A stretch of 64,000 nucleotides of DNA from Chloroflexaceae bacterium (GTDB lineage Bacteria; Chloroflexota; Chloroflexia; Chloroflexales; Chloroflexaceae). This document shows positions 1 to 64,000 of this stretch, one piece after another. The stretch lies in contig JANWYD010000007.1 of the NCBI GenBank assembly GCA_025057155.1, positions 62,001-126,000 of the forward strand. Reading direction: 5' to 3'. The position numbers were made by a program, and so were the translations under genes. Numbering within the stretch: the stretch's first letter is position 1; each line of letters starts with the position of its first letter. A model generated the notes under the pieces. The model made no database searches, was not told the origin of the DNA, and saw only the letters and a list, made by a program, of their open reading frames with translations.

Positions 1-3000
1 TGGTGATTGGGCGCAGCCCATCGTTCCGGCGCCCGCGCGCGGGTCGTGCCAGATGCCACGGTCATCCTGGTAGCCGGTGACGCGCCAGCCAGTGACCCTG
101 GCCCGGTACTCGTAGTGCGGGAAGAGCAGCAGCGGGTCCCACTCATTGGGAAAGACAAGCTCTGTCAATCGCGGCGTGAAGCGCAGAGTCTCCCCCGCTG
201 GCCAGGCAAACCGCGTCCCTTCGGTCAGGTAGATGGCGTCGGTCGGATTGGCGCCGCCGGTCAGCGGATCAAACTCTGAGTTGATCGCCAGACGGAGGCG
301 CGCCTGGCCCTGTTCGATGGTCGGCGGCGGATCGACCGGCGTCTCCTCGACGGCGCGATTGTCCGCCGGGTCGTCACCCGGAGTGACCGTGGCAATGACC
401 GCCTCCATGCGCAGGTGCCGGCCCGCTGGTACGCTGGTCTGCACCACGAGGGTCAGGGGTTGGGATGAGCGGAAGCGTGGCGCCAGGTCGCCCAGGTCCC
501 ACTCCAGCACGCGGCCATTCTTGCGGCCAGGGGTAATAGTGGCGCGGAGGAACTGCACGTCAGGTGGCAGGGTGATACGCAGGGTTACGCCTATCGCAGC
601 GCGGGTCAGGTCGGGACGGCGGCGGTAGAGGTTGCCGTAGTCCACTTCATAGGCAAAGATGCTGCCCCAACCGATGATCGCCGCCGGTCCCCGCGCCGTA
701 ACGTAGACGTTGGGACGGATCACGTCCGCAGTCGTTGCCGCGGTGTTGTTGGCGCGATCCGCAGGTCGTTCGGGCGTGCTGGTGCTGATGCTTCCCCGCG
801 CGCCGATGGCATCGGCAGGAAAATTATTCGCGTCAGCAGGTGTGGCCGGCAGGCGAATGGGAATGCGCAGCGTCCAGACCTGGCTGCCATTCGGGCGCAG
901 ATCGCTGGCGGTGCAACGGACGCTGACCGGCCCGGTGGCCCGACACTGGGAGGGCAGAGTCCCCGGCGTCGCGCCGTCGTCTATGGTCACCTCAATCGTT
1001 GGATCATAGGCCGTGCCCGTTCCCCGGTTCACCGCGGCAACCACCAGGTCGCCCCATTCGCCTACGGGCAGCGGGGACGGGTTGAACGCCAGGCTGATAG
1101 CCACGTCAGGGAAGAGCACCCGCGTGGTCGCGGTGGCGCTGTTGTTGCCGGGCGGATCACCGGCAGTGCTCGTTGTGACCGTGGCCGTGTTTTGGAGGAT
1201 CTCTTCCGCCTCCACCGTCGGGCGAACGGTGATACGGAACGCGATGACCTCATCAGGGCGGTGTTCGTTCCACGCGCAGCGCACAGCGTGGGTGGGCGCG
1301 TCGTAGGTGCAGGCCGGATGATCCACGCTCACGAAGCTCACTCCGCGGGGCAACGGATCGCTGAGGCGCGGTTGCCAGGCCACGGTGCTGCCACGATTTC
1401 GCACCGTCAGAGTGTAAGTCAGCTCGGCTCCGACCAGCGCCTCCGGCGGGGCGGCCTTGGTCAGGACCAGGTCGGGGGCAACAATAGCCACTGCGGCCAT
1501 AGCCTGGTTGTTGAGCAGGGTCCACTCCGGGGTGGTCGTGGTGATACGGGCGCTGATGGTCACGAGCGGCGGCGCTGCCGGGTCGGAGACGGGCAGCGTC
1601 GGGCGTAAGGGCAGCCAGAGATTGCGCCATTCGCCCGGAGCGAGCGCGCCCAGGTTAAAGGTGCGGATAGATTGGCCGTCATCATCGAAGACCAGGCCAC
1701 TGGAGAGCGAGACGGTGACCACGGCGTCGTCGGACCGGGCGAGGGCGTCGCTGCTCCAGTTCCCGGCCTGAAGGAGCGCCCAGAAGGGCGCTCCAACCAG
1801 TACCCGCTCAGGAGTGAAGAAGCCCACGGCTACGTCAGGCGCCTGAATGGTGGTGGCGGCAACGGCTTCGTTGTTGCTGTAATCGGTTTCGGGCGTGGTG
1901 GTCGTGACGCGGGCCATGGCGGTGACCGATGGCGGCGAGACCGGCCGCGGGGCGCGAACCCGGACGCGGTAGGCGCGCGCATCGCCTGGTCCAAGCGCGC
2001 CAACGTTCCAGATAACCGGCATGCCGCCATCGAGGCGCTCCAGACCTGGGGGCAGACTCAGAATGATCTGAACATTGTCTGCGCTGCTCGTCGTGGTCAG
2101 ATTGCGGATGGTAACATCGTAAGCAAATGGATCGCCGGAGCGCGCCTGGGCCGGGGCAGTGAGCGATATGGCAAGGTCCAGCCCGGCGCGGACGCCCATG
2201 TCCAGGGTGCGCCGATCCTCCTGGCGGGCCAGGCGGGCGGCTTCGCGGTCGTGCGGTGAACCATTGAGCAGGTTGCTCCCGACTCCAGCGAGGATGACGC
2301 CCTGCGGCCCGGCGTCGCTGTCGCGGCTCAGATCGCTGCTGGCGTTGGGCGTGGTGTAGGTGGCGCCGGGGAGCGCGCCGCCCGCGGCGAAGGCCGCTGG
2401 CGCAATACGGACGCGCAGATCCCGGTTCGGCGGTGCGGCGAAACGGTAGCGCCCCTGGCCATCGGTGGCGACCGTTGCCAGGACCGTCCCGGCGGCGTCG
2501 GTCAGTTCGACGGGAATATTCGCGCGGCGTGGCTCGCTGTCCTGGCGAACGCCGTCCCGGTTGTCGTCCTCCCAGATTACGCCCTGGACGTAGGCGTAGG
2601 TACAGAGGGGTTCGATATCCCCCAGGGCGGCGGCTTTGGTGGGAGTGGCATGGCCGACAATAGTCTGGAAAGCGCTTTCCTGGCCGCCGCTACCGGCGTA
2701 GAAACTCACTGCGGCCTGATTGACGCCGAACAGTTGGGTCACGACCACCTGAGCCCGGGCGGGATCCGCTCCAGTGGGCAGAGTTGCCAGGCCACCCATA
2801 TGGTTTTCGGTATGGGGCGGCGTGGCGCCCACGGCGAACTGGTGCAGGTTGTCAGTGAAGGCATCATAGCGGTGAGCCGGCCAGGTGCGGCCATCGCCAG
2901 ACGCGCGGTTGAGGGGGTCGGTGCGAGAGACGCTTACGAGGCTCCAACCGCTGCCGGTCCAGCGGTAGGCCAGCGTATCGCCCTGGGAGCTAACCTGATA

Positions 3001-4182
3001 GCCGCCTGGAGGTGGGCTGCGGAAGAAGAGCTGGTCGCCGGCCCGATCGCGGATGCCAAGGAAGAGAGTCTGCCCATCCGGGGCAAATGTCAGGTCGGTC
3101 AGCACAGGCTGCGGGTGCGCAACAGTGTCGTTCACGCGCGCCATCGCGCCTTCGCTGTCCACCCAGGGGTTCCAGGCGGCCCCGCTTCCGCCGATGCCAT
3201 TGGCTGGAGATGTAATGATGATCTCGGAAAGGGACGTGCCATCCAGGCGATCAAGCATGGCGCCGCTGCGAAGGTTCTGGGTAAGGGAGGCGCCCCAGGT
3301 CCACGCCCCGCCGGGGGTGCGGTAGAAGGTGGCGACAAAGACGGTGGCGGTATCGCGATTGGTGAAGCCAACGAGCATGGCCGGGGCGTCGTTGACCGGC
3401 TGCGGCGTAAAGGCAATCGCGAAGGGGTAGGTCACCGTAGTATCCTGCCCGATGGCGGCATAGGCGCCCGCCAGCGATAGAGGTGGCAGGAAGGCGCCCG
3501 TAGTGACATCCAGGCGCTCGATGCGCCGCTCGGAGATGTTGACAATGAACAGATGGCGCCCTTCGGGATGCATGGCGATGCCGCCGAGGCCGCTTGTGCC
3601 GGTACGCGCGGTGGTGGCGCTGTCGTCGCGATCGTTGCCGCTGCGCTCCCAGTGATTGCCGGGAACCGAAGCAAACAGCGACCAGGCCCCCGTGACGGGG
3701 TTGATGGCGTAGATGGCGCCGGGACCGCCGGGGCCGAAGGCGGTGAAGCGGCGGAGATGGGCGGCGGCGAAGAGGCGCGGCGCGCCGCTCAGCGCGCCGT
3801 CGTCGTAGGCCAGGCCGTAGACGGCGCCAAGGCCGTTCTGGACGCGCGCGCTCGCCGGGCTGCCCGGTGGACGCTGGCCCAGCGGGGCGAGGGCGCGTGT
3901 ACCGGACGGCGATACCTCTAGAATGGCATTGACGTTGGCGCGCGGCTCGAAGATCGTGTCGTCGCCGCGGGCAACGGCATACGTCGGGGCTGCCAGGCAC
4001 GGAACGGCGCCGGTGGAGACGGCGCTGCCAGAGGGCAGGACGCCCTGAGCTGCGACCTGTCGTGGCGGCAGTAGAACCATCAGGAGCGGCAGAAAGGCCA
4101 GGGCAGCCAGTACGGCGGCGAGCACCTGGAAGGCGTTCCGGCGGCGACGATGCAGGGCAAGGATGCACGGCAACAATGGCAT
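1..4182 (-). CDS. Secreted DUF11-repeat / SdrD B-like surface protein, C-terminus cut by window edge
   Basis: An open frame on the minus strand from an ATG at 4182 runs without a stop to the window edge (1394 codons visible). The start is supported by GGAGGT at 4191-4196, 8 nt upstream. Residues 1-50 form a signal peptide: arginines (HRRRRN), then a long Ala/Leu stretch ending VAAQG. Residues about 60-520 contain repeated phrases such as 'GLGGIAMHPEGRHLFIVN' and 'LTDLTFAPDGQTLFLGIRD', typical of a beta-propeller. Residues about 530-620 (WEDDNRDGVRQDSEP ... GQGRYRF) are a Cna-B/SdrD-like domain. From about 650 to 1250 there are five units of about 120 residues (DLAISL, DVAVGF, DLVLTK, DVAISL, NVYVTA starts), the pattern of DUF11 repeats. 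Such proteins are exported or cell-surface structural proteins; the exact role here is unknown. Cell attachment cannot be judged because the C-terminus is missing. Confidence 0.8.
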   Translation of the reverse strand, partial: MPLLPCILALHRRRRNAFQVLAAVLAALAFLPLLMVLLPPRQVAAQGVLPSGSAVSTGAVPCLAAPTYAVARGDDTIFEPRANVNAILEVSPSGTRALAPLGQRPPGSPASARVQNGLGAVYGLAYDDGALSGAPRLFAAAHLRRFTAFGPGGPGAIYAINPVTGAWSLFASVPGNHWERSGNDRDDSATTARTGTSGLGGIAMHPEGRHLFIVNISERRIERLDVTTGAFLPPLSLAGAYAAIGQDTTVTYPFAIAFTPQPVNDAPAMLVGFTNRDTATVFVATFYRTPGGAWTWGASLTQNLRSGAMLDRLDGTSLSEIIITSPANGIGGSGAAWNPWVDSEGAMARVNDTVAHPQPVLTDLTFAPDGQTLFLGIRDRAGDQLFFRSPPPGGYQVSSQGDTLAYRWTGSGWSLVSVSRTDPLNRASGDGRTWPAHRYDAFTDNLHQFAVGATPPHTENHMGGLATLPTGADPARAQVVVTQLFGVNQAAVSFYAGSGGQESAFQTIVGHATPTKAAALGDIEPLCTYAYVQGVIWEDDNRDGVRQDSEPRRANIPVELTDAAGTVLATVATDGQGRYRFAAPPNRDLRVRIAPAAFAAGGALPGATYTTPNASSDLSRDSDAGPQGVILAGVGSNLLNGSPHDREAARLARQEDRRTLDMGVRAGLDLAISLTAPAQARSGDPFAYDVTIRNLTTTSSADNVQIILSLPPGLERLDGGMPVIWNVGALGPGDARAYRVRVRAPRPVSPPSVTAMARVTTTTPETDYSNNEAVAATTIQAPDVAVGFFTPERVLVGAPFWALLQAGNWSSDALARSDDAVVTVSLSSGLVFDDDGQSIRTFNLGALAPGEWRNLWLPLRPTLPVSDPAAPPLVTISARITTTTPEWTLLNNQAMAAVAIVAPDLVLTKAAPPEALVGAELTYTLTVRNRGSTVAWQPRLSDPLPRGVSFVSVDHPACTYDAPTHAVRCAWNEHRPDEVIAFRITVRPTVEAEEILQNTATVTTSTAGDPPGNNSATATTRVLFPDVAISLAFNPSPLPVGEWGDLVVAAVNRGTGTAYDPTIEVTIDDGATPGTLPSQCRATGPVSVRCTASDLRPNGSQVWTLRIPIRLPATPADANNFPADAIGARGSISTSTPERPADRANNTAATTADVIRPNVYVTARGPAAIIGWGSIFAYEVDYGNLYRRRPDLTRAAIGVTLRITLPPDVQFLRATITPGRKNGRVLEWDLGDLAPRFRSSQPLTLVVQTSVPAGRHLRMEAVIATVTPGDDPADNRAVEETPVDPPPTIEQGQARLRLAINSEFDPLTGGANPTDAIYLTEGTRFAWPAGETLRFTPRLTELVFPNEWDPLLLFPHYEYRARVTGWRVTGYQDDRGIWHDPRAGAGTMGCAQSP

Positions 4183-4476
4183 AGATACGGACCTCCGGTA
4201 CTGAGTTGCCACCTGTGATTGTGGATTGTGGATTGAGCACGGGTGTCTGGAAGCGGTCAGGGTGGTGCTCATTTCCGACTCGGGGGTCCTGAGCAACACG
4301 GTTCGCTTATGTACCGCACACCGGGGCCTGGCGATACGCAGTGAGCGTTCAGCTCGATGTGCGGCTTCACTGCCTGATGTGAAAACAGCCGGTAGCCGAT
4401 AGGTTGGCGCCAGTCGTTTGATCGCGGCGGTGTGCGCCCTTTGCGTGTGCGTCTGAAAAAAACCGGGAGGACTCAG

Positions 4477-4646
4477 GTTTTCAGGTGTAGGGTTTTTCGA
4501 GCGAGAAGCGGTTTTTGCATTCCAATGCGCTTACGATCCTCACCCCCCGCCCCCTCTCCCGCGCGGGGGGGGGAAGTTGGGCGTCCGAATGCCCCGGATG
4601 GCGCATGCGACGCGAGCATGCGCCGAAAAACCCTACACCTGAGAAC
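4477..4646. mobile_element. 170-bp MITE-like element with 23-bp terminal inverted repeats
   Basis: The sequence at 4477-4499 is the reverse complement of 4624-4646 with 22 of 23 positions matching (shared core CGAAAAACCCTACACCTG). The interior has no coding potential. It holds a C/G-rich palindrome (4541-4577) of a type found elsewhere in the window and a second palindrome at 4600-4624 (GGCGCATGC/GCATGCGCC). The right inverted repeat begins directly where the transposase homology on the minus strand stops, so the element appears to have inserted into, or replaced the end of, that gene. No clear target-site duplication is visible. The stretch from 4183 to 4476, between this element and the surface-protein gene, contains no gene and no structure I recognise beyond the ribosome binding site. 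Confidence 0.6.
4541..4577. repeat. C/G-rich dispersed repeat (family C)
   Basis: A run of C-rich sequence (CCCCCCGCCCCCTCTCCC) is followed by its G-rich complement. It matches the left half of longer copies at 23425, 29436 and 48795. It lies inside the MITE-like element. Confidence 0.5.
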
Positions 4647-5150
4647 ATACAAGCCCCGGTCGGCAAGCGCCACCACCGTCCGGGCGCGCGGGATCGCTGG
4701 CCGTAGGAGGCGCAGGAGCCGCAGCCATTCGCGCCGCCACGCCCCTTTGCGTCCGGCCCGCAGCACGGCCCAGGCGACCGGACTGCCGTTCCCCCGATAC
4801 ACCACGGAGACGGACAACACCGCAAAGCGGTCGCCCAGGGTGGTCGCATCCAGGGTCAGCGCCAGGCGGTTCCCCTGCCACAGGCGCACGATCCAGGCCA
4901 GGAAGGGGACACAACCGGTCGTCGCGTCGAGGGCCTGGCGCTGCCGGCAGGCCTGGCGCAGGGCCTCGACGCACCAGTCGCACCAGCACTGTGCAACGGG
5001 AGCGACCTTGCGCGTCAGCAGCAGCGCCAGGAACGGCGCCACTGTCAAGCGCCCGCGCGACCGGGCTACGGCAGTGCCAAAACTCCACCACGGCAGCGCC
5101 GTCGCCCGGGGTTTGCTGAGGTGCGGCGGATTGGTTGGCACGCAGCGCAT
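4647..5150 (-). pseudogene. Truncated DDE transposase (IS4-like)
   Basis: The frame starts at an ATG at 5150 and reads about 168 residues of transposase-like sequence: 'LPWWSFGTAVARSRGRLTV' near the start, 'LTLDATTLGDRFAVLSVSVVYRG' with the first catalytic Asp, and 'TVVALADRGLY' with the second Asp. Homology then stops exactly at the inverted repeat of the 170-bp element; the frame continues through that element to 4473 but codes nonsense (RVFRRMLASHAPSG...). The third acidic residue (Glu) and the C-terminal part, which full-length relatives of about 350-420 residues have, are absent, and no continuation is visible to the left. The product should be inactive. Its place between the surface-protein gene and the aco operon marks a rearranged junction. 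Confidence 0.7.
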
Positions 5151-5293
5151 CCATTCCGATAACGCCTCCTGACATCATGGTGGCATGGGTACACCTCACG
5201 ATACCGGATAGGGATGACTGACCTCAAATACCTGCCCCCAAAAGTCTCTATCGCCCCCATCCCATGCCCCCGTTCGATCCAGGACGATTACCC

Positions 5294-5323
5294 TTGACAC
5301 GTCCAGATAAGAATCGGTATAGT
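5294..5323 (+). promoter_or_regulatory. Sigma70-type promoter of the aco operon
   Basis: TTGACA at 5294-5299 and TATAGT at 5318-5323 are separated by 18 nt. The first gene, acoA, starts at 5504, giving a leader of about 170 nt. The surrounding 5200-5480 stretch is more AT-rich than the genes and contains no coding frame I trust. Confidence 0.65.
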
Positions 5324-5503
5324 ATAGATATCAAATACATTCCCGAACAAAATATAACCGGTCGCCCCTGGTCAGGACTCACCTCCAATCGCCCCTTCGT
5401 TGGGGTTGACCTGGCTGTCTCAATTTCAGCTTGATGCTCTCTACAGGCTCATTGGCGAGCTACGGATACAGGCTGTCGTTCATTGGCGAACGGAGAAAAC
5501 GCA

Positions 5504-6520
5504 ATGGAGATCAGTCGGGACAGGCTCATTTGGGCGTATGAGCGCATGCGGCTCATTCGTGAGTTCGAGGATCGGCTCCACACCGATTTTGCTGCCGGTA
5601 AGATCCCTGGCTTCGTTCACCTCTACGCTGGCGAAGAGGCGGTCGCGGTTGGCCTCTGCGCGCATCTGCGCGATGATGATTTCATCACCAGCACCCACCG
5701 CGGCCATGGTCACTGTATTGCCAAAGGCGTCGATCTGCGCGCGATGATGGCCGAGATCTCCGGCAAGGCGACCGGCGCCTGCAAAGGCAAGGGCGGCTCG
5801 ATGCACATCGCCGATGTTGACAGGGGCATGCTCGGTGCGAACGGGATCGTCGGCGGCGGCCCGCCGCTGGCGTGCGGCGCTGGCCTGACCGCCAGGCTCA
5901 AAGGCACCGATCAGGTGACGGTCTGCTTCTTCGGTGATGGCGCCTCGAATCAGGGCACAACCTTCGAGGGTCTCAATCTGGCCGGCATCTGGAAGCTACC
6001 GGTGGTCTTTGTGTGCGAAAATAACGGTTACGCCGAGACCACATCGCCCCGCTATTCGGTCTCTGGCCAGGACATCGCCGCCCGCGCGCGTGGTTTTGGC
6101 ATGCCGAGCATTGCCATTGACGGCCTCGATTTCTTTGCCGTCTACGAAGCGGCCGGCGAGGCGATTGCTCGCGCGCGTCGCGGCGAGGGGCCGACCTTCA
6201 TCGAGGCGCAGACGTATCGCTACTACGGCCACTTTGAGGGCGACTCGATCCGCTATCGCACTCGCGAAGAGGAAGAGCATTATCGCTCGCTCGATTGTCT
6301 CTACCGCTTCCGCCAGACCGTTATTTCCCAGGGTTTGCTAACTGAGGCTGAGCTTGATGAGATTGACGTCCGCGCTCGCGCCGCGATCGAAGATGCGGTG
6401 CGGTTCGCCGCCGAAAGCCCGATGCCCGATCCGGCTGAGCTGCTCACCGATGTCTATGTCGAGTATCCGATGGCGGCGCTCTGGCCATTCCAGGAGGCGG
6501 CAGTTCCGGTGCATCGCTAG
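5504..6520 (+). CDS. acoA: Acetoin dehydrogenase E1 component, alpha subunit (TPP-dependent)
   Basis: A 338-residue protein of the E1-alpha family of 2-oxoacid/acetoin dehydrogenases. With the beta subunit it cleaves acetoin using thiamine diphosphate and passes an acetyl group to the E2 lipoyl domain. The TPP-binding signature is visible: GDG at 144-146 with 'ASNQGTTFEGLNLAG' and ending in ENN at 171-173. 'GKGGSMHIAD' and 'GANGIVGGGPPLA' are also family landmarks. I chose the ATG at 5504 over a TTG at 5483 because GGAG (5492-5495) is correctly spaced. It is the first gene of acoA-acoB-acoC-acoX, 60 nt before acoB. The sequence alone does not fully separate acetoin from pyruvate E1; the downstream acoX and hydrolase-type acoC favour acetoin. 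Confidence 0.88.
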   Translation: MEISRDRLIWAYERMRLIREFEDRLHTDFAAGKIPGFVHLYAGEEAVAVGLCAHLRDDDFITSTHRGHGHCIAKGVDLRAMMAEISGKATGACKGKGGSMHIADVDRGMLGANGIVGGGPPLACGAGLTARLKGTDQVTVCFFGDGASNQGTTFEGLNLAGIWKLPVVFVCENNGYAETTSPRYSVSGQDIAARARGFGMPSIAIDGLDFFAVYEAAGEAIARARRGEGPTFIEAQTYRYYGHFEGDSIRYRTREEEEHYRSLDCLYRFRQTVISQGLLTEAELDEIDVRARAAIEDAVRFAAESPMPDPAELLTDVYVEYPMAALWPFQEAAVPVHR

Positions 6521-6580
6521 GTTTTGATCCAGGATTTCCGGCGGAGATTCTCCGTTGCTACTCAACGATGAGGTGACGCC

Positions 6581-7615
6581 ATGACGGCAATGGTTGAAGA
6601 GGCGGTACGCACCTTGAGCTATCGCGAGGCGATTAACGAGGCGTTGCGCCTTGAGATGCGGCGCGACCCAACCGTAATCCTGATGGGTGAGGATGTGACC
6701 GGCGCGTCACACAGTGAAGATGAGAGCCATCTCGATGCGTGGGGCGGCGTGTTGGGTGTGACCAAGGGGTTGGTGCATGAATTTGGCCGCCAGCGCGTGC
6801 GCGATACGCCGATCACCGAGTCGGGTTTTGTCGGCGCCGGTGTCGGTGCGGCGGCAACCGGCCTGCGTCCGGTGGTCGAGCTGATGTTCATCGGTTTTAT
6901 GGGCGTTTGCCTCGATCAGATCGTCAATCAGGCCGCCAAGATGCGCTATATGTTTGGCGGCAAGGCCCGCATTCCGCTGGTGATCCGCACCATGATCGGC
7001 GCCGGTTTCCGCGCCGCCGCCCAGCACTCCGATTCGATCTACTCGACCTTCGTTCATTTCCCCGGCCTCAAGGTGGTAGCGCCGGCGACGCCTGCCGATG
7101 CCAAAGGCTTGCTGGCGGCGGCCATCCGCGACGACGATCCGGTGATCTTCTGCGAGCACAAGCTGCTCTACGATATGAAGGGGCCGGTGCCCGAAGGCGA
7201 GTATGTAATTCCGCTCGGCCAGGCCGAAATCAAGCGTGAGGGCGGCGATGTGACGATCGTGGCGATTTCGCGCATGGTGTTGCACGCGCTCGAAGCCGCT
7301 GAACGGCTGGCTCAGCAAGGGATCAGCGCCGAGGTGGTTGATCTGCGCACGCTCTCGCCGCTTGACGAGACGACCGTGCTCGAGTCGATTCGCAAGACTG
7401 GCCGCCTGGTGGTGGTTGATGAGGATAACCCGCGTTGTAGTGTGGCTGGCGATATTGCCACGCTGGCGGCGACGCAGGCCCTCGAATTCCTCAATGCTCC
7501 CGTCAAGCTGGTGACGCCGCCCCATACCCCGGTACCGTTTAGCCCGACGCTCGAAGACGCCTACGTGCCCTCGCCGGAACGCATAGTCGCGGCCGCACGG
7601 GCGACGCTTGGCTAA
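6581..7615 (+). CDS. acoB: Acetoin dehydrogenase E1 component, beta subunit
   Basis: 344 residues, the normal length for an E1-beta subunit. Family landmarks include 'SYREAINEALRLEMRRDPTVILMGEDV' at the N-terminus, the conserved Glu of 'GEDV', 'RVRDTPITESGFVGAGVGAA', 'QAAKMRYMFGG' and the C-terminal transketolase domain 'GDVTIVAISRMV ... EVVDLRTLSPLDETTVLESI'. It pairs with the alpha subunit to form the heterotetrameric E1. AGGTGA upstream of the ATG serves as a ribosome binding site. acoC follows after 29 nt, so the three genes are very likely co-transcribed. Confidence 0.9.
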   Translation: MTAMVEEAVRTLSYREAINEALRLEMRRDPTVILMGEDVTGASHSEDESHLDAWGGVLGVTKGLVHEFGRQRVRDTPITESGFVGAGVGAAATGLRPVVELMFIGFMGVCLDQIVNQAAKMRYMFGGKARIPLVIRTMIGAGFRAAAQHSDSIYSTFVHFPGLKVVAPATPADAKGLLAAAIRDDDPVIFCEHKLLYDMKGPVPEGEYVIPLGQAEIKREGGDVTIVAISRMVLHALEAAERLAQQGISAEVVDLRTLSPLDETTVLESIRKTGRLVVVDEDNPRCSVAGDIATLAATQALEFLNAPVKLVTPPHTPVPFSPTLEDAYVPSPERIVAAARATLG

Positions 7616-7644
7616 CTCGGTGGGCTGTTGTTGCAGGAGTTGCC

Positions 7645-9042
7645 ATGCCTACCGAGGTGGTTATGCCCAAGTGGGGCTTGAGTATGCAAGAGGGCAAGAT
7701 CAACCTCTGGCTCAAGCGCGAGGGCGAAGCGGTACAGAAGGGCGAACCGATTGCCGAGGTCGAGACCGAGAAGATTACGAATGTGGTGGAAGCGCCGGCC
7801 AGCGGCACGCTGGCCCGGCTCTGCTACCCTGAAGGTAGTGTGGTGGCGGTGACGGAGGTGATTGCCTACATCACCGCCCCCGGCGAGAGTCTGGCCGATG
7901 TAACCACGAACGGCGCGACCGAGACGGTGACAACCACTCCCGCGCTGCCGGCAGCGGCGGCGCCGAAGCCGGCTTCACCGCTGCCGGCAGCTCCTGCTGG
8001 CGGTGTGCGGGCTATGCCGGCGGCGCGCAAGCTGGCCCAGGAGCATGGGATTGATCTGAACACGCTCACCGGCAGCGGTCCCGGCGGCGCAATTGTCAAG
8101 GAGGATGTGGAGCGCGCCATCGCTGCCCGCGCCACGCTGGCGCAGCCGTTGCAGCGAGTGCAGTTCTACAGCGCCGGTTACCGGCTCGATGGCTTGCTCT
8201 ACACGCCGCGCAGCTTGCCGGCGGGCGAACGGCGGCCCGGCGTGGTCTTGCTGGTCGGGTACACCTATCTCAAGACGATGGTGATGCCCGATATTGCCAA
8301 GGTCTTGAACGCCGCCGGCTATATAGCGCTGGTCTTCGACTATCGCGGGTTTGGCGAGAGCGAAGGGCCGCGGGGTCGTCTGTTGCCGCTCGAACAGGTG
8401 GCCGATGCGCGGGCTGCCCTCACTTTCCTTAACGAGCAGCCCACGGTCGATCCCGATCGATTGGCCGTGGTTGGGATCAGCCTTGGCGGCGCACACGCCA
8501 TCACCACTGCCGCGATCGATGAGCGGGTCAAAGCGGTGGTGGCGCTCGAACCGCCGGGCAATGGCGCACGCTGGTTGCGCAGTCTGCGCCGCCAGTGGGA
8601 ATGGACGCAGTTCCTTGCCCGGTTGGACGAAGACCGCCGCCAACGGGTGCGCACCGGCATCTCGGCAACGGTCGATCCGTTAGAGATTGTGCTACCCGAT
8701 CCTGATTCGCGGGCGTTTCTCGATCAGGTCTGCGCCGAATTCCCGCAGATGAAGGTCATGGTGCCGCTAGAGAGCGCCGAGGCGCTGATCGAGTATGCGC
8801 CCGAAGAGGTGGCTGATCAGATCACGCCGCGCCCGCTGTTGATCATCCACGGCGACCGCGATCAGTTGGTGCCATTGGCGGAAGCACAGGCGATTGCCGC
8901 CTGCGCCGGTGACTCGTGCCGGCTGGAGGTAGTGCCCGGGATGACCCATTTCAACTGGGTGCTGCCGGGCAGCCCCGGTTTTACCCGCGTGACTGATAGT
9001 ATCGTCGCGTTTTTGCGCGCAGCGTTGCCGGTCGCACCGTGA
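7645..9042 (+). CDS. acoC: Acetoin dehydrogenase E2-like: lipoyl domain + E3-binding domain + alpha/beta hydrolase
   Basis: 465 residues with three parts. Residues 1-80 are a biotinyl/lipoyl domain with the lipoylated lysine K43 in 'ETEKITN'. After an Ala/Pro linker, residues about 121-158 are a peripheral subunit (E3)-binding domain ('AARKLAQEHGIDLNTLTGSGPGGAIVKEDV', quoted in two parts: AARKLAQEHGIDLN and TGSGPGGAIVKEDV). From about 170 the protein is not the usual chloramphenicol-acetyltransferase-like E2 core but an alpha/beta hydrolase: nucleophile S279 in GISLGG, acid D406 in HGDRDQLVP, and H435 in GMTHFNW. AcoC proteins of aco operons are known to combine a lipoyl domain with a hydrolase fold; here the hydrolase part resembles dienelactone hydrolase/S15-type enzymes and an E3-binding domain is retained. 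Third gene of the operon. Confidence 0.85.
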   Translation: MPTEVVMPKWGLSMQEGKINLWLKREGEAVQKGEPIAEVETEKITNVVEAPASGTLARLCYPEGSVVAVTEVIAYITAPGESLADVTTNGATETVTTTPALPAAAAPKPASPLPAAPAGGVRAMPAARKLAQEHGIDLNTLTGSGPGGAIVKEDVERAIAARATLAQPLQRVQFYSAGYRLDGLLYTPRSLPAGERRPGVVLLVGYTYLKTMVMPDIAKVLNAAGYIALVFDYRGFGESEGPRGRLLPLEQVADARAALTFLNEQPTVDPDRLAVVGISLGGAHAITTAAIDERVKAVVALEPPGNGARWLRSLRRQWEWTQFLARLDEDRRQRVRTGISATVDPLEIVLPDPDSRAFLDQVCAEFPQMKVMVPLESAEALIEYAPEEVADQITPRPLLIIHGDRDQLVPLAEAQAIAACAGDSCRLEVVPGMTHFNWVLPGSPGFTRVTDSIVAFLRAALPVAP

Positions 9043-9094
9043 TCAGGTGTTGTTTCGTAGAGCCGCGCGGCCGTGCGGCTCCAACGCAAATTCT

Positions 9095-10117
9095 ATGATC
9101 ATAGCCGGCATCATTGCTAATCCAGCCTCAGGTAAAGACATCCGGCGGCTGGTGGCTCACGGGTCGGTCTTCGATAACGAAGAGAAGGTCAGTATCGTCA
9201 AACGGGTGTTGCTGGGGTTAGAAGCGGTCGGCGTGCAGCGCGTCTGGATCATGCCCGACCGCTTCGGCATCGGTCTCAAGGCGCTCGACAACCTGCCCTT
9301 GCAGATCGAAGCGACGTTGCTCGATATGCTGGCGTGGTTCAACCCCGACGACTCACGGCGGGCGGCGCAGCTTTTGGCCGAGCGCGGCGCTGGTTGCATC
9401 GTGACGCTTGGAGGCGACGGCACCAACCGGCTGGTGGCCAAGGGGTGCGGCGAGGTGCCGTTGATGCCGATCTCGACCGGCACCAACAACGTCTTTCCGA
9501 TGATGATTGAAGCGACCACCGCCGGCCTCGCTGCCGGGCTGGTAGCGCTCGGGCGTGCCGAAGCAGCGGTGATGCGCGCGCCGCGGATCGATGTCTATCG
9601 CCAGCGCGCCGATCAGGACGAGTATAACCTGCCTGCTGGCGCGCCGCCTGACGACATTGCCCTGGTCGATGTGGCCGTCTACGACGAGCGATTTGTCGCT
9701 GCGCGTGCGATCTGGGATAGCGCGCGCATCAGCGATCTGTTGCTCACCCGCGCCGAGCCGGGCAATATCGGGTTGTCGTCGATCGGGGCCAATTTTCTGG
9801 CTGGCAACTATCCGCCGGGCCACGGGCTTTACCTGCATCTAGCCGCAACCGGCCAACCGGTGTGCGCGCCGGTCGCGCCAGGGCTGATGCAGACGGTGCA
9901 TGTCGCTGCGCATCGGGTGTTGGCGCCCGGCGACGTGGTGCAGGTGTGCCGCGATCAGCCGGCAGTGCTGGCGCTTGATGGCGAACGCGAATTGGAATTG
10001 CGTGCTGGCGATTGCGCGTTGTTGCGCCTGAACCCCCACGGCCCGCGGGTGATTGATCCGCGGCGGGCGATTGCGGTGGCGGCGGCGGACGGATTTTTCA
10101 CAGCGGGGCGGGTCTGA
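9095..10117 (+). CDS. acoX: AcoX family ATP-NAD kinase-like protein
   Basis: 340 residues from the ATG at 9095; an upstream TTG at 9047 would add 16 residues with no homology. The nucleotide-binding signature GGDGTNR follows 'GAGCIVTL', and 'PISTGTNNVFPMMIEAT' is the second conserved element of the NAD-kinase/diacylglycerol-kinase superfamily. 'IIANPASGKDIRRLVAHGSV' at the N-terminus is characteristic of AcoX, a protein encoded in many acetoin-degradation operons and whose exact role is not established. It follows acoC by 52 nt and closes the operon; no dihydrolipoamide dehydrogenase gene follows, so E3 must come from elsewhere in the genome. Confidence 0.82.
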   Translation: MIIAGIIANPASGKDIRRLVAHGSVFDNEEKVSIVKRVLLGLEAVGVQRVWIMPDRFGIGLKALDNLPLQIEATLLDMLAWFNPDDSRRAAQLLAERGAGCIVTLGGDGTNRLVAKGCGEVPLMPISTGTNNVFPMMIEATTAGLAAGLVALGRAEAAVMRAPRIDVYRQRADQDEYNLPAGAPPDDIALVDVAVYDERFVAARAIWDSARISDLLLTRAEPGNIGLSSIGANFLAGNYPPGHGLYLHLAATGQPVCAPVAPGLMQTVHVAAHRVLAPGDVVQVCRDQPAVLALDGERELELRAGDCALLRLNPHGPRVIDPRRAIAVAAADGFFTAGRV

Positions 10118-10129
10118 AACCCGCCCCGC
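10103..10129. terminator. Stable GC hairpin at the end of acoX
   Basis: An 11-bp perfect stem, 10103-10113 with 10119-10129 and loop CTGAA, overlaps the acoX stop codon. No T-tract follows on either strand, so it may end or protect the transcript rather than act as a standard intrinsic terminator. It lies between the convergent acoX and amylase genes. Confidence 0.45.
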
Positions 10130-10217
10130 CCGCTCAGGTTCCTGCGCCGTGTGTCTCGCGGCGCACGTGCCGCCAGTCTTGCAGATCAACCTTTTCGAGA
10201 AACGCTATGCAATCGTA

Positions 10218-11829
<1,612 letters not shown>

Positions 11830-11837
<8 letters not shown>

Positions 11838-12321
11838 CGAACACGCCAGGCTCGGGGCGTGGCGTGATGTGCTTCTTGAGCAAGTCCTCCAGGGCGGCGG
11901 CCTGACGGGGCGAGAGGGCGCGCTGGGAGATGATCAGCAACTGGCCGGTCCGGAGGGTCAACTCGTATACCCCCTCGGCCTTGCGCCAGGCGCGGAACTC
12001 GTCCCAGGCGAAGCTGCTGCGCCCCTGGCGCGAACTCATCTCTACGCCGCGCTTATCAAACTCATAGCGCGTTGGCAGGTAGATCGGCAAACTGGTATCG
12101 CGGCTGCGCCGGGTAATGATGACCCATCCCACGATGGCGTAGACCGCCAGTGGCAACCAGGCGGCCAGGTAGAGGATCGTCGGCGCGTCGGGCGCGAAGA
12201 AGCCATACGCCGTGAGTGTGGCGGCAACAAAGGCGTAGAGGTAAAATCCCGGGCGCCGGAAGTACCGGCTCAGGGCATGCCGTAAAAACTCCTTGCGAGA
12301 GACGGTGCTTTCGATAACCAT
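11830..12321 (-). CDS. YcxB-like two-pass membrane protein
   Basis: 163 residues from the ATG at 12321. Two adjacent hydrophobic segments ('FYLYAFVAATLTAYGFF' and 'ILYLAAWLPLAVYAIVGWVI') are followed by a soluble C-terminal part, 'YEFDKRGVEMSSRQGRSSFAWDEFRAWRKAEGVYEL', ending with 'RQAAALEDLLKKHI'. This layout and the 'F..... W..F....E....Y.L' pattern match YcxB-like proteins, whose function is unknown. Its 3' end overlaps the amylase start (ATGCCTGA), so the two are translationally coupled. The frame extends upstream to 12573, but that extension reads through GC-rich repeats and is not credible as protein. Confidence 0.6.
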
Positions 12322-12332
12322 GGCTACATTCC

Positions 12333-12500
12333 GTCGTTGTGGAGGCGCCTGCCAGGAGGGTCCAGGAGGGCCAGACCCCCCGGGAAAACCTTTCATTCGT
12401 CCCCTTGTTCTGCGGCGCAGCCGCGCACGCCAGGAGGGGCGGGGGAGGGCGACGTCCTCCCGAGAGAACCGTTCTTGCGTCCCGTGGTTGCGCGACCCAG
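12333..12500. repeat. Two degenerate copies of a GGGAGGG...CCTCCC repeat (family B)
   Basis: 12345-12400 and 12426-12490 share the order CGCCAGGAGGG - GGGAGGGC - CCYCCCGRGARAACC - TTCNTNCGTCCC - GTTNTGCGNC. The same GGGAGGGCNANRYCCTCYC core recurs at 17957, 34840, 49837 and 59380. The stretch 12322-12782 has no gene. Confidence 0.5.
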
Positions 12501-12645
12501 CCGTATGGACTTCTATTATACGCCGAACCGCGACCAGTTCCGCTTTGCGAGGGGATGCGACAGGGGGTGACAAAGGGCGTTCGTCGGGCGGTGTAGCCGC
12601 CCCAAACCACGCCGCTGGAGGCAGACGTTGCCCTGGGCCCGCAAG

Positions 12646-12776
12646 CGCCGGGGTACGTGTTCACACTTCTCCTGGGAGCGAGGGCACCTTGCCCTCGAAT
12701 CCTGACGAGGGCGGGACGCCCTCGCTCCCAGGTCTGCGGCGTTACCCCAACTCTGAACACGTACGCGCCGGGGAGG
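12646..12776. repeat. Nested inverted repeat upstream of ilvA
   Basis: CCTGGGAGCGAGGGC (12671-12685) pairs with GCCCTCGCTCCCAGG (12718-12732). Outside it, GTACGTGTTCA (about 12653-12663) pairs with TGAACACGTAC (about 12751-12761). The whole unit ends just before the ilvA ribosome binding site. Confidence 0.6.
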
Positions 12777-12782
12777 AAATCT

Positions 12783-13739
12783 ATGACCAGTCTGGCCATC
12801 AATCTCGAGGATGTGCGCGATGCGGCGGCACGGCTGCGGGGCATCGCCAATTTCACCCCGGTGCACACCAGCCGCACCCTGAACGAGCTGACCGGTCGCG
12901 AGATCTGGCTCAAGTGCGAGAACTTCCAGCGGAGCGGCTCGTTCAAGTTCCGGGGGGCCTACAATGCCATCAGCCGGCTGCCGGCGGAACGGCGGGCGCG
13001 CGGCGTGGTGGCCTTCAGCAGCGGCAACCACGCCCAGGGGGCGGCCCTGGCAGCGAAGTTGTTCGGCATCCCCGCTGTGATCTGTATGCCCGACGATGCT
13101 CCCCCGGTGAAGGTCGCAGCCACCAGGGGCTACGGGGCCGAAGTGGCGATCTTCGACCGTTCCACCGTGGACCGTGACACCTTCGCCCGGGCGATTGCCG
13201 AAGAACGGGGCATGACCGTCATTCCACCCTACGACCATCCCCATATCATCGCCGGACAGGGCACGGTGGCGCTGGAACTGCTGGCCCAGGCGGAGGGGCT
13301 TGACGCGCTGGTAATCCCGGTGGGCGGGGGCGGGCTGATCGGTGGATGCGCGGTAGCCGCCAGGGGCTTGCAGCCAGGAATCCGGATCTTCGGGGTGGAG
13401 ACTGAAGGAGCCGACGATGGGCGGCAGTCGCTCGAGCGAGGCGAACGGGTGACCATTCCGCCACCCGCCACCATCGCCGACGGCATTCGCACCACCTCGC
13501 CCGGGGAACTCACCTTCCCCATCATGCAGCGGCATGTCGAACGCATTCTGGTGGTGAGCGACGAGGCGGTGCTTGAGGCGCTGCGCTTCATTCTTCTGCG
13601 CCTGAAGCTGGTGGCCGAGCCAACCGGCGCGGTCGGCCTCGCGGCGGTGCTGGGCGGGCTGCTGCCGCCGGAGTGCCGCCGGGTAGGGGTGGTGATCTGC
13701 GGCGGCAACCTTGAGCCCTCGCTGCTGGCGCGACTGTGA
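12783..13739 (+). CDS. ilvA: Threonine ammonia-lyase (PLP-dependent, short form)
   Basis: 318 residues of the fold-type II PLP family. The PLP lysine is K55 in 'SGSFKFRGAYNA', and the phosphate-binding glycine loop is 'VGGGGLIGG'. 'SSGNHAQGAALAAKLFGI' and 'CGGNLEPSLL' are further signatures of threonine dehydratase. It deaminates threonine to 2-oxobutyrate, the entry to isoleucine synthesis. There is no C-terminal ACT regulatory domain, so it resembles the short or catabolic forms and serine racemase-like enzymes; substrate choice between threonine and serine is not certain. GGGGAGGAAAT precedes the ATG at 12783, which makes this start much better than the upstream in-frame ones. It is a single-gene unit flanked by repeats on both sides. 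Confidence 0.82.
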   Translation: MTSLAINLEDVRDAAARLRGIANFTPVHTSRTLNELTGREIWLKCENFQRSGSFKFRGAYNAISRLPAERRARGVVAFSSGNHAQGAALAAKLFGIPAVICMPDDAPPVKVAATRGYGAEVAIFDRSTVDRDTFARAIAEERGMTVIPPYDHPHIIAGQGTVALELLAQAEGLDALVIPVGGGGLIGGCAVAARGLQPGIRIFGVETEGADDGRQSLERGERVTIPPPATIADGIRTTSPGELTFPIMQRHVERILVVSDEAVLEALRFILLRLKLVAEPTGAVGLAAVLGGLLPPECRRVGVVICGGNLEPSLLARL

Positions 13740-13740
13740 A

Positions 13741-13919
13741 TGGGATTTGGGATTTTGGATTTGGGATTTCGGATTTGGGCCTGCTGGGCATGGCAATTCA
13801 AAGTCCAGGCTGGCGCGACCGGAATAGGATTTGGGATTTCGGATTTGGGATTTGGGATTTTGGATTTGGGCCTGCTGGATATGGCAATCCAAAATCCCAA
13901 ATCCAAAATCCCAAATCGC
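13741..13919. repeat. GGATTTTGG/GGATTTGGG minisatellite with inverted end
   Basis: Tandem variants of GGGATTT(T/C)GGATTT fill the gap between ilvA and the permease. Two direct copies of 'TTTGGGCCTGCTGG..ATGGCAAT' occur about 90 bp apart, and the last 35 bp (CCAAAATCCCAAATCC...) are the reverse complement, so the unit can fold back. The same motif recurs at 48486-48596. Confidence 0.75.
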
Positions 13920-13920
13920 A

Positions 13921-15171
13921 TTACTCATACCGCAGGGCCTCGATGGGTTGCAGCATCGCGGCGCGGCGAGCGGGGTAGAAGCCGAAGCCAATGCCGATCA
14001 GCGAGGCGAAGGCCAGGGCGATGGCCACGGCGCTCCAGGAGATCGGCGCGCCGATTCCTGTCGCCGCGCCGATCAGCAGGACGATGCCGATGGCCCCGGC
14101 GATGCCGATCAGGCTGCCGACCAGGCTGAGGGCCAGGGCCTCGAGCACGAACTGGCCGAGCACGTCGCCGTCGGAGGCGCCGAGAGCCTTGCGAACGCCA
14201 ATCTCGCGGGTGCGCTCGGTTACCGCCACCAGCATGATGTTCATGATCCCGATGCCGCCCACGACCAGGCTGATGCCCGCTACGACGGCGATGAACCCGG
14301 TAATGGCCCCGTTGATGCCCCGCAGCACGTTGAGCGCCTGGGTGGGCGTGCGCACCTCGAAATCGTTGATCGCCCCTTCGGGTACGTTGCGGGTGGCTCG
14401 CAGCGTAGCGACGATCGCCTCCTCGGCCGGGGCGACCACCTTCTCGCTGGTAATGCCCAGCAACACGCTGCTCATGCGCAGCCCGCGCCCCGGCAGATCC
14501 AGATCGCCAACCAGGCGCAGGCGTACTGTGCTCACCGGAGCGAACACCCGCCCGTCGGTGGAGAAGGGGCCGCCATTCTCGTCAATCACGCCGACGATCG
14601 TCAGCGGCTGGCCATTGATCTCCACCGTGCGGCCAACGGCGGCCCGCAGCGCCTCCGGCTCGGCGCCGAACAGGTCGCGGGCCACCAGGTAGCCCAGCAC
14701 CCCCACGCGGGCGCCATCGGCTTCGTCGGCGGCGGTGAGGAAGCGCCCGGCCAGCATCGGCACTGTCTGAACCTGCGGGTAGGCCTCGGTGGTGCCGACC
14801 AGCAGCGTCTGGACGGCCACGGTTCCGGCGCGCACCTGGGTATTCACCGCCACTTCGGGGACGGCCACGCGGAAGAGATCGGGCCGCGAAGCGGCCAGAT
14901 CCGACAGCACCCGGTAGTCCTGCACCGAGAGCAGGCCGTAGCCGGGCACGTCGCGGGCGCCTTTGGCGTCAGGGTCGCCCGGCTCCACAGCGATGCGCCG
15001 GGTGCCCAGGTCCACGAATTGCTCGAAGACGCTGCTCTGGAGGGCGTTGCCCAGGGAGAGTACGGCCACCAGGGTGCCGGCCCCGATGATGATGCCGAGC
15101 ATGGTGAGCAGCGAGCGAAACTTGTTGGCCCTGAGGCTGTCGAGGGCCATAGCGATCTGTTCTTTGATCAT
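13921..15171 (-). CDS. MacB/LolC-type ABC transporter permease
   Basis: 416 residues with the MacB architecture: one N-terminal membrane helix ('FRSLLTMLGIIIGAGTLVAVLSLG'), a large extracytoplasmic domain (about residues 50-270), then three C-terminal helices in an FtsX domain. The signature 'IMNIMLVAVTERTREIGVRKALGA' is intact. It lies 9 nt downstream of its ATPase and forms an efflux system with the ATPase and the HlyD-like adaptor upstream. In didermic relatives such systems export antibiotics, peptides or lipids; Chloroflexi are generally considered monodermic, so the adaptor would act at the outer face of the cytoplasmic membrane. Substrate is unknown. Confidence 0.85.
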   Translation of the reverse strand: MIKEQIAMALDSLRANKFRSLLTMLGIIIGAGTLVAVLSLGNALQSSVFEQFVDLGTRRIAVEPGDPDAKGARDVPGYGLLSVQDYRVLSDLAASRPDLFRVAVPEVAVNTQVRAGTVAVQTLLVGTTEAYPQVQTVPMLAGRFLTAADEADGARVGVLGYLVARDLFGAEPEALRAAVGRTVEINGQPLTIVGVIDENGGPFSTDGRVFAPVSTVRLRLVGDLDLPGRGLRMSSVLLGITSEKVVAPAEEAIVATLRATRNVPEGAINDFEVRTPTQALNVLRGINGAITGFIAVVAGISLVVGGIGIMNIMLVAVTERTREIGVRKALGASDGDVLGQFVLEALALSLVGSLIGIAGAIGIVLLIGAATGIGAPISWSAVAIALAFASLIGIGFGFYPARRAAMLQPIEALRYE

Positions 15172-15180
15172 CTCTCGAAC

Positions 15181-15981
15181 CTACTCCTGAACGGCATCGC
15201 GGCGGCGCACAGGAACGGGCACCGGCTCAAGACCGTGCTCGCGCTCGATGCGCTCGAACACCTCGACGCCGTAGTATTCGCTCAGAATGTTCTCGGCCAG
15301 GCGCCCGTCGCGCAGGCCGATCACCCGGTCCATGTGCCGGCCGATCTCCGGGTCGTGGGTCACTATGATGATCGTCCGGCCCTGTTCGCGGTTCAACTCG
15401 CGGAAGAGGGCCATAATCTCGGCTCCGGTGCGGGTGTCGAGGGCGCCGGTAGGTTCGTCGGCCAGGATGATCGCCGGGTTGTGGACGAGGGCGCGGGCGA
15501 TAGCGACGCGCTGCTTCTGGCCGCCCGAAAGGGTGTTGGGCAGATTGTCGGCCCTGGCGCCGAGGCCCACCGCCTCCAGGGCCGCGCGGGCCAGTTCGCG
15601 CCGCCGCCGCCCGTCCACGCGCCCGTAGACCAGGGGCAGTTCCACGTTTTGCAGCGCGGTGAGGCGGGGCAGCAGGTTGAAGTTCTGGAAGACGAAGCCG
15701 AGCTTGCGGTTCCGCACCCGGGCCTGTTCCAGGCGGGTAAGGCCGCTCACGTCCTCGCCGTCAAGCAGGTAGCGCCCGCTGGTAGGCGTGTCGAGCAGGC
15801 CGATCAACGTCATCAAGGTGCTTTTGCCAGAGCCTGACGGCCCCATAATGGCAATCATTTCGCCCTGGTCAACCTGCAACGAAACATTGTCGAGGGCGCG
15901 GAAGACGCCGTCGCCGGTAGGAAACTCTTTGACGATGTTTTCGATCTGAACGATCGGTCTGGTTCTATAGTCGGTGTGCAT
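15181..15981 (-). CDS. MacB/LolD-type ABC transporter ATPase
   Basis: 266 residues from the ATG at 15981, which has GGAG 9 nt upstream; the ATG at 15996 lacks a ribosome binding site. Walker A is 'GPSGSGKST', the Q-loop 'FVFQNFNLLPRLTALQNVELPLVY', signature 'LSGGQKQRVAIARA', Walker B 'IILADEPTGALDT' and the switch His is in 'IIIVTHDPEIG'. All catalytic elements are intact. The C-terminal 60 residues after 'VIGLRDGRLAEN' are an extension beyond the usual LolD length of about 230. It energises the adjacent permease. Confidence 0.9.
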   Translation of the reverse strand: MHTDYRTRPIVQIENIVKEFPTGDGVFRALDNVSLQVDQGEMIAIMGPSGSGKSTLMTLIGLLDTPTSGRYLLDGEDVSGLTRLEQARVRNRKLGFVFQNFNLLPRLTALQNVELPLVYGRVDGRRRRELARAALEAVGLGARADNLPNTLSGGQKQRVAIARALVHNPAIILADEPTGALDTRTGAEIMALFRELNREQGRTIIIVTHDPEIGRHMDRVIGLRDGRLAENILSEYYGVEVFERIEREHGLEPVPVPVRRRDAVQE

Positions 15982-16003
15982 GGCACGGTGCTCCATTGTG
16001 TAA

Positions 16004-16105
16004 GGGGGAAACCGGGGGTCCCCAGGCCCCGGCCCGCCGGGGCGCCGCTGGAGCGCAACCTTCCAGGTTGCGGTCCGGGGAAACCGGGTTGCCCCGCGGG
16101 GGCTT
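16004..16105. repeat. Diverged copies of the GGGGAAACC palindrome (family A)
   Basis: Two degenerate units (GGGGGAAACCGGGGGTCCCC at 16004 and GGGGAAACCGGGTTGCCCC from 16077) flank GCAACCTTCCAGGTTGC, itself an inverted repeat. They fill the gap between adaptor and ATPase genes of one operon. Confidence 0.55.
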
Positions 16106-16130
16106 CCGGCAGTTCAACGTCGGGCAGTTG

Positions 16131-17885
16131 CTAGCGAATGACGATCTGCTCGCCCTCGGCGAGGCCGCTGCGGATCTCGATGCGATCACCGGCGCGCAGA
16201 CCGGTCTCCACAACCCGTTCCTCCACCCGGCGCTCGTTGCCTTCGCCCACGACGACGCTGACCACGCTCCTGCCGTCAACCGTCCGCACGGCGGCCAGGG
16301 GCACGCTGAGGGCGTTGTCGCGGCGGTCGGCCACGATGGTGGCGCTGGCGGTCATGCCGGGCTTGAGCAGAGCGCCGGCGGGGTCAATCTCGACGGTGAC
16401 CTGGTAGGCGGTCACGCCGCTGGCGCTTGTAGGCAGTGGCTCCAGGCGCAGGACCGTGCCGGGAAGGGTCTGGCCCAGGGCGTCCACGAGCACCTCAACC
16501 GGCTGGCCGGGCCGGACACGGGCGATATCCACCTCATCTACCGTCACCTTGACCAGGAAGCGGCTGATGTCAATGAGCACGACGGGGGCGGCGGCCCCGA
16601 CGCTCTCGCCGGGGGCGACGTTGACGCTGGCCACCACGCCGTCGAAGGGGGCGCGCAGGGTGAGGTCATCGAGAGCCGCCTGGGCCTGCGCGAGCTGGGC
16701 CTGGGCCTGCGCGACGCGGGCCTCAGCGCGGGCAAGGTCGCTGGCGGTCGGATCGGCGGTCAGTTGTTCCAGGCGCGCGCGGGCGGCCTCAAGGTTGGCC
16801 TGCTGGGCGGCGAGAGCGCCGGCGCGCTGCGCTCCGGTCAGACGGGCCAGTTCGGCCTGAGCGCGGGCCAGTTGGGCGCGGGCTGCGGCCAGGTCGTCGG
16901 CATCGGCGCCGGCCAGCAGCGTATCCAGATCGGTCTGGGCGGCGCGCACGCGGGCCTCGGCGGTTTGCAGGCCGCTGATTTCGTTCTGGACGGCCGTCTC
17001 ATACGCTATCCGGGCCTGCTGGAGAGCGGCCTCGGCATCGGCCAGGTTTCGGGCGGCCTGGTCGAAGGCGACCTGGAAATCCTGCTTCTGGAAATCGTTC
17101 AGCGAACGGCCGGTGCGGGGGTCAGTGCCATTGCGCCGCACGTGCTCGAGGTCCCAGTAGGCGGCGCTGTAGGCGCTCTGGGCATTGCGCACCGTGTTGG
17201 CGGCGGCCTCGACGTTCAGACGGGCCTGCTCCTTGGCGCTGGCGAGGGCCGCGCGCTGGCGTTCAAGCTCGGCGCGGGCCTCGGCGAGGGCCGTCTCGGC
17301 GCGAGCGCGAGCATCGCTCTTCGCTCCGGCCTCGAGTTCGGCCAGGCGGGCGCGGGCCTCCTCCACGGCGGCGCGGGCGGCGGCGATGTCGGCATCGGTG
17401 ACGCTGCCCCGGGTCTGGGTCAGGGCGCCCTGAGCGGCGCGCACCTGAGCCTGGGCCTCGGCGATCTGTTCGGGCGTGGCGCCCTCGCGCAGGGCCTGCA
17501 GGTCGGCCTGGGCTACGGCGAGGTTGGCCGCGGCAGCGTCGCGGGCGGCCGCCTGCTGCCGGCTATCGAGCACGATCAGCGCATCGCCGGCCCTGACTGC
17601 ATCGCCTTCGACGACCAGCACTTCGGCGACGCGGCCCGAAGCGGCGGGGAAGGACAGTTCGGCCTGGACGCGCGGCTCCACCCGCCCGGTGGCGCTCACC
17701 CCCAGCACCAGGTCGCCCCGGCTCACGGGAACGAGCGTGGCGTCGGCGAGGGGATTGGCCCGCGCGCCGCTAAAGTTGCGGAAGGCGAAGGTGCCGGCGA
17801 CAGCCAGCAACAGGACCAGAGCAATAATCGCGGCAAAGGTCGGGCGGCGCAGGCCGCCCGGTCGAGACTGTGGAAGCGTCGTCAT
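16131..17885 (-). CDS. HlyD/MacA-type membrane-fusion adaptor with long coiled coil
   Basis: 584 residues from the ATG at 17885; a longer in-frame start at 18032 would read through an intergenic palindrome and is rejected. After a single membrane anchor ('FAAIIALVLLLAVAGTFAF') comes a split biotinyl-lipoyl domain ('ASGRVAEVLVVEGDAVRAGDALIVL' first half, 'LRAPFDGVVASVNVAPGESV' second half). Between the halves, roughly residues 110-400, lies a very long Ala/Gln/Arg-rich helical hairpin, about twice the length of E. coli MacA's. The C-terminal beta-barrel and membrane-proximal parts follow ('VTVEIDPAGALLKPGMTASATIV'). It is second gene of the tetR-adaptor-ATPase-permease operon and should connect to the permease extracytoplasmic domain. 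Confidence 0.85.
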   Translation of the reverse strand: MTTLPQSRPGGLRRPTFAAIIALVLLLAVAGTFAFRNFSGARANPLADATLVPVSRGDLVLGVSATGRVEPRVQAELSFPAASGRVAEVLVVEGDAVRAGDALIVLDSRQQAAARDAAAANLAVAQADLQALREGATPEQIAEAQAQVRAAQGALTQTRGSVTDADIAAARAAVEEARARLAELEAGAKSDARARAETALAEARAELERQRAALASAKEQARLNVEAAANTVRNAQSAYSAAYWDLEHVRRNGTDPRTGRSLNDFQKQDFQVAFDQAARNLADAEAALQQARIAYETAVQNEISGLQTAEARVRAAQTDLDTLLAGADADDLAAARAQLARAQAELARLTGAQRAGALAAQQANLEAARARLEQLTADPTASDLARAEARVAQAQAQLAQAQAALDDLTLRAPFDGVVASVNVAPGESVGAAAPVVLIDISRFLVKVTVDEVDIARVRPGQPVEVLVDALGQTLPGTVLRLEPLPTSASGVTAYQVTVEIDPAGALLKPGMTASATIVADRRDNALSVPLAAVRTVDGRSVVSVVVGEGNERRVEERVVETGLRAGDRIEIRSGLAEGEQIVIR

Positions 17886-18009
17886 AGAGTGAATATTCCT
17901 CTCAATGCGTGTGGTCAACCATGCGCGATGCGCATCGCTCGTCGGGAGAACTCCTTCGGGAGGGCTATACCCTCTCAAGAACGCGCGTTCACCGGTCGTC
18001 TGGAGGAAG

Positions 18010-18032
18010 GTGGGGAAACCAGGTTTCCCCAC
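18010..18032. repeat. GGGGAAACCNGGTTTCCCC palindrome (family A)
   Basis: GTGGGGAAACC-A-GGTTTCCCCAC is a perfect palindrome with a single central base, followed by CCCCTGCCGGAGGGG. It sits between tetR and the adaptor gene, next to a family B unit at 17957-17990. Confidence 0.75.
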
Positions 18033-18110
18033 ACCCCTGCCGGAGGGGCGACTCTAGGGGGCACAGCCCTCCCAGACCACCCGGGCGCGTTCCCCAGGCG
18101 CCTCAGGTTC

Positions 18111-18770
18111 TTAATGGGTGTCCGTGGCGTCCGTAGCGCCAGGGCGACCGGCGGCCGCAACCCCGTAAAGAAACAGATCCACCATTTCCGAAGATGAGAT
18201 CGGACTGATCTGCACGGGAATGCCGCTCTCGGCGGCCCAGGTGGCCATGCGGCTCGCGCCGGCAAACTCCTGGCAAGCCTCGGACACGCTCAAGAATAGA
18301 TTGGCAAGCGTCACGGGCGCATAATGTCCAAGGGCGCCTTCAGCGACACCCTCCTCCATCACGCCAAGAATCGGGCGAAAGAGGTGGGTGAAAAAAGCCC
18401 GCGCCAGACGGTTGCGATTGGCCGGTCCGAGATGCTCGGCCATCTCGTGGCGCATCATGCGCATATCCCGGTCGCGGTCGTCCATCAACACGGCGGCGAG
18501 GGCGCGCAGGCGGGCGACCGTCCCGCCAGGAGCATTGGCGGCCGCGGCGAGGCGGGCGCCCATCTCCTGCAGCACTCGCAGCCCCATCTGAACGAAGAGT
18601 TCCTCTTTGTCGGCGAAGTAGTAGTACAGGGTTGGCTTGGTTACATCCGCGGCGCGGATGATATCGTTGATCGAAACGGCCTTATAGCCCCGCTGCATAA
18701 AGAGATGGCTGGCGGCGTCAACGATCTTCACCGCCGTGGGGCTGCTAATGGGTTCGAGATCCTGCGTCAT
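18111..18770 (-). CDS. TetR family transcriptional repressor of the efflux operon
   Basis: 219 residues. The N-terminal helix-turn-helix is clear at about residues 12-58: 'IVDAASHLFMQRGYKAVSINDII' then 'ADVTKPTLYYYFADKEELF'. The rest is an alpha-helical ligand-binding and dimerisation domain without recognisable ligand specificity. It is the promoter-proximal gene of the operon that continues with adaptor, ATPase and permease. Two GACCGGTC operators lie between its promoter and start codon, so it most likely represses its own operon and is released when an exported compound binds. The gap of 225 nt to the adaptor gene holds two repeat units. Confidence 0.88.
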   Translation of the reverse strand: MTQDLEPISSPTAVKIVDAASHLFMQRGYKAVSINDIIRAADVTKPTLYYYFADKEELFVQMGLRVLQEMGARLAAAANAPGGTVARLRALAAVLMDDRDRDMRMMRHEMAEHLGPANRNRLARAFFTHLFRPILGVMEEGVAEGALGHYAPVTLANLFLSVSEACQEFAGASRMATWAAESGIPVQISPISSSEMVDLFLYGVAAAGRPGATDATDTH

Positions 18771-18782
18771 AGCGATTCTATA

Positions 18783-18792
18783 TGACCGGTCA
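18783..18792. promoter_or_regulatory. TetR operator, proximal site
   Basis: Perfect 10-bp palindrome TGACCGGTCA, the classic operator shape for many TetR regulators, 12 nt upstream of the tetR start codon. Confidence 0.75.
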
Positions 18793-18828
18793 GTAAATAA
18801 AAGAAGCCAAAAGATTTCACAACTTTAC

Positions 18829-18838
18829 CGACCGGTCA
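18829..18838. promoter_or_regulatory. TetR operator, promoter-overlapping site
   Basis: CGACCGGTCA matches the proximal site in 9 of 10 bases. It lies right after the -10 box, over the expected transcription start, 46 bp centre-to-centre from the first site, so binding would block initiation. Confidence 0.72.
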
Positions 18839-18843
18839 GGAAG

Positions 18844-18872
18844 AGTATACACCCCTTGTCCGGTCTTGTCAA
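18844..18872 (-). promoter_or_regulatory. Consensus sigma70 promoter of the tetR-efflux operon
   Basis: On the minus strand TTGACA (18872-18867), a 17-nt spacer and TATACT (18849-18844) form a near-perfect promoter directed at tetR. Confidence 0.8.
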
Positions 18873-19058
18873 GGTTTTGCACAGATTAGATGGACAACCT
18901 GGTTGCGCGCGGCGCGAACGGCGGGATTGCCACCATTCTGTCATCTTCAAAGATGTCAAATACGCCTGACGGGCGCGTTTAACTCGACAGCCGCCATGGA
19001 GCGCACCGGTCGCCGCTGGCGCGTCGCCCGCGCCGGCGGCCAGAGATGGGTGGAATCC

Positions 19059-19865
19059 ATGCTCTCTCGCCGACGCCTGCTGCGCCTGCTGGGCGCCACG
19101 CTCGCGATGGTCGCCGGCCCGCGCCCTGCGCATGCGCAGGAAGCGCCCTTCCGCATCCACCTCCCCTTCGTCAGCGGCGCCGAGCCGCTATCTGAGCCTG
19201 CCCCTGACCCCGGGCCTGAGCCGTCCCCCGCGCCTGTTCCTGCGCCGCCGCCCCCGCCGGCCCCCGATCCAGGCGTATGGACCAACGATAACGGCTATCT
19301 GCTAGCGCCGCCCTCGGGCACGCCAGAGCAGGCCATCGCCTGGTTTGCCGCCCGCTCGACGCTCTACACACGCTACGACATCACCACTATTGTGCAGGCC
19401 TATGCCCGAATCGGGAACGCGGCAGGCGTGGACTGGTTCCTGGCCCTGGCGCAGTGCGCCCACGAGACCGGCAGCCTGACCTCCTGGTGGTGCGCCCGGC
19501 CCCGCCGCAATCCTGCCGGCATCGGCGTGACCGGCGCGACCCTGCCCGGCTCACCCGACTATCCGCCCGGGCGCAACTGGGCCTGGGATGGCCTGGTCTG
19601 GCGCGAGGGGGCCAGTTTCGCCGCCTGGGACAGTGACGCGGTGCGGGCGCACCTGGGGCGCTTGCTGGCCTACGCCCTGCCGGCCGGCTCTGGCACGCCC
19701 TACCAGCAGGAGTTGATCGCCTACGCCCTGGACGTGCGTGGTCTGTCTCCCGCCAACCGCGGGGTCGCGCTGACTATTACCGACCTGAACGGTCGCTGGG
19801 CCGTGCCCGGCGCCGAATACGGCCAGCGCATTCTGAGCCTGGCGGAGCGCATGCGCGGTGGATGA
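19059..19865 (+). CDS. Secreted glucosaminidase-like peptidoglycan hydrolase
   Basis: 268 residues from the ATG at 19059. The N-terminus 'MLSRRRLLRLLGATLAMVAGPRPAHAQ' (SRRRLLRLLG plus hydrophobic core and an AHA cleavage site) is a twin-arginine-type signal peptide. A Pro-rich linker (about residues 45-72) leads to a catalytic-like domain: 'VDWFLALAQCAHETGSLTSWW' with the putative catalytic Glu in HETG, and 'RRNPAGIGVTG', both typical of mannosyl-glycoprotein endo-beta-N-acetylglucosaminidase/glucosaminidase folds acting on cell-wall glycan. It is transcribed away from the tetR promoter. The upstream in-frame ATGs at 18903 and 18996 would put the signal peptide internally, so the later start is preferred. 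Family assignment is moderate. Confidence 0.68.
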   Translation: MLSRRRLLRLLGATLAMVAGPRPAHAQEAPFRIHLPFVSGAEPLSEPAPDPGPEPSPAPVPAPPPPPAPDPGVWTNDNGYLLAPPSGTPEQAIAWFAARSTLYTRYDITTIVQAYARIGNAAGVDWFLALAQCAHETGSLTSWWCARPRRNPAGIGVTGATLPGSPDYPPGRNWAWDGLVWREGASFAAWDSDAVRAHLGRLLAYALPAGSGTPYQQELIAYALDVRGLSPANRGVALTITDLNGRWAVPGAEYGQRILSLAERMRGG

Positions 19866-20064
19866 AGGCCAGCGCGATTGCCGATTGCCAGGTGAGGGCG
19901 ATGCGAACGGAGGCGGTCGGCCTCGTACTGACCCTCCAGCACGTCGCCCGGAGCCGCACCCCTCTGGCTTAAGAAATCTCCACTCTCGCCCGGAACGGCA
20001 TCATGCGCCCTATAGCCCGTTATGACGCGCTGCAACCTCTCCTGGGACCGGCGCATGATCGCCC

Positions 20065-20093
20065 TTGACTCCCCCCTGCCCTGGTTCTATAAT
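20065..20093 (+). promoter_or_regulatory. Consensus promoter upstream of the leader peptide and SWIM gene
   Basis: TTGACT (20065-20070), 17 nt, then TATAAT (20088-20093). The rest of 19866-20280 carries the leader ORF and a terminator and no other gene. Confidence 0.78.
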
Positions 20094-20141
20094 AGGCCTA
20101 TATTAAGCACCCCTTAACCTCTGATCCAGGAGGCGTGTGCT

Positions 20142-20192
20142 ATGGGGGCAAAAACAAACAGTGCAATGAATATTTTCCTCAGGGGCGCGTAG
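20142..20192 (+). CDS. 16-residue leader peptide (candidate)
   Basis: An ATG at 20142 is preceded by a strong ribosome binding site (CCAGGAGG, 20126-20133) and encodes MGAKTNSAMNIFLRGA followed by TAG. The stop lies inside the left arm of an intrinsic terminator, so a translating ribosome would cover that arm. The ORF starts about 42 nt after the expected transcription start and about 90 nt before the SWIM gene. It shows no run of one amino acid of the kind seen in amino-acid attenuators. It may instead be a short independent gene ending at the terminator. Nothing in its sequence suggests a function. Confidence 0.5.
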   Translation: MGAKTNSAMNIFLRGA

Positions 20193-20222
20193 GCATACGC
20201 CTGCGGCGCCCCTGATGTTTTT
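20179..20222 (+). terminator. Strong intrinsic terminator/attenuator before the SWIM gene
   Basis: TCAGGGGCGC (20179-20188) pairs with GCGCCCCTGA (20206-20215); the inner AGGC/GCCT extends the stem around an ATAC loop, with one bulged G. TGTTTTT follows at 20216-20222. Confidence 0.8.
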
Positions 20223-20280
20223 CGCGTTGACGCACGGAGCGACCTGAACCCGGTAGTTCAGTCATAACAGGAGGCAAGCG

Positions 20281-20574
20281 ATGCATTCCGACCTGATTGG
20301 CAAGATCGAAAAGGCCCGCCGCTACGCTGAGGAGCCGGAGCGGATCAAGTTTAACGAATTCACTGTCACCTTCCACGGTGGAAATAGCAACCATACCATC
20401 TCCTTCAAGGATGGTCACTGGCATTGCGATTGCTCGTTTTTCCAGGTCTGGAACACCTGCGCCCACGTCATGGCGTTGCAGCGCATCCTCCAGCCGATGC
20501 TAACCGCGGAGGCCTTGAGCGTCGATCTGCCGATCCCCGAGCATGACCTGAGTGAAGAGGGTGTGGCCGTCTGA
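20281..20574 (+). CDS. Small SWIM zinc-finger protein
   Basis: 97 residues with a C-X-C-X8-C-X-H zinc site (C49, C51, C60, H62 in 'WHCDCSFFQVWNTCAHVMALQRIL'), the SWIM finger. It is preceded by 'FTVTFHGGNSNHTISFKDG', the strand region normally found before the finger. SWIM domains bind DNA or proteins; stand-alone versions of this length are of unknown function. AGGAGG upstream of the ATG gives a good ribosome binding site. Expression appears to depend on read-through of the terminator at 20179-20222, because no second promoter is visible between the terminator and the gene. Confidence 0.8.
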   Translation: MHSDLIGKIEKARRYAEEPERIKFNEFTVTFHGGNSNHTISFKDGHWHCDCSFFQVWNTCAHVMALQRILQPMLTAEALSVDLPIPEHDLSEEGVAV

Positions 20575-20603
20575 CGCGCAACACCCTCAGAATGAAGATG
20601 ACA

Positions 20604-20648
20604 GGGAGGGTCTGGGAGCGCAGCCTGCTCCCGGACCCTCCCCTTTTT
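20604..20648 (+). terminator. Intrinsic terminator after the SWIM gene
   Basis: GGGAGGGTCTGGGAGC (20604-20619) pairs with GCTCCCGGACCCTCCC (20627-20642) and is followed by CTTTTTG. Confidence 0.8.
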
Positions 20649-20679
20649 GCCGCCTTTTGCGCGGCGAAGCGAGACGTGT

Positions 20680-21393
20680 ATGCCGCTGATCATCGCCCAC
20701 CGGGGCGCTTCGGCCTGCGCCCCGGAGAACACGATGGCCGCCTTCGAACTGGCGTGGCGGCAGGCCGCGGATATGATCGAACTCGACGTGCGGCGCACCG
20801 CCGATGGCCGCCTGGTGGCGTTCCACGACGAGACGACTGAACGCTGGAACGGCCAGAAACGCCCCGTCGCCGCGTGCACCCTGGCCGAGCTGCAAACCCT
20901 GGACATCGGCGGCGAACGTGTGCCGGCGCTTGAGGAGGTGCTGGAGTTCGCCCGCGCGAGCGGCATGCGGCTCAACCTCGAGTTGAAAACCACGGGAATG
21001 GCCGCCCGTTGCGCCGAGCTCCTGGCCACTTTCGATCTGCTCGAGCAGGTGCTTGTCTCATCGTTCAGGGAGGCCGCCCTGCGCGAACTGCGCGCCGTGG
21101 CGCCGGCGCTGCCCCGCGGCTATCTGATGGGCACGCGCACTGTTCACCCCGCCGTGCGCGCCCGCGAACTCTGGCCCTTCTTCGCCCTCCGCGCCGTCGA
21201 GGCCGTCGCCTGGCATCCCTACTGCGACCTCCCCAACCTCGACTGGCTGCTGCCCCTGGCGCGCCGCGCCGGCTACCAGGTCAACGTCTGGACGGTGGAC
21301 GAGCCGGAGCGCATGCGCGCCCTCGCCGCCCTTGGTGCGACCGGCATCATCACCAATCGGCCCGATCTGGCCCGCCAGGTGTTAAAGGGCTAA
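20680..21393 (+). CDS. Glycerophosphodiester phosphodiesterase
   Basis: 237 residues of the GDPD TIM-barrel family, which hydrolyses glycerophosphodiesters to glycerol-3-phosphate and an alcohol. The catalytic start 'IIAHRGASACAPENTMAAF' has the HR-G...PENT signature, 'IELDVRRTADGRLVAFHDETTERW' carries the metal ligands E-D and the second catalytic His, and 'LNLELK' and 'VNVWTVDEPERM' are the C-terminal family motifs. There is no signal peptide, so it is cytoplasmic. The ATG at 20680 places the conserved strand at residues 3-7; a start at 20647 would begin in the terminator region. Confidence 0.9.
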   Translation: MPLIIAHRGASACAPENTMAAFELAWRQAADMIELDVRRTADGRLVAFHDETTERWNGQKRPVAACTLAELQTLDIGGERVPALEEVLEFARASGMRLNLELKTTGMAARCAELLATFDLLEQVLVSSFREAALRELRAVAPALPRGYLMGTRTVHPAVRARELWPFFALRAVEAVAWHPYCDLPNLDWLLPLARRAGYQVNVWTVDEPERMRALAALGATGIITNRPDLARQVLKG

Positions 21394-21402
21394 TCTGAAA
21401 CC

Positions 21403-21423
21403 TGGGGAAACCCGGTTTCCCCA
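21403..21423. repeat. GGGGAAACCNGGTTTCCCC palindrome (family A)
   Basis: TGGGGAAACCCGGTTTCCCCA, followed by CCCTCCTGCCGACGGG, directly after the GDPD gene. Confidence 0.8.
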
Positions 21424-21465
21424 CCCTCCTGCCGACGGGCGTCCCGCGCCCCATTGCTGCGTGGC

Positions 21466-21498
21466 GGGCGATGGGGAAACCGGGTTTCCCCATCGCCC
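21466..21498. repeat. 33-bp perfect palindrome of family A
   Basis: GGGCGATGGGGAAACC - G - GGTTTCCCCATCGCCC, two 16-nt arms around one base, between the convergent GDPD and ABC exporter genes; it could also terminate both transcripts. Confidence 0.85.
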
Positions 21499-21523
21499 CT
21501 GTCGGCGGAAGGGCATGTCACTG

Positions 21524-23335
21524 TTACGCGGCCCGGCGCGACTCTTCAATGTAGCTCAGCGACTGGTGGCGGAAGTAGGTGTTGTAGAGTTCGGCGTAGT
21601 GCCCGCCACGCGCCAGCAGCTCGTCGTGAGCGCCTTCTTCAATGATCGTTCCCCTGTGCAGCACGATGATGCGATCGGCGTGGCGCACCGTCGAGAGGCG
21701 ATGGGCGATGACGATCGCGGTGCGCCCCGCCAGCACCGTGTCCAACCCCTCCTGGATAAGCGCCTCGGTCAGCGGGTCAATGCTGGCCGTAGCCTCGTCG
21801 AGGATGCAGATCGCCGGATCTTGCAGCAGCACCCGCGCCAGGGTCACCAGTTGCCGCTGGCCCATCGAGAGGCTGCCGCCCCGTTCGCCCACCCGCGTGT
21901 CGAGACCATCGGGCAGGTTGTCGAGCCAGTCGCCCCCGCCGACGTGCCGGGCCGCGGCCAGCACCTCGTCGTCGCTCGCCTCCGGGCGTCCGTAGCGGAT
22001 GTTCTCGCGCACTGTGCCGTCAAAGAGAAAGGGCGTCTGGGTGACGATACCCAGCCGTGACCGGTAGGCGGCCAGGTCGAGTTCGCGAATGTCCACTCCA
22101 TCAATCGTGATCCGGCCTCCCTGGAACTCGTAGAAGCGCGCCACCAGCTTCGCGATGCTGCTCTTGCCCGAGCCGGTGTGGCCCACCAGGGCCACCGTCT
22201 CGCCGGGCCGGATGTGCAGATTGAACCCGGTGAGCACTGGCTCGCCCTCGCGGTAGGCGAAGTCCACCTGCTCGAAGCTGATCGCGCCTGCGAGCTTCGG
22301 CAGGCTGCGGTTGCCGGTCTGCACCACCTGCGGTTCGCTATCAATCAGGGCGAAAACGCGCTCCCCTGCGGCCAGGCCAAGCTGAAACTGGCTCCAGAAG
22401 GAGGCGATGCCGGTCAGAGGGAACCAGAAGGTCTGCAACCCCTGGATGAAGAGGAACCACAGTCCTGCGGTCAGCATGCCGGTGCGCACTTCCAGACCGC
22501 CGAGGTAGACCAGGGTGGCCGTGGCGATCGCCGCCATGAGGTTGAGGGCGGGGAAGATGCCGCTCAAGACGAAGCGCATACGGCGGTTGACCCGCAGGGA
22601 GCGCCGGTTCACCGCCAGGAACTCGGCGTAGATGGCCGGCTCCTGGCGGAAGGTCTTGGCGACGCCGATGCCGTTGACCGTCTCGCCGATATGGGCGCTG
22701 ACCTCGGCATTCATACGGCGCGAGGCGGTGATGGTGCGGCGGGCGATAGCGCGGAAGGCCAGCGCCGCGCCGATAATAAAGGGCGTCAGCACCAGCAGCA
22801 CCATCGTTAGCTTGAGGCTGATCGTGGCCAGGTAGCCGACGATGAAGAGCACCAGCAGCAGCCGGCTCATCAGGTCCATCGTCAGGGTCATGACCTGGGC
22901 GAAAGCGGCCGTATCGGAGTTGACGCGGCTGACGATCTTACCGGTCGGGAACTGGTCGTAGAACGACATATCGCGGCGCAGCACGGCCTCGACGGCGTCC
23001 TCGCGCATGGCCAGCACCACATCGCCTACCGCCTGCGCCGAGAAGGTCTGCCGCACCAGGTTGAAGAGCCACGATGCGGCGCCGAGGAGCGCCAGTCCGG
23101 CGGCCAGTCCGACGATGAGCCACGGGTCGGGGGTGGCGCTGATCCAGTCGAGGCTGCGGGCGATGAAGATCGGCGCGCCGGCATCGAGCGCCGCTGTAGC
23201 GACGACCATCAGCGCGGCGAGGAGCATCTTGCCGGCCTGGGGCCGGAAATAGCCCAGGATGCGGCGCACCAGCGCCCCGTCACTGTAGGTGCGATCATAG
23301 GCTTCGGCGTCAAGCCCATCGAGAATGAAACCCAT
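21524..23335 (-). CDS. ABC exporter half-transporter (partner B, catalytic NBD)
   Basis: 603 residues from the ATG at 23335 (AGGGAG ribosome binding site): six-helix exporter domain (about 1-330) followed by a nucleotide-binding domain. Walker A is 'GHTGSGKSS', signature 'LSMGQRQLVTLARV' (Met in place of the second Gly), Walker B 'ICILDEATASIDP' with the catalytic Glu intact, and switch 'VIAHRLSTV'. It lies 226 nt downstream of the similar gene at 23562-25400; together they should form a heterodimeric multidrug- or lipid-type exporter. The intervening gap contains a family C repeat. Confidence 0.88.
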   Translation of the reverse strand: MGFILDGLDAEAYDRTYSDGALVRRILGYFRPQAGKMLLAALMVVATAALDAGAPIFIARSLDWISATPDPWLIVGLAAGLALLGAASWLFNLVRQTFSAQAVGDVVLAMREDAVEAVLRRDMSFYDQFPTGKIVSRVNSDTAAFAQVMTLTMDLMSRLLLVLFIVGYLATISLKLTMVLLVLTPFIIGAALAFRAIARRTITASRRMNAEVSAHIGETVNGIGVAKTFRQEPAIYAEFLAVNRRSLRVNRRMRFVLSGIFPALNLMAAIATATLVYLGGLEVRTGMLTAGLWFLFIQGLQTFWFPLTGIASFWSQFQLGLAAGERVFALIDSEPQVVQTGNRSLPKLAGAISFEQVDFAYREGEPVLTGFNLHIRPGETVALVGHTGSGKSSIAKLVARFYEFQGGRITIDGVDIRELDLAAYRSRLGIVTQTPFLFDGTVRENIRYGRPEASDDEVLAAARHVGGGDWLDNLPDGLDTRVGERGGSLSMGQRQLVTLARVLLQDPAICILDEATASIDPLTEALIQEGLDTVLAGRTAIVIAHRLSTVRHADRIIVLHRGTIIEEGAHDELLARGGHYAELYNTYFRHQSLSYIEESRRAA

Positions 23336-23424
23336 ACTGGCTCCCTGGTTGCTAGAGCACTGACCGGAATGATTATCCGCTGAGGCCACCGAGTACTCTG
23401 TGAACTGAGTTTTTCGGTAACTTC

Positions 23425-23503
23425 GCCCCCTCCCCAACCCTCCCCCGCTAGGGGAGGGAGTCCAGCGCCTCCTCCCCACCGGGGGGAGTCTGGGAGGGGG
23501 GCG
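23425..23503. repeat. C/G-rich dispersed repeat (family C), long copy
   Basis: CCCCCTCCCCAACCCTCCCC...GGGGAGGGAG...CCTCCTCCCC..GGGGGGAGTCTGGGAGGGGGGC, two successive inverted repeats, between the two exporter genes. Confidence 0.75.
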
Positions 23504-23561
23504 GAAACGCAAGCACACTTTCTTACGGCAACCTTGAAGGTGGCGCTCCCTTCCCCCGGCC

Positions 23562-25400
23562 TCATGCCGCTTGCAGCGTTCCGCCCGCTTCGTTCTCCAG
23601 CGGAGGCAGGTCCGCCTCGTAGCGGGCGAAGATGCGCCGGTAGTGCGGCGAGCGGCGCAGGAGTTCGTCGTGGGTGCCGGCGGCGGCCAGCCGCCCTTTG
23701 TCGAGCACCAGAATCAGATCCGCCCAACGGATCTGCGAGAGCCGATGGGTGATCAGCAGCACGGTGCGTCCCTCCTGGGCCTTGCGAATGGCCTGCTGGA
23801 TCTGGTCCTCGGTCGCGCTGTCAATCGCGCTGGTTGAGTCATCGAGGATCAGGATGCGCGGGTTGCTCAAAAAGGCCCGCGCCAGGGCGATGCGCTGCCG
23901 CTGCCCGCCCGACAGGGTGACGCCCCGCTCGCCCACCACGGTGTCGTACCCCTCGGGAAAGCTAGTGATGAAGGCATGGGCCTGCGCCGCCCGCGCGGCC
24001 TCCTCGATCTGCGCCCGCGTGGCCCCCGGCGCGCCGAAGGCGATGTTCTCGGCGATGCTGCGCGTGAACAGGAAGACGTCCTGCTCAATGGCGCCGATCT
24101 GCGACCGCAGCGCGTCCAGGCTCCAGTCGCGCACGTCCACGCCGTCAATCAGCACCCGCCCGGCAGTGGCGTCGTAGGTCCGGTTCACCAGGCGCGTCAG
24201 GGCGCTCTTGCCGCTGCCGGTCTGCCCGACGATGGCCACGGTCTTGCCGGCGGGAATGTGGAACGAGATGTCCTCGAGCACGCTCGTGGGCCGCGCGGGA
24301 GCGCCGTCGTCGCCCGCTTCGCCATCGTAGTGGAAGGAGACGCGCTCAAAGGTGATCTCGCCGCGCAGCTCGCCGCGATAGCCGTCACTGTTTTCATCGA
24401 GTTCAGTCTCGGCGTTGATGATCCGCAGGATGCGCCGGGCGCCGGACATGCCGGCCTGGATGACAGAGAAAGCAAAGAGCGAGATAAACGTCGGGAAGCG
24501 CAGCACATTGACCAGCCCCATGACGCCGATCACCTGCCCGACGCTGATCGTTCCCTGGGCGTAGAACCACATCGCATGGAGAAAGGCGCCGCCCACGGCG
24601 ATCCCGTAGAGCAGCAAGGGCAGGTACCGGGCTTCGATGTAGCCCTGTCGCACATAAAAGTCGCGGAACAGCCGCGCGTTGCGGCGGTACTTCTCGCGCT
24701 CGAAGGGCTCGCGGGCCGAGGCCTTGACCACCTCGATGCCCGAGAGCGTTTCTTCCAGACCGGCGTTCATGACCCCGTACTGTTCCCGCTGGGCGTCAAT
24801 CACCGGTTCGAGCCGGCGCAGGTAGCGCCGCGCGGTGATCACATAGAGCGCCACGAATGCGACGGGAACCAGGAGCAATTCGACGCGGGTCAGGGCGATG
24901 AAGCTCAGCGGCGCCAGAATGCCCAGCACCGTCTCGGCGGCAAGCAACCCGCCGGGGACGATCAGGTCGGCCAGGGAGCGGGTATCATCGGTGGCGCGGG
25001 CCATAATGTCGCCGGCGCGCTGGCGGTCGTGAAAGGTCTTGCTCTTGCCCAGCAGACTCTCGTACAACTCCTGCCGCGCGTCGGCCTCGAGGTGCGAGGC
25101 CAGGCTCTCGGCGGCCAGCAGGCCGATCAGCCCGCTGATGGCATCGCCAAGCATAACCGCCAGCACCGCCAGGGTGGCGATCAGCAGGCCGTTGGGCGCG
25201 CTCGGGTTCAGAATCTCGTCGGCGGCGCGGCCGATCAGCACCTGGGTGAACGAATAACACGTCCAGGCGCTCGAATAGAAGATGACAAAGCCCAGCGCGA
25301 AGTGCCAGTAGCGCCGGATGTGTGAGATGATCCAGCGTCCGGCGCTGCGCGTATCATACTGATGGGCATTCGCAATGCTGAACTCGCTGCGAAGCGCCAT
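23562..25400 (-). CDS. ABC exporter half-transporter (partner A, degenerate Walker B)
   Basis: 612 residues from the ATG at 25400 (GAGGAG ribosome binding site): six membrane helices, then an NBD with Walker A 'GQTGSGKSA', signature 'LSGGQRQRIALARA' and Walker B 'ILILDDSTSAIDS', where Asp replaces the catalytic Glu. The His switch ('LLITHRLSQI') is present. In heterodimeric exporters of known structure one composite ATP site carries such a substitution and is poorly hydrolytic; the partner's altered signature (LSMGQ) falls in the same composite site. It is first in a two-gene operon. Confidence 0.88.
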   Translation of the reverse strand: MALRSEFSIANAHQYDTRSAGRWIISHIRRYWHFALGFVIFYSSAWTCYSFTQVLIGRAADEILNPSAPNGLLIATLAVLAVMLGDAISGLIGLLAAESLASHLEADARQELYESLLGKSKTFHDRQRAGDIMARATDDTRSLADLIVPGGLLAAETVLGILAPLSFIALTRVELLLVPVAFVALYVITARRYLRRLEPVIDAQREQYGVMNAGLEETLSGIEVVKASAREPFEREKYRRNARLFRDFYVRQGYIEARYLPLLLYGIAVGGAFLHAMWFYAQGTISVGQVIGVMGLVNVLRFPTFISLFAFSVIQAGMSGARRILRIINAETELDENSDGYRGELRGEITFERVSFHYDGEAGDDGAPARPTSVLEDISFHIPAGKTVAIVGQTGSGKSALTRLVNRTYDATAGRVLIDGVDVRDWSLDALRSQIGAIEQDVFLFTRSIAENIAFGAPGATRAQIEEAARAAQAHAFITSFPEGYDTVVGERGVTLSGGQRQRIALARAFLSNPRILILDDSTSAIDSATEDQIQQAIRKAQEGRTVLLITHRLSQIRWADLILVLDKGRLAAAGTHDELLRRSPHYRRIFARYEADLPPLENEAGGTLQAA

Positions 25401-25765
25401 GGCAATGCTCCTCACCGGCCTCGCGGCCTCACAGGGGGCGCGGGGCGCAGACACACTAAGGCCGCGGCTTTCCCTGTCGTATCAGGTCTGCCGCGGCCAT
25501 CACGGGATTAACCGGCCATGGGGCGGCAATCAGGGGTCCGGGGGCGCGCCTGCGCGAACGGAGGCGACGGATCGCGACTGATCACGGTTCATCGAACACC
25601 TTTGCCCTTCTCGCGGTCGAATACTCCGTCCAGAGTAGCAGTCCGTGCAACTGTGGGCATCGGCCTGGAGACTGAACCACGCTCCACCGCTGCCGTGTGC
25701 TATGATACGCCGCACCGGCGCCGGGAACGGCCTTCGGCGAAGCATGCTACAGCTTGCGTACAACC
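25401..25765. other. Intergenic region between divergent exporter and oxidase genes
   Basis: No gene, repeat or clear promoter hexamer pair is seen. A TATGAT at 25701-25706 could be a -10 box for the plus-strand oxidase but lacks a convincing -35. Confidence 0.4.
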
Positions 25766-27112
25766 ATGACCATATTCGGGCGGAGGGTAGTAGTGATCGG
25801 CGCCGGGGTTGCCGGCCTGGCTGCGGCGCGACGTCTGCGTTTAGCCGGAGCGCAGGTGACGATGCTGGAACGGGCGCCGGCGCCCGGGGGCCGCGTGCAG
25901 ACGCTGCTGATCGAGGGTTGTCGCGTCGAGCTGGGGGCCGAGTTCCTGGCCGATTTTTATACCCGCACGCTGGAACTGGTGCGCGAACTGGGTCTGGCGG
26001 GGGAACTCCGCCGTATTCCACGCAGCGCTGCCACGCTCCGCGCGGGCCGTCTCTACCCCCTCTGGCCTGGTGTTGCCGCCGCGCTCACGCCCCTGGTCGG
26101 CCCGCGCCACAAAGTCGCGCTATCCTACCTGGTCGGCGCACTGGCGCGCCATCGCTCGCAGCTTGACACTCATGCCTTCCACAAGGCCTATGCCCTCGAT
26201 GATCGCTCCGTGGCCGAGTATGCCCGCGCGCATCTCTCCGAAGAAGTCCTGGAGTACGTGCTCCAGCCGCCGCTTTCGGGGATCTTTTACTGGGCGCCGG
26301 AGCGCACCTCGCGGGCCTTGCTCTTCCTGGCATTGCGCGCCGGCCTCAGCCGTCCCGCTGGTATGCGTCTCTACACCCTGCGCGAGGGCCTGGGACAACT
26401 GCCGGCGGCTCTGGCCGCGGGCCAGGATCTGCACACCGGGGTTGAAGTCGAGACGATAATACCTGACCCTGGCGCGGGCTACACCGTCTACGGGCGCGTG
26501 GGTGACACCCCGTTCTCCCTGGCCACCGATGGGGTGATCATCGCCACGACCGCCAGCACCGTGCCGCGCCTGCTCCCCTGGCTCGACGACCGCCAGCGCG
26601 CGTTCTTCTCCGCAGTCACCTATTCTACCACCACTCTGCTGGCTGTAGTCGTTCGTGATCATTTCCCGCGCCACACCTACGGCATGTTCTTTCCTCGCCG
26701 CGAAACCCCGTTTCTCGCCGCCGCCACGCTGCCGACGGTCAAGGATCCGGCCTTCGCCCCTCCCGACCGCGATGTGATCTGCCTGCGGCTGAGCGGCCGG
26801 GCCGCCGCCGCGTTACGCGAGTGCGCCGATGATACGCTGGCCTGCCTCATGCTCGCCGAATTGCGGCGTCTCGCTCCGGGCTTCGATCCGGCGCCTCGGA
26901 GCGTCTGTCAGCGCCTCTACCGCTGCGACGAGGCCCTGCCCGAGTTCGCCGTGGGGCATTTCCACCGGCTGCGGGCTTTCGCCTCCGGGGCGATCGAGTT
27001 GCCCGCGCTCGCCTTTGCCGGCGATTATCTTGGCGGGCCGTTCATCGAGGGCGCCATCGTGAGCGGTGAGCGTGCCGCAGAACGGCTGCTCGACCATCTC
27101 CGCGGCGGATAA
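25766..27112 (+). CDS. FAD-dependent amine oxidase / protoporphyrinogen oxidase-like protein
   Basis: 448 residues from the ATG at 25766 (TTG at 25754 is an in-frame alternative). The N-terminal dinucleotide-binding motif 'VVVIGAGVAGLAAARRLRLAG' with 'ERAPAPGGRVQTL' is the GG-doublet form typical of monoamine oxidase/phytoene desaturase/HemY relatives. The C-terminal FAD motif 'FAGDYLGGPFIEGAIVSGERAAERLL' is intact. Length and motifs fit the NAD(P)/FAD-dependent amine-oxidase superfamily; the substrate could be a porphyrinogen, carotenoid or amine and cannot be chosen from sequence. The gene is monocistronic and ends at a bidirectional terminator shared with the HU gene. Confidence 0.8.
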   Translation: MTIFGRRVVVIGAGVAGLAAARRLRLAGAQVTMLERAPAPGGRVQTLLIEGCRVELGAEFLADFYTRTLELVRELGLAGELRRIPRSAATLRAGRLYPLWPGVAAALTPLVGPRHKVALSYLVGALARHRSQLDTHAFHKAYALDDRSVAEYARAHLSEEVLEYVLQPPLSGIFYWAPERTSRALLFLALRAGLSRPAGMRLYTLREGLGQLPAALAAGQDLHTGVEVETIIPDPGAGYTVYGRVGDTPFSLATDGVIIATTASTVPRLLPWLDDRQRAFFSAVTYSTTTLLAVVVRDHFPRHTYGMFFPRRETPFLAAATLPTVKDPAFAPPDRDVICLRLSGRAAAALRECADDTLACLMLAELRRLAPGFDPAPRSVCQRLYRCDEALPEFAVGHFHRLRAFASGAIELPALAFAGDYLGGPFIEGAIVSGERAAERLLDHLRGG

Positions 27113-27124
27113 GTCAATAACAAA

Positions 27125-27181
27125 AGCCGAAGAGTTGGGGAGGACGCAGCACTTCCTGACCCTCCCCCTCTTCTTCGGCTC
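27125..27181. terminator. Bidirectional terminator between oxidase and HU genes
   Basis: AGCCGAAGAG...GGGGAGG on the left pairs with CCTCCCC...CTCTTCTTCGGCT on the right. The genes converge on it. Confidence 0.65.
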
Positions 27182-27207
27182 CTGGCGCCGTCGTGCCGCA
27201 GAAGCAC

Positions 27208-27495
27208 TCAACTGGCCTGCGACCCCTTGACGGCTTCTTTGAGTGTGCTGCTCGCGCTGAAGCCAGGCGTCTTCGTGGCGGGGATCTGGATCTTGTCCCG
27301 CGTCTGCGGATTCACGCCTTCTCGCGCCTGCCGCGAGCGGACCTCGAACGTCCCGAAGCCGGTCAGGGTCACCTTTTCGCCCCGCGCCAGAGCCTCGGTG
27401 ATCACTTCGAGCGCCGAGTCAACCACGAGCTTGGTCTCTTTCTGCGACACGCCCGCTCGCTCCGCCACGGCCTTGATAAAGTCGGTCTTCTGCAT
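27208..27495 (-). CDS. hup: HU-family DNA-binding protein
   Basis: 95 residues, the standard HU length. 'MQKTDFIKAVAERAGVSQKET' is the helical dimerisation part, 'GEKVTLTGFGTFEVRSRQAREGVNPQT' leads into the DNA-binding arm with the NPQT tip, and 'IPATKTPGFSASSTLKEAV' is the C-terminal segment. It is a histone-like nucleoid protein that bends DNA. The ATG at 27495 follows GGAGGAGGT; an upstream in-frame start at 27564 would add 23 unrelated residues. A TATACT at about 27554 on the minus strand may be its -10 box, without a good -35. Confidence 0.93.
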   Translation of the reverse strand: MQKTDFIKAVAERAGVSQKETKLVVDSALEVITEALARGEKVTLTGFGTFEVRSRQAREGVNPQTRDKIQIPATKTPGFSASSTLKEAVKGSQAS

Positions 27496-27819
27496 TGGTG
27501 CAGACCTCCTCCAAGCAAGGATCAGCATATGCACTATATGCCTTTGTGAAGCAGTATACCGCACCTGTCAATACCTTTGACGCATTCTAACGCGGTATTT
27601 GCCCCTTCAGACTTTCCAACTCGGTTTTAGCACATCAGAAAGCCATGGAATATCGAAACATTTGTGTTTATCCGGGCCGGACGCTGCACCTGGCCAGTTC
27701 CGTTGCCCGAAGGATGAGAAGAGCTTCTGGAAGCGCCCAGGCCTCCCAGACCATCGCCCGAGGCGGGGCGAGGGGCAACCCGGTTTCTCCACGCTCCTCC
27801 ATCCGAGCCAGGAACAGGG
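27496..27819. other. Gap between HU and purB with a degenerate family A repeat
   Basis: No gene. GGGGCAACCCGGTTTCTCC at about 27777-27795 is a degenerate family A palindrome followed by CTCCTCCATCCGAG; the rest shows nothing recognisable. Confidence 0.45.
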
Positions 27820-29214
27820 TCACCAGCCCCCCGCAGTCCGGTCGTCGCGCAGGCGCGCCAGATCGGCCGCAAGGCCGGTATAGTTCTCCGGTCGCAGCGC
27901 CAGCAGTTCCGCCCTGACCTCCTCGCGCACGTCGAGCGTCTCGACGAACTGCCGCAGCCCCTCCAGGGTCAGATCGCGCCCGCGGGTCAGGGTTTTGAGC
28001 GTTTCGTAGGCTTCGGGGTAGCCTTCGCGCCGCAGAATGGTCTGGATCGCTTCGGCCAGCACTTCGGGATGCGCTTCCAGGTCGGCGCGCAGTCGCTCCC
28101 GGCGCACCGCCAGTTTGTCCAGTCCGCGCAGCACGCGCTGGCAACCCAGCAGGCTGTAGCCAAAGGCCGTGCCCAGGTTGCGCAGCACCGTGCTGTCCGA
28201 TAGATCCCGTTGCAGGCGCGACACGGGCAGCTTGCGGCTCATGTGCTCCAGCAGGGCGATCGCCAGCCCCAGGTTGCCCTCGGCGTTCTCAAAATCAATC
28301 GGGTTAATCTTGTGCGGCATAGTTGAGGAACCGACCTCGCCGGGAGCAGGTCGCTGGGCCAGATAGCCGTCGCTGATGTAGCGCCAGATGTCCTGGCACA
28401 GATCCACCAGGATCACGTTGACGCGCTTGAGCGCGTCGCAGAGGGTGGCCAGGCTGTCGTGGGGCTCGATCTGCGTGGTGAGCAACACCGGCTCCAGCTC
28501 CAGGAGGCGGACAAAGGCGCGCGAGAAGGTGATCCAGTCTACTTCTGGCAGGGCGACAGCATGGGCGGCGAAGGTGCCGGTGGCGCCATTGAGCTTGCCG
28601 GTCAGCCGAACGTCGCGCACTGCCTCGAAGGCCCGACGCAGTCGCATAAAGAAGACGTTCATCTCTTTGCCGAACGTCGTCGGCGTGGCGGCCTGACCGT
28701 GGGTGCGGGCCAGCATCGGCGTGGCTGCCTCGACGTCGGCCAGCTCGCGCAACCGCTCGAGCAGACGGCTGAGGGGCGGCAGAATCGCTGCGTCGCGGGC
28801 CTCGCGCACCAGCAGGCCGTAGGCCAGATTGTTCACGTCCTCCGAGGTCAGGGCGAAGTGCACCGCCTCCTTCCAGCGCTCCAGACCCAGTCGGTCGAGT
28901 TGTTCGCGCAGCCAGTATTCGACCGCTTTGACATCATGGTTGACCCGGCGATCCCATGCGGCGATGGCCAGCGCGTCGGCGTCGCTAAACTGGCGATACA
29001 ACTGCCGCAGTTGGGCCTGCTGCTGCGCGTCGAGGGGGGCTACGAAGCCAACGCTGGGAGCGCGTGAAAGGAAGATCAGATACTCAACCTCCACGCGTAC
29101 ACGGTAACGGAACAGCGCTGCTTCACTGAAATACGCCGCCAGATGGCCCACATCGCCGCGGTACCGCCCATCCAGCGGGCAAAGGGCGGCAAGCCGGGTC
29201 ACGTCATCGGTCAT
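27820..29214 (-). CDS. purB: Adenylosuccinate lyase
   Basis: 464 residues of the fumarase/aspartase superfamily. It cleaves SAICAR and adenylosuccinate, releasing fumarate, in de novo purine synthesis. The fumarate-lyase signature 'GSSTMPHKINPIDFEN' carries the catalytic serine loop; 'HFALTSEDVNN' and 'MLARTHGQAATPTTFGKEMN' (quoted as separate blocks) supply the conserved His residues. The length and the N-terminus 'LAALCPLDGRYRG' match the E. coli-type PurB subgroup. It appears monocistronic; guaA, the other purine gene, lies 33 kb away. Confidence 0.94.
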   Translation of the reverse strand: MTDDVTRLAALCPLDGRYRGDVGHLAAYFSEAALFRYRVRVEVEYLIFLSRAPSVGFVAPLDAQQQAQLRQLYRQFSDADALAIAAWDRRVNHDVKAVEYWLREQLDRLGLERWKEAVHFALTSEDVNNLAYGLLVREARDAAILPPLSRLLERLRELADVEAATPMLARTHGQAATPTTFGKEMNVFFMRLRRAFEAVRDVRLTGKLNGATGTFAAHAVALPEVDWITFSRAFVRLLELEPVLLTTQIEPHDSLATLCDALKRVNVILVDLCQDIWRYISDGYLAQRPAPGEVGSSTMPHKINPIDFENAEGNLGLAIALLEHMSRKLPVSRLQRDLSDSTVLRNLGTAFGYSLLGCQRVLRGLDKLAVRRERLRADLEAHPEVLAEAIQTILRREGYPEAYETLKTLTRGRDLTLEGLRQFVETLDVREEVRAELLALRPENYTGLAADLARLRDDRTAGGW

Positions 29215-29345
29215 AGTGCTATCCTTTTTGCCCTCCCGGTCCCTGCTGCGCGAGGCGCGTGGTTACATCAGGTTGCATTGCTTCTCATGATACAACCTTT
29301 CGGGTGGGGTTGGCGTTGCTGCGGTTGCAAGAGGAGAGCCGTAGA

Positions 29346-29368
29346 ATGGGGAAACTCGCTTTCCCCAT
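29346..29368. repeat. Family A palindrome
   Basis: ATGGGGAAA-CTCGC-TTTCCCCAT, followed by CCCCCTGGCTGTAGGGAGG, between purB and the metallophosphoesterase. The 29215-29567 gap has no gene. Confidence 0.7.
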
Positions 29369-29435
29369 CCCCCTGGCTGTAGGGAGGTTCCGGGAGGGAC
29401 TGATTAGTCTGTCAAGTAAGCTTCCTGGCATTTCC

Positions 29436-29520
29436 ACCCCCCTCCCAACCTCCCTCCCGTTGGGGGGAGGAGCCGGCCTTCCTCCCCCGGCGGGGGAGGG
29501 TTGGGGAGTGGGGTGGGAGT
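29436..29520. repeat. C/G-rich dispersed repeat (family C), long copy
   Basis: CCCCCCTCCCAACCTCCCTCCCG/TTGGGGGGAGG then CCTTCCTCCCCCGGCGGGGGAGGGTTGGGGAG, matching the copy at 23425 in order and spacing. Confidence 0.75.
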
Positions 29521-29567
29521 TTAGCGAAAGACTTTGTTTATAGACTACTGATGGTGCGGCGCTATGG

Positions 29568-30542
29568 TCAGGCTGTACTACCGGCCTCTGAAGCACGCCT
29601 CAGGGTGAGAATCGTCACCTCAGGGGGACAGCCGAGGCGGAATGGCAGGCCGCCGATGCCCCGGCTGACGTAGAGCTGTAGCGCGCCGATGGTCAGATGG
29701 CCAATAGGATAGCGCCAGCCATGGCGCGGCAGGCAGAACGATCCGAGAAGCGGCAGGTAGACGTGCCCCCCGTGGGTGTGCCCGGAAAGTTGCAGATGCA
29801 CGCCACGAGCGGCCGCTTCGTCGGCCAGGTCAGGACAGTGCGACAGGAGCACCGTGAAGACGCCTTCAGGCGCGCCATCGAGCGTGGCCGCCAGGTCATG
29901 GGCGCTGTCCCACATATCGTCAACGCCGGCGAGCACCAGTTCGGCCTCGCCGTCGCGCAGTCGCCGGTGGCTGTTGAGGAGAAACTCGACCCCCAGCGGG
30001 GCAAGCGTCCGCTGGATGGCCGGGAAACCCTCCCAGTAGTCGTGATTGCCCGGCACGGCGAAGATGCCCAGCCGCGGGCGCCAGGACTTCAATGGCGCCA
30101 GGACTTCCGGCAACTCGGGGATAGCGCGCTCGAAGCTCACGAAGTCGCCGGTCATTACCAGCAGATCGGGTTGTTCGGCCACCAGGCGCTCAACGGCCCA
30201 GCGGGCGTTGTCCGCGGTGTACGGCAGCCCCAGGTGCAGATCGCTCAACTGGCCGATGCGCAGCCCGTCGAGTGCCAGCGGCAGCCGGGGCAGGCGGAGC
30301 GTTACCTGTTCCAGCCTCGGCTGGCGCGGCTCGTGCCAGAAGACGTAGGCCGCCCCCGTCGCTCCGAGCAGGCCCAGCGCCGCCGCGGCTGGCGCGCCGC
30401 CGGCGACCAGCGCCAGGACGGCCAGCGCGCTGCCGCTCGCCGCCGCGCCGATCCAGCGCTCGGAATACCGCACCTGCCCCGGACTGGGATCAAAACGCCG
30501 TCCCTCACGCTGTGGTCGAAATCGCTGTGTCGTTATTGCCAT
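29568..30542 (-). CDS. Membrane-anchored metallophosphoesterase
   Basis: 324 residues from the ATG at 30542. One or two hydrophobic segments (about residues 30-72: 'GSALAVLALVAGGAPAAAALGLLGATGAAYVFW') precede a calcineurin-like phosphoesterase domain with all metal-binding motifs: 'QLSDLHLG', 'MTGDF', 'VPGNHDYW', 'LLSHCPD' and 'LSGHTHGGH'. The set resembles YkuE/YaeI-type enzymes, some of which act on UDP-2,3-diacylglucosamine-like or phospholipid substrates; substrate here is unknown. Upstream in-frame codons to 30581 are possible but add only 13 residues lacking conserved sequence. Confidence 0.82.
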   Translation of the reverse strand: MAITTQRFRPQREGRRFDPSPGQVRYSERWIGAAASGSALAVLALVAGGAPAAAALGLLGATGAAYVFWHEPRQPRLEQVTLRLPRLPLALDGLRIGQLSDLHLGLPYTADNARWAVERLVAEQPDLLVMTGDFVSFERAIPELPEVLAPLKSWRPRLGIFAVPGNHDYWEGFPAIQRTLAPLGVEFLLNSHRRLRDGEAELVLAGVDDMWDSAHDLAATLDGAPEGVFTVLLSHCPDLADEAAARGVHLQLSGHTHGGHVYLPLLGSFCLPRHGWRYPIGHLTIGALQLYVSRGIGGLPFRLGCPPEVTILTLRRASEAGSTA

Positions 30543-30846
30543 TGTTCTGGATCTGCTCTCTGATGTGAAACCAGGCGTCACAGGGAAAGGATCGGGAGGT
30601 GTGCCATCTCACAGAACCCGTTGTTAGGACGAGAAACCAGGTTGCCACGCACGCCTGCCTGCAGAAGGCTCCGCCACGCGAGCCACAGTATACGCGATGG
30701 AGATGAAGAACCGATGAAATGCCGCTCCCGGAAACCTCACATCGCCGGGGTATGCCTGGTTTCGGCTCTGCACACCTCGTCTCCGGCGAGGGCCTGGCAC
30801 CGCCCCGGAGATATTGCATCAACCTGGTTCGGCGCCACGGCGTCCT

Positions 30847-30875
30847 TTGACGCCTCTCACCCCTGCGGGTACAAT
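30847..30875 (+). promoter_or_regulatory. Promoter of uvrC
   Basis: TTGACG (30847-30852), 17 nt, TACAAT (30870-30875), giving a leader of about 170 nt to the ATG at 31053. The rest of the 30543-31052 gap has no gene; a degenerate family A unit may lie at 30630-30660. Confidence 0.68.
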
Positions 30876-31052
30876 GCGGTAATCGTATAGGTTCGGCGCT
30901 TTCCGGATAGACGGCCCATCTGGCGCATTCTTCGATGGAAGGAGCTGCGAAGGCGGCGCCCTCTCGACCAGCGCTCCTTCCCGGCCATCCGGGTAACGCG
31001 CTGATGGCCCAAGGAACATATGTTTTTCCAGATCGTGATTATTCATTGAACT

Positions 31053-33074
31053 ATGCCCGATTTTGCATACACCTCGATCGCTGACCCCGTGGCCTTCGAG
31101 GAGCGGCTGAAGCGCGTACCCGACGCTCCGGGCGTGTACCTCTGGAAAGACGCGGCGGGAACGTTGCTCTACGTGGGCAAGAGCAAGCGCCTGCGCGAGC
31201 GGATGCGCTCCTATTTCGGCTCGCCGCGTGGTCTCAACGCCAAAACGCGCCGCCTCGTCAGCCACATCGCCGATTTTGACATCGTGGTGACCCAGAGCGA
31301 ACTGGAGGCCCTGCTGCTGGAGATGAACCTGATCAAGCAGCACCGGCCCCGCTACAACATTTTGCTCAAGGACGACAAGAGCTATCCTTACATTAAAGTG
31401 ACGCTCCAGGAGGACTGGCCGCGCGTTTTTCCCACCCGCACGGTGCTCGAGGATGGGTCGCGCTACTTCGGTCCCTACGCCAGCGCTGCGTCGGTCTACA
31501 AGACCCTCGATCTGCTCAACCGGCTCTTCGCCTTTCGCCCGCCCTATGAGTGCAAGGACGACAAGTTCAATCGCCACCGCAAGCTGGGCAAGCCCTGCCT
31601 CTATTATCAGATGCGGCGCTGCCTTGGCCCCTGCGTGCCCGGTCTGGTCTCGCAAGAAGAGTACCGGGCGACTATTACCGCCGTCTGCCGGTTCCTTGAG
31701 GGCCGTACCGAACAGATCGTGCGTGAGATTCGCCGCGACATGGAGGCTGCCGCCGAGGCGCTGAACTTTGAACGGGCGGCCTATCTCCGCGACCGGATCA
31801 CGGCCATCGAGCGCATCTCCGAGCGCCAGCAGGTGTTGCGCACGGTGGACGAGGACCAGGACGTGATCGCCTTCGCCCGCGAGGACGGCTCCGCGGTGGT
31901 GCAGGTGCTGTTTATCCGCGGCGGCAAGCTGGTCAACGCCGAGCCGTTCACCCTCCAGGGCGCCGAGGACGAGAGCGACGCCGCGCTGCTGAGTTCGTTC
32001 ATTACCCAGTTCTACGACCGCGCCCCGACCGTGCCGCCCACCCTGCTGCTGGCCGAACATATCGAAGAGCCGATGATCATCGCCTCCTGGCTGGCTCAGA
32101 AGTCGGGCCACAGGGTGGAGATCGCCGTGCCCCGGCGCGGCCAGAAGCGGGAACTGGTCGAGCTGGCCGCCACCAATGCCCGCCAGAAGCTCGCCGAGTT
32201 GCGCCAGCAGTGGCTCAATTCCGAACAGCGGGCCGTTGCCGGTCTCAGCGCCCTGCGCGACCTGCTCGCTCTGCCCGCTCTTCCCCGGCGCATCGAGTGC
32301 TACGATGTCTCGACCATCCAGGGCCAGCATACGGTCGCCAGTATGGTTGTCTTCGAGCACGGCGAGCCGAAACCTTCGGCCTACCGCCGCTTCCGCATCA
32401 AGACGGTCGAGGGCGCCAATGATGTCGCCGCGTTGCGCGAGGTGCTGGACCGCCGCTTTCGCCGCGCTGCGAGCGAGAGCACGTTAGCCGAAGAACCGTC
32501 GCAGGCTTTGTCACCCGCTCCTGGCGCGCCCGGCGCCAAGGACCGGGAAGGCGAGGAGCGCATGCCGGAAGAGGCGCCGTTGCTCGAGGCCGGCGCGCCA
32601 GAGGCTCATCTGCCGCCGCCCTCCGCCTGGGCCGATCTGCCCGACCTGGTGCTGATTGACGGCGGGCGCGCCCAGGTCAACGCGGCGCTGGCGGCGCTGC
32701 GCGAGGCAGGCTTCGAGCAGATCCCGGTCATCGGCGTGGCCAAGGGCCCCGACCGCGACCGTTTCGACCTGGTGCGCCCTGACCGGCCCGAGGCGCTGGC
32801 GCTCGAACGTTCGAGCCCCGCGCTGCACCTGGTGCGGCGTATTGACGAGGAGGCCCATCGCTTTGCCATCGCCTACCATCGCAAGGTTCGCGGCAAGGCC
32901 GCCCTCACCTCGGCCCTGGAGGAGATCCCCGGCATCGGCCCCCGGCGCAAGAAGGCCCTCCTGCAAGCCTTCGGCTCCCTCGACGGCATCCGCCGGGCCA
33001 GTGTGGAGGAACTGGCCGCCGTGCCGGGAATGAACCGCAAGGCTGCCGAGATGATCAAGGGGTTGTTGGGCTGA
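31053..33074 (+). CDS. uvrC: Excinuclease ABC subunit C
   Basis: 673 residues, slightly longer than typical UvrC (about 610). It makes both incisions in nucleotide excision repair. The GIY-YIG 3'-nuclease is at residues about 20-100 (GVYLWKDAAGTLLYVGKSKRLRERM). The UVR domain that binds UvrB is at about 222-257 (EAAAEALNFERAAYLRDRI). The RNase H-like 5'-nuclease follows with 'IECYDVSTIQGQHTVASMVVF' and 'DLVLIDGGRAQVNAAL', and tandem helix-hairpin-helix motifs close the protein ('LEEIPGIGPRRKKALLQAFGS'). Between the two halves of the RNase H-like fold, residues about 474-529 are a low-complexity Pro/Ala/Glu insertion absent from standard UvrC. It is probably the first gene of its own transcript. 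Confidence 0.94.
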   Translation: MPDFAYTSIADPVAFEERLKRVPDAPGVYLWKDAAGTLLYVGKSKRLRERMRSYFGSPRGLNAKTRRLVSHIADFDIVVTQSELEALLLEMNLIKQHRPRYNILLKDDKSYPYIKVTLQEDWPRVFPTRTVLEDGSRYFGPYASAASVYKTLDLLNRLFAFRPPYECKDDKFNRHRKLGKPCLYYQMRRCLGPCVPGLVSQEEYRATITAVCRFLEGRTEQIVREIRRDMEAAAEALNFERAAYLRDRITAIERISERQQVLRTVDEDQDVIAFAREDGSAVVQVLFIRGGKLVNAEPFTLQGAEDESDAALLSSFITQFYDRAPTVPPTLLLAEHIEEPMIIASWLAQKSGHRVEIAVPRRGQKRELVELAATNARQKLAELRQQWLNSEQRAVAGLSALRDLLALPALPRRIECYDVSTIQGQHTVASMVVFEHGEPKPSAYRRFRIKTVEGANDVAALREVLDRRFRRAASESTLAEEPSQALSPAPGAPGAKDREGEERMPEEAPLLEAGAPEAHLPPPSAWADLPDLVLIDGGRAQVNAALAALREAGFEQIPVIGVAKGPDRDRFDLVRPDRPEALALERSSPALHLVRRIDEEAHRFAIAYHRKVRGKAALTSALEEIPGIGPRRKKALLQAFGSLDGIRRASVEELAAVPGMNRKAAEMIKGLLG

Positions 33075-33172
33075 CGATGGGGGTCGGGGCAGGCTGGAGG
33101 GTTGCCCCGCCTGCCTCCAGATAGGAAAGCAAAGTCTCCCGGAGATGGCCCTGTTTAGCGCCAGAGTTCCCT

Positions 33173-34780
<1,608 letters not shown>

Positions 34781-34839
34781 CCGCTGGCGATTGTGCGATG
34801 TACGGAGGTCCTGCACGGGAGAGCGCGGGCGGGCCTGCC

Positions 34840-34867
34840 CGGGAGGGCGAAGCCCTCTCAAGAACGC
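34840..34867. repeat. Family B repeat
   Basis: CGGGAGGGCGAAGCCCTCTC followed by AAGAACG, almost identical to the unit at 17957-17990 (GGGAGGGCTATACCCTCTCAAGAACG). Confidence 0.65.
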
Positions 34868-34904
34868 CCTTTGTGCCGCCTTTGTTGTCCGGAAGGTTAT
34901 CACT

Positions 34905-35816
34905 ATGCTCCGACTCTCCGAAGAAGTAGCCACTGCAGTTGATGAGGGCCGGGCGGTCGTAGCGCTGGAAAGCACCCTGATCAGCCACGGCCTGCCGTAC
35001 CCGGAAAATCTGGCGATTGCCCGGGCGTTGGAAGCCGAGGTGCGCGCGGCGGGCGCGGTTCCGGCGACGATCGGCGTGGTGGGCGGCACGCCGACTGTCG
35101 GCCTGGAAGAAGCGGATCTGGAGCGCTTCGCCACACGCGGAGCGGCGGTGCGAAAACTCTCGCGCCGCGACCTGGCGGCATGCATCGCCCAGGGCGCTGA
35201 TGGCGCCACCACTGTTGCTGCGACCATGGCCCTGGCCGCCGCCGCGGGTATTGCCGTTTTCGCCACCGGCGGCATCGGCGGCGTACATCGCGACGCCGCC
35301 CGCTCCTGGGACGTATCCGCGGATCTCATTGAACTGGCCCGCACCCCGGTGCTGGTGGTGTGCGCCGGGGCCAAGGCCATTCTCGATCTGCCTGCCACGC
35401 TGGAGTATCTGGAGACCCTGGGCGTGCCGGTCGTGGGCTATGGCGTCGCCGAGTTTCCCGCGTTCTACAGCCGGAGCAGCGGGCTGCCCCTGCCGATGCG
35501 CGCCGACCGGCCCGAGGAAGTCGCCACCCTCTGGACTGCCCAACGTTTGCATTCAGCCGTGGCCGCTCCGGGCGGGATGCTGCTATGCGTGCCGCCGCCC
35601 GATGACGTCGCGCTCCCCGCCGCCACGGTGGAGGCCGCTATCGGCCGCGCCCTGGCCCGAGCCGCGGCTGCCGGGGTGCGCGGCCCGGCGGTGACCCCCT
35701 TTCTGCTGGCCGCGGTAGCTGAAGAGACCCGCGGTGAAAGCATCGCCGTCAACGTCGCCCTGCTGCGCCAGAATGCCCGCGTCGCCGCCCAGATCGCCCG
35801 CGCTCTGGCCGTCTAG
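34905..35816 (+). CDS. psuG: Pseudouridine-5'-phosphate glycosidase
   Basis: 303 residues, full length for PsuG. It reversibly cleaves pseudouridine 5'-phosphate to uracil and ribose 5-phosphate. Family landmarks are 'VALESTLISHGLPYPEN' near the N-terminus, 'RRDLAACIAQGADGATTVAATM', 'VFATGGIGGVHRDA', 'VVCAGAKAILDLPATLEYLE', 'FPAFYSRSSGLP' and the C-terminal 'GPAVTPFLLAAVAEET'. The conserved Glu and Lys of the active site are in the first and 'GAKAILD' blocks. The pseudouridine kinase gene (psuK), often adjacent or fused, is not in this window. The ATG at 34905 follows GGAAGG. Confidence 0.93.
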   Translation: MLRLSEEVATAVDEGRAVVALESTLISHGLPYPENLAIARALEAEVRAAGAVPATIGVVGGTPTVGLEEADLERFATRGAAVRKLSRRDLAACIAQGADGATTVAATMALAAAAGIAVFATGGIGGVHRDAARSWDVSADLIELARTPVLVVCAGAKAILDLPATLEYLETLGVPVVGYGVAEFPAFYSRSSGLPLPMRADRPEEVATLWTAQRLHSAVAAPGGMLLCVPPPDDVALPAATVEAAIGRALARAAAAGVRGPAVTPFLLAAVAEETRGESIAVNVALLRQNARVAAQIARALAV

Positions 35817-35882
35817 CCCTGCCTGTCTCTGCGAGCGGATGATTCTCCCCGGCCCGTGCGCAAAATTTCGGTAAAAAAACTC

Positions 35883-35911
35883 TTGACAAGTTATGATTTC
35901 GCAACTATACT
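35883..35911 (+). promoter_or_regulatory. Consensus promoter of the sigma factor gene
   Basis: TTGACA (35883-35888), 17 nt, TATACT (35906-35911). A short hairpin follows at 35920-35940 (CAGCCATC/GATGGCTG), at the very 5' end of the expected transcript. Confidence 0.8.
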
Positions 35912-35919
35912 GGGCATCG

Positions 35920-35940
35920 CAGCCATCGTAATGATGGCTG
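35920..35940 (+). promoter_or_regulatory. 5'-end hairpin in the sigma factor leader
   Basis: Perfect 8-bp stem with loop GTAAT at about +2 to +22 of the transcript, without a T-tract. Confidence 0.5.
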
Positions 35941-36084
35941 TTGGAACGTACCCTCAATAAAATCCGCACGCGCTTAACCCCGACCCGTTGAGTGCAAGTA
36001 AAGAAGGGCTGTGATAACGCCACTCCTGCCCATGAGGGGGAGTTGTATTCTGTCTTTTTAACTCTAGGCGAGGAGCACGGATTG

Positions 36085-37125
36085 ATGCTCAAGCGGACAA
36101 CATCCATCTGGGAACTGACTGATGCACAGGCTATGGCACAGGATCCCGAGGCGGAGCGTATTATCGAAGAACTCGAGGACCTGAGCCACGACCTTCCCGA
36201 GCAGTCCCGTGGCACTGAGCCGGCCCTCGACCCTGTACAGCATTATTTGCAGGAAATCGGTCGCGTTTCATTGCTGACGGCGAGCGAAGAGGTGGAACTG
36301 GCCGAGCGGATCGAGCGCGGCAATCTGGCCGAGGAGCGGCTGAACGACCCGGATCTGCCGCCGGAGGTGCGCCGCGCCCTGGAGCAGGATGTGCAGCTCG
36401 GTCAGGAGGCGCGCCGTCACCTGATCCAGGCCAATCTGCGCCTGGTGGTCAGCATTGCGAAGAAGTACGTCGGGCGCGGGTTGTCGCTCCTGGATCTGAT
36501 CCAGGAAGGCAACATCGGCCTGATGCGCGCGGTGGAGAAGTTCGATTATCGCAAGGGTAATCGCTTCAGCACTTACGCCACCTGGTGGATCCGCCAGGCC
36601 GTGACGCGCTCGATTGCCGAGCACGGCCGGACGATCCGCCTGCCCGTGCATATGAGCGAGTCGGTTGGCCAGGTGAAGCGCGTCTCCGAGCGACTGGCGC
36701 AGTCGCTGGAGCGGCAACCCACGGCGGAAGAGATCGCCGTTGCCCTGGGGCAGCCGGTTGATCGCATCCAGCGCGTACTGGAGGCCGCGCGCCGGCCCGT
36801 GTCTCTGGAGACGCCGGTCGGTGATGAAGGTGAGCACACGCTGGGCGATTTTCTGACCGATGAGGAGATCCCCTCACCGACCGAGTTCGCCTCGACGCAA
36901 CTGCTTCGCCGCGACCTGGCCAATGCGCTGGATCATCTGAACGAGCGGGAGCGCCGGATCATTGACCTGCGGTACGGCCTGGTTGATGGTCGCCGGCGCA
37001 CGCTGGAAGAAGTTGGTCGCGCTCTGGGGATGACCCGCGAGCGCGCCCGGCAGATTGAGGCCGAAGCCCTGCGACGGCTGCGCAGTCCCGATGTGGGCCA
37101 GCATCTACGGGATTATCTGGAGTGA
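36085..37125 (+). CDS. sigA: RNA polymerase sigma factor, sigma70 primary type
   Basis: 346 residues from the ATG at 36085 (GAGGAG 9 nt upstream). An in-frame GTG at 35992 would add 31 residues with no conserved sequence. Region 1.2 is at about 45-80 ('[29 protein letters not shown]'), region 2 with the core-binding and -10 recognition helix at about 120-180 ('[43 protein letters not shown]', in parts), region 3 at 185-260, and region 4 with the -35 helix-turn-helix at 289-335 ('[28 protein letters not shown]' in parts). Region 1.1 is essentially absent. It could be the housekeeping sigma or a group 2 paralogue, which Chloroflexi often have. Confidence 0.88.
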
Positions 37126-37142
37126 TGTAAGACCGTAGGAGA

Positions 37143-37176
37143 GAGGGGGGTGTGGTCTTGTAACCACACCCCCCTC
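37143..37176. terminator. Bidirectional hairpin terminator after sigA
   Basis: GAGGGGGGTGTGGT (37143-37156) pairs perfectly with ACCACACCCCCCTC (37163-37176), a 14-bp stem between two convergent genes. No long T-tract follows. Confidence 0.7.
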
Positions 37177-37189
37177 ATCAATCTTCACC

Positions 37190-37543
37190 TCAGAACCGCG
37201 CCCCGCCGCTACTGTTGCGCATGGCGTCAAAACAGGAACTACAGTACACCGGTTTAGTGCCCCTTGGCACAAACGGCACGGTAGTTTCCTGACCGCAGTT
37301 GGCGCAGATCGTCTTGTAGCTCACCCGCTCGCGCGCGACGCCAGCGGATATCGGGCTGCGGGCGGGACGCTCATCCCGGAGGGCGCCGTTGTTTAGAGCA
37401 GCCTTGCGCGCCTGACGGCACGCAGGACAGCGCACCGGCTCGTTGACGAACCCCTTTGAAGCGTAAAACTCCTGCTCGCCTGCCGTGAACACAAAATCCA
37501 TCCCACAGTCCCGACACGTAATGGTCTTGTCCGCGAAGCTCAT
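37190..37543 (-). CDS. Double zinc-ribbon protein (CxxC-x17-CxxC family)
   Basis: 117 residues from the ATG at 37543. The N-terminal ribbon has 'ITCRDCGMDFVFTAGEQEFY' and 'PVRCPACRQARK' (C-x2-C pairs); the C-terminal ribbon has 'TICANCGQETTVPFVPRGTK' followed by 'PVYCSSCFDAM', a C-x2-C-x17-C-x2-C spacing. The N-terminal half matches the 'probable zinc-ribbon' family common in bacteria and the C-terminal half the CxxC-x17-CxxC domain. Function is unknown; nucleic-acid or protein binding is plausible. The longer frame to 37648 is not supported by homology. Confidence 0.8.
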   Translation of the reverse strand: MSFADKTITCRDCGMDFVFTAGEQEFYASKGFVNEPVRCPACRQARKAALNNGALRDERPARSPISAGVARERVSYKTICANCGQETTVPFVPRGTKPVYCSSCFDAMRNSSGGARF

Positions 37544-37961
37544 CGCTCGCCGCTCCTTGCCGAAGGTCCTTTGCCAAGATTGGTCCGTGCCAGGGGTAGC
37601 GAGCAGGTTCGCCCTTGGACCCAAGGGTGTCGGGGTGGCTATGCCCATCGCGTTCGCCTAAGCCGTCCCATTGCCGACATATTATAAACACTTTTCAGGG
37701 TAACGCAAGACTTCCACAGCTTTCTGAAGCCAAATCGAGAAGTTTTTCACTGGCGGGGATGGAAAGGTTCCCGCGAGACGGTCGGGGAGGATCATCATCG
37801 GTAAGCGAGGCGCGGGGAGGTCTGGACTCTCCGCGCCTCTTTGCCTGGCTCGCAGGTTGGCCGTCGCAGGCACAACCCCACGATCGCAGAGGGATAATGC
37901 CTCTGCACATCCCTGAACGATGGTGTACAGGGGGCCGCGCGGTGGTTGCGCCAGCCATCGC
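37544..37961. other. Intergenic region between the zinc-ribbon gene and pyrG
   Basis: No gene. GAGGCGCGG (37807-37815) pairs with CCGCGCCTC (37831-37839), followed by TTTG on the plus strand; this hairpin may end or protect the pyrG transcript arriving from the right. Confidence 0.4.
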
Positions 37962-40054
<2,093 letters not shown>

Positions 40055-40723
40055 TCACTCCTTGATCGGGCGAAGCACGACGACGCGAGTCTCTTCACCC
40101 TCTGCTGGCAGACCGGCCGCTGTGACGGTCAATTTCTCTTCGGGCGCGACGTCTTTAAGGCCCATCTCGTGGATGAAGCGTTCGAGGGGCGCCAGCTCGT
40201 ACTCAAAGGAGAGTTGACCTGTGCCGAAGTGGATCGGCACCACGATGCGCGGCTCGAGCTGGGCAATGACGTTGCAGGCCTCGGCGGGCGTAATCGTCTC
40301 GCCGCCCCCGACGGGAATGAACAGGACATCCACACTGCCGATCTCCTCGATCTGCGCCTGGCTCAGTTCGTGACCCAGATCGCCGAGGTGGCAAAAGACC
40401 ACCTCGTCGAGATGGATCGTATAGACCGTGTTTGGCCCCCGTTCGGCGCCTTTCACCTGATCGTGGTAGGTGCGAACGCCGGTGATCAGCACGCCGCCCA
40501 CTTCGTACTCACCGGGACCGTTGATCACAAACAGGCGCTCGCGCATCGGCCTGACGCCGGCGACGTTGTTGTGATCCGGGTGATCGTGGCTCACGGTCAC
40601 AATATGGGCGGTTGGCCGTCCAAGGTCAAGACCGATCGCGCGGCTGTAGGGATCACAGACAATGATACCATCACGACCGCGGATACGCACGCAGGCATGG
40701 CCGAGAAATTGAACGTCAGGCAT
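40055..40723 (-). CDS. UlaG-like metallo-beta-lactamase-fold hydrolase
   Basis: 222 residues. 'MPDVQFLGHACVRIRG' opens the fold, the metal motif is 'VTVSHDHPDHNNV' (H-x-H-x-D-H), and later ligands are in 'HLGDLGHELSQ' and 'VPIHFGT'. This short form, lacking extra domains, resembles the MBL-fold 'Zn-dependent hydrolase of beta-lactamase fold' group related to UlaG. Such proteins hydrolyse phosphodiester, lactone or similar bonds; no substrate can be inferred. It lies 62 nt downstream of recX on the same strand, so it is probably co-transcribed with recA-recX. Confidence 0.8.
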   Translation of the reverse strand: MPDVQFLGHACVRIRGRDGIIVCDPYSRAIGLDLGRPTAHIVTVSHDHPDHNNVAGVRPMRERLFVINGPGEYEVGGVLITGVRTYHDQVKGAERGPNTVYTIHLDEVVFCHLGDLGHELSQAQIEEIGSVDVLFIPVGGGETITPAEACNVIAQLEPRIVVPIHFGTGQLSFEYELAPLERFIHEMGLKDVAPEEKLTVTAAGLPAEGEETRVVVLRPIKE

Positions 40724-40785
40724 AACTCTTCACCTTCCAGACGTCCACAACTGGTGATTGGAACGGCAGGGCGGCGGACGCCGGG

Positions 40786-41451
40786 TTATGGATCGCGAGG
40801 CGGCGCGTTTCGTTCGCGCCAGAGTATAGCAAGGATCGGGCGAATGGTGTCAAGGCTGAAGCCGCGGCGTTGGAGCAAACCGCCGAGGCGGCGGTCGAAG
40901 GTGGCGCGATCGGGCGCGCCGGCATAGCGCGGAAGGGCGGCGCGGGCGACGGCGAGGGCGCGAGCGTGTTCCGCGTCGGCGTCGCCGCCGTAGGTTTCCA
41001 TGGCCGCCTCAATGGTCTCGCGATCTAATCCCTTCTGGCGCAGTTCGGCGCGCAGGGCGCGGGGGCCACGGGGGCGGAAGCGCTGGCGGTTCTCGATCAG
41101 GTAGCGGCTGAAGGCGACGTCATCGAGCATGCCGGTAGCGCGCAGGCGTTCGAGGACCCGGGCTGTTGCAACGGCGCCGAAGCCCTTGCGGCGCAGACGC
41201 TGGCGCAATTCGGCGCTGGAGCGTGGGCGCGCAGCGAGCAGGCGCAGCGCGGCGTTCAGGGCGCGTTCAGTTTCGACGAGGGTCTCCAGGCGCGCCCAGG
41301 CGCCCTCGTCGAGGCGCTGCCCCACGTACAACCCCTCGCGGGCGAGAGCGTCCAGGCTGAGGCCGAAGGCGAACCGCCCTTCAACAAAGATGTTGACCCG
41401 CCGGCTATCGCGGGTCTGGGGGGTGATGGCTGTAATGGTTCCCGTTGGCAT
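40786..41451 (-). CDS. recX: Regulatory protein RecX
   Basis: 221 residues from the ATG at 41451. RecX modulates RecA filaments. The three-helix repeats are visible: 'AALRLLAARPRSSAELRQRLRRKGF' , 'VLERLRATGMLDDVAFSRYLIENRQRF' , 'RALRAELRQKGLDRETIEAAM' and a C-terminal copy 'RRLGGLLQRRGFSLDTIRPIL'. The N-terminal 60 residues ('GTITAITPQTRDSRRVNIFVEG') are the usual beta-hairpin extension of longer RecX proteins. It lies 135 nt after recA; that gap holds a family A-like palindrome, which may reduce recX expression relative to recA. Confidence 0.9.
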   Translation of the reverse strand: MPTGTITAITPQTRDSRRVNIFVEGRFAFGLSLDALAREGLYVGQRLDEGAWARLETLVETERALNAALRLLAARPRSSAELRQRLRRKGFGAVATARVLERLRATGMLDDVAFSRYLIENRQRFRPRGPRALRAELRQKGLDRETIEAAMETYGGDADAEHARALAVARAALPRYAGAPDRATFDRRLGGLLQRRGFSLDTIRPILAILWRERNAPPRDP

Positions 41452-41471
41452 TGGCAGTGCAAAGCAAAAAA

Positions 41472-41492
41472 CGGGGAAACGTGGCTTCCCCG
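41472..41492. repeat. Family A-like palindrome between recA and recX
   Basis: CGGGGAA - ACGTGGC - TTCCCCG, 7-bp arms. Confidence 0.55.
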
Positions 41493-41586
41493 AGGCGGAG
41501 CGAGGGTTATCTCTGTAGCGCATAGCCTGCAGGCAGGGCAGGAACAATCTGGAGGCTAGCCCTCACCCTGCCTTGCCGGCGGAAAG

Positions 41587-42672
<1,086 letters not shown>

Positions 42673-42696
42673 GGGTGTGCTCCTCAAACTACTCGT

Positions 42697-42726
42697 ATTA
42701 TAGGGGATGGCGCCCTCTCAGCGCAA
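42697..42726 (-). promoter_or_regulatory. recA proximal promoter (P2)
   Basis: On the minus strand TTGCGC (42726-42721), 18 nt, TATAAT (42702-42697), 25 nt before the GTG start. Confidence 0.6.
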
Positions 42727-42734
42727 CCGATGTG

Positions 42735-42765
42735 GCACGTCTGTGCTATTGTAGCACAGACGTGC
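42735..42765. promoter_or_regulatory. 31-bp perfect palindrome over the recA distal promoter (candidate operator)
   Basis: GCACGTCTGTGCTA - TTG - TAGCACAGACGTGC: two 14-bp arms around 3 bp. It covers the -10 box and most of the spacer of the promoter at 42748-42776, the position expected for a repressor site such as a LexA box. It contains CTGT-N11-ACAG, unlike the CTGT-N8-ACAG of E. coli. Confidence 0.6.
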
Positions 42766-42776
42766 GCATCTTGCAA
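42748..42776 (-). promoter_or_regulatory. recA distal promoter (P1)
   Basis: On the minus strand TTGCAA (42776-42771), 17 nt, TACAAT (42753-42748). Confidence 0.6.
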
Positions 42777-43108
42777 GGGCTGCCATCATTTACAGGGCTG
42801 AGGCAATTCCGCCTCCAGCGAGGGGATTGGAGCGGCGACGCCGCAAAAACCAGCGAACAATCCAGGGGCCGGGGCCAGCCCGGGAGACTCTGCGCCCGCC
42901 CTGTTCATCATTCATACCGTCTGCGCCTGCCCGGAGTTGCGCAGGTACACGGAAGATATGAACTGATTGAATTCGGCATTTTCGCGTAACTGGAGGCGGC
43001 ATGCGTCCTGTCCTGTGGTATAGTGACTTGATGTGAAAGGATTTCCGTTAGACCTGGTTCACCAGCGCTTTACCCTTTGCCTCTTTACCAGCAGGAAGTG
43101 AATTGCCA
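42777..43108. other. Intergenic region between recA and the DUF427 gene
   Basis: About 330 nt with no gene or repeat recognised. TATAGT at 43019-43024 could be a -10 box for the DUF427 gene but has no matching -35. Confidence 0.35.
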
Positions 43109-43600
43109 ATGACCCGTCGTATTCCACCCGGTCCCGGTCAGGAGTCGGTCTGGGACTATCCTCGCCCTCCGCGGGTTGAGCCGACCACGCGCCGCCTGCG
43201 GGTGGTCTTCAGCGGAGTGCTGATTGCCGATTCGCGCCGTGGTTTGCGGGTGCTTGAAACGAGCCATCCGCCTGTCTACTATATTCCGCCCGCCGATATT
43301 CAGATGGAGTATCTGACGCCGACCGGGCGGCGAACGTTCTGTGAGTTCAAAGGTCAGGCGCGCTACTATACGCTGACCGCTGGCGGGCGCCGCGCTGAAA
43401 ACGCCGCCTGGTGCTATCCCGACCCTGCTCCCGGCTACGAGGCCATTCGCGACGCGGTGGCGTTTTACCCGGCTCTGATGGATGCCTGCTACGTGGATGA
43501 TGAACTGGTGACGCCGCAGCCAGGCGGCTTCTACGGGGGCTGGATCACCTCAGATATCGTTGGGCCGTTCAAGGGCGAACCCGGCGCCTGGGGCTGGTAG
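43109..43600 (+). CDS. DUF427 family protein
   Basis: 163 residues from the ATG at 43109, preceded by AGGAAG. The core is the DUF427 fold: 'RRLRVVFSGVLIADSRRGLRVLETSHPPVYYIPPADIQMEYL' (in parts), 'FCEFKGQARYYTLTAGGR' and 'AAWCYPDPAPGYEAIRDAVAFYP' with 'YVDDELVTPQPGGFYGGW'. The phrase 'CEFKGQARYY' and the W-x-Y-P-x-P motif are diagnostic. The function of DUF427 proteins is unknown. It ends 132 nt before the peptide transporter genes, with which it has no obvious connection. Confidence 0.85.
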   Translation: MTRRIPPGPGQESVWDYPRPPRVEPTTRRLRVVFSGVLIADSRRGLRVLETSHPPVYYIPPADIQMEYLTPTGRRTFCEFKGQARYYTLTAGGRRAENAAWCYPDPAPGYEAIRDAVAFYPALMDACYVDDELVTPQPGGFYGGWITSDIVGPFKGEPGAWGW

Positions 43601-43732
43601 GGGCGCCTCGTGCTCTCTCGGCGCGCATAGCGCCGTTTGCACGCTCCTGAGTCGACTCTCCCTCGTTGTTCCCTTCCCTCTCCGCCTGATCTTCGGCGAG
43701 TCGCTCCTTGCAAGCCTCCGGAGGAGACCTCT

Positions 43733-45388
43733 ATGTCCGTGCACGATGCTGATGACCGTATCATTGAGGCGGCGCGCCGTGACGTGTTTGCCGGCCGGCT
43801 CAGCCGGCGCGAGTTTATGCGGCTGATGAGCGCCCTGGGCCTCTCCGCCGGGGCGGCCGCCCTGGCCGCCTGTGGCGCCGCCGCCACCCCGCCGCCAGCG
43901 ACCGCGCCGCCGGGAGGTGCGCCAGCAACTGCCGCGCCCGCCACTTCCGCGCCCGGCGGCGCCGCCGCTACCCTGCGTGTCGCCACCGAGATCCCCGTCC
44001 AACTCGATCCGGCCCTGGCTTCCTCCGATGCCGAGATCCTCATCCTCCACTCGATCTATGACTATCTGGTGGACATCAACGCCCGCAACGAGATTGTTCC
44101 GCGCCTGGCCCGCGAATGGCAGGTGAGCGACGATGGCCTGACCTACACCCTGCGCCTGGTCGAGGGGGCGGCGTTTCACGATGGCAGCCCGCTTACCGCT
44201 GCTGATGTGGTCTGGACCTTCAACCGCCTGCGTGATCCGTCGTTGCAGTTGCCCACCGCCGATCTCTATGCCGGCGTCGCCGCGGTGGAGGCCGACGGCG
44301 ATGGCACGGTGGTGTTTACCCTGTCGGATCCCAACCCTTTCTTCCTCTACGACCTCAGTGATAACCGCGCCCTGGTGCTCAAAGCCGAAACCGCCGACGC
44401 GGCGACCTCCTTCAACGGCACCGGCCCCTTCAAGATGGTGGAGTACCGGCCAGAGAATCGCATGACCCTGGCGGCCAACGAGAACTACTTCGTTTCCGGC
44501 AAACCCGGCGTGGCCAATCTGGAGTTGATCTTCTTCGCCGACCAGGCTGCCGCGGTTGACGCGCTGCGCGGCGGGCAGGTGGACATTGCCATGCGTATGC
44601 CGACGCCGCTCTTCGAGACGTTGCGGCGCGAGCCGGGCCTGACGGCGGTGCAGGTGCCGACCAATGGCTTCGACCTGGTGCGCCTGCGCTCCGACCGCGA
44701 GCCGGGCAATAAGCTCGAGGTGATCCAGGCGCTGAAGCTGGCCACCGACCGCCAGGCGATCTTCGAGACGGTGACGCTCGGTCTGGGCGCCGTGGGTCGC
44801 GATAGCCCCATTGGCCCGCTCTTCGCGGCGTACTATAGCGAGGAGACGCCCATCCCGCCCCGCGATCCTGCCCGCGCCCGTGACCTGCTCGCTCAGGCCG
44901 GCTATGCTAACGGGCTGAAGCTCGACCTGCACGTGCCCGACTCGGGCGACCGGCCCGACCTGGCCGTGGTGCTGAAGGAGCAGTGGGCCGAGGCGGGAAT
45001 TGACGTGAACGTGATCGTCGAGCCGGAGAGTGTGTATTACGGCGAGAATGGCTGGCTGGAGGTCGATCTGGGCATCACCGGCTGGGGCTCGCGGCCCGTG
45101 CCGCAGTTCTATCTGGATGTGATGCTGGTGACCGGAGCGAAGTGGAACGAGAGCCGCTTCTCCGATGCCGAGTTCGACGCGCTGGCAGCTAAAGCCGGCT
45201 CGACCCTCGACGAGGCGGAGCGGGTCGCGGCCTACCGGGAGATCCAGCGCATTCTGATCGAGCGCGGCCCGATCATCGTTCCCTATTTCTTCGCGGCCCT
45301 GGGCGCCATTCGCAACGGCTTCGAGGGTTTCGAGCTGCGGCCGTTCCCCGGCCGCACCGATCTGGCGGCGATCCGCGCCGCGGGGTAG
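43733..45388 (+). CDS. Peptide/di-oligopeptide ABC transporter, substrate-binding lipoprotein
   Basis: 551 residues. The N-terminus has a twin-arginine-like signal ('LSRREFMRLMSALGLSAG') with a lipobox ending at C47 ('ALAAC'), so it is probably exported folded and anchored as a lipoprotein. A Pro/Ala-rich tether (50-80) leads into a family 5 binding protein: 'LAREWQVSDDGLTYTLRLVEGAAFHDGSPLTAADVVWTFNRL' (in parts), 'NGTGPFKMVEYRPENRMTLAANENYF' and 'ALKLATDRQAI'. GGAGGAG precedes the ATG. It is the first gene of the transporter; a large hairpin separates it from the permease, consistent with higher expression of the binding protein. Confidence 0.9.
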   Translation: MSVHDADDRIIEAARRDVFAGRLSRREFMRLMSALGLSAGAAALAACGAAATPPPATAPPGGAPATAAPATSAPGGAAATLRVATEIPVQLDPALASSDAEILILHSIYDYLVDINARNEIVPRLAREWQVSDDGLTYTLRLVEGAAFHDGSPLTAADVVWTFNRLRDPSLQLPTADLYAGVAAVEADGDGTVVFTLSDPNPFFLYDLSDNRALVLKAETADAATSFNGTGPFKMVEYRPENRMTLAANENYFVSGKPGVANLELIFFADQAAAVDALRGGQVDIAMRMPTPLFETLRREPGLTAVQVPTNGFDLVRLRSDREPGNKLEVIQALKLATDRQAIFETVTLGLGAVGRDSPIGPLFAAYYSEETPIPPRDPARARDLLAQAGYANGLKLDLHVPDSGDRPDLAVVLKEQWAEAGIDVNVIVEPESVYYGENGWLEVDLGITGWGSRPVPQFYLDVMLVTGAKWNESRFSDAEFDALAAKAGSTLDEAERVAAYREIQRILIERGPIIVPYFFAALGAIRNGFEGFELRPFPGRTDLAAIRAAG

Positions 45389-45393
45389 GGGAG

Positions 45394-45485
45394 GGTGTGG
45401 AGGTGTGGAGGTGTGGAGGTGTGAAGGCGTGGAGGTGTGGAGGTGAGATTACACCTCTACAGTTCCACACCTCCACACCTCCACA
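45394..45485. repeat. GTGTGGAG octamer tandem repeat folding into a long hairpin
   Basis: About six copies of GTGTGGAG (45394-45445) are followed, after GAGATTACACCTCTACAG, by its complement CTCCACAC repeated (45463-45485). Confidence 0.85.
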
Positions 45486-45492
45486 GAGAACC

Positions 45493-46386
45493 ATGGCCCT
45501 TGACACGGTTGAACGCGGCATTGGCGACAGAGCGGCGATCAGCGGCGCGCCTGGCGCGTGGCGCGGGGCGCTGCGGGCGATCTGGGGGCGCCCGACGTCG
45601 GCGCTCGGGGCGACGATTGTCTTGCTCTTCGTGGCGCTGGCCCTGTTTGGCCCGCTGATTGCTCCGTACCGCGCCACCGACCAGCTTCCCGGCGCGCGCT
45701 GGTTGCCCCCGTCGCGCGAGCACTTCTTCGGCACCGACCGGCTGGGCCGCGATGTCTTCAGCCGGGTGGTGCTGGGCACGCGCGACATCTTCGCTCTGGC
45801 GGGCGCCGGCACGCTGGCAGCGGTGGCGCTGGGAACGGTGGTGGGGCTGGTTGCCGCCTATCGCGGCGGCTGGGTCGAGGAGGTCACCTTCCGCTCCTTC
45901 GACGGGTTGCTGGCCATCCCTGCCCTGCTGCTGGCGCTGGTGCTGCTGGGCACGGTCGGCCCCTCGCGGCAGAGTGTGCTGCTGGTGATTGTGCTGGTGT
46001 ATACGCCGATTGTGGCGCGGGTAGTGCGGAGCGTAGTGCTGGCGGTCAAGCCGCGCGGGTTCATCGAGGCGGCGCGCATGCGCGGCGAGACGCTGAGCTA
46101 CATCCTGGGGCGCGAGATCCTACCTTCGGTGCTGCCGGCCCTGACGGTGGAGGCGGCGCTGCGCTTCTCCTACGCGATCTTCCTGGTGGCTTCGCTAGGG
46201 TTCCTGGGAGTAGGTGTGCAGCCGCCGGCCCCCGATTGGGGCCTGATGGTGCTGGAGGCGCGCAACGATGCGGCCCTGGCCCCCTGGTCGCTGTACTTTC
46301 CCGCCGGGGCCATTGCCCTGCTGGTCATCGGGGTCAACCTGCTCGCCGATGGGTTGCGGCGGGCGTTGCAGCCCGGCGGAGGGTGA
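45493..46386 (+). CDS. Peptide ABC transporter permease (DppC-like)
   Basis: 297 residues from the ATG at 45493. 'TSALGATIVLLFVALALFGPLIAPY' is the first membrane helix, followed by 'EHFFGTDRLGRDVFSRVVLGTRD', the typical DppC/OppC N-terminal motif. The permease EAA loop is 'GFIEAARMRGETLSYILGREILPSVLP', and the C-terminus 'FLGVGVQPPAPDWGLMVLEA' is diagnostic. It forms the membrane channel with the DppB-like protein encoded at 48876. The frame is open upstream through the octamer repeat, but that part is not protein-like. Its stop overlaps a GTG that is probably the start of the fused ATPase gene. Confidence 0.9.
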   Translation: MALDTVERGIGDRAAISGAPGAWRGALRAIWGRPTSALGATIVLLFVALALFGPLIAPYRATDQLPGARWLPPSREHFFGTDRLGRDVFSRVVLGTRDIFALAGAGTLAAVALGTVVGLVAAYRGGWVEEVTFRSFDGLLAIPALLLALVLLGTVGPSRQSVLLVIVLVYTPIVARVVRSVVLAVKPRGFIEAARMRGETLSYILGREILPSVLPALTVEAALRFSYAIFLVASLGFLGVGVQPPAPDWGLMVLEARNDAALAPWSLYFPAGAIALLVIGVNLLADGLRRALQPGGG

Positions 46387-48500
46387 GCAGGGCCGACCCT
46401 TTGGAAACGGTGCCAGGCGTGTCCATCCTGGAGATTGACAATCTGACCGTCGGGTACCGCGGCGCGGAGGGATGGCGCGACGCGGTGCGCGACGTGACCC
46501 TGCGAGTGGCCCCCGGAGAGCGCCTGGGGGTAGTCGGGGAGAGCGGCAGCGGCAAGAGCACCCTGGCGCTGGCGGCGCTGCGCTTTCTCGGCGCCGGCGG
46601 GGCGATCCGCGGGGGCACGGTGCGTCTTCGGGGCATTGATCTGGGCGCGCTGTCGCCGGACGCGCTGCGGGCCGTCTGGGCGCGCGATGTGCGCCTGGTG
46701 CCGCAGAACCCTCTGGCGGCGCTCAATCCTTCGCTGCGCGTCGGAGATCAGGTGGCCGAGGCCATCCTCCAGAGCGCGCCGAGGCCGATCACGCCCGCCG
46801 AGGCGCGCCGGCAGGCTCTGGACCTGCTGCGCCTCGTGCGTCTGGCCGATCCGGAGCGGGTGGCGCGGGGCTACCCCCACGAGCTGAGCGGCGGCATGCA
46901 GCAGCGCGCGCTGATCGCTATGGCGCTGCACGGCGATCCGGCCCTGCTCATTCTTGATGAGCCGACTACCAGCCTGGACGTGACCACCGAGGCTGCTATT
47001 CTCGCTTTGCTGGCCGACCTCACGAACAGGTCGAGGGAACGGGCGACGTTATTCATTTCGCATAACCTGGGCATTGTGGCGCGCATGTGCAACCGGGTGG
47101 CCGTACTCTATGCAGGCGAACTGGTCGAGGTGGCGCCCACGGCGGCGCTGTTCGCCGCGCCGCTGCATCCCTACACCGCCGGGCTGATCGGCAGCCTGCC
47201 CCGTCCAGGTATGCGCCATACGCTGCGCCCGCTGCGCCCCATCCCCGGCGCCATCCCGCGCCTCGATAATCTGCCCCGCGGGTGTGTGTTTCACCCCCGC
47301 TGCCCGCTGGCGCTGGATCGCTGCCGCGCCGAGCGCCCGCCCCTGGAAGCGCCCGCGCCAGATCGTCAGGTGCGTTGCTTCCGCTGGCATGAGGTGGAGC
47401 GCGGGGCGCTGGCCGGCGCCGAGGAAGCTGACGCCATGCCCCTATCCGAAACATCTCGCGCCGCTGCTGAGCCGGTTCTCTCCCTCCGGGGGGTCGAGAA
47501 ACAGTTTCGGCTGCGGCGCAGCCTGGCCGACCGGCTGGCGCGTCGCCCGCCGCGGGCGGTGCGGGCGGTGGACGGGGTTGATCTACAGTTAGGCCGCGGG
47601 CGCACCCTTGGGGTAGTCGGCGAGAGCGGAAGTGGCAAGACGACCCTGGCCCGCTGCGTGGTGGGGTTGGAGGAGCGCACCGGTGGCGAGATCAGCCTGG
47701 TGGACGTGCCCCTGGCGCCTGGTCTGGAGCAGCGCGCCCCGGCGGTGTTGCGGCGCATCCAGATGGTCTTTCAGAACCCGCAGGAGGCGTTGAATCCCTA
47801 TCTGACGGTCGGTGAGACGCTACGGCGCCCGTTGATGCGGCTGGGGGGCCTCACGCGGGCCGAGGCCGATCGGCGCGTGGCCCGGCTGCTCGACGCGGTG
47901 AAGCTCGACCCCGGTTACGCCGCGCGGTACCCGGCGCAGTTGAGCGGCGGCGAACGGCAGCGCGTGGCGATTGCCCGCGCCTTTGCCGCCGAGCCTGACC
48001 TGGTGTTGCTCGATGAATCAGTTTCGGCGCTTGACGTCTCGGTGCAGGCGGCGGTGCTCAACCTGCTGAGCGAGTTGCGGCGTCGCAACGGCACGACTTA
48101 CCTCTTCATCACCCATGACCTGGGGGTGGTGAGCTACCTGGCCGACGACGTGGCGGTGGTCTATCTGGGGCAGGTGCTGGAAGAGGGGCCGGTGGAAGCC
48201 GTGCTCCGGCCGCCGATGCACCCCTACACCGAGGTTCTGCTCTCGGCGCTGCCTGCCCTGCCACCCGACCCGCCGCGCGCGCCGATCGCCCTGGAGGGCG
48301 ACATCCCTGCGCCTACGGCTATGCCCTCAGGATGTCGCTTCCACACTCGTTGCCATCGCTTGCTCGGGCCGATCTGCGCCCAGGAAGAACCGCCCTGGCG
48401 CGATGCCGGCGACGGCCATCGCATCAGGTGCCATATCCCCCTCGAGGAGCTCGGCAGGTTGCAGAGATCGAGGGAAGAGGAGGGTTATTTTGGATTTTAG
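46383..48500 (+). CDS. Fused double ATPase of the peptide ABC transporter (DppD-DppF)
   Basis: 705 residues from a GTG at 46383 that overlaps the permease stop (GTGA); an alternative GTG is at 46419. The first NBD has Walker A 'GESGSGKST' (52-60), signature 'LSGGMQQRALIAMAL', Walker B 'LLILDEPTTSLDVTT' and the oligopeptide C-terminal element 'GCVFHPRCPLALDRCR'. The second NBD starts near residue 352 and has Walker A 'GESGSGKTT', signature 'LSGGERQRVAIARA', Walker B 'LVLLDESVSALDVSV' and another Cys-containing tail 'GCRFHTRCHRLLGPICAQ'. One polypeptide thus supplies both ATPases, as in GsiA-type importers. The last residues (GYFGF) are encoded by the start of the ATTTTGG repeat, so the C-terminus may have been altered by it. 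Confidence 0.9.
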   Translation: MSRADPLETVPGVSILEIDNLTVGYRGAEGWRDAVRDVTLRVAPGERLGVVGESGSGKSTLALAALRFLGAGGAIRGGTVRLRGIDLGALSPDALRAVWARDVRLVPQNPLAALNPSLRVGDQVAEAILQSAPRPITPAEARRQALDLLRLVRLADPERVARGYPHELSGGMQQRALIAMALHGDPALLILDEPTTSLDVTTEAAILALLADLTNRSRERATLFISHNLGIVARMCNRVAVLYAGELVEVAPTAALFAAPLHPYTAGLIGSLPRPGMRHTLRPLRPIPGAIPRLDNLPRGCVFHPRCPLALDRCRAERPPLEAPAPDRQVRCFRWHEVERGALAGAEEADAMPLSETSRAAAEPVLSLRGVEKQFRLRRSLADRLARRPPRAVRAVDGVDLQLGRGRTLGVVGESGSGKTTLARCVVGLEERTGGEISLVDVPLAPGLEQRAPAVLRRIQMVFQNPQEALNPYLTVGETLRRPLMRLGGLTRAEADRRVARLLDAVKLDPGYAARYPAQLSGGERQRVAIARAFAAEPDLVLLDESVSALDVSVQAAVLNLLSELRRRNGTTYLFITHDLGVVSYLADDVAVVYLGQVLEEGPVEAVLRPPMHPYTEVLLSALPALPPDPPRAPIALEGDIPAPTAMPSGCRFHTRCHRLLGPICAQEEPPWRDAGDGHRIRCHIPLEELGRLQRSREEEGYFGF

Positions 48501-48596
48501 ATTTGGGATTTTGGATTTTGGATTATCGTGGGCGGCATCGCGGTTTTGGATTCTAGATTTTGGATTGCCGTGGGTGGCATTGCGGTGAGGTGTGGC
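48486..48596. repeat. GGATTTTGG minisatellite, second locus
   Basis: Two units of (TTTTGGATT)n followed by (A/G)(T/C)CGTGGG(C/T)GGCAT(C/T)GCGG. It shares GGGATTTTGGATTTTGG-type motifs with 13741-13919 and overlaps the end of the ATPase gene. Confidence 0.7.
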
Positions 48597-48794
48597 GATG
48601 ATGCGCCAGCGCTCTCTTCAACAGGAATTGGTGTACGATGCACATGGGCAGGGCGCACAACGTCGCGATGCATACGTGGCTATAGCGCTTTCGAACGCCC
48701 GTGCCAGGGCCTATTTTCATATCGGGGCCTCGCTGATGGCCAGGTTGTACGGTGACGCACAGTTCGCAGGAACCTTGCCATTCGCCGCGTTTGC

Positions 48795-48867
48795 CTCCCT
48801 CCCAGCCTCCCCCGGGGGGGAAGGGCCTGGTTCTCTACCCCGGCGGGGCAAGATCGGGGAGGGGGCG
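48795..48867. repeat. C/G-rich dispersed repeat (family C)
   Basis: CCTCCCTCCCAGCCTCCCCC/GGGGGGGAAGGGCC...TACCCCGGCGGGG...GGGGAGGGGGC, ending 8 nt before the DppB-like start. The interval 48597-48794 has no gene I trust. Confidence 0.65.
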
Positions 48868-48875
48868 GCTCGTCA

Positions 48876-49820
48876 ATGACACGCTATATCTTGCGTCGTC
48901 TGGGCTTTCTGGCGCTAACGTTGCTGTTCACCTCGGCGCTGATCTTCGTGATCACCCGGCTGCTTCCGGGTGACGTGGCCCGGGTGATCCTGGGGCGCGA
49001 GGCGAGCGAGCAGGCCCTGGAGGCGCTGCGCGAGGAACTGGGGCTCAATCGGCCGGCGGTGGTGCAGTACCTTGACTGGCTGGGCGACTTTGTGCGCGGC
49101 GACTGGGGACGTTCCTACAGCACGCGCCTGCCGATCCGCGAGGTGGTGCTGGAACGGCTGGGCAACTCGCTGATGCTGGCCGGTTTCACGCTGGTGATCG
49201 CTGTGCCGCTGGCGGTGGCTCTGGGGGTGATCGCCGGGTTGCGCGAGGATCGCCTGGCGGACCAGGCGATCAGCATCGGCGCGCTGGCGGTGGTCGGGTT
49301 GCCCGAGTTTGTCACCGGGCTGGTGCTGATTGACCTGTTCGCCTTCCGCCTGCGCTGGTTGCCGGCGAACTCTTCGATTGCTCCGGGCAGCGGCTTTCTG
49401 GCCGCACTGCCGCAGTTGATCCTGCCAGCGCTCACGGCGACGCTGGTGCTGCTGGCCTACATCATTCGTCTGACGCGGGCCGGAGTGATCGAGGAGCTGC
49501 GGCAGGATTACGTGCGCACGGCGGCGTTGAAGGGCCTGCCGCAACGGGTGGTGATCGTGCGCCACGTCTTACGCAATGCCCTGTTGCCGACCGTCACGGT
49601 GGTGGCGATCAGCCTGGGATGGCTGATCAGCGGCCTGATCGTGGTCGAGAATGTCTTCAACTACCCCGGCCTGGGTCGCCTGCTAACTTTTGCCATTGAT
49701 CGGCGCGATCTGCCCTTGTTGCAGGCTGTGAGCATGATCACGGTGCTGATCTTCGCGCTTGCGAACCTGGCCGCGGATGTGATCTATGCCTTTTTGAATC
49801 CACGGATCCGGTTGGGATAG
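48876..49820 (+). CDS. Peptide ABC transporter permease (DppB-like)
   Basis: 314 residues, starting 'MTRYILRRLGFLALTLLFTSALIFVITRLLPGDVA', the standard DppB/OppB N-terminus with the LPGD motif. The EAA loop is 'YVRTAALKGLPQRVVIVRHVLRNALLP', followed by 'LIVVENVFNYPGLGRLL'. Six membrane helices are expected. It is separated from the fused ATPase gene by 375 nt of repeats, an unusual last position since DppB is normally encoded before DppC. It should pair with the DppC-like permease at 45493. No promoter was seen in the gap. Confidence 0.9.
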   Translation: MTRYILRRLGFLALTLLFTSALIFVITRLLPGDVARVILGREASEQALEALREELGLNRPAVVQYLDWLGDFVRGDWGRSYSTRLPIREVVLERLGNSLMLAGFTLVIAVPLAVALGVIAGLREDRLADQAISIGALAVVGLPEFVTGLVLIDLFAFRLRWLPANSSIAPGSGFLAALPQLILPALTATLVLLAYIIRLTRAGVIEELRQDYVRTAALKGLPQRVVIVRHVLRNALLPTVTVVAISLGWLISGLIVVENVFNYPGLGRLLTFAIDRRDLPLLQAVSMITVLIFALANLAADVIYAFLNPRIRLG

Positions 49821-49836
49821 AGGGAGGTGAAAATCT

Positions 49837-49859
49837 CTGGGAGGGCTATGCCCTCCCAG
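49837..49859. terminator. Family B hairpin between convergent dppB-like and sodA genes
   Basis: CTGGGAGGGC - TAT - GCCCTCCCAG, perfect 10-bp stem, followed by ATCCTTCC. Likely ends one or both transcripts. Confidence 0.6.
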
Positions 49860-49883
49860 ATCCTTCCGTGAAGGCCGTCGCGG

Positions 49884-50498
49884 TTACGCTTTGGCGGCGG
49901 CGTAGAGTTCGGCCACCTTGTTCCAGTTGACGGTGTTCCACCAGGCGTCAATATAGGCGGCGCGGCGGTACTGGTACTTCAGGTAGTAGGCGTGTTCCCA
50001 GACGTCCACGCCGAGGATGGCGGTTTTGCCCTCCATGAGGGGGTTATCCTGGTTGGGCGTGCTCATGATGCTCAGCGCGCCGTTCTTATCGGCGATGAGC
50101 CAGGCCCAGCCGGAACCGAAGCGGCCCAGGGCGGCTGCCTTGAACTGCTCCTGGAAAGCGGAAAAGCTGCCAAAATCGCTGATAATGGCGGCAGCCAGAG
50201 AGCCGGTCGGTTCACCGCCGCCGCCGGGAGTCATGATTTCCCAGAAGAAGGTATGGTTCCAGTGACCGCCGCCGTTGTTGCGCACGGCCATACGGATGTC
50301 CTCGGGAACGGCGTCGAGGTTGCGGAGCAGTTCCTCCAGGCTCTTATCCTTCAGTTCCAGATGTTTGGCGATAGCGTTATTCAGATTGTTAACGTAGGTC
50401 TGATGGTGGTTGTCGTGGTGGTAATGCATGGTCGCCTCGTCAATATGAGGCTCGAGGGCGTTGTACGCATACGGAAGCGGCGGGAGTTCGAACGGCAT
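49884..50498 (-). CDS. sodA: Superoxide dismutase, Mn/Fe family (Mn-type features)
   Basis: 204 residues. Metal ligands are H27 ([13 protein letters not shown]), H82 ([11 protein letters not shown]), D165 and H169 (DVWEHAYY). Gly78 before 'HWNH' and Gln150 in '[10 protein letters not shown]' are the residue pair typical of manganese rather than iron enzymes, so Mn or cambialistic use is likely. No signal peptide, hence cytoplasmic. GAGGAGGT precedes the ATG. It lies 145 nt downstream of the SufR-like regulator on the same strand, so iron-sulfur or oxidative-stress control of both is plausible. Confidence 0.94.
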
Positions 50499-50643
50499 CG
50501 GAGACCTCCTCTTTCGCTACAGCGCGTGACATGAAACGGGAGGCCAGCGCAGAGACTGACCGCCGGGCCGTCTCTACGCCAGCGCCCCTCCCTCCTTTTC
50601 CTGCGGGTCTCGGCGGCGAGGCCGGTTCTAAACGAACCAGATG

Positions 50644-51273
50644 TCAGGCGGGAACGTGGTACCGGCAGCAGCGCGCGCCAGTGGCGATAGTGCCGTCGCG
50701 GGCGATCGGCGTTCCAAGCAAGTCTTCGTAGAGCCGTAATTCCTGGGCGCAGAACTGCGGGTGGCGACGCGCGACGCAGTCAACCGGACAGTTATACTCG
50801 GTGAGGGTAAACGAGCCATCCTCGTGCTGTTCCCACTCGCACATGTATCCCTGCTCGGCCAGGAGTTCGGCCAGGGCCGCCACCCGGGCAGCGCGGTCCT
50901 TGCCGTCCAGATGGGGCCGGAATTCCTGTGCCAGCGCCTCGCGGCGGCGAGAAAGGACCTGCTCAATCGCCGCGGAACCGCCAATGTCATCCAGGCAGGT
51001 TACCAGGTCAAGGGCCAGGCGGTCGTAGCCTTTGGGAAAACAGGCCTCGGCCTCGGCGGTAAGGGCGTAGAGATGGGAAGGGCGCCCGATGTTGCGCCGT
51101 ACTCCGACCACCTGAACCTGACCGTCACGCTCGAGCAGGGCCAGGTGCTGGCGCACCCCTACCGCGCCAATGCCAAGCGCATCACTGATTTCCTGCGCCG
51201 TCATTTCGCCATGGCGGCGGAGGAGGTTCAGGATGTTCTGGCGGGTCGCTCCCTGCTCTCTGCGTTCTGTCAT
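50644..51273 (-). CDS. sufR: SufR-like iron-sulfur cluster-sensing transcriptional regulator
   Basis: 209 residues from the ATG at 51273. An N-terminal winged helix ('TRQNILNLLRRHGEMTAQEISDALGIGAVGVRQHLALLERDG') belongs to the DeoR/ArsR-like group, with 'RRNIGRPSHLYALTAEAEACFPKGYD' as the wing and hinge. The C-terminal part carries the cysteine pattern of SufR: 'YNCPVDCVARRHPQFCAQEL' and 'GARCCRYHV'. In cyanobacteria and actinobacteria SufR holds a [4Fe-4S] cluster and represses suf genes. No suf genes are in this window; the linked target appears to be sodA. The name is inferred from family pattern only. Confidence 0.72.
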   Translation of the reverse strand: MTERREQGATRQNILNLLRRHGEMTAQEISDALGIGAVGVRQHLALLERDGQVQVVGVRRNIGRPSHLYALTAEAEACFPKGYDRLALDLVTCLDDIGGSAAIEQVLSRRREALAQEFRPHLDGKDRAARVAALAELLAEQGYMCEWEQHEDGSFTLTEYNCPVDCVARRHPQFCAQELRLYEDLLGTPIARDGTIATGARCCRYHVPA

Positions 51274-51313
51274 GACCATGGTTTTATCAGTCTGCGCTAT
51301 TAAAAGCATAGGG

Positions 51314-51343
51314 AGTATAACACGCATTTTTTTCGAGTGTCAA
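51314..51343 (-). promoter_or_regulatory. Promoter of the SufR-like gene
   Basis: On the minus strand TTGACA (51343-51338), 18 nt, TATACT (51319-51314), about 40 nt upstream of the start codon. Confidence 0.72.
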
Positions 51344-51474
51344 GGCGACCCCGCCTTGAGAGCATTCGCGTTTACCGCATACGTATTCATCGCAAAGGGC
51401 GCAGAAAGGTTGTAAAAAGCCAGCCTCTGGTCTCCTCTGCGAACTCTGCGGCGAGTCTAAACATGGTGCTCGCC

Positions 51475-51504
51475 TTGCCCCTTCGCGGAGCGATTCTGTA
51501 TAAT
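51475..51504 (+). promoter_or_regulatory. Promoter of the giant DUF2298 gene
   Basis: TTGCCC (51475-51480), 18 nt, TATAAT (51499-51504), 71 nt upstream of the GTG start. Confidence 0.6.
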
Positions 51505-51575
51505 GCAGCGGGGGCGCGGGCCCTCATTTTGTGTCGGGTGGCGCGTGACGGCGCGCCGCATCACAGGCGGCCAGT

Positions 51576-54500
51576 GTGAATATCGAACAGCCTCGCGTAG
51601 CTTCGCGCCGTAGCATCTTGCCAGCATCGTTGCGTTCGGTCTGGGCGTCGCGCATGCTGCTGGCGATCATCCTCTTGCTCGGGGCGTATTTCCGCACCCT
51701 CAGCCTGACCGATTGGGACAGCGACACCGGCCAGCACCCCGACGAGCGCTTTTTTTCCGTTGTCGCCTCGACGGTGCGGCTTCCCGGCAGCCTGGGCGAG
51801 TTGTACGACTCGTCGCGTTCTCCGCTCAATCCGCGCAACTACGACAGCTCTCCGCTATACGTCTACGGGCCTTTTCCGATCATCGTCACCAGAGTAGCGG
51901 CGGTAATGCTCACGCCTGCGGAGGCGCTGCCGGCGCAGACGCCGCGGATCAACGGGCCGCCGCGGGTGGGCGCCGACCCGATGTATCCGGGCGAGCAACG
52001 CACTGACTATGGTCCGCCGGTGGCGAATCCTGAGCGCGCCTTTCCCCGCGCCAGCCTGCTGATACCGCTGCTCAACCCCGAGGGTCGCGATCTGACCGCA
52101 TACGGCCAGATCCAGAAGGTCGGGCGCGGGCTGGCGGTGCTGTTCGATCTTGGCTCGATTGTCCTGGTGTATCTGATTGGGCGGCGGCTGTTTGGCCGGC
52201 GCATCGGGTTGCTGGCCGCGCTGCTCACGGCGCTGACCGTGATGCATATCCAGCAGTCCCATTTCTTCGTTGATCCCATCTTTTCTACCTTCTTCTGTCT
52301 GCTCAGCCTGTACTGGGCCGTGCGGGCGGCCCAGGGCGGCGGCTGGTTGAGTTATGTGGCGCTCGGTCTCGCCATTGGCGCAGCAATGGCGAACCGGATC
52401 ACGCTGGCGACGCTGGGGTTGGCGGCGATTGCCGCGGCAGCAGTGTCGGCATGGCGCCATGCGCAGGGCGCCAGCCGCGAGGAAGGCGCGCCGGTCGCCA
52501 CATTGGCCTGGGAACGATTTGTGAGTCGCGAGTTGCCGCTGCTGATCCTGGCCGGCACGCTGACATTGCTCAGTTTCCGCACCCTCGCGCCCGATGCGTT
52601 CACCGGCTCGACGCCCACGTCGCCAGCGCTTGTCGTCGAGGGCCGGCCGCAGGCGGCGGGCTGGCTCCAGGGGGCCGGTTTTCTCGACATCCGGCCCGAG
52701 CCGCGCTTTGTCAGCAATATCAGCGCGGTGCGGGCGCTAGTAAGCGGGGAACTGGATTATCCGCCTTCGCAGCAGTGGGTCGGGCGCACTCCCTACCTGT
52801 TTCCCTGGGTGAATATGGTGCTCTGGGGTATGGGTCCGGCGCTGGGGCTGGCAGCCTGGGGGGGCGCGGCGGCCTTTGCCCTCCGAGGGATGCGCCAGGC
52901 GCTGTGGCCGCAGCCGGCCCCTCCGCAGCTCAGCCCGGCCTGGGTGCTGCTGGCATGGATCGGCTTCTACTTCGGCTGGCAGGGGGGGCAGTTCGCGATC
53001 ACCCTGCGCTACCTGCTGCCGATCTACGGCGCGCTGACCGTGTTCGGGGCCTGGGGGCTCGTGCGCCTGGCCGACCTGGCGCGTCAGCCGGCGCCGCCGG
53101 GCTGGCGGGCGCTGGCGATCCGCGGCGGGCGGTGGGCGCTGCCGCTGGTGGCGCTGGCGACGCTGGCCTGGGCCTACGCCTTCTCACGGATCTACGTCCA
53201 GCCCCACTCGCGGGTGATGGCCGCCCGCTGGCTGGCCGATAACGCGCCGCCCGGCGCGTTCGTCATGTCAGAAGTCTGGGATGACCCGCTGCCCTTACAG
53301 GCCGCCGATGCCGCCTGGGGCCTGACCTTCCAGGGCCTCCAGTCGGCGCCGTATGCGGAGGATGAGCCGCGCAAGTACGTCGGCGGCATGGGGCTGAGCG
53401 GCGGCTACGAAGAAGGGCTGCTCGACCAGCTCGACCGCGCCGATTACATCACCCTCACCAGCAACCGCATCTACGACAGCGCCTCGCGGCTGCGCATGCG
53501 CTACCCGGCGCTGATGCGCTACTACCACGCCCTGTTCAGCGGTGAACTGGGCTTCCGGCTGGCGGCGGAGATCACCTCGTACCCGCACATTCTGGGGATT
53601 GAGATCCCCGACCAAGTGGCCGAAGAGGCTTTCCACGTCTACGACCATCCCCGGGTGCTGATCTTCGAGAAGACCGCGGCCTACTCCCGCGAGCGGGCCG
53701 AGGCGCTGATCACCGGCGACGTGCTGTGGGAGGAGGTGTACAAATCCCCGGTGCTGATCGCCGACCGCAACCCGGCAGCGCTGCGCCTGACCGACGGCCA
53801 GTGGCGCCGCTATGCCGCCGGCGGGGCCTGGGTGCTCGACGACCTGCCGCAGCCGCTCGCGCCGTTGACCTGGCTGCTGGCGCTGGAGGCGCTGGCTCTG
53901 GCGACCTTCGCCCTGCTGTTCCCCCTCCTGCCGCGCCTGCCCGACCGGGGCTTCAGCCTGGCGAAGATCCTCGGCCTGCTGCTCGTGGCCTACCTGGCCT
54001 GGCTTGCCGGCAGTCTGGGCAACGGACCAGGCATTCCCGGGCGCGGCAACGCTGGCGCGGTGGGCCGGGGGCCGTTCCCGCTGCCCTTCGCTCCGGCGAC
54101 GCTCTGGCTGTGCGCCGCCCCGCTGGTGCTGGTGGGCGCGGCGGCGGCCTGGCGCCAACGGGCCGAGTTGCGGGCCTTCGGGCGGGCGCGCCGCGCGGCC
54201 CTGCTGGGCGCCGAGGCAGTGTTTCTAGCCTTCTTCCTGCTGGGCATACTATTGCGCCTGCTCAACCCGGATCTGTGGCACCCGGCCCGCGGTGGCGAGA
54301 AGCCCATGGACTTCGCCTATTTCAACGCCGTGCTGCGCAGCGCCGCCTTCCCGCCCTACGATCCCTGGCACGCAGGCGGGTTCATCAACTACTACTACTT
54401 CGGCTTCGTGCTTGTCGGCGCGTTGACCCATCTCAGCGGCGCGGCGCCGGGGGTGGCCTACAACCTGGCCGTCGCCACCGTGCTCGGCCTCACCGCGCTG

Positions 54501-57500
54501 GGGTCCTGGGGCGCGGTCTACAACCTCCTCGGCGGGCGGGGCGATGCAGCCGGGGAGCAGCGGGCGCTTGCAGCCGCGGGACTGGCGCCGGCGCTGGGGC
54601 TGATCCTGGGCAACCTGGCCCAGGCCGTCTGGTTCCTCAACGGTTATGCTGCCGAGCAGGCGGCGAAGGGCCGTCCCGAGTGGGCCTACTGGGACGCGAC
54701 GCGGATCGTGCCGGGAACGGTGAACGAGTTTCCCTTCTTCACCTTCCTTTTTGGCGATCTGCACGCCCATATGCTGGTCATGCCGCTCAGCCTGGCCCTG
54801 CTGGGGCTGGCCGTGGCCTATGCGCGCGACGTGCCGCGCCAGGCGGGTCGCGCCGTGGCCTGCGCTCTGGCGATGGGCCTCCTGGCGGGAGCCATCCGTG
54901 CGACCAATACGTGGGATTACCCCACCTTCGTCGGCCTGGCCGCCCTGCTGCTGGCCGTGGCGGGCTGGCGGGCCAGCCGCGGGCAGGGGGTGGCCCGATC
55001 ACTGCTGTGGATCGCCGGGCCGCCGCTGCTGATGGCAATCAGCGGTAATCTGTTCTTCGCCCCCTTTGTCGCCAACTTCGCCACCGAGTCCTCAGGAGTG
55101 GAACTCTGGCGCGAGAGCATGGCTCCTACACTGCTCGGTCAGGTCCTCGGCGCGTCGCGGACGACGCTGCGCGAGGCGTTCCTGCTGTACGGTCACTGGC
55201 TCTTCGCCGCGGCCACCGCGGGGGCGCTCCTGCTCCAGCGCCTCGCCAGGCCAAAGGTCGCGGCGGGCGCGGCGGCCATCGCTGTGGGCATCGCGGTGAT
55301 CGGTCTGGCGCTACACTGGCCGGCCCTGGCGCTGCTGATCCCGCTGCTCGGCGCAGCGCTCTGGCTGCTGTGGCGCCTGCGACGCGCCCCGCTGGCGTTG
55401 CTGGTTCCGGGCCTCTGGCTGGCCGGGGGTCTGGGCCTGCTGGCGCTGGTGGAGGTGGTGACGGTCAGGGGCGACATCGGGCGCATGAACACGGTGTTCA
55501 AGTTCGGGCTGCACGCCTGGATGCTCTTCGCCCTGGGGACTGCGGCGCTGCTCCCACGCCTGTGGGCGGCGCCGGGCGTCGTACCGCGCCTGATCACGCG
55601 CGGCGGAATGGTGCTGCTGGCCGTCGCAGCGCTGGTCTACCCCCTCACCGCGACCCCGGCGCGCGCCGCCGACCGCTGGGCGCCCGACGCGCCGCGCACG
55701 CTCGATGGGGCGGCATTCATGGCCGCGGTGTCCGCGGAACGTTACGGAGAGGCCTTTTCGGTAGATGAAGATGCTGCGGCGATCGCCTGGTTGCGGCGCA
55801 ATGTCTCCGGCACGCCAGTGATCCTCGAAGCGCACCAGCCCTCCTACCAGTGGGCCGGGCGCGTCGCGGCGCACACGGGCCTGCCCACCCTCCTGGGCTG
55901 GGAGTGGCACCAGGTGCAGCAGCGCAACGCCGTGGGCGCGGGACCGGTGATCGCCGCGCGCCAGCAGGCCGTGCAACGGATCTACGCTGGCGCCGACCCC
56001 GACGAGGCGCTGGCCCTGCTGCGGCGCTACGGCGTAGAGTACGTCTACGTCGGCGGTGTGGAACGGGCCAGTTACGACCCGGCTGGCCTGGCCAAGTTCG
56101 AGCAGTTGGCCGCGCGGGGTGATCTGGAGCGGGTCTTCACCCAGGGGCGCACGACCATCTACCGGGTCGCCGTGCCGGCGACCCCGCGGATGCTCACCAG
56201 CGACCTTGACGTGACCCCGCCCGCTGGTGATACGCCCCCGCTGCTGATGCTCAGGACGCCGGTCAACGAGTTGCCTGCCGTGGCTCCGGCGGCCTGGAAC
56301 CGCCTGGCGGCAGAGAACTCCTGGCTGGCGACCCTGGCCTGGCTCGCTGCGCTGTACGCCCTGGCCCTGCTGGGATTGCCGGCTGCCTATGCCGTCTTCG
56401 GCGGCTGGCGCGATGCCGGGTGGACCTGGGCGAAGCTGGCCGGGTGGCTGCTGGCGGGCTACGCGGTCTGGTTGCCGGCCAGTCTGGGCCTCTGGCGCCA
56501 TAATGGCGCGGGGTTGCCCCTGGGCCTGGCCCTGATACTGCTGCTGAACCTGGCGCTGCTCTGGTGGATGGGACGAGGAGCGAAGGAGGGCGCCCTGGCG
56601 CGCGTCGGGCACGGGTTGACCGACGTGGGACGGGCGCTGTGGGCGCGGCGGGTGGCTGTGCTGTGGAGCGAGGGCGTGTTCCTGGTCGGCTTCACCGGCC
56701 TGGCCCTGATTCGCGCCCTGAACCCCGACCTATGGCACCCGATCTGGGGCGGGGAGAAGCCCATGGAGCTTGGCTTCCTCAACGCCGTTCTCCGCAGCCC
56801 GGCGCTGCCGCCCTACGACCCGTTCTTCAGCGGCGGCTACATCAACTACTACTACTACGGCTATTTTCTCGTCGCCCTGCCGGTGCGGATGGCGGGCCTC
56901 CCCGCGGCGATGGGCTTCAACCTGGCCCTGGCGACGATCGCCGGTCTCACCCTGGCGACGGCCTTCGCTCTGGTCAGCCAGTTGACCGGACGGGCGCGCT
57001 ACGGCGCGCTCGCGGCGGCGCTGGTGGGCGTGGCGGGGAACCTGGCCGGCTTCTTCGCCGTGGGCTGGTCGCGAGGCTTTCCCGCCGTCGCCGAGGCGCT
57101 GCGGCAGGGCGGGCTGGCCGGCTTCGGGGCCAGGCTCGGCGACTGGTTCGTCGGGCCGAGCCGGGTGATCCCCTATACCATCAACGAGTTCCCCGCCTTC
57201 GCCTTCCTCTACGCCGACCTGCACCCGCATACCATCGCCCTGCCGATCACGCTGCTGGCGCTGGCGCTGGGGTGCCGGCTGGCGGAGGGAAGGGCGCCGG
57301 CACCCGAAACGGAAGCCCGGGCGCTGCCGCAGGGCTACGCGCCCCTGCTCATGTTGGGGTTGACGCTGGGAACCCTGGCGGTGACCAACTCGTGGGACGT
57401 GCCGACCTGCGCCCTGGTGGCGGGTCTGGCGCTGCTGGGAGCAGCCTGGCGCGCGCCCGGCCCGCGGGCCGCGGGCGTGCCATGGCGCCGTCTGGTCCGG

Positions 57501-59306
57501 GCGGGGGTGGCGGCGGTGGCAGTGGTCATCGGCGGTCTGGCGCTCTTCGCGCCGTTCTTCGACCACTACTGGGCGCCGGTGGACGGTATCGGTCTGGTGC
57601 CGCTGGCCGATGGGACGACGCCGCGGGACTACCTGGTGATCTACGGCCTGTTCGTGGCGGTGCTGCTGCCCGCCCTGCTCGGCGCGGCCCGGCGCGTCTT
57701 CGCCCCGTCCCGGAGCGCTCGCGGGCGTTCCCCGGTCGCCCTGGGAGCGACCGTGGCCCTGGCGCCCGGCGCGGGGGCCTGGTTGCCGGTAGGGGTGGTC
57801 GCCGGCTTGCTGCTGTTGGGGGCCGTGTTGCCCACGGTGGGGCTGCGGCTGGCTCTGGTCGCGCTGCTGATGCTGGGAGCGACGGTGCTGCTACGGCGGG
57901 CCATCAGCACCCCCGTCTGGTACGGGTTGCTCCTGCTCTGGGTGGCCCTGGCAGTCTCGCTGGGGATTGAGCTGGTCTACATCCGCGACCACCTGGACGG
58001 GGGCGACTGGTACCGGATGAACACGGTCTTCAAGTTCGGGTTGCAGGTCTGGGTGTTGCTGGCGATCGCCGCGGCAGCCAGCCTGCCGCTGCTGCTACGG
58101 GGCGTGCGGCGGGTGTGGGGGTGGGCAGGCGCGGCGGTCACGCTGGCCGGTCTGGGGGTGCTGGCGACCCTTGCCGCAATCTACCCGCTTGCCGGCGTGC
58201 CGAGTCGCCTCGATACGCGCATGCCGGTGCGAACCGGGCCGACGCTCGATGGTCTGGCCTTTCTTGACCAGGCGCGCTTTACCTACGATTGCCTGGCGTA
58301 TGGCGGATGTGAGCCGGGCGTGACGCAGGTGGAGGTGGATCTCTCCGGTGACGGGCCGGCGATCGCATGGTTGAACCGGGAGATTGAAGGCACGCCGGTG
58401 GTCGTGCAATCGAGCCTGTTCTTCTACCGGGCCTATGGCATCCGCGTGGCTGCCAACACCGGCCTGCCCACGGTGATTAGCGCGCTCCACGTCAACGAAC
58501 AGCGCGACCCGGCGGTCGCGGCCCGGCGCGAGCGCGAGCTGGACACGTTTTTCCGCACCCCCGATGTGGAAACGGCGCTGCGCTTTCTGGCGCGCTACCG
58601 GGTGGACTACATCTACGTCGGCGGAGTCGAACGCGCCTTCTACCCCGCGGCGGGCCTGGCCAAGTTCGAGCAGATGCGCGGCACGTACCTGGAGACGGTG
58701 TACGATGCGCGGCAGACACGCATCTACCGGGTGACGGGCGTACCTCCGGGCTACGCCTGGCGACCTCTGGCGGAAGGCAGTGCAACCACACGATTGACGG
58801 AGCCGCCCTCTGCCGAACTGGAAGAGTTGGAGACCGCTCTGGCGGCGAACCCCACCGACGGGCCGCTGGCCTTTGGCGTGGCTGTGCGTTACCGGGAGCA
58901 AGGCCGACTGGACGAGGCGGCGCGGATTCTGGAGCGGGCCGCGCGGGCCAACCCCCGCGACATCGGCGTGATGCATCTCTGGGGCGACATCCTGGCCGAG
59001 GCGGGACGCTACGATGAGGCCGAGGAGGCCTACCTGATGGCTGCCCGCGCCGAGCCGAGCGCCGCGAACTGGCACAAACTCGGCAGCGCGCTGCTGGCCT
59101 GGGGTCGCCTCGATAAAGCCGAGATCGCCCTGAGCCAGGCGGTGGTCGCCGACCCTTCCGCCCCCGACGCCTACTTCAGCCTCGGCAAGCTCTTCGCCCG
59201 GCAGGGCGACCGCGAGCGGGCGCGGGCCGAACTGGAGATCTACCTGGCCCTGGCCCCTGATGGCCCCTGGGCCGAAGAGGCGCGGCGGTTGCTTGGTGAT
59301 TTGTAG
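51576..59306 (+). CDS. 2576-residue membrane protein: GT-C glycosyltransferase-like part + two DUF2298 (Chlor_Arch_YYY) modules + TPR
   Basis: Starts at a GTG. Residues 1 to about 780 resemble GT-C glycosyltransferases of the ArnT/PMT (COG1807) type, with an acidic pair in 'QHPDERFF' (D56, E57) in the first extracytoplasmic loop and many helices. Module 1 (about 790-1570) and module 2 (about 1600-2390) each contain the same landmarks: 'NPDLWHP..GGEKPM', the YYY motif (INYYYFG at 937-943; INYYYYG at 1756-1762), 'NEFP.F.FL..DLH.H' (D1061/H1063/H1065; D1881/H1883/H1885), 'RMNTVFKFGL' and 'YIYVGGVERA..' near the module end. Residues about 2400-2576 are four TPR repeats. This matches the long architecture described for the Chlor_Arch_YYY family. 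Substrate and function are unknown; an envelope glycan or lipid-linked sugar role is inference. Confidence 0.85.
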   Translation: MNIEQPRVASRRSILPASLRSVWASRMLLAIILLLGAYFRTLSLTDWDSDTGQHPDERFFSVVASTVRLPGSLGELYDSSRSPLNPRNYDSSPLYVYGPFPIIVTRVAAVMLTPAEALPAQTPRINGPPRVGADPMYPGEQRTDYGPPVANPERAFPRASLLIPLLNPEGRDLTAYGQIQKVGRGLAVLFDLGSIVLVYLIGRRLFGRRIGLLAALLTALTVMHIQQSHFFVDPIFSTFFCLLSLYWAVRAAQGGGWLSYVALGLAIGAAMANRITLATLGLAAIAAAAVSAWRHAQGASREEGAPVATLAWERFVSRELPLLILAGTLTLLSFRTLAPDAFTGSTPTSPALVVEGRPQAAGWLQGAGFLDIRPEPRFVSNISAVRALVSGELDYPPSQQWVGRTPYLFPWVNMVLWGMGPALGLAAWGGAAAFALRGMRQALWPQPAPPQLSPAWVLLAWIGFYFGWQGGQFAITLRYLLPIYGALTVFGAWGLVRLADLARQPAPPGWRALAIRGGRWALPLVALATLAWAYAFSRIYVQPHSRVMAARWLADNAPPGAFVMSEVWDDPLPLQAADAAWGLTFQGLQSAPYAEDEPRKYVGGMGLSGGYEEGLLDQLDRADYITLTSNRIYDSASRLRMRYPALMRYYHALFSGELGFRLAAEITSYPHILGIEIPDQVAEEAFHVYDHPRVLIFEKTAAYSRERAEALITGDVLWEEVYKSPVLIADRNPAALRLTDGQWRRYAAGGAWVLDDLPQPLAPLTWLLALEALALATFALLFPLLPRLPDRGFSLAKILGLLLVAYLAWLAGSLGNGPGIPGRGNAGAVGRGPFPLPFAPATLWLCAAPLVLVGAAAAWRQRAELRAFGRARRAALLGAEAVFLAFFLLGILLRLLNPDLWHPARGGEKPMDFAYFNAVLRSAAFPPYDPWHAGGFINYYYFGFVLVGALTHLSGAAPGVAYNLAVATVLGLTALGSWGAVYNLLGGRGDAAGEQRALAAAGLAPALGLILGNLAQAVWFLNGYAAEQAAKGRPEWAYWDATRIVPGTVNEFPFFTFLFGDLHAHMLVMPLSLALLGLAVAYARDVPRQAGRAVACALAMGLLAGAIRATNTWDYPTFVGLAALLLAVAGWRASRGQGVARSLLWIAGPPLLMAISGNLFFAPFVANFATESSGVELWRESMAPTLLGQVLGASRTTLREAFLLYGHWLFAAATAGALLLQRLARPKVAAGAAAIAVGIAVIGLALHWPALALLIPLLGAALWLLWRLRRAPLALLVPGLWLAGGLGLLALVEVVTVRGDIGRMNTVFKFGLHAWMLFALGTAALLPRLWAAPGVVPRLITRGGMVLLAVAALVYPLTATPARAADRWAPDAPRTLDGAAFMAAVSAERYGEAFSVDEDAAAIAWLRRNVSGTPVILEAHQPSYQWAGRVAAHTGLPTLLGWEWHQVQQRNAVGAGPVIAARQQAVQRIYAGADPDEALALLRRYGVEYVYVGGVERASYDPAGLAKFEQLAARGDLERVFTQGRTTIYRVAVPATPRMLTSDLDVTPPAGDTPPLLMLRTPVNELPAVAPAAWNRLAAENSWLATLAWLAALYALALLGLPAAYAVFGGWRDAGWTWAKLAGWLLAGYAVWLPASLGLWRHNGAGLPLGLALILLLNLALLWWMGRGAKEGALARVGHGLTDVGRALWARRVAVLWSEGVFLVGFTGLALIRALNPDLWHPIWGGEKPMELGFLNAVLRSPALPPYDPFFSGGYINYYYYGYFLVALPVRMAGLPAAMGFNLALATIAGLTLATAFALVSQLTGRARYGALAAALVGVAGNLAGFFAVGWSRGFPAVAEALRQGGLAGFGARLGDWFVGPSRVIPYTINEFPAFAFLYADLHPHTIALPITLLALALGCRLAEGRAPAPETEARALPQGYAPLLMLGLTLGTLAVTNSWDVPTCALVAGLALLGAAWRAPGPRAAGVPWRRLVRAGVAAVAVVIGGLALFAPFFDHYWAPVDGIGLVPLADGTTPRDYLVIYGLFVAVLLPALLGAARRVFAPSRSARGRSPVALGATVALAPGAGAWLPVGVVAGLLLLGAVLPTVGLRLALVALLMLGATVLLRRAISTPVWYGLLLLWVALAVSLGIELVYIRDHLDGGDWYRMNTVFKFGLQVWVLLAIAAAASLPLLLRGVRRVWGWAGAAVTLAGLGVLATLAAIYPLAGVPSRLDTRMPVRTGPTLDGLAFLDQARFTYDCLAYGGCEPGVTQVEVDLSGDGPAIAWLNREIEGTPVVVQSSLFFYRAYGIRVAANTGLPTVISALHVNEQRDPAVAARRERELDTFFRTPDVETALRFLARYRVDYIYVGGVERAFYPAAGLAKFEQMRGTYLETVYDARQTRIYRVTGVPPGYAWRPLAEGSATTRLTEPPSAELEELETALAANPTDGPLAFGVAVRYREQGRLDEAARILERAARANPRDIGVMHLWGDILAEAGRYDEAEEAYLMAARAEPSAANWHKLGSALLAWGRLDKAEIALSQAVVADPSAPDAYFSLGKLFARQGDRERARAELEIYLALAPDGPWAEEARRLLGDL

Positions 59307-59334
59307 GCTCAAATGATGGCCGGTTGCAGGAGAG

Positions 59335-59398
59335 TGGGGAAACCAGGTTTCCCCGCACCCCCGCCCGATGGGAGGGTCCGGGAGGGCTACGTCCTCCC
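59335..59398. repeat. Family A palindrome joined to a family B unit
   Basis: GGGGAAACCAGGTTTCCCC (59336-59354) then CACCCCCGCCCGATGGGAGGG and CCGGGAGGGCTACGTCCTCCCAGG, the same A-then-B order as near 18010-18080. It lies between the two DUF2298 genes. Confidence 0.75.
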
Positions 59399-59426
59399 AG
59401 GACAACACCTCCGCATCAAAAGACAT

Positions 59427-61937
59427 ATGGCATCTGACCTTCTCATCTGGTGGTTGATCACCTCCCTGATCGGCCTGGCGGGCCTGCCGCTGGCGAACTG
59501 GCTGCTGCGCGCCCTGCCCGACGGGGGCTTCAGTCTGGCGCGGCCGCTAGGGTTGCTGCTCACCGGCTACCTGGCCTGGCTGCTGGCGATGTTCGGGCTG
59601 GCTCCCTTCATCGCGCCAGTGGTTGGCTTCGCGGCGGTGGGGGTGGCGGCGCTGGGCGGGCCGCGGGCGGCGCTGGCGGCGGCGCAGGCGGCGCTGCGCG
59701 CCCGCTGGCGCAGCGTGCTGGCTGCCGAGGCGCTCTTCCTCGGAGCGTTGCTGGCCGCGGTATGGCTGCGGGCGCACGACCCGACGCCATGGGGCACCGA
59801 GCGCCCCATGGACTTTGCCTTCTTTAACGCGATCAGGCGCTCAGGAATGTTTCCGCCTGCCGATCCCTGGCTCTCCGGCTTCAGTATCAACTACTACTAC
59901 TTCGGCTATTTGCTTATGGCCACGGCGGCCCAACTGGCTGCCCTGGAACCGGCAGTCGCCTACAACCTTTCGCTGGCGCTGATCTTTGCTATGACGGCGC
60001 AGGCAGTGGGAGGCATGATTGCCAACCTGATCGCCCTGGCGGCGTGCGATGCCCCGCTCTGTCAGCAGGGTTGGCGCCGGTGGAGCGTGCCGTTCTTCGC
60101 CCTGCTGGGGGTGATCTTCGTGCTGGTGGCGGGCAACCAGTCGGGCGCGCTCCAGGTGCTGCTGGGCGATGAGCGGGTGGTAGCCCTCGACGGGCGCCAG
60201 GCCCTGGCGGCGACCCGGCAGGCCCTGAGCGGCGCCGCGACGATCAGCCTGCCCTATCCCGCCGTGACCGGTGAATTCGGGACGATCAGCGGCTGGGAGC
60301 GGCGCGACAAAGTGGCCGACTTCAACTGGTGGTGGCCCTCGCGTTCGCTGTGGGATGCGCAGCGTCCGGGCGAGGAGCGGCGCTACACCATTACCGAGTT
60401 TCCCTTCTTTAGCTTTCGCCTGGGCGACATGCATCCCCACGTGATGGCCCTGCCCTTCGGGATGCTCGCCGCAGCCCTGGCCCTCGCCGTGCTGGCGCGC
60501 CCCGAGCCGCCGGCGCCGGGCCAGGGGCGGCGCGGCTGGGGCGAACTGGTGCTGACAGGGATCGCTATCGGCAGCCTCTACGCGATGAATAGCTGGGATC
60601 TGCCGACCTACCTCCTGCTCTACGCCGCCGCGCTGACCCTGCGCGTCTTCGCCAGCGACGCGCCGCGCCCCTGGCGCGCGGCGGGATGGATGCTTGTGCT
60701 GGTCATCGGTGCAGCCTATGTGCTGTTCCTGCCCTTCCATCTCACCTTCCGCTCGCTGGTTGGAAGCGCGCCGCCGCTGATCGATCTGCCCCTGATCGGG
60801 CGACTTACCAGCGTCATTGCGCCGTTTCTCGGCTCGCGCACGGGGTTGCACGCCTTCATCGTCATCTTCGGACTGTTTGCCGCGCCCATCATCGTCTTTG
60901 TGTACCTGATCGCGCTGCGACCGGCGACCTCGGAAGCGCCCGTGACGGCGCCTGCTCACGCTTCGAGCGCCTCGCTGACCTCGCATGTCGGAATCGCGGC
61001 GCTGACGCGGCCCTCCACCTCGCGCCTCCTGCTCTGGCTGCCTCCGGCGCTCCTGCTGGCCGGGCTGCTCGGCGGCTTTCCGCTGCTGGCCCTGGCGGGC
61101 CTGGGTATGCTGGCGCTGGCGCTGGCGCGAGAACTGGTCAGGCAGGCGGCCCAGAGCTTCGCCCTGCTGCTGGCCGCTCTGGGCTGCGCGGTGCTGCTGG
61201 GGGTTGAACTGGTCTATATCCGCGACGTCTTCGAGGGCTTCTCGGCGCGGATGAACACCGTGTTCAAGTTCTACTACCAGATCTGGCTGCTGTGGGGCGC
61301 GCTGGCGCCCTTCTGCCTGTGGTGGCTCCTGGCGCGGGCGGAGGGCCGGGCGCGCCTGGCGGGGTGGGGCGCCGCCGCTCTGGCCCTGGCGCTGCTGGGA
61401 GGGGCGCTGGTGTATCCCTGGTTAACGGTGCGCGAGTATGCGCGGGGAAGCATCGAGGGTCTGGCGGGGCGCACGCCGCGCGAACTCAGCCCCGCCGGGG
61501 CCGCGTCGCTGGCCTGGCTGCGACGCGAGGCCCCGCCGGGCAGCGTGGTGCTGGAAGCGGTAGCCGTGGAGGATCGCGCGGCCCAACGCTGCGGCGGCTC
61601 GTACAATGCTGAAGGTTACGGCGGGGTCGCAGCGGCTACGGGGATACCCACCGTGCTCGGCTGGGTCGGGCACCAGATCCAGTGGCGCGGCGGCGACCCT
61701 GAAGCCCGAGCCGAACTCGCGCCCCGCTGCGCGGCAGTGGATATGATCTACCTGACCGGCGACCCCTCCGAGGCCGAACGGCTGTTGCGGCAGTACGGCG
61801 TAGACTTCGTCTATATCGGCGCCCTGGAGCGGCGTCTATACCCCCCGGAGAGCCTGGCCAAGTTCGCGCGCCTGGGCGCGGTCGTGTTTGAGCAAGACGA
61901 GGTGACGATCTACCAGCTCACTCCTGCCGCCCCGTGA
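59427..61937 (+). CDS. Single-module DUF2298 (Chlor_Arch_YYY) membrane protein
   Basis: 836 residues from the ATG at 59427; the frame is open upstream to 59313 but that part reads through a repeat. The protein is hydrophobic nearly throughout, starting 'DLLIWWLITSLIGLAGLPLANWLL'. It has the same landmarks as each module of the preceding protein: 'TPWGTERPMDFAFFNAIRRSGMFPPADPW', YYY motif INYYYFG (154-160), 'TITEFPFFSFRLGDMHPHVMALP' with D334, H336, H338, 'RMNTVFKFYYQIWLLWG' and 'VDFVYIGALERRLYPPESLAKF' (in parts). This is the short architecture class of the family. Being 120 nt downstream of the long form on the same strand, it is probably co-expressed and may act on the same substrate. Function is unknown. 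Confidence 0.88.
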   Translation: MASDLLIWWLITSLIGLAGLPLANWLLRALPDGGFSLARPLGLLLTGYLAWLLAMFGLAPFIAPVVGFAAVGVAALGGPRAALAAAQAALRARWRSVLAAEALFLGALLAAVWLRAHDPTPWGTERPMDFAFFNAIRRSGMFPPADPWLSGFSINYYYFGYLLMATAAQLAALEPAVAYNLSLALIFAMTAQAVGGMIANLIALAACDAPLCQQGWRRWSVPFFALLGVIFVLVAGNQSGALQVLLGDERVVALDGRQALAATRQALSGAATISLPYPAVTGEFGTISGWERRDKVADFNWWWPSRSLWDAQRPGEERRYTITEFPFFSFRLGDMHPHVMALPFGMLAAALALAVLARPEPPAPGQGRRGWGELVLTGIAIGSLYAMNSWDLPTYLLLYAAALTLRVFASDAPRPWRAAGWMLVLVIGAAYVLFLPFHLTFRSLVGSAPPLIDLPLIGRLTSVIAPFLGSRTGLHAFIVIFGLFAAPIIVFVYLIALRPATSEAPVTAPAHASSASLTSHVGIAALTRPSTSRLLLWLPPALLLAGLLGGFPLLALAGLGMLALALARELVRQAAQSFALLLAALGCAVLLGVELVYIRDVFEGFSARMNTVFKFYYQIWLLWGALAPFCLWWLLARAEGRARLAGWGAAALALALLGGALVYPWLTVREYARGSIEGLAGRTPRELSPAGAASLAWLRREAPPGSVVLEAVAVEDRAAQRCGGSYNAEGYGGVAAATGIPTVLGWVGHQIQWRGGDPEARAELAPRCAAVDMIYLTGDPSEAERLLRQYGVDFVYIGALERRLYPPESLAKFARLGAVVFEQDEVTIYQLTPAAP

Positions 61938-62075
61938 CCCGGCCCGTTCGAGAACCGAACAATTTCGCTCGTGATTTCCGTGTATCGAAGGACGAACCCT
62001 GCTGTAAAATATGTTATACTTCAAACGAATAAAACCAACAACGGGGTTGGCGCCGCGCAACAAAGGAGTAGCGTG

Positions 62076-62453
62076 ATGATCACCAAGCGACCCGGCCGTG
62101 ACGGTAAAGTGCTCGTGACCTTTGCGATACCCGCCGCGATCTGGGCCGACTCGATCTCCGTCGTAGGCGACTTCAATAACTGGGACGAACTGGCCACACC
62201 GTTGCGGCAGACCGAGACAGGGTGGATAGCGACCGTTGAGCTGGAGGCCGGACGCGCCTACGAGTACCGGTACCTCTTTGATGGCACGGAGTGGCACAAC
62301 GACTGGCAGGCTGACGCCTACGTCACCAATCGTTTCGGCGGCGACAACTCCGTTGTGGTGACGCCGGAATTTGCCCCCTCCGAGCCCGACTACCCCGACG
62401 AGCGGGTCATTCCCTTCAACCGCGGTCGTCTCCGGCGCGCCTCGACGGGCTAG
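62076..62453 (+). CDS. Stand-alone early-set / glycogen-binding (CBM48-like) domain protein
   Basis: 125 residues with AAAGGAG just upstream of the ATG. The core 'VLVTFAIPAAIWADSISVVGDFNNWDELATPLRQTETGWIATVELEAGRAYEYRYLFDGTEWHNDWQAD' (landmarks GDFNNWD, W-x-A-T-V-E-L, YEYRYLFDG, W-x-x-D) is an isoamylase N-terminal/AMPK-beta glycogen-binding-type domain. There is no attached catalytic domain. Small proteins of this type occur in many bacteria with no known enzyme activity; binding of glycogen or another alpha-glucan, or docking to a partner, is plausible. A TATACT at 62015-62020 may be its -10 box. The GH13 enzyme at 10218 is too far away to imply linkage. Confidence 0.82.
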   Translation: MITKRPGRDGKVLVTFAIPAAIWADSISVVGDFNNWDELATPLRQTETGWIATVELEAGRAYEYRYLFDGTEWHNDWQADAYVTNRFGGDNSVVVTPEFAPSEPDYPDERVIPFNRGRLRRASTG

Positions 62454-62514
62454 AGGCGTCAAGGTCGGGACGTTATTCAGCTACGTGGTCTGTCGCATGA
62501 GCGTTGGGGAAGGT

Positions 62515-62617
62515 GCGGAGGGCTGCGCCCTCCGCGGTTTCATTCCGCCCGCGGCGGCGGTCGCGCTCTGGCTTCGCCAGAGCGTGCATTCGCTGTGGGC
62601 GCAACCCTGCGGGTTGC
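62515..62617 (+). promoter_or_regulatory. Three consecutive hairpins in the guaA leader
   Basis: GCGGAGGGC-TGC-GCCCTCCGC (62515-62535), CGCTCTGGC-TTC-GCCAGAGCG (62564-62584) and GCAACCC-TGC-GGGTTGC (62601-62617), each with a 3-nt loop. None is followed by a T-tract. No purine-riboswitch core is visible. Confidence 0.55.
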
Positions 62618-62645
62618 CGATGGGGTCGGAAAGGAATTACCACCC

Positions 62646-64000
62646 ATGACCCATCACAGTGTTCCCGTGCTCGATTTTGGCTCGCAGACGGCCCAGTTGA
62701 TCGTGCGCCGCGTGCGCGAACTGGGCGTGTATAGCGAATTATTGCCCCACGACGCCCCCGCGGAACAGGTGCGCGCGCTCAACCCGGTGGGCATCATTCT
62801 CTCCGGCGGCCCCGCGAGCGTCTACGAGCCGGGCGCGCCGGCAATGCCCGCCTGGTTGCCCGCCAGCGGCCTGCCGGTGCTGGGGATCTGCTATGGCATG
62901 CAGTTGATGAGCCAGGCCCTTGGCGGCCTCGTGTTGCGCCACGAAACCCGTGAGTTTGGCCCGGCTACAATCGAGGTGCTCGACCCTGACGAACTCTTCG
63001 CCGGCACGCCGCTGACGCAGGCGGTGTGGATGAGCCATGGCGACCGCATCGAGGTCCTGCCGCCCGGCTTCCGCGCCATCGCCGCCAACCCCGCCACGCC
63101 CTTCGCCGCCATCGCCGATGAGGCGCGGCGCTGGTACGGGGTGCAATTTCACCCCGAAGTGGTCCACACGGTCCACGGGCGCGCCGTGCTGAGCAACTTC
63201 CTGTTTGGCGTCTGTGGCGCGGTGGCCGACTGGCGCCCCGCCAGCTTCGTCGCCGAGGCGGTCGAGCGGGTGCGCGCCCAGGCAGGCCCAGAGCGGCGGG
63301 TGATCTGCGCCCTCTCCGGGGGGGTGGACTCGGCCGTCGCTGCGCTGATCGTTCATCGGGCTATTGGCGACCGGCTGACCTGCGTGTTCGTGGATAATGG
63401 CCTGCTGCGGCTCGGTGAGGCCGAACAGGTGATCGCCACCTTCCGCGAGCACTTCCACGTGCCGCTGATCGCCGTGGACGCTCGCGAAGAGTTCCTCGCC
63501 GCGCTGGAGGGCGTGGCCGACCCGGAGCGCAAGCGCAAGATCATCGGCGAGAAGTTCATCCGCATCTTCGAGCGCGAGGCGCGCGCCCTGGGGAATGTGA
63601 ACGTGCTGGTCCAGGGCACGCTCTACCCTGACGTGATCGAGTCGAGCGCCCCCGACCGCCAGAAGGGCGTAACGATCAAGACCCACCACAATGTTGGCGG
63701 TCTGCCGGCGGATATGCGGATGGAGCTGGTGGAGCCACTGCGCTACCTGTTCAAGGACGAAGTGCGCGCGGCAGGGTTGGAGCTGGGTCTGCCCGAAGAC
63801 TGGGTCTGGCGGCATCCCTTCCCCGGCCCAGGGCTGGCGGTGCGCGTCATCGGTCCGGTGAGCTTCGCGCGGCTGGAGACGCTGCGCCGCGCCGACGCGA
63901 TCTTCCTGGAGGAACTGCGCGCCGCCGGTCTCTACCGCGCAACGCAGCAGGCCTTCGCCGTGCTGCTGCCGGTGCAGAGCGTGGGGGTGATGGGCGACGG
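62646..64000 (+). CDS. guaA: GMP synthase (glutamine-hydrolysing), 3' end cut by window edge
   Basis: 451 codons are visible of an expected 510-540. The N-terminal glutamine amidotransferase has nucleophile C82 in 'GICYGMQLM' and the His/Glu pair H169/E171 in '[10 protein letters not shown]'. The ATP-pyrophosphatase domain has the PP-loop 'SGGVDS' (224-229), '[15 protein letters not shown]' and '[10 protein letters not shown]', and the dimerisation domain begins with '[18 protein letters not shown]'. It aminates XMP to GMP with glutamine. The start at 62646 places '[12 protein letters not shown]' at residues 8-19 as in other GuaA proteins. Confidence 0.96.

Follow-up and report, generated by a model that had tools for sequence, protein, structure and literature searches.

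In the archaeal AglB of A. fulgidus, which belongs to the STT3/AglB/PglB family (PF02516), the metal ligands are D47, D161 and H163, and the second motif reads Asp-His-His (PMC8342417). Purified Agl23 (TIGR03663) of H. hispanica translocated M5GN2-PP-dolichol in liposomes and suppressed the loss of yeast rft1 (PMC11182771). Multi-component transmembrane glycosylation in Gram-positive bacteria combines a GT-A enzyme, a flippase and a GT-C enzyme (PMC8035078). For the DUF2298/YYY family (TIGR03662/PF10060), the literature searched holds no enzymatic or genetic data and no assigned function.

The window analyzed here is a 64,000-nt stretch of a Chloroflexaceae genome (contig JANWYD010000007.1, positions 62,001 to 126,000), and positions are counted from its first letter. 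Near its end, two adjacent genes carry three YYY modules, which we call alpha, beta (both in the long gene) and S (the short gene):

51475..51504, + strand: sigma-70-like promoter candidate TTGCCC-18-TATAAT, by consensus match only
51576..59306, + strand: long gene, 2576 aa, with a GT-C domain, alpha and beta DUF2298/YYY modules and TPR repeats (ORF, HMMs)
51576..53840, + strand: predicted N-terminal GT-C domain of the long gene, aa 1-755 (PF13231, AlphaFold2 model, fold comparison)
51735-51746, + strand: HPDE motif of the N-terminal GT-C domain, aa 54-57
53850..56177, + strand: alpha YYY module, aa 759-1534 (TIGR03662/PF10060, alpha clade, motifs); candidate metal-site residues E908, D1061 and H1063, also R1303
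56313..58742, + strand: beta YYY module, aa 1580-2389 (TIGR03662/PF10060, beta clade, motifs); candidate metal-site residues E1727, D1881 and H1883, also R2147
58809..59294, + strand: C-terminal TPR repeats, aa 2412-2573 (Pfam TPR families; TPR structures)
59427..61937, + strand: short gene, single YYY module of the S class, 836 aa (HMMs, tree, AlphaFold2 model); candidate residues E163, D372, H374 and R646 (P0002 numbering)
61473..61922, + strand: predicted C-terminal globular domain of the short protein, AglB-S2-like (fold match to 3vu0)

An earlier note on this DNA had described one motif set in triplicate, and all five motifs do occur once per module. GGEKPM lies at residues 906 and 1725 of the long protein and GTERPM at 161 of the short protein; NYYY(F/Y) follows at 938, 1757 and 193, EFPxFxFxxxDxHxH at 1051, 1871 and 362, RMNTVFKF at 1303, 2147 and 646, and Y(V/I)GxxER at 1491, 2347 and 834, the last figure of each set referring to the short protein. 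TIGR03662 scores 1217.8 bits on the long protein, where the match falls into two parts, and 603.9 bits on the short protein (curated cut-off 300.25), and PF10060 (DUF2298) also matches all three modules far over its cut-off; by these profile scores, the membership of the three modules in TIGR03662/PF10060 is not due to chance. HMM matches to PMT_2 (PF13231, aa 184-294 in the Pfam scan), TIGR03662 and TPR families place the two tandem modules between a GT-C-like domain and TPRs, as the note had it. Its module boundaries (790-1570 and 1600-2390) enclose genuine modules, but TIGR03662 sets slightly different limits, at 763-1531 and about 1580-2389. The alpha and beta modules are 33-35% identical to the short protein. 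A named match to the short gene is in Chloroflexales bacterium W4 (70% over aligned columns), and for the long-gene modules a named match in Oscillochloris sp. ZM17-4 reaches 61-66%.

The short ORF covers 59313-61937 (+) and offers in-frame ATGs at 59313 and 59427. The latter (MASDLLIWW...) is most likely the start because homologues begin there, and with it the third module is indeed a separate, co-directional gene 120 nt downstream of the long one. The promoter candidate is the sole match on the + strand between 51200 and 62500. Immediately after the short gene, the minus strand has an ORF of 358 aa (62739-63815, -) that gave zero Pfam matches at 1e-4 and may not be a gene.

The earlier note had proposed comparing predicted structures with GT-C folds, and the AlphaFold2 models of both the short protein and the N-terminal domain of the long protein turned out to be GT-C. 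The short-protein model, built with 66 related sequences, has a pLDDT of 89.8 and a pTM of 0.93. A Foldseek search of the PDB returned AglB (7e9s, 2.8e-5) first, followed by DPY19, AftA and STT3. In VIA comparisons, yeast STT3 aligned with a Z of 15.6 over 461 residues at 8.2 Å, and ALG12 with a Z of 14.6 over 322 residues at 4.2 Å; AglB (14.0), Pmt4 (13.7) and ArnT (13.1) came next. The best 47 rows comprised GT-C transferases, relatives sharing the GT-C fold (PIG-U) and AglB domains taken on their own; the rows below them were unrelated, with Z of 6.2 and below. The rmsd to STT3 is large (about 8 Å overall), so the domain arrangement differs. Residues 721-870 of the short ORF match the C-terminal domain of AglB-S2 (3vu0) with a Z of 11.3 and 2.4 Å over 115 residues, which identifies an AglB-type C-terminal central-core domain in the model. 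The long protein's N-terminal domain, modelled with a pLDDT of 87.9 and a pTM of 0.90, gave higher Z values, namely 26.9 with Pmt2, 26.1 with AglB and 24.8 with ArnT, and its loop-1 HPDE motif is nearly invariant.

Judged by these models, the short protein is a GT-C fold, and the N-terminal domain is one still more clearly, of the PMT/ArnT/AglB type. Of the conserved acidic positions typical of the GT-C superfamily, in external loop 1 and in a second motif, the former carries E163, D372 and H374, and the latter has HPDE in loop 1. The alpha and beta modules would share the fold through their homology to the modelled short protein, and the locus is thus predicted to encode four GT-C domains in two genes. 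The GT-C kinship suggested in the earlier note stands, but the nearest relative of the YYY module in the short protein is STT3/AglB rather than ArnT/PMT.

Searches of PDB sequences, with either the short protein or the DUF2298 profile, found chance matches only and zero glycosyltransferases, and the link to STT3 therefore needed structure and profile-profile comparison. Aligned with a profile of 18 archaeal STT3 sequences, DUF2298 scored 74.9 (P 1.2e-7); with reversed or block-shuffled STT3 the score was 32-36, and with an unrelated membrane family 17.7. A 38-letter DUF2298 stretch pairs with the AglB stretch starting G-N-D and brings E163 opposite AglB D47; RMNTVFKFYYQ pairs with the RFAYY segment of AglB, and the GWxGHE region with WWDYGH. 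The program's own alignment sets the second AglB motif opposite I-x-E-F-P, about ten residues before D-x-H. D372-x-H374 stands directly before a transmembrane helix, as the AglB motif does, and by inspection, in a gapless reading from this position, it would correspond to AglB D161-x-H163. The conserved Glu, Asp and His singled out in the earlier note thus match the metal site of archaeal AglB, the Glu by profile alignment and the Asp and His by inspection.

These positions are strongly conserved over S, alpha and beta modules (E163 93-100%, D372 95-100%, H374 and R646 100%). E163, D184, YYY, N218, R344, E362, D372, H374, H376, N426, W428, D429, R646, N648, K652, R805 and E839 are kept in nearly all classes, D184 being at only 60% in Chloroflexia beta. 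Because these residues are kept, all three modules of the long and short genes look intact at the sequence level.

We then propose that the YYY modules are probably extracytoplasmic GT-C transferases that use polyprenyl-linked sugars and act in one surface-glycan pathway. Within the STT3/AglB group, the three modules would form a divergent branch. As members of the GT-C family, they would be expected to catalyze transfer on the outer side of the membrane and to use a polyprenyl-linked donor. We infer metal binding, donor binding, transfer and the order of these steps as follows. In each module, a metal ion would be bound by the G-(G/T)-E-(K/R)-P-M motif of external loop 1, through its Glu, and by the D-x-H-x-H motif of the second loop, through its Asp and His. 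The Arg of RMNTVFKF (R646) may hold the phosphate of the polyprenyl-linked sugar donor, and the sugar would be passed, on the extracytoplasmic side, to an acceptor that rests on the C-terminal globular domain. Agl23-type proteins would be partners in the pathway, to which archaea and SAR202 may add a flippase-like protein (TIGR00374) and a flavoprotein of the PRK07233 type, and archaea also GT2 enzymes. A reasonable working parallel to GT2, TIGR00374 and YYY is offered by the Gram-positive systems.

The alternative that survives best is that the YYY proteins are true oligosaccharyltransferases, which transfer a preassembled lipid-linked glycan en bloc onto proteins and replace STT3/PglB in Chloroflexota. 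The top fold neighbours STT3/AglB, including the AglB-type C-terminal domain, and the profile homology to STT3 would fit, as would the pattern of STT3 itself: PF02516 is absent from the long and short proteins in the Pfam scan and from their own genome, and among 15 other non-archaeal genomes we found one weak match over the cut-off (25.7 bits) and two below it. However, the sequon-binding motifs were not found. WWDYG is not kept, the region reading GWxGHExQWRG in S, GWDWHQxQQR in alpha and otherwise in beta, and no TIXE/SVSE equivalent was seen in the DUF2298 alignment, from which loop 5 was judged; for these reasons the YYY modules do not appear to be canonical oligosaccharyltransferases. 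STT3 is moreover present in 18/18 tested archaeal genomes carrying DUF2298, which rules out a replacement of STT3 everywhere and argues against a simple substitute, and the adjoining genes for GT2 and flippase-like proteins would suit monosaccharide donors equally well or better. We therefore regard this alternative as unlikely. It is tempting to speculate, although we give it equally low odds, that YYY is a fourth branch of STT3-like oligosaccharyltransferases with another acceptor pocket, working with Agl23 in a surface glycosylation system common to Chloroflexota and archaea, and that Chloroflexia have fused three such GT-C steps into an assembly line on one polypeptide.

Agl23 is the constant partner of YYY. 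Among 201 Chloroflexota genomes, 125 have both YYY and Agl23, 5 YYY only, 1 Agl23 only and 70 neither (Fisher p 8e-47, a statistic that ignores kinship), and YYY lies within 5 kb of Agl23 in 40/42 genomes with both, among the matches listed. In genomes outside Chloroflexales, the genes after the short one encode Agl23-type proteins of about 590 and 1000 aa; the larger often carries NHL repeats. The Chloroflexaceae genome itself has its Agl23 pair (1217 and 822 aa) on another contig (C1:62830-69065; L144 4831-11066), between APH-type phosphotransferase and penicillin-amidase genes, and most related genomes hold a similar Agl23-like pair. TIGR03663 proteins match the GT-C family PMT_2. An NCBIfam scan gave no TIGR03663 match among the three YYY proteins, and a direct profile comparison of DUF2298 with Agl23 scored no better than the reversed control.

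Other genes accompany the pair in archaea and SAR202. A tight archaeal run (locus L127) reads Agl23, PRK07233 flavoprotein, GT2, YYY, YYY, TIGR00374, GT2, and other archaeal loci hold Agl23, PRK07233, GT2, TIGR00374 and YYY within 10 kb. In SAR202 loci, YYY, Agl23, TIGR00374 and a flavoprotein of the amine-oxidase type follow in the same order. The two L127 copies were considered as a counterpart of the bacterial long/short pair, a reading that was rejected because both fall among archaeal sequences. In the Chloroflexaceae genome, PRK07233 and TIGR00374 genes are present on other contigs, unlinked to the YYY locus. At 25754-27112 (+), the window also encodes a flavoprotein of 452 aa that resembles amine oxidases and phytoene desaturases and matches PRK07233 weakly (79 bits); two proteins more strongly related to PRK07233 are encoded on contigs C10 and C26. 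Conserved neighbours were seen elsewhere as well: in SAR202/Dehalococcoidia (L056, L059, L061, L066, L075, L076 and L085), the SRP receptor gene ftsY shares the strand of the short YYY gene and lies ~70-120 nt before it, and in Anaerolineales (L033, L060, L067, L071, L082 and L092) the YYY-Agl23 pair is followed on the same strand by cytidylate kinase and conserved genes.

This constant partner invites another explanation, namely that YYY proteins are flippases or scramblases of lipid-linked sugars, as reported for Agl23 on the strength of its translocation activity (PMC11182771), though TIGR03663 scores as PMT_2. The strictly conserved Glu/Asp/His candidates and the AglB-like C-terminal domain point to catalysis instead, and archaeal and SAR202 clusters already hold a separate flippase-like TIGR00374 gene. 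We consider the flippase role very unlikely and retain the extracytoplasmic transferase as the preferred reading.

The long and short genes themselves were expected in the earlier note to be possible parts of one system, and it proposed a survey of whether they are always neighbours. They often are, with the long gene always first: it precedes the short one on the same strand within 6 kb in 24/40 Chloroflexota genomes with both, among the matches listed. Strict linkage does not hold, the other 16/40 genomes being unlinked among those matches, some of them from contig breaks. At named loci the gap is often <100 nt or the genes overlap, and in genome G110 the stop codon of the long gene and the start codon of the short one share the sequence ATGA. 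In SAR202 and archaea, most genomes carry only the short form. In total, TIGR03662/DUF2298 was above cut-off in 130/201 Chloroflexota genomes, and YYY in 20/60 sampled genomes of the archaeal phylum of Methanoperedens. Haloferax volcanii and Methanosarcina acetivorans were the only members of the control set in which both TIGR03662 and TIGR03663 exceeded the cut-off, and a plasmid search found one archaeal gene only, split by the record start.

The main split is the same in two phylogenetic trees, a first one of 174 modules and a more careful one of 66, built under a mixture model. Chloroflexota short genes form one clade (99/95), and long-gene modules form another (100/99), which splits into alpha (100/99) and beta (90/80); archaeal sequences and one divergent Chloroflexota copy fall outside both. 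The Chloroflexales long gene is GT-C + alpha + beta + TPR, the TPR part being confirmed by HMM in this long protein and assumed from length in same-order relatives. Most Anaerolineae long genes are GT-C + alpha, with one GT-C + alpha + beta (L109), and those of Caldilineales and Ktedonobacteria are GT-C + beta, alpha being missing. The earlier note's count of exactly two architectures was thus too narrow, since the GT-C domain also occurs with one module, with alpha + beta but no TPR, and with beta. Nor is the long-gene module one orthologous group, since Caldilineales and Ktedonobacteria carry the beta type, not alpha. A simple reading would be a tri-domain ancestor with later losses.

A fourth YYY protein of the same genome lies outside the window (C20:67313-69643; L004/L145). 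It has 1020 aa, an N-terminal extension of ~220 aa and RMITIFKF instead of RMNTVFKF, and it falls in the Chloroflexia short clade on a long branch. Its gene adjoins MFS transporter and amidohydrolase genes.

In two long genes (L023 7989-14990 and L063 4145-11482), alpha has decayed to about 40-90 bits beside an intact beta. This decay, and the fact that multi-GT-C polypeptides are unusual, might suggest that the N-terminal GT-C domain is the only enzyme and that the modules fused to it act as scaffolds or sensors without catalysis, with the TPRs and the tandem arrangement serving assembly. But alpha, beta and S otherwise keep the same residues at 87-100%, and the loss of alpha with retention of beta in Caldilineales/Ktedonobacteria fits separate functions, so that we give this idea hardly any credence.

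Together, our results go beyond the earlier note in naming STT3/AglB as the nearest relative of YYY and Agl23 (TIGR03663) as its constant partner. DUF2298 may already be placed by Pfam in its GT-C clan; the superfamily placement would then be known, and what is new would be the STT3-like C-terminal domain, the division into three classes and the partnership with Agl23. With DUF2298 set beside STT3/AglB, with three named residues and a fixed partner, its function becomes directly testable. Chloroflexota, STT3-less in the genomes tested, may have an extracytoplasmic glycosylation route of their own, and a surface-sugar pathway common to Chloroflexota and archaea is predicted. The fusion of three predicted GT-C domains in one chain is an unusual case.

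Compared with known systems, the YYY modules resemble STT3/AglB/PglB in their predicted GT-C fold over most of the protein, the AglB-S2-like C-terminal domain, the acidic residue of loop 1, a loop 2 D-x-H as in A. fulgidus AglB, an Arg before a late transmembrane helix and detectable profile homology. They differ in that WWDYG is not kept and no TIXE was seen in the alignment, neither family's HMM search finds the other, R344, E362, N426, WDxP and YVGxxER are additionally conserved in YYY, and YYY coexists with STT3 in archaea. Agl23 is likewise a GT-C-like membrane protein, found in the same genomes and usually the same operon, but is without direct profile similarity to DUF2298 and is reported as a lipid-linked sugar flippase (PMC11182771). 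Within TIGR03662/PF10060, the tandem GT-C + alpha + beta + TPR was found only in the class of this bacterium, among the loci examined. The N-terminal domain of the long protein resembles PMT/ArnT (PF02366, PF13231) in its PMT_2 sequence match, its predicted Pmt2/Pmt4/ArnT fold (Z 24-27) and its HPDE loop-1 motif, and is set apart from them by its fusion to one or two YYY modules and TPRs.
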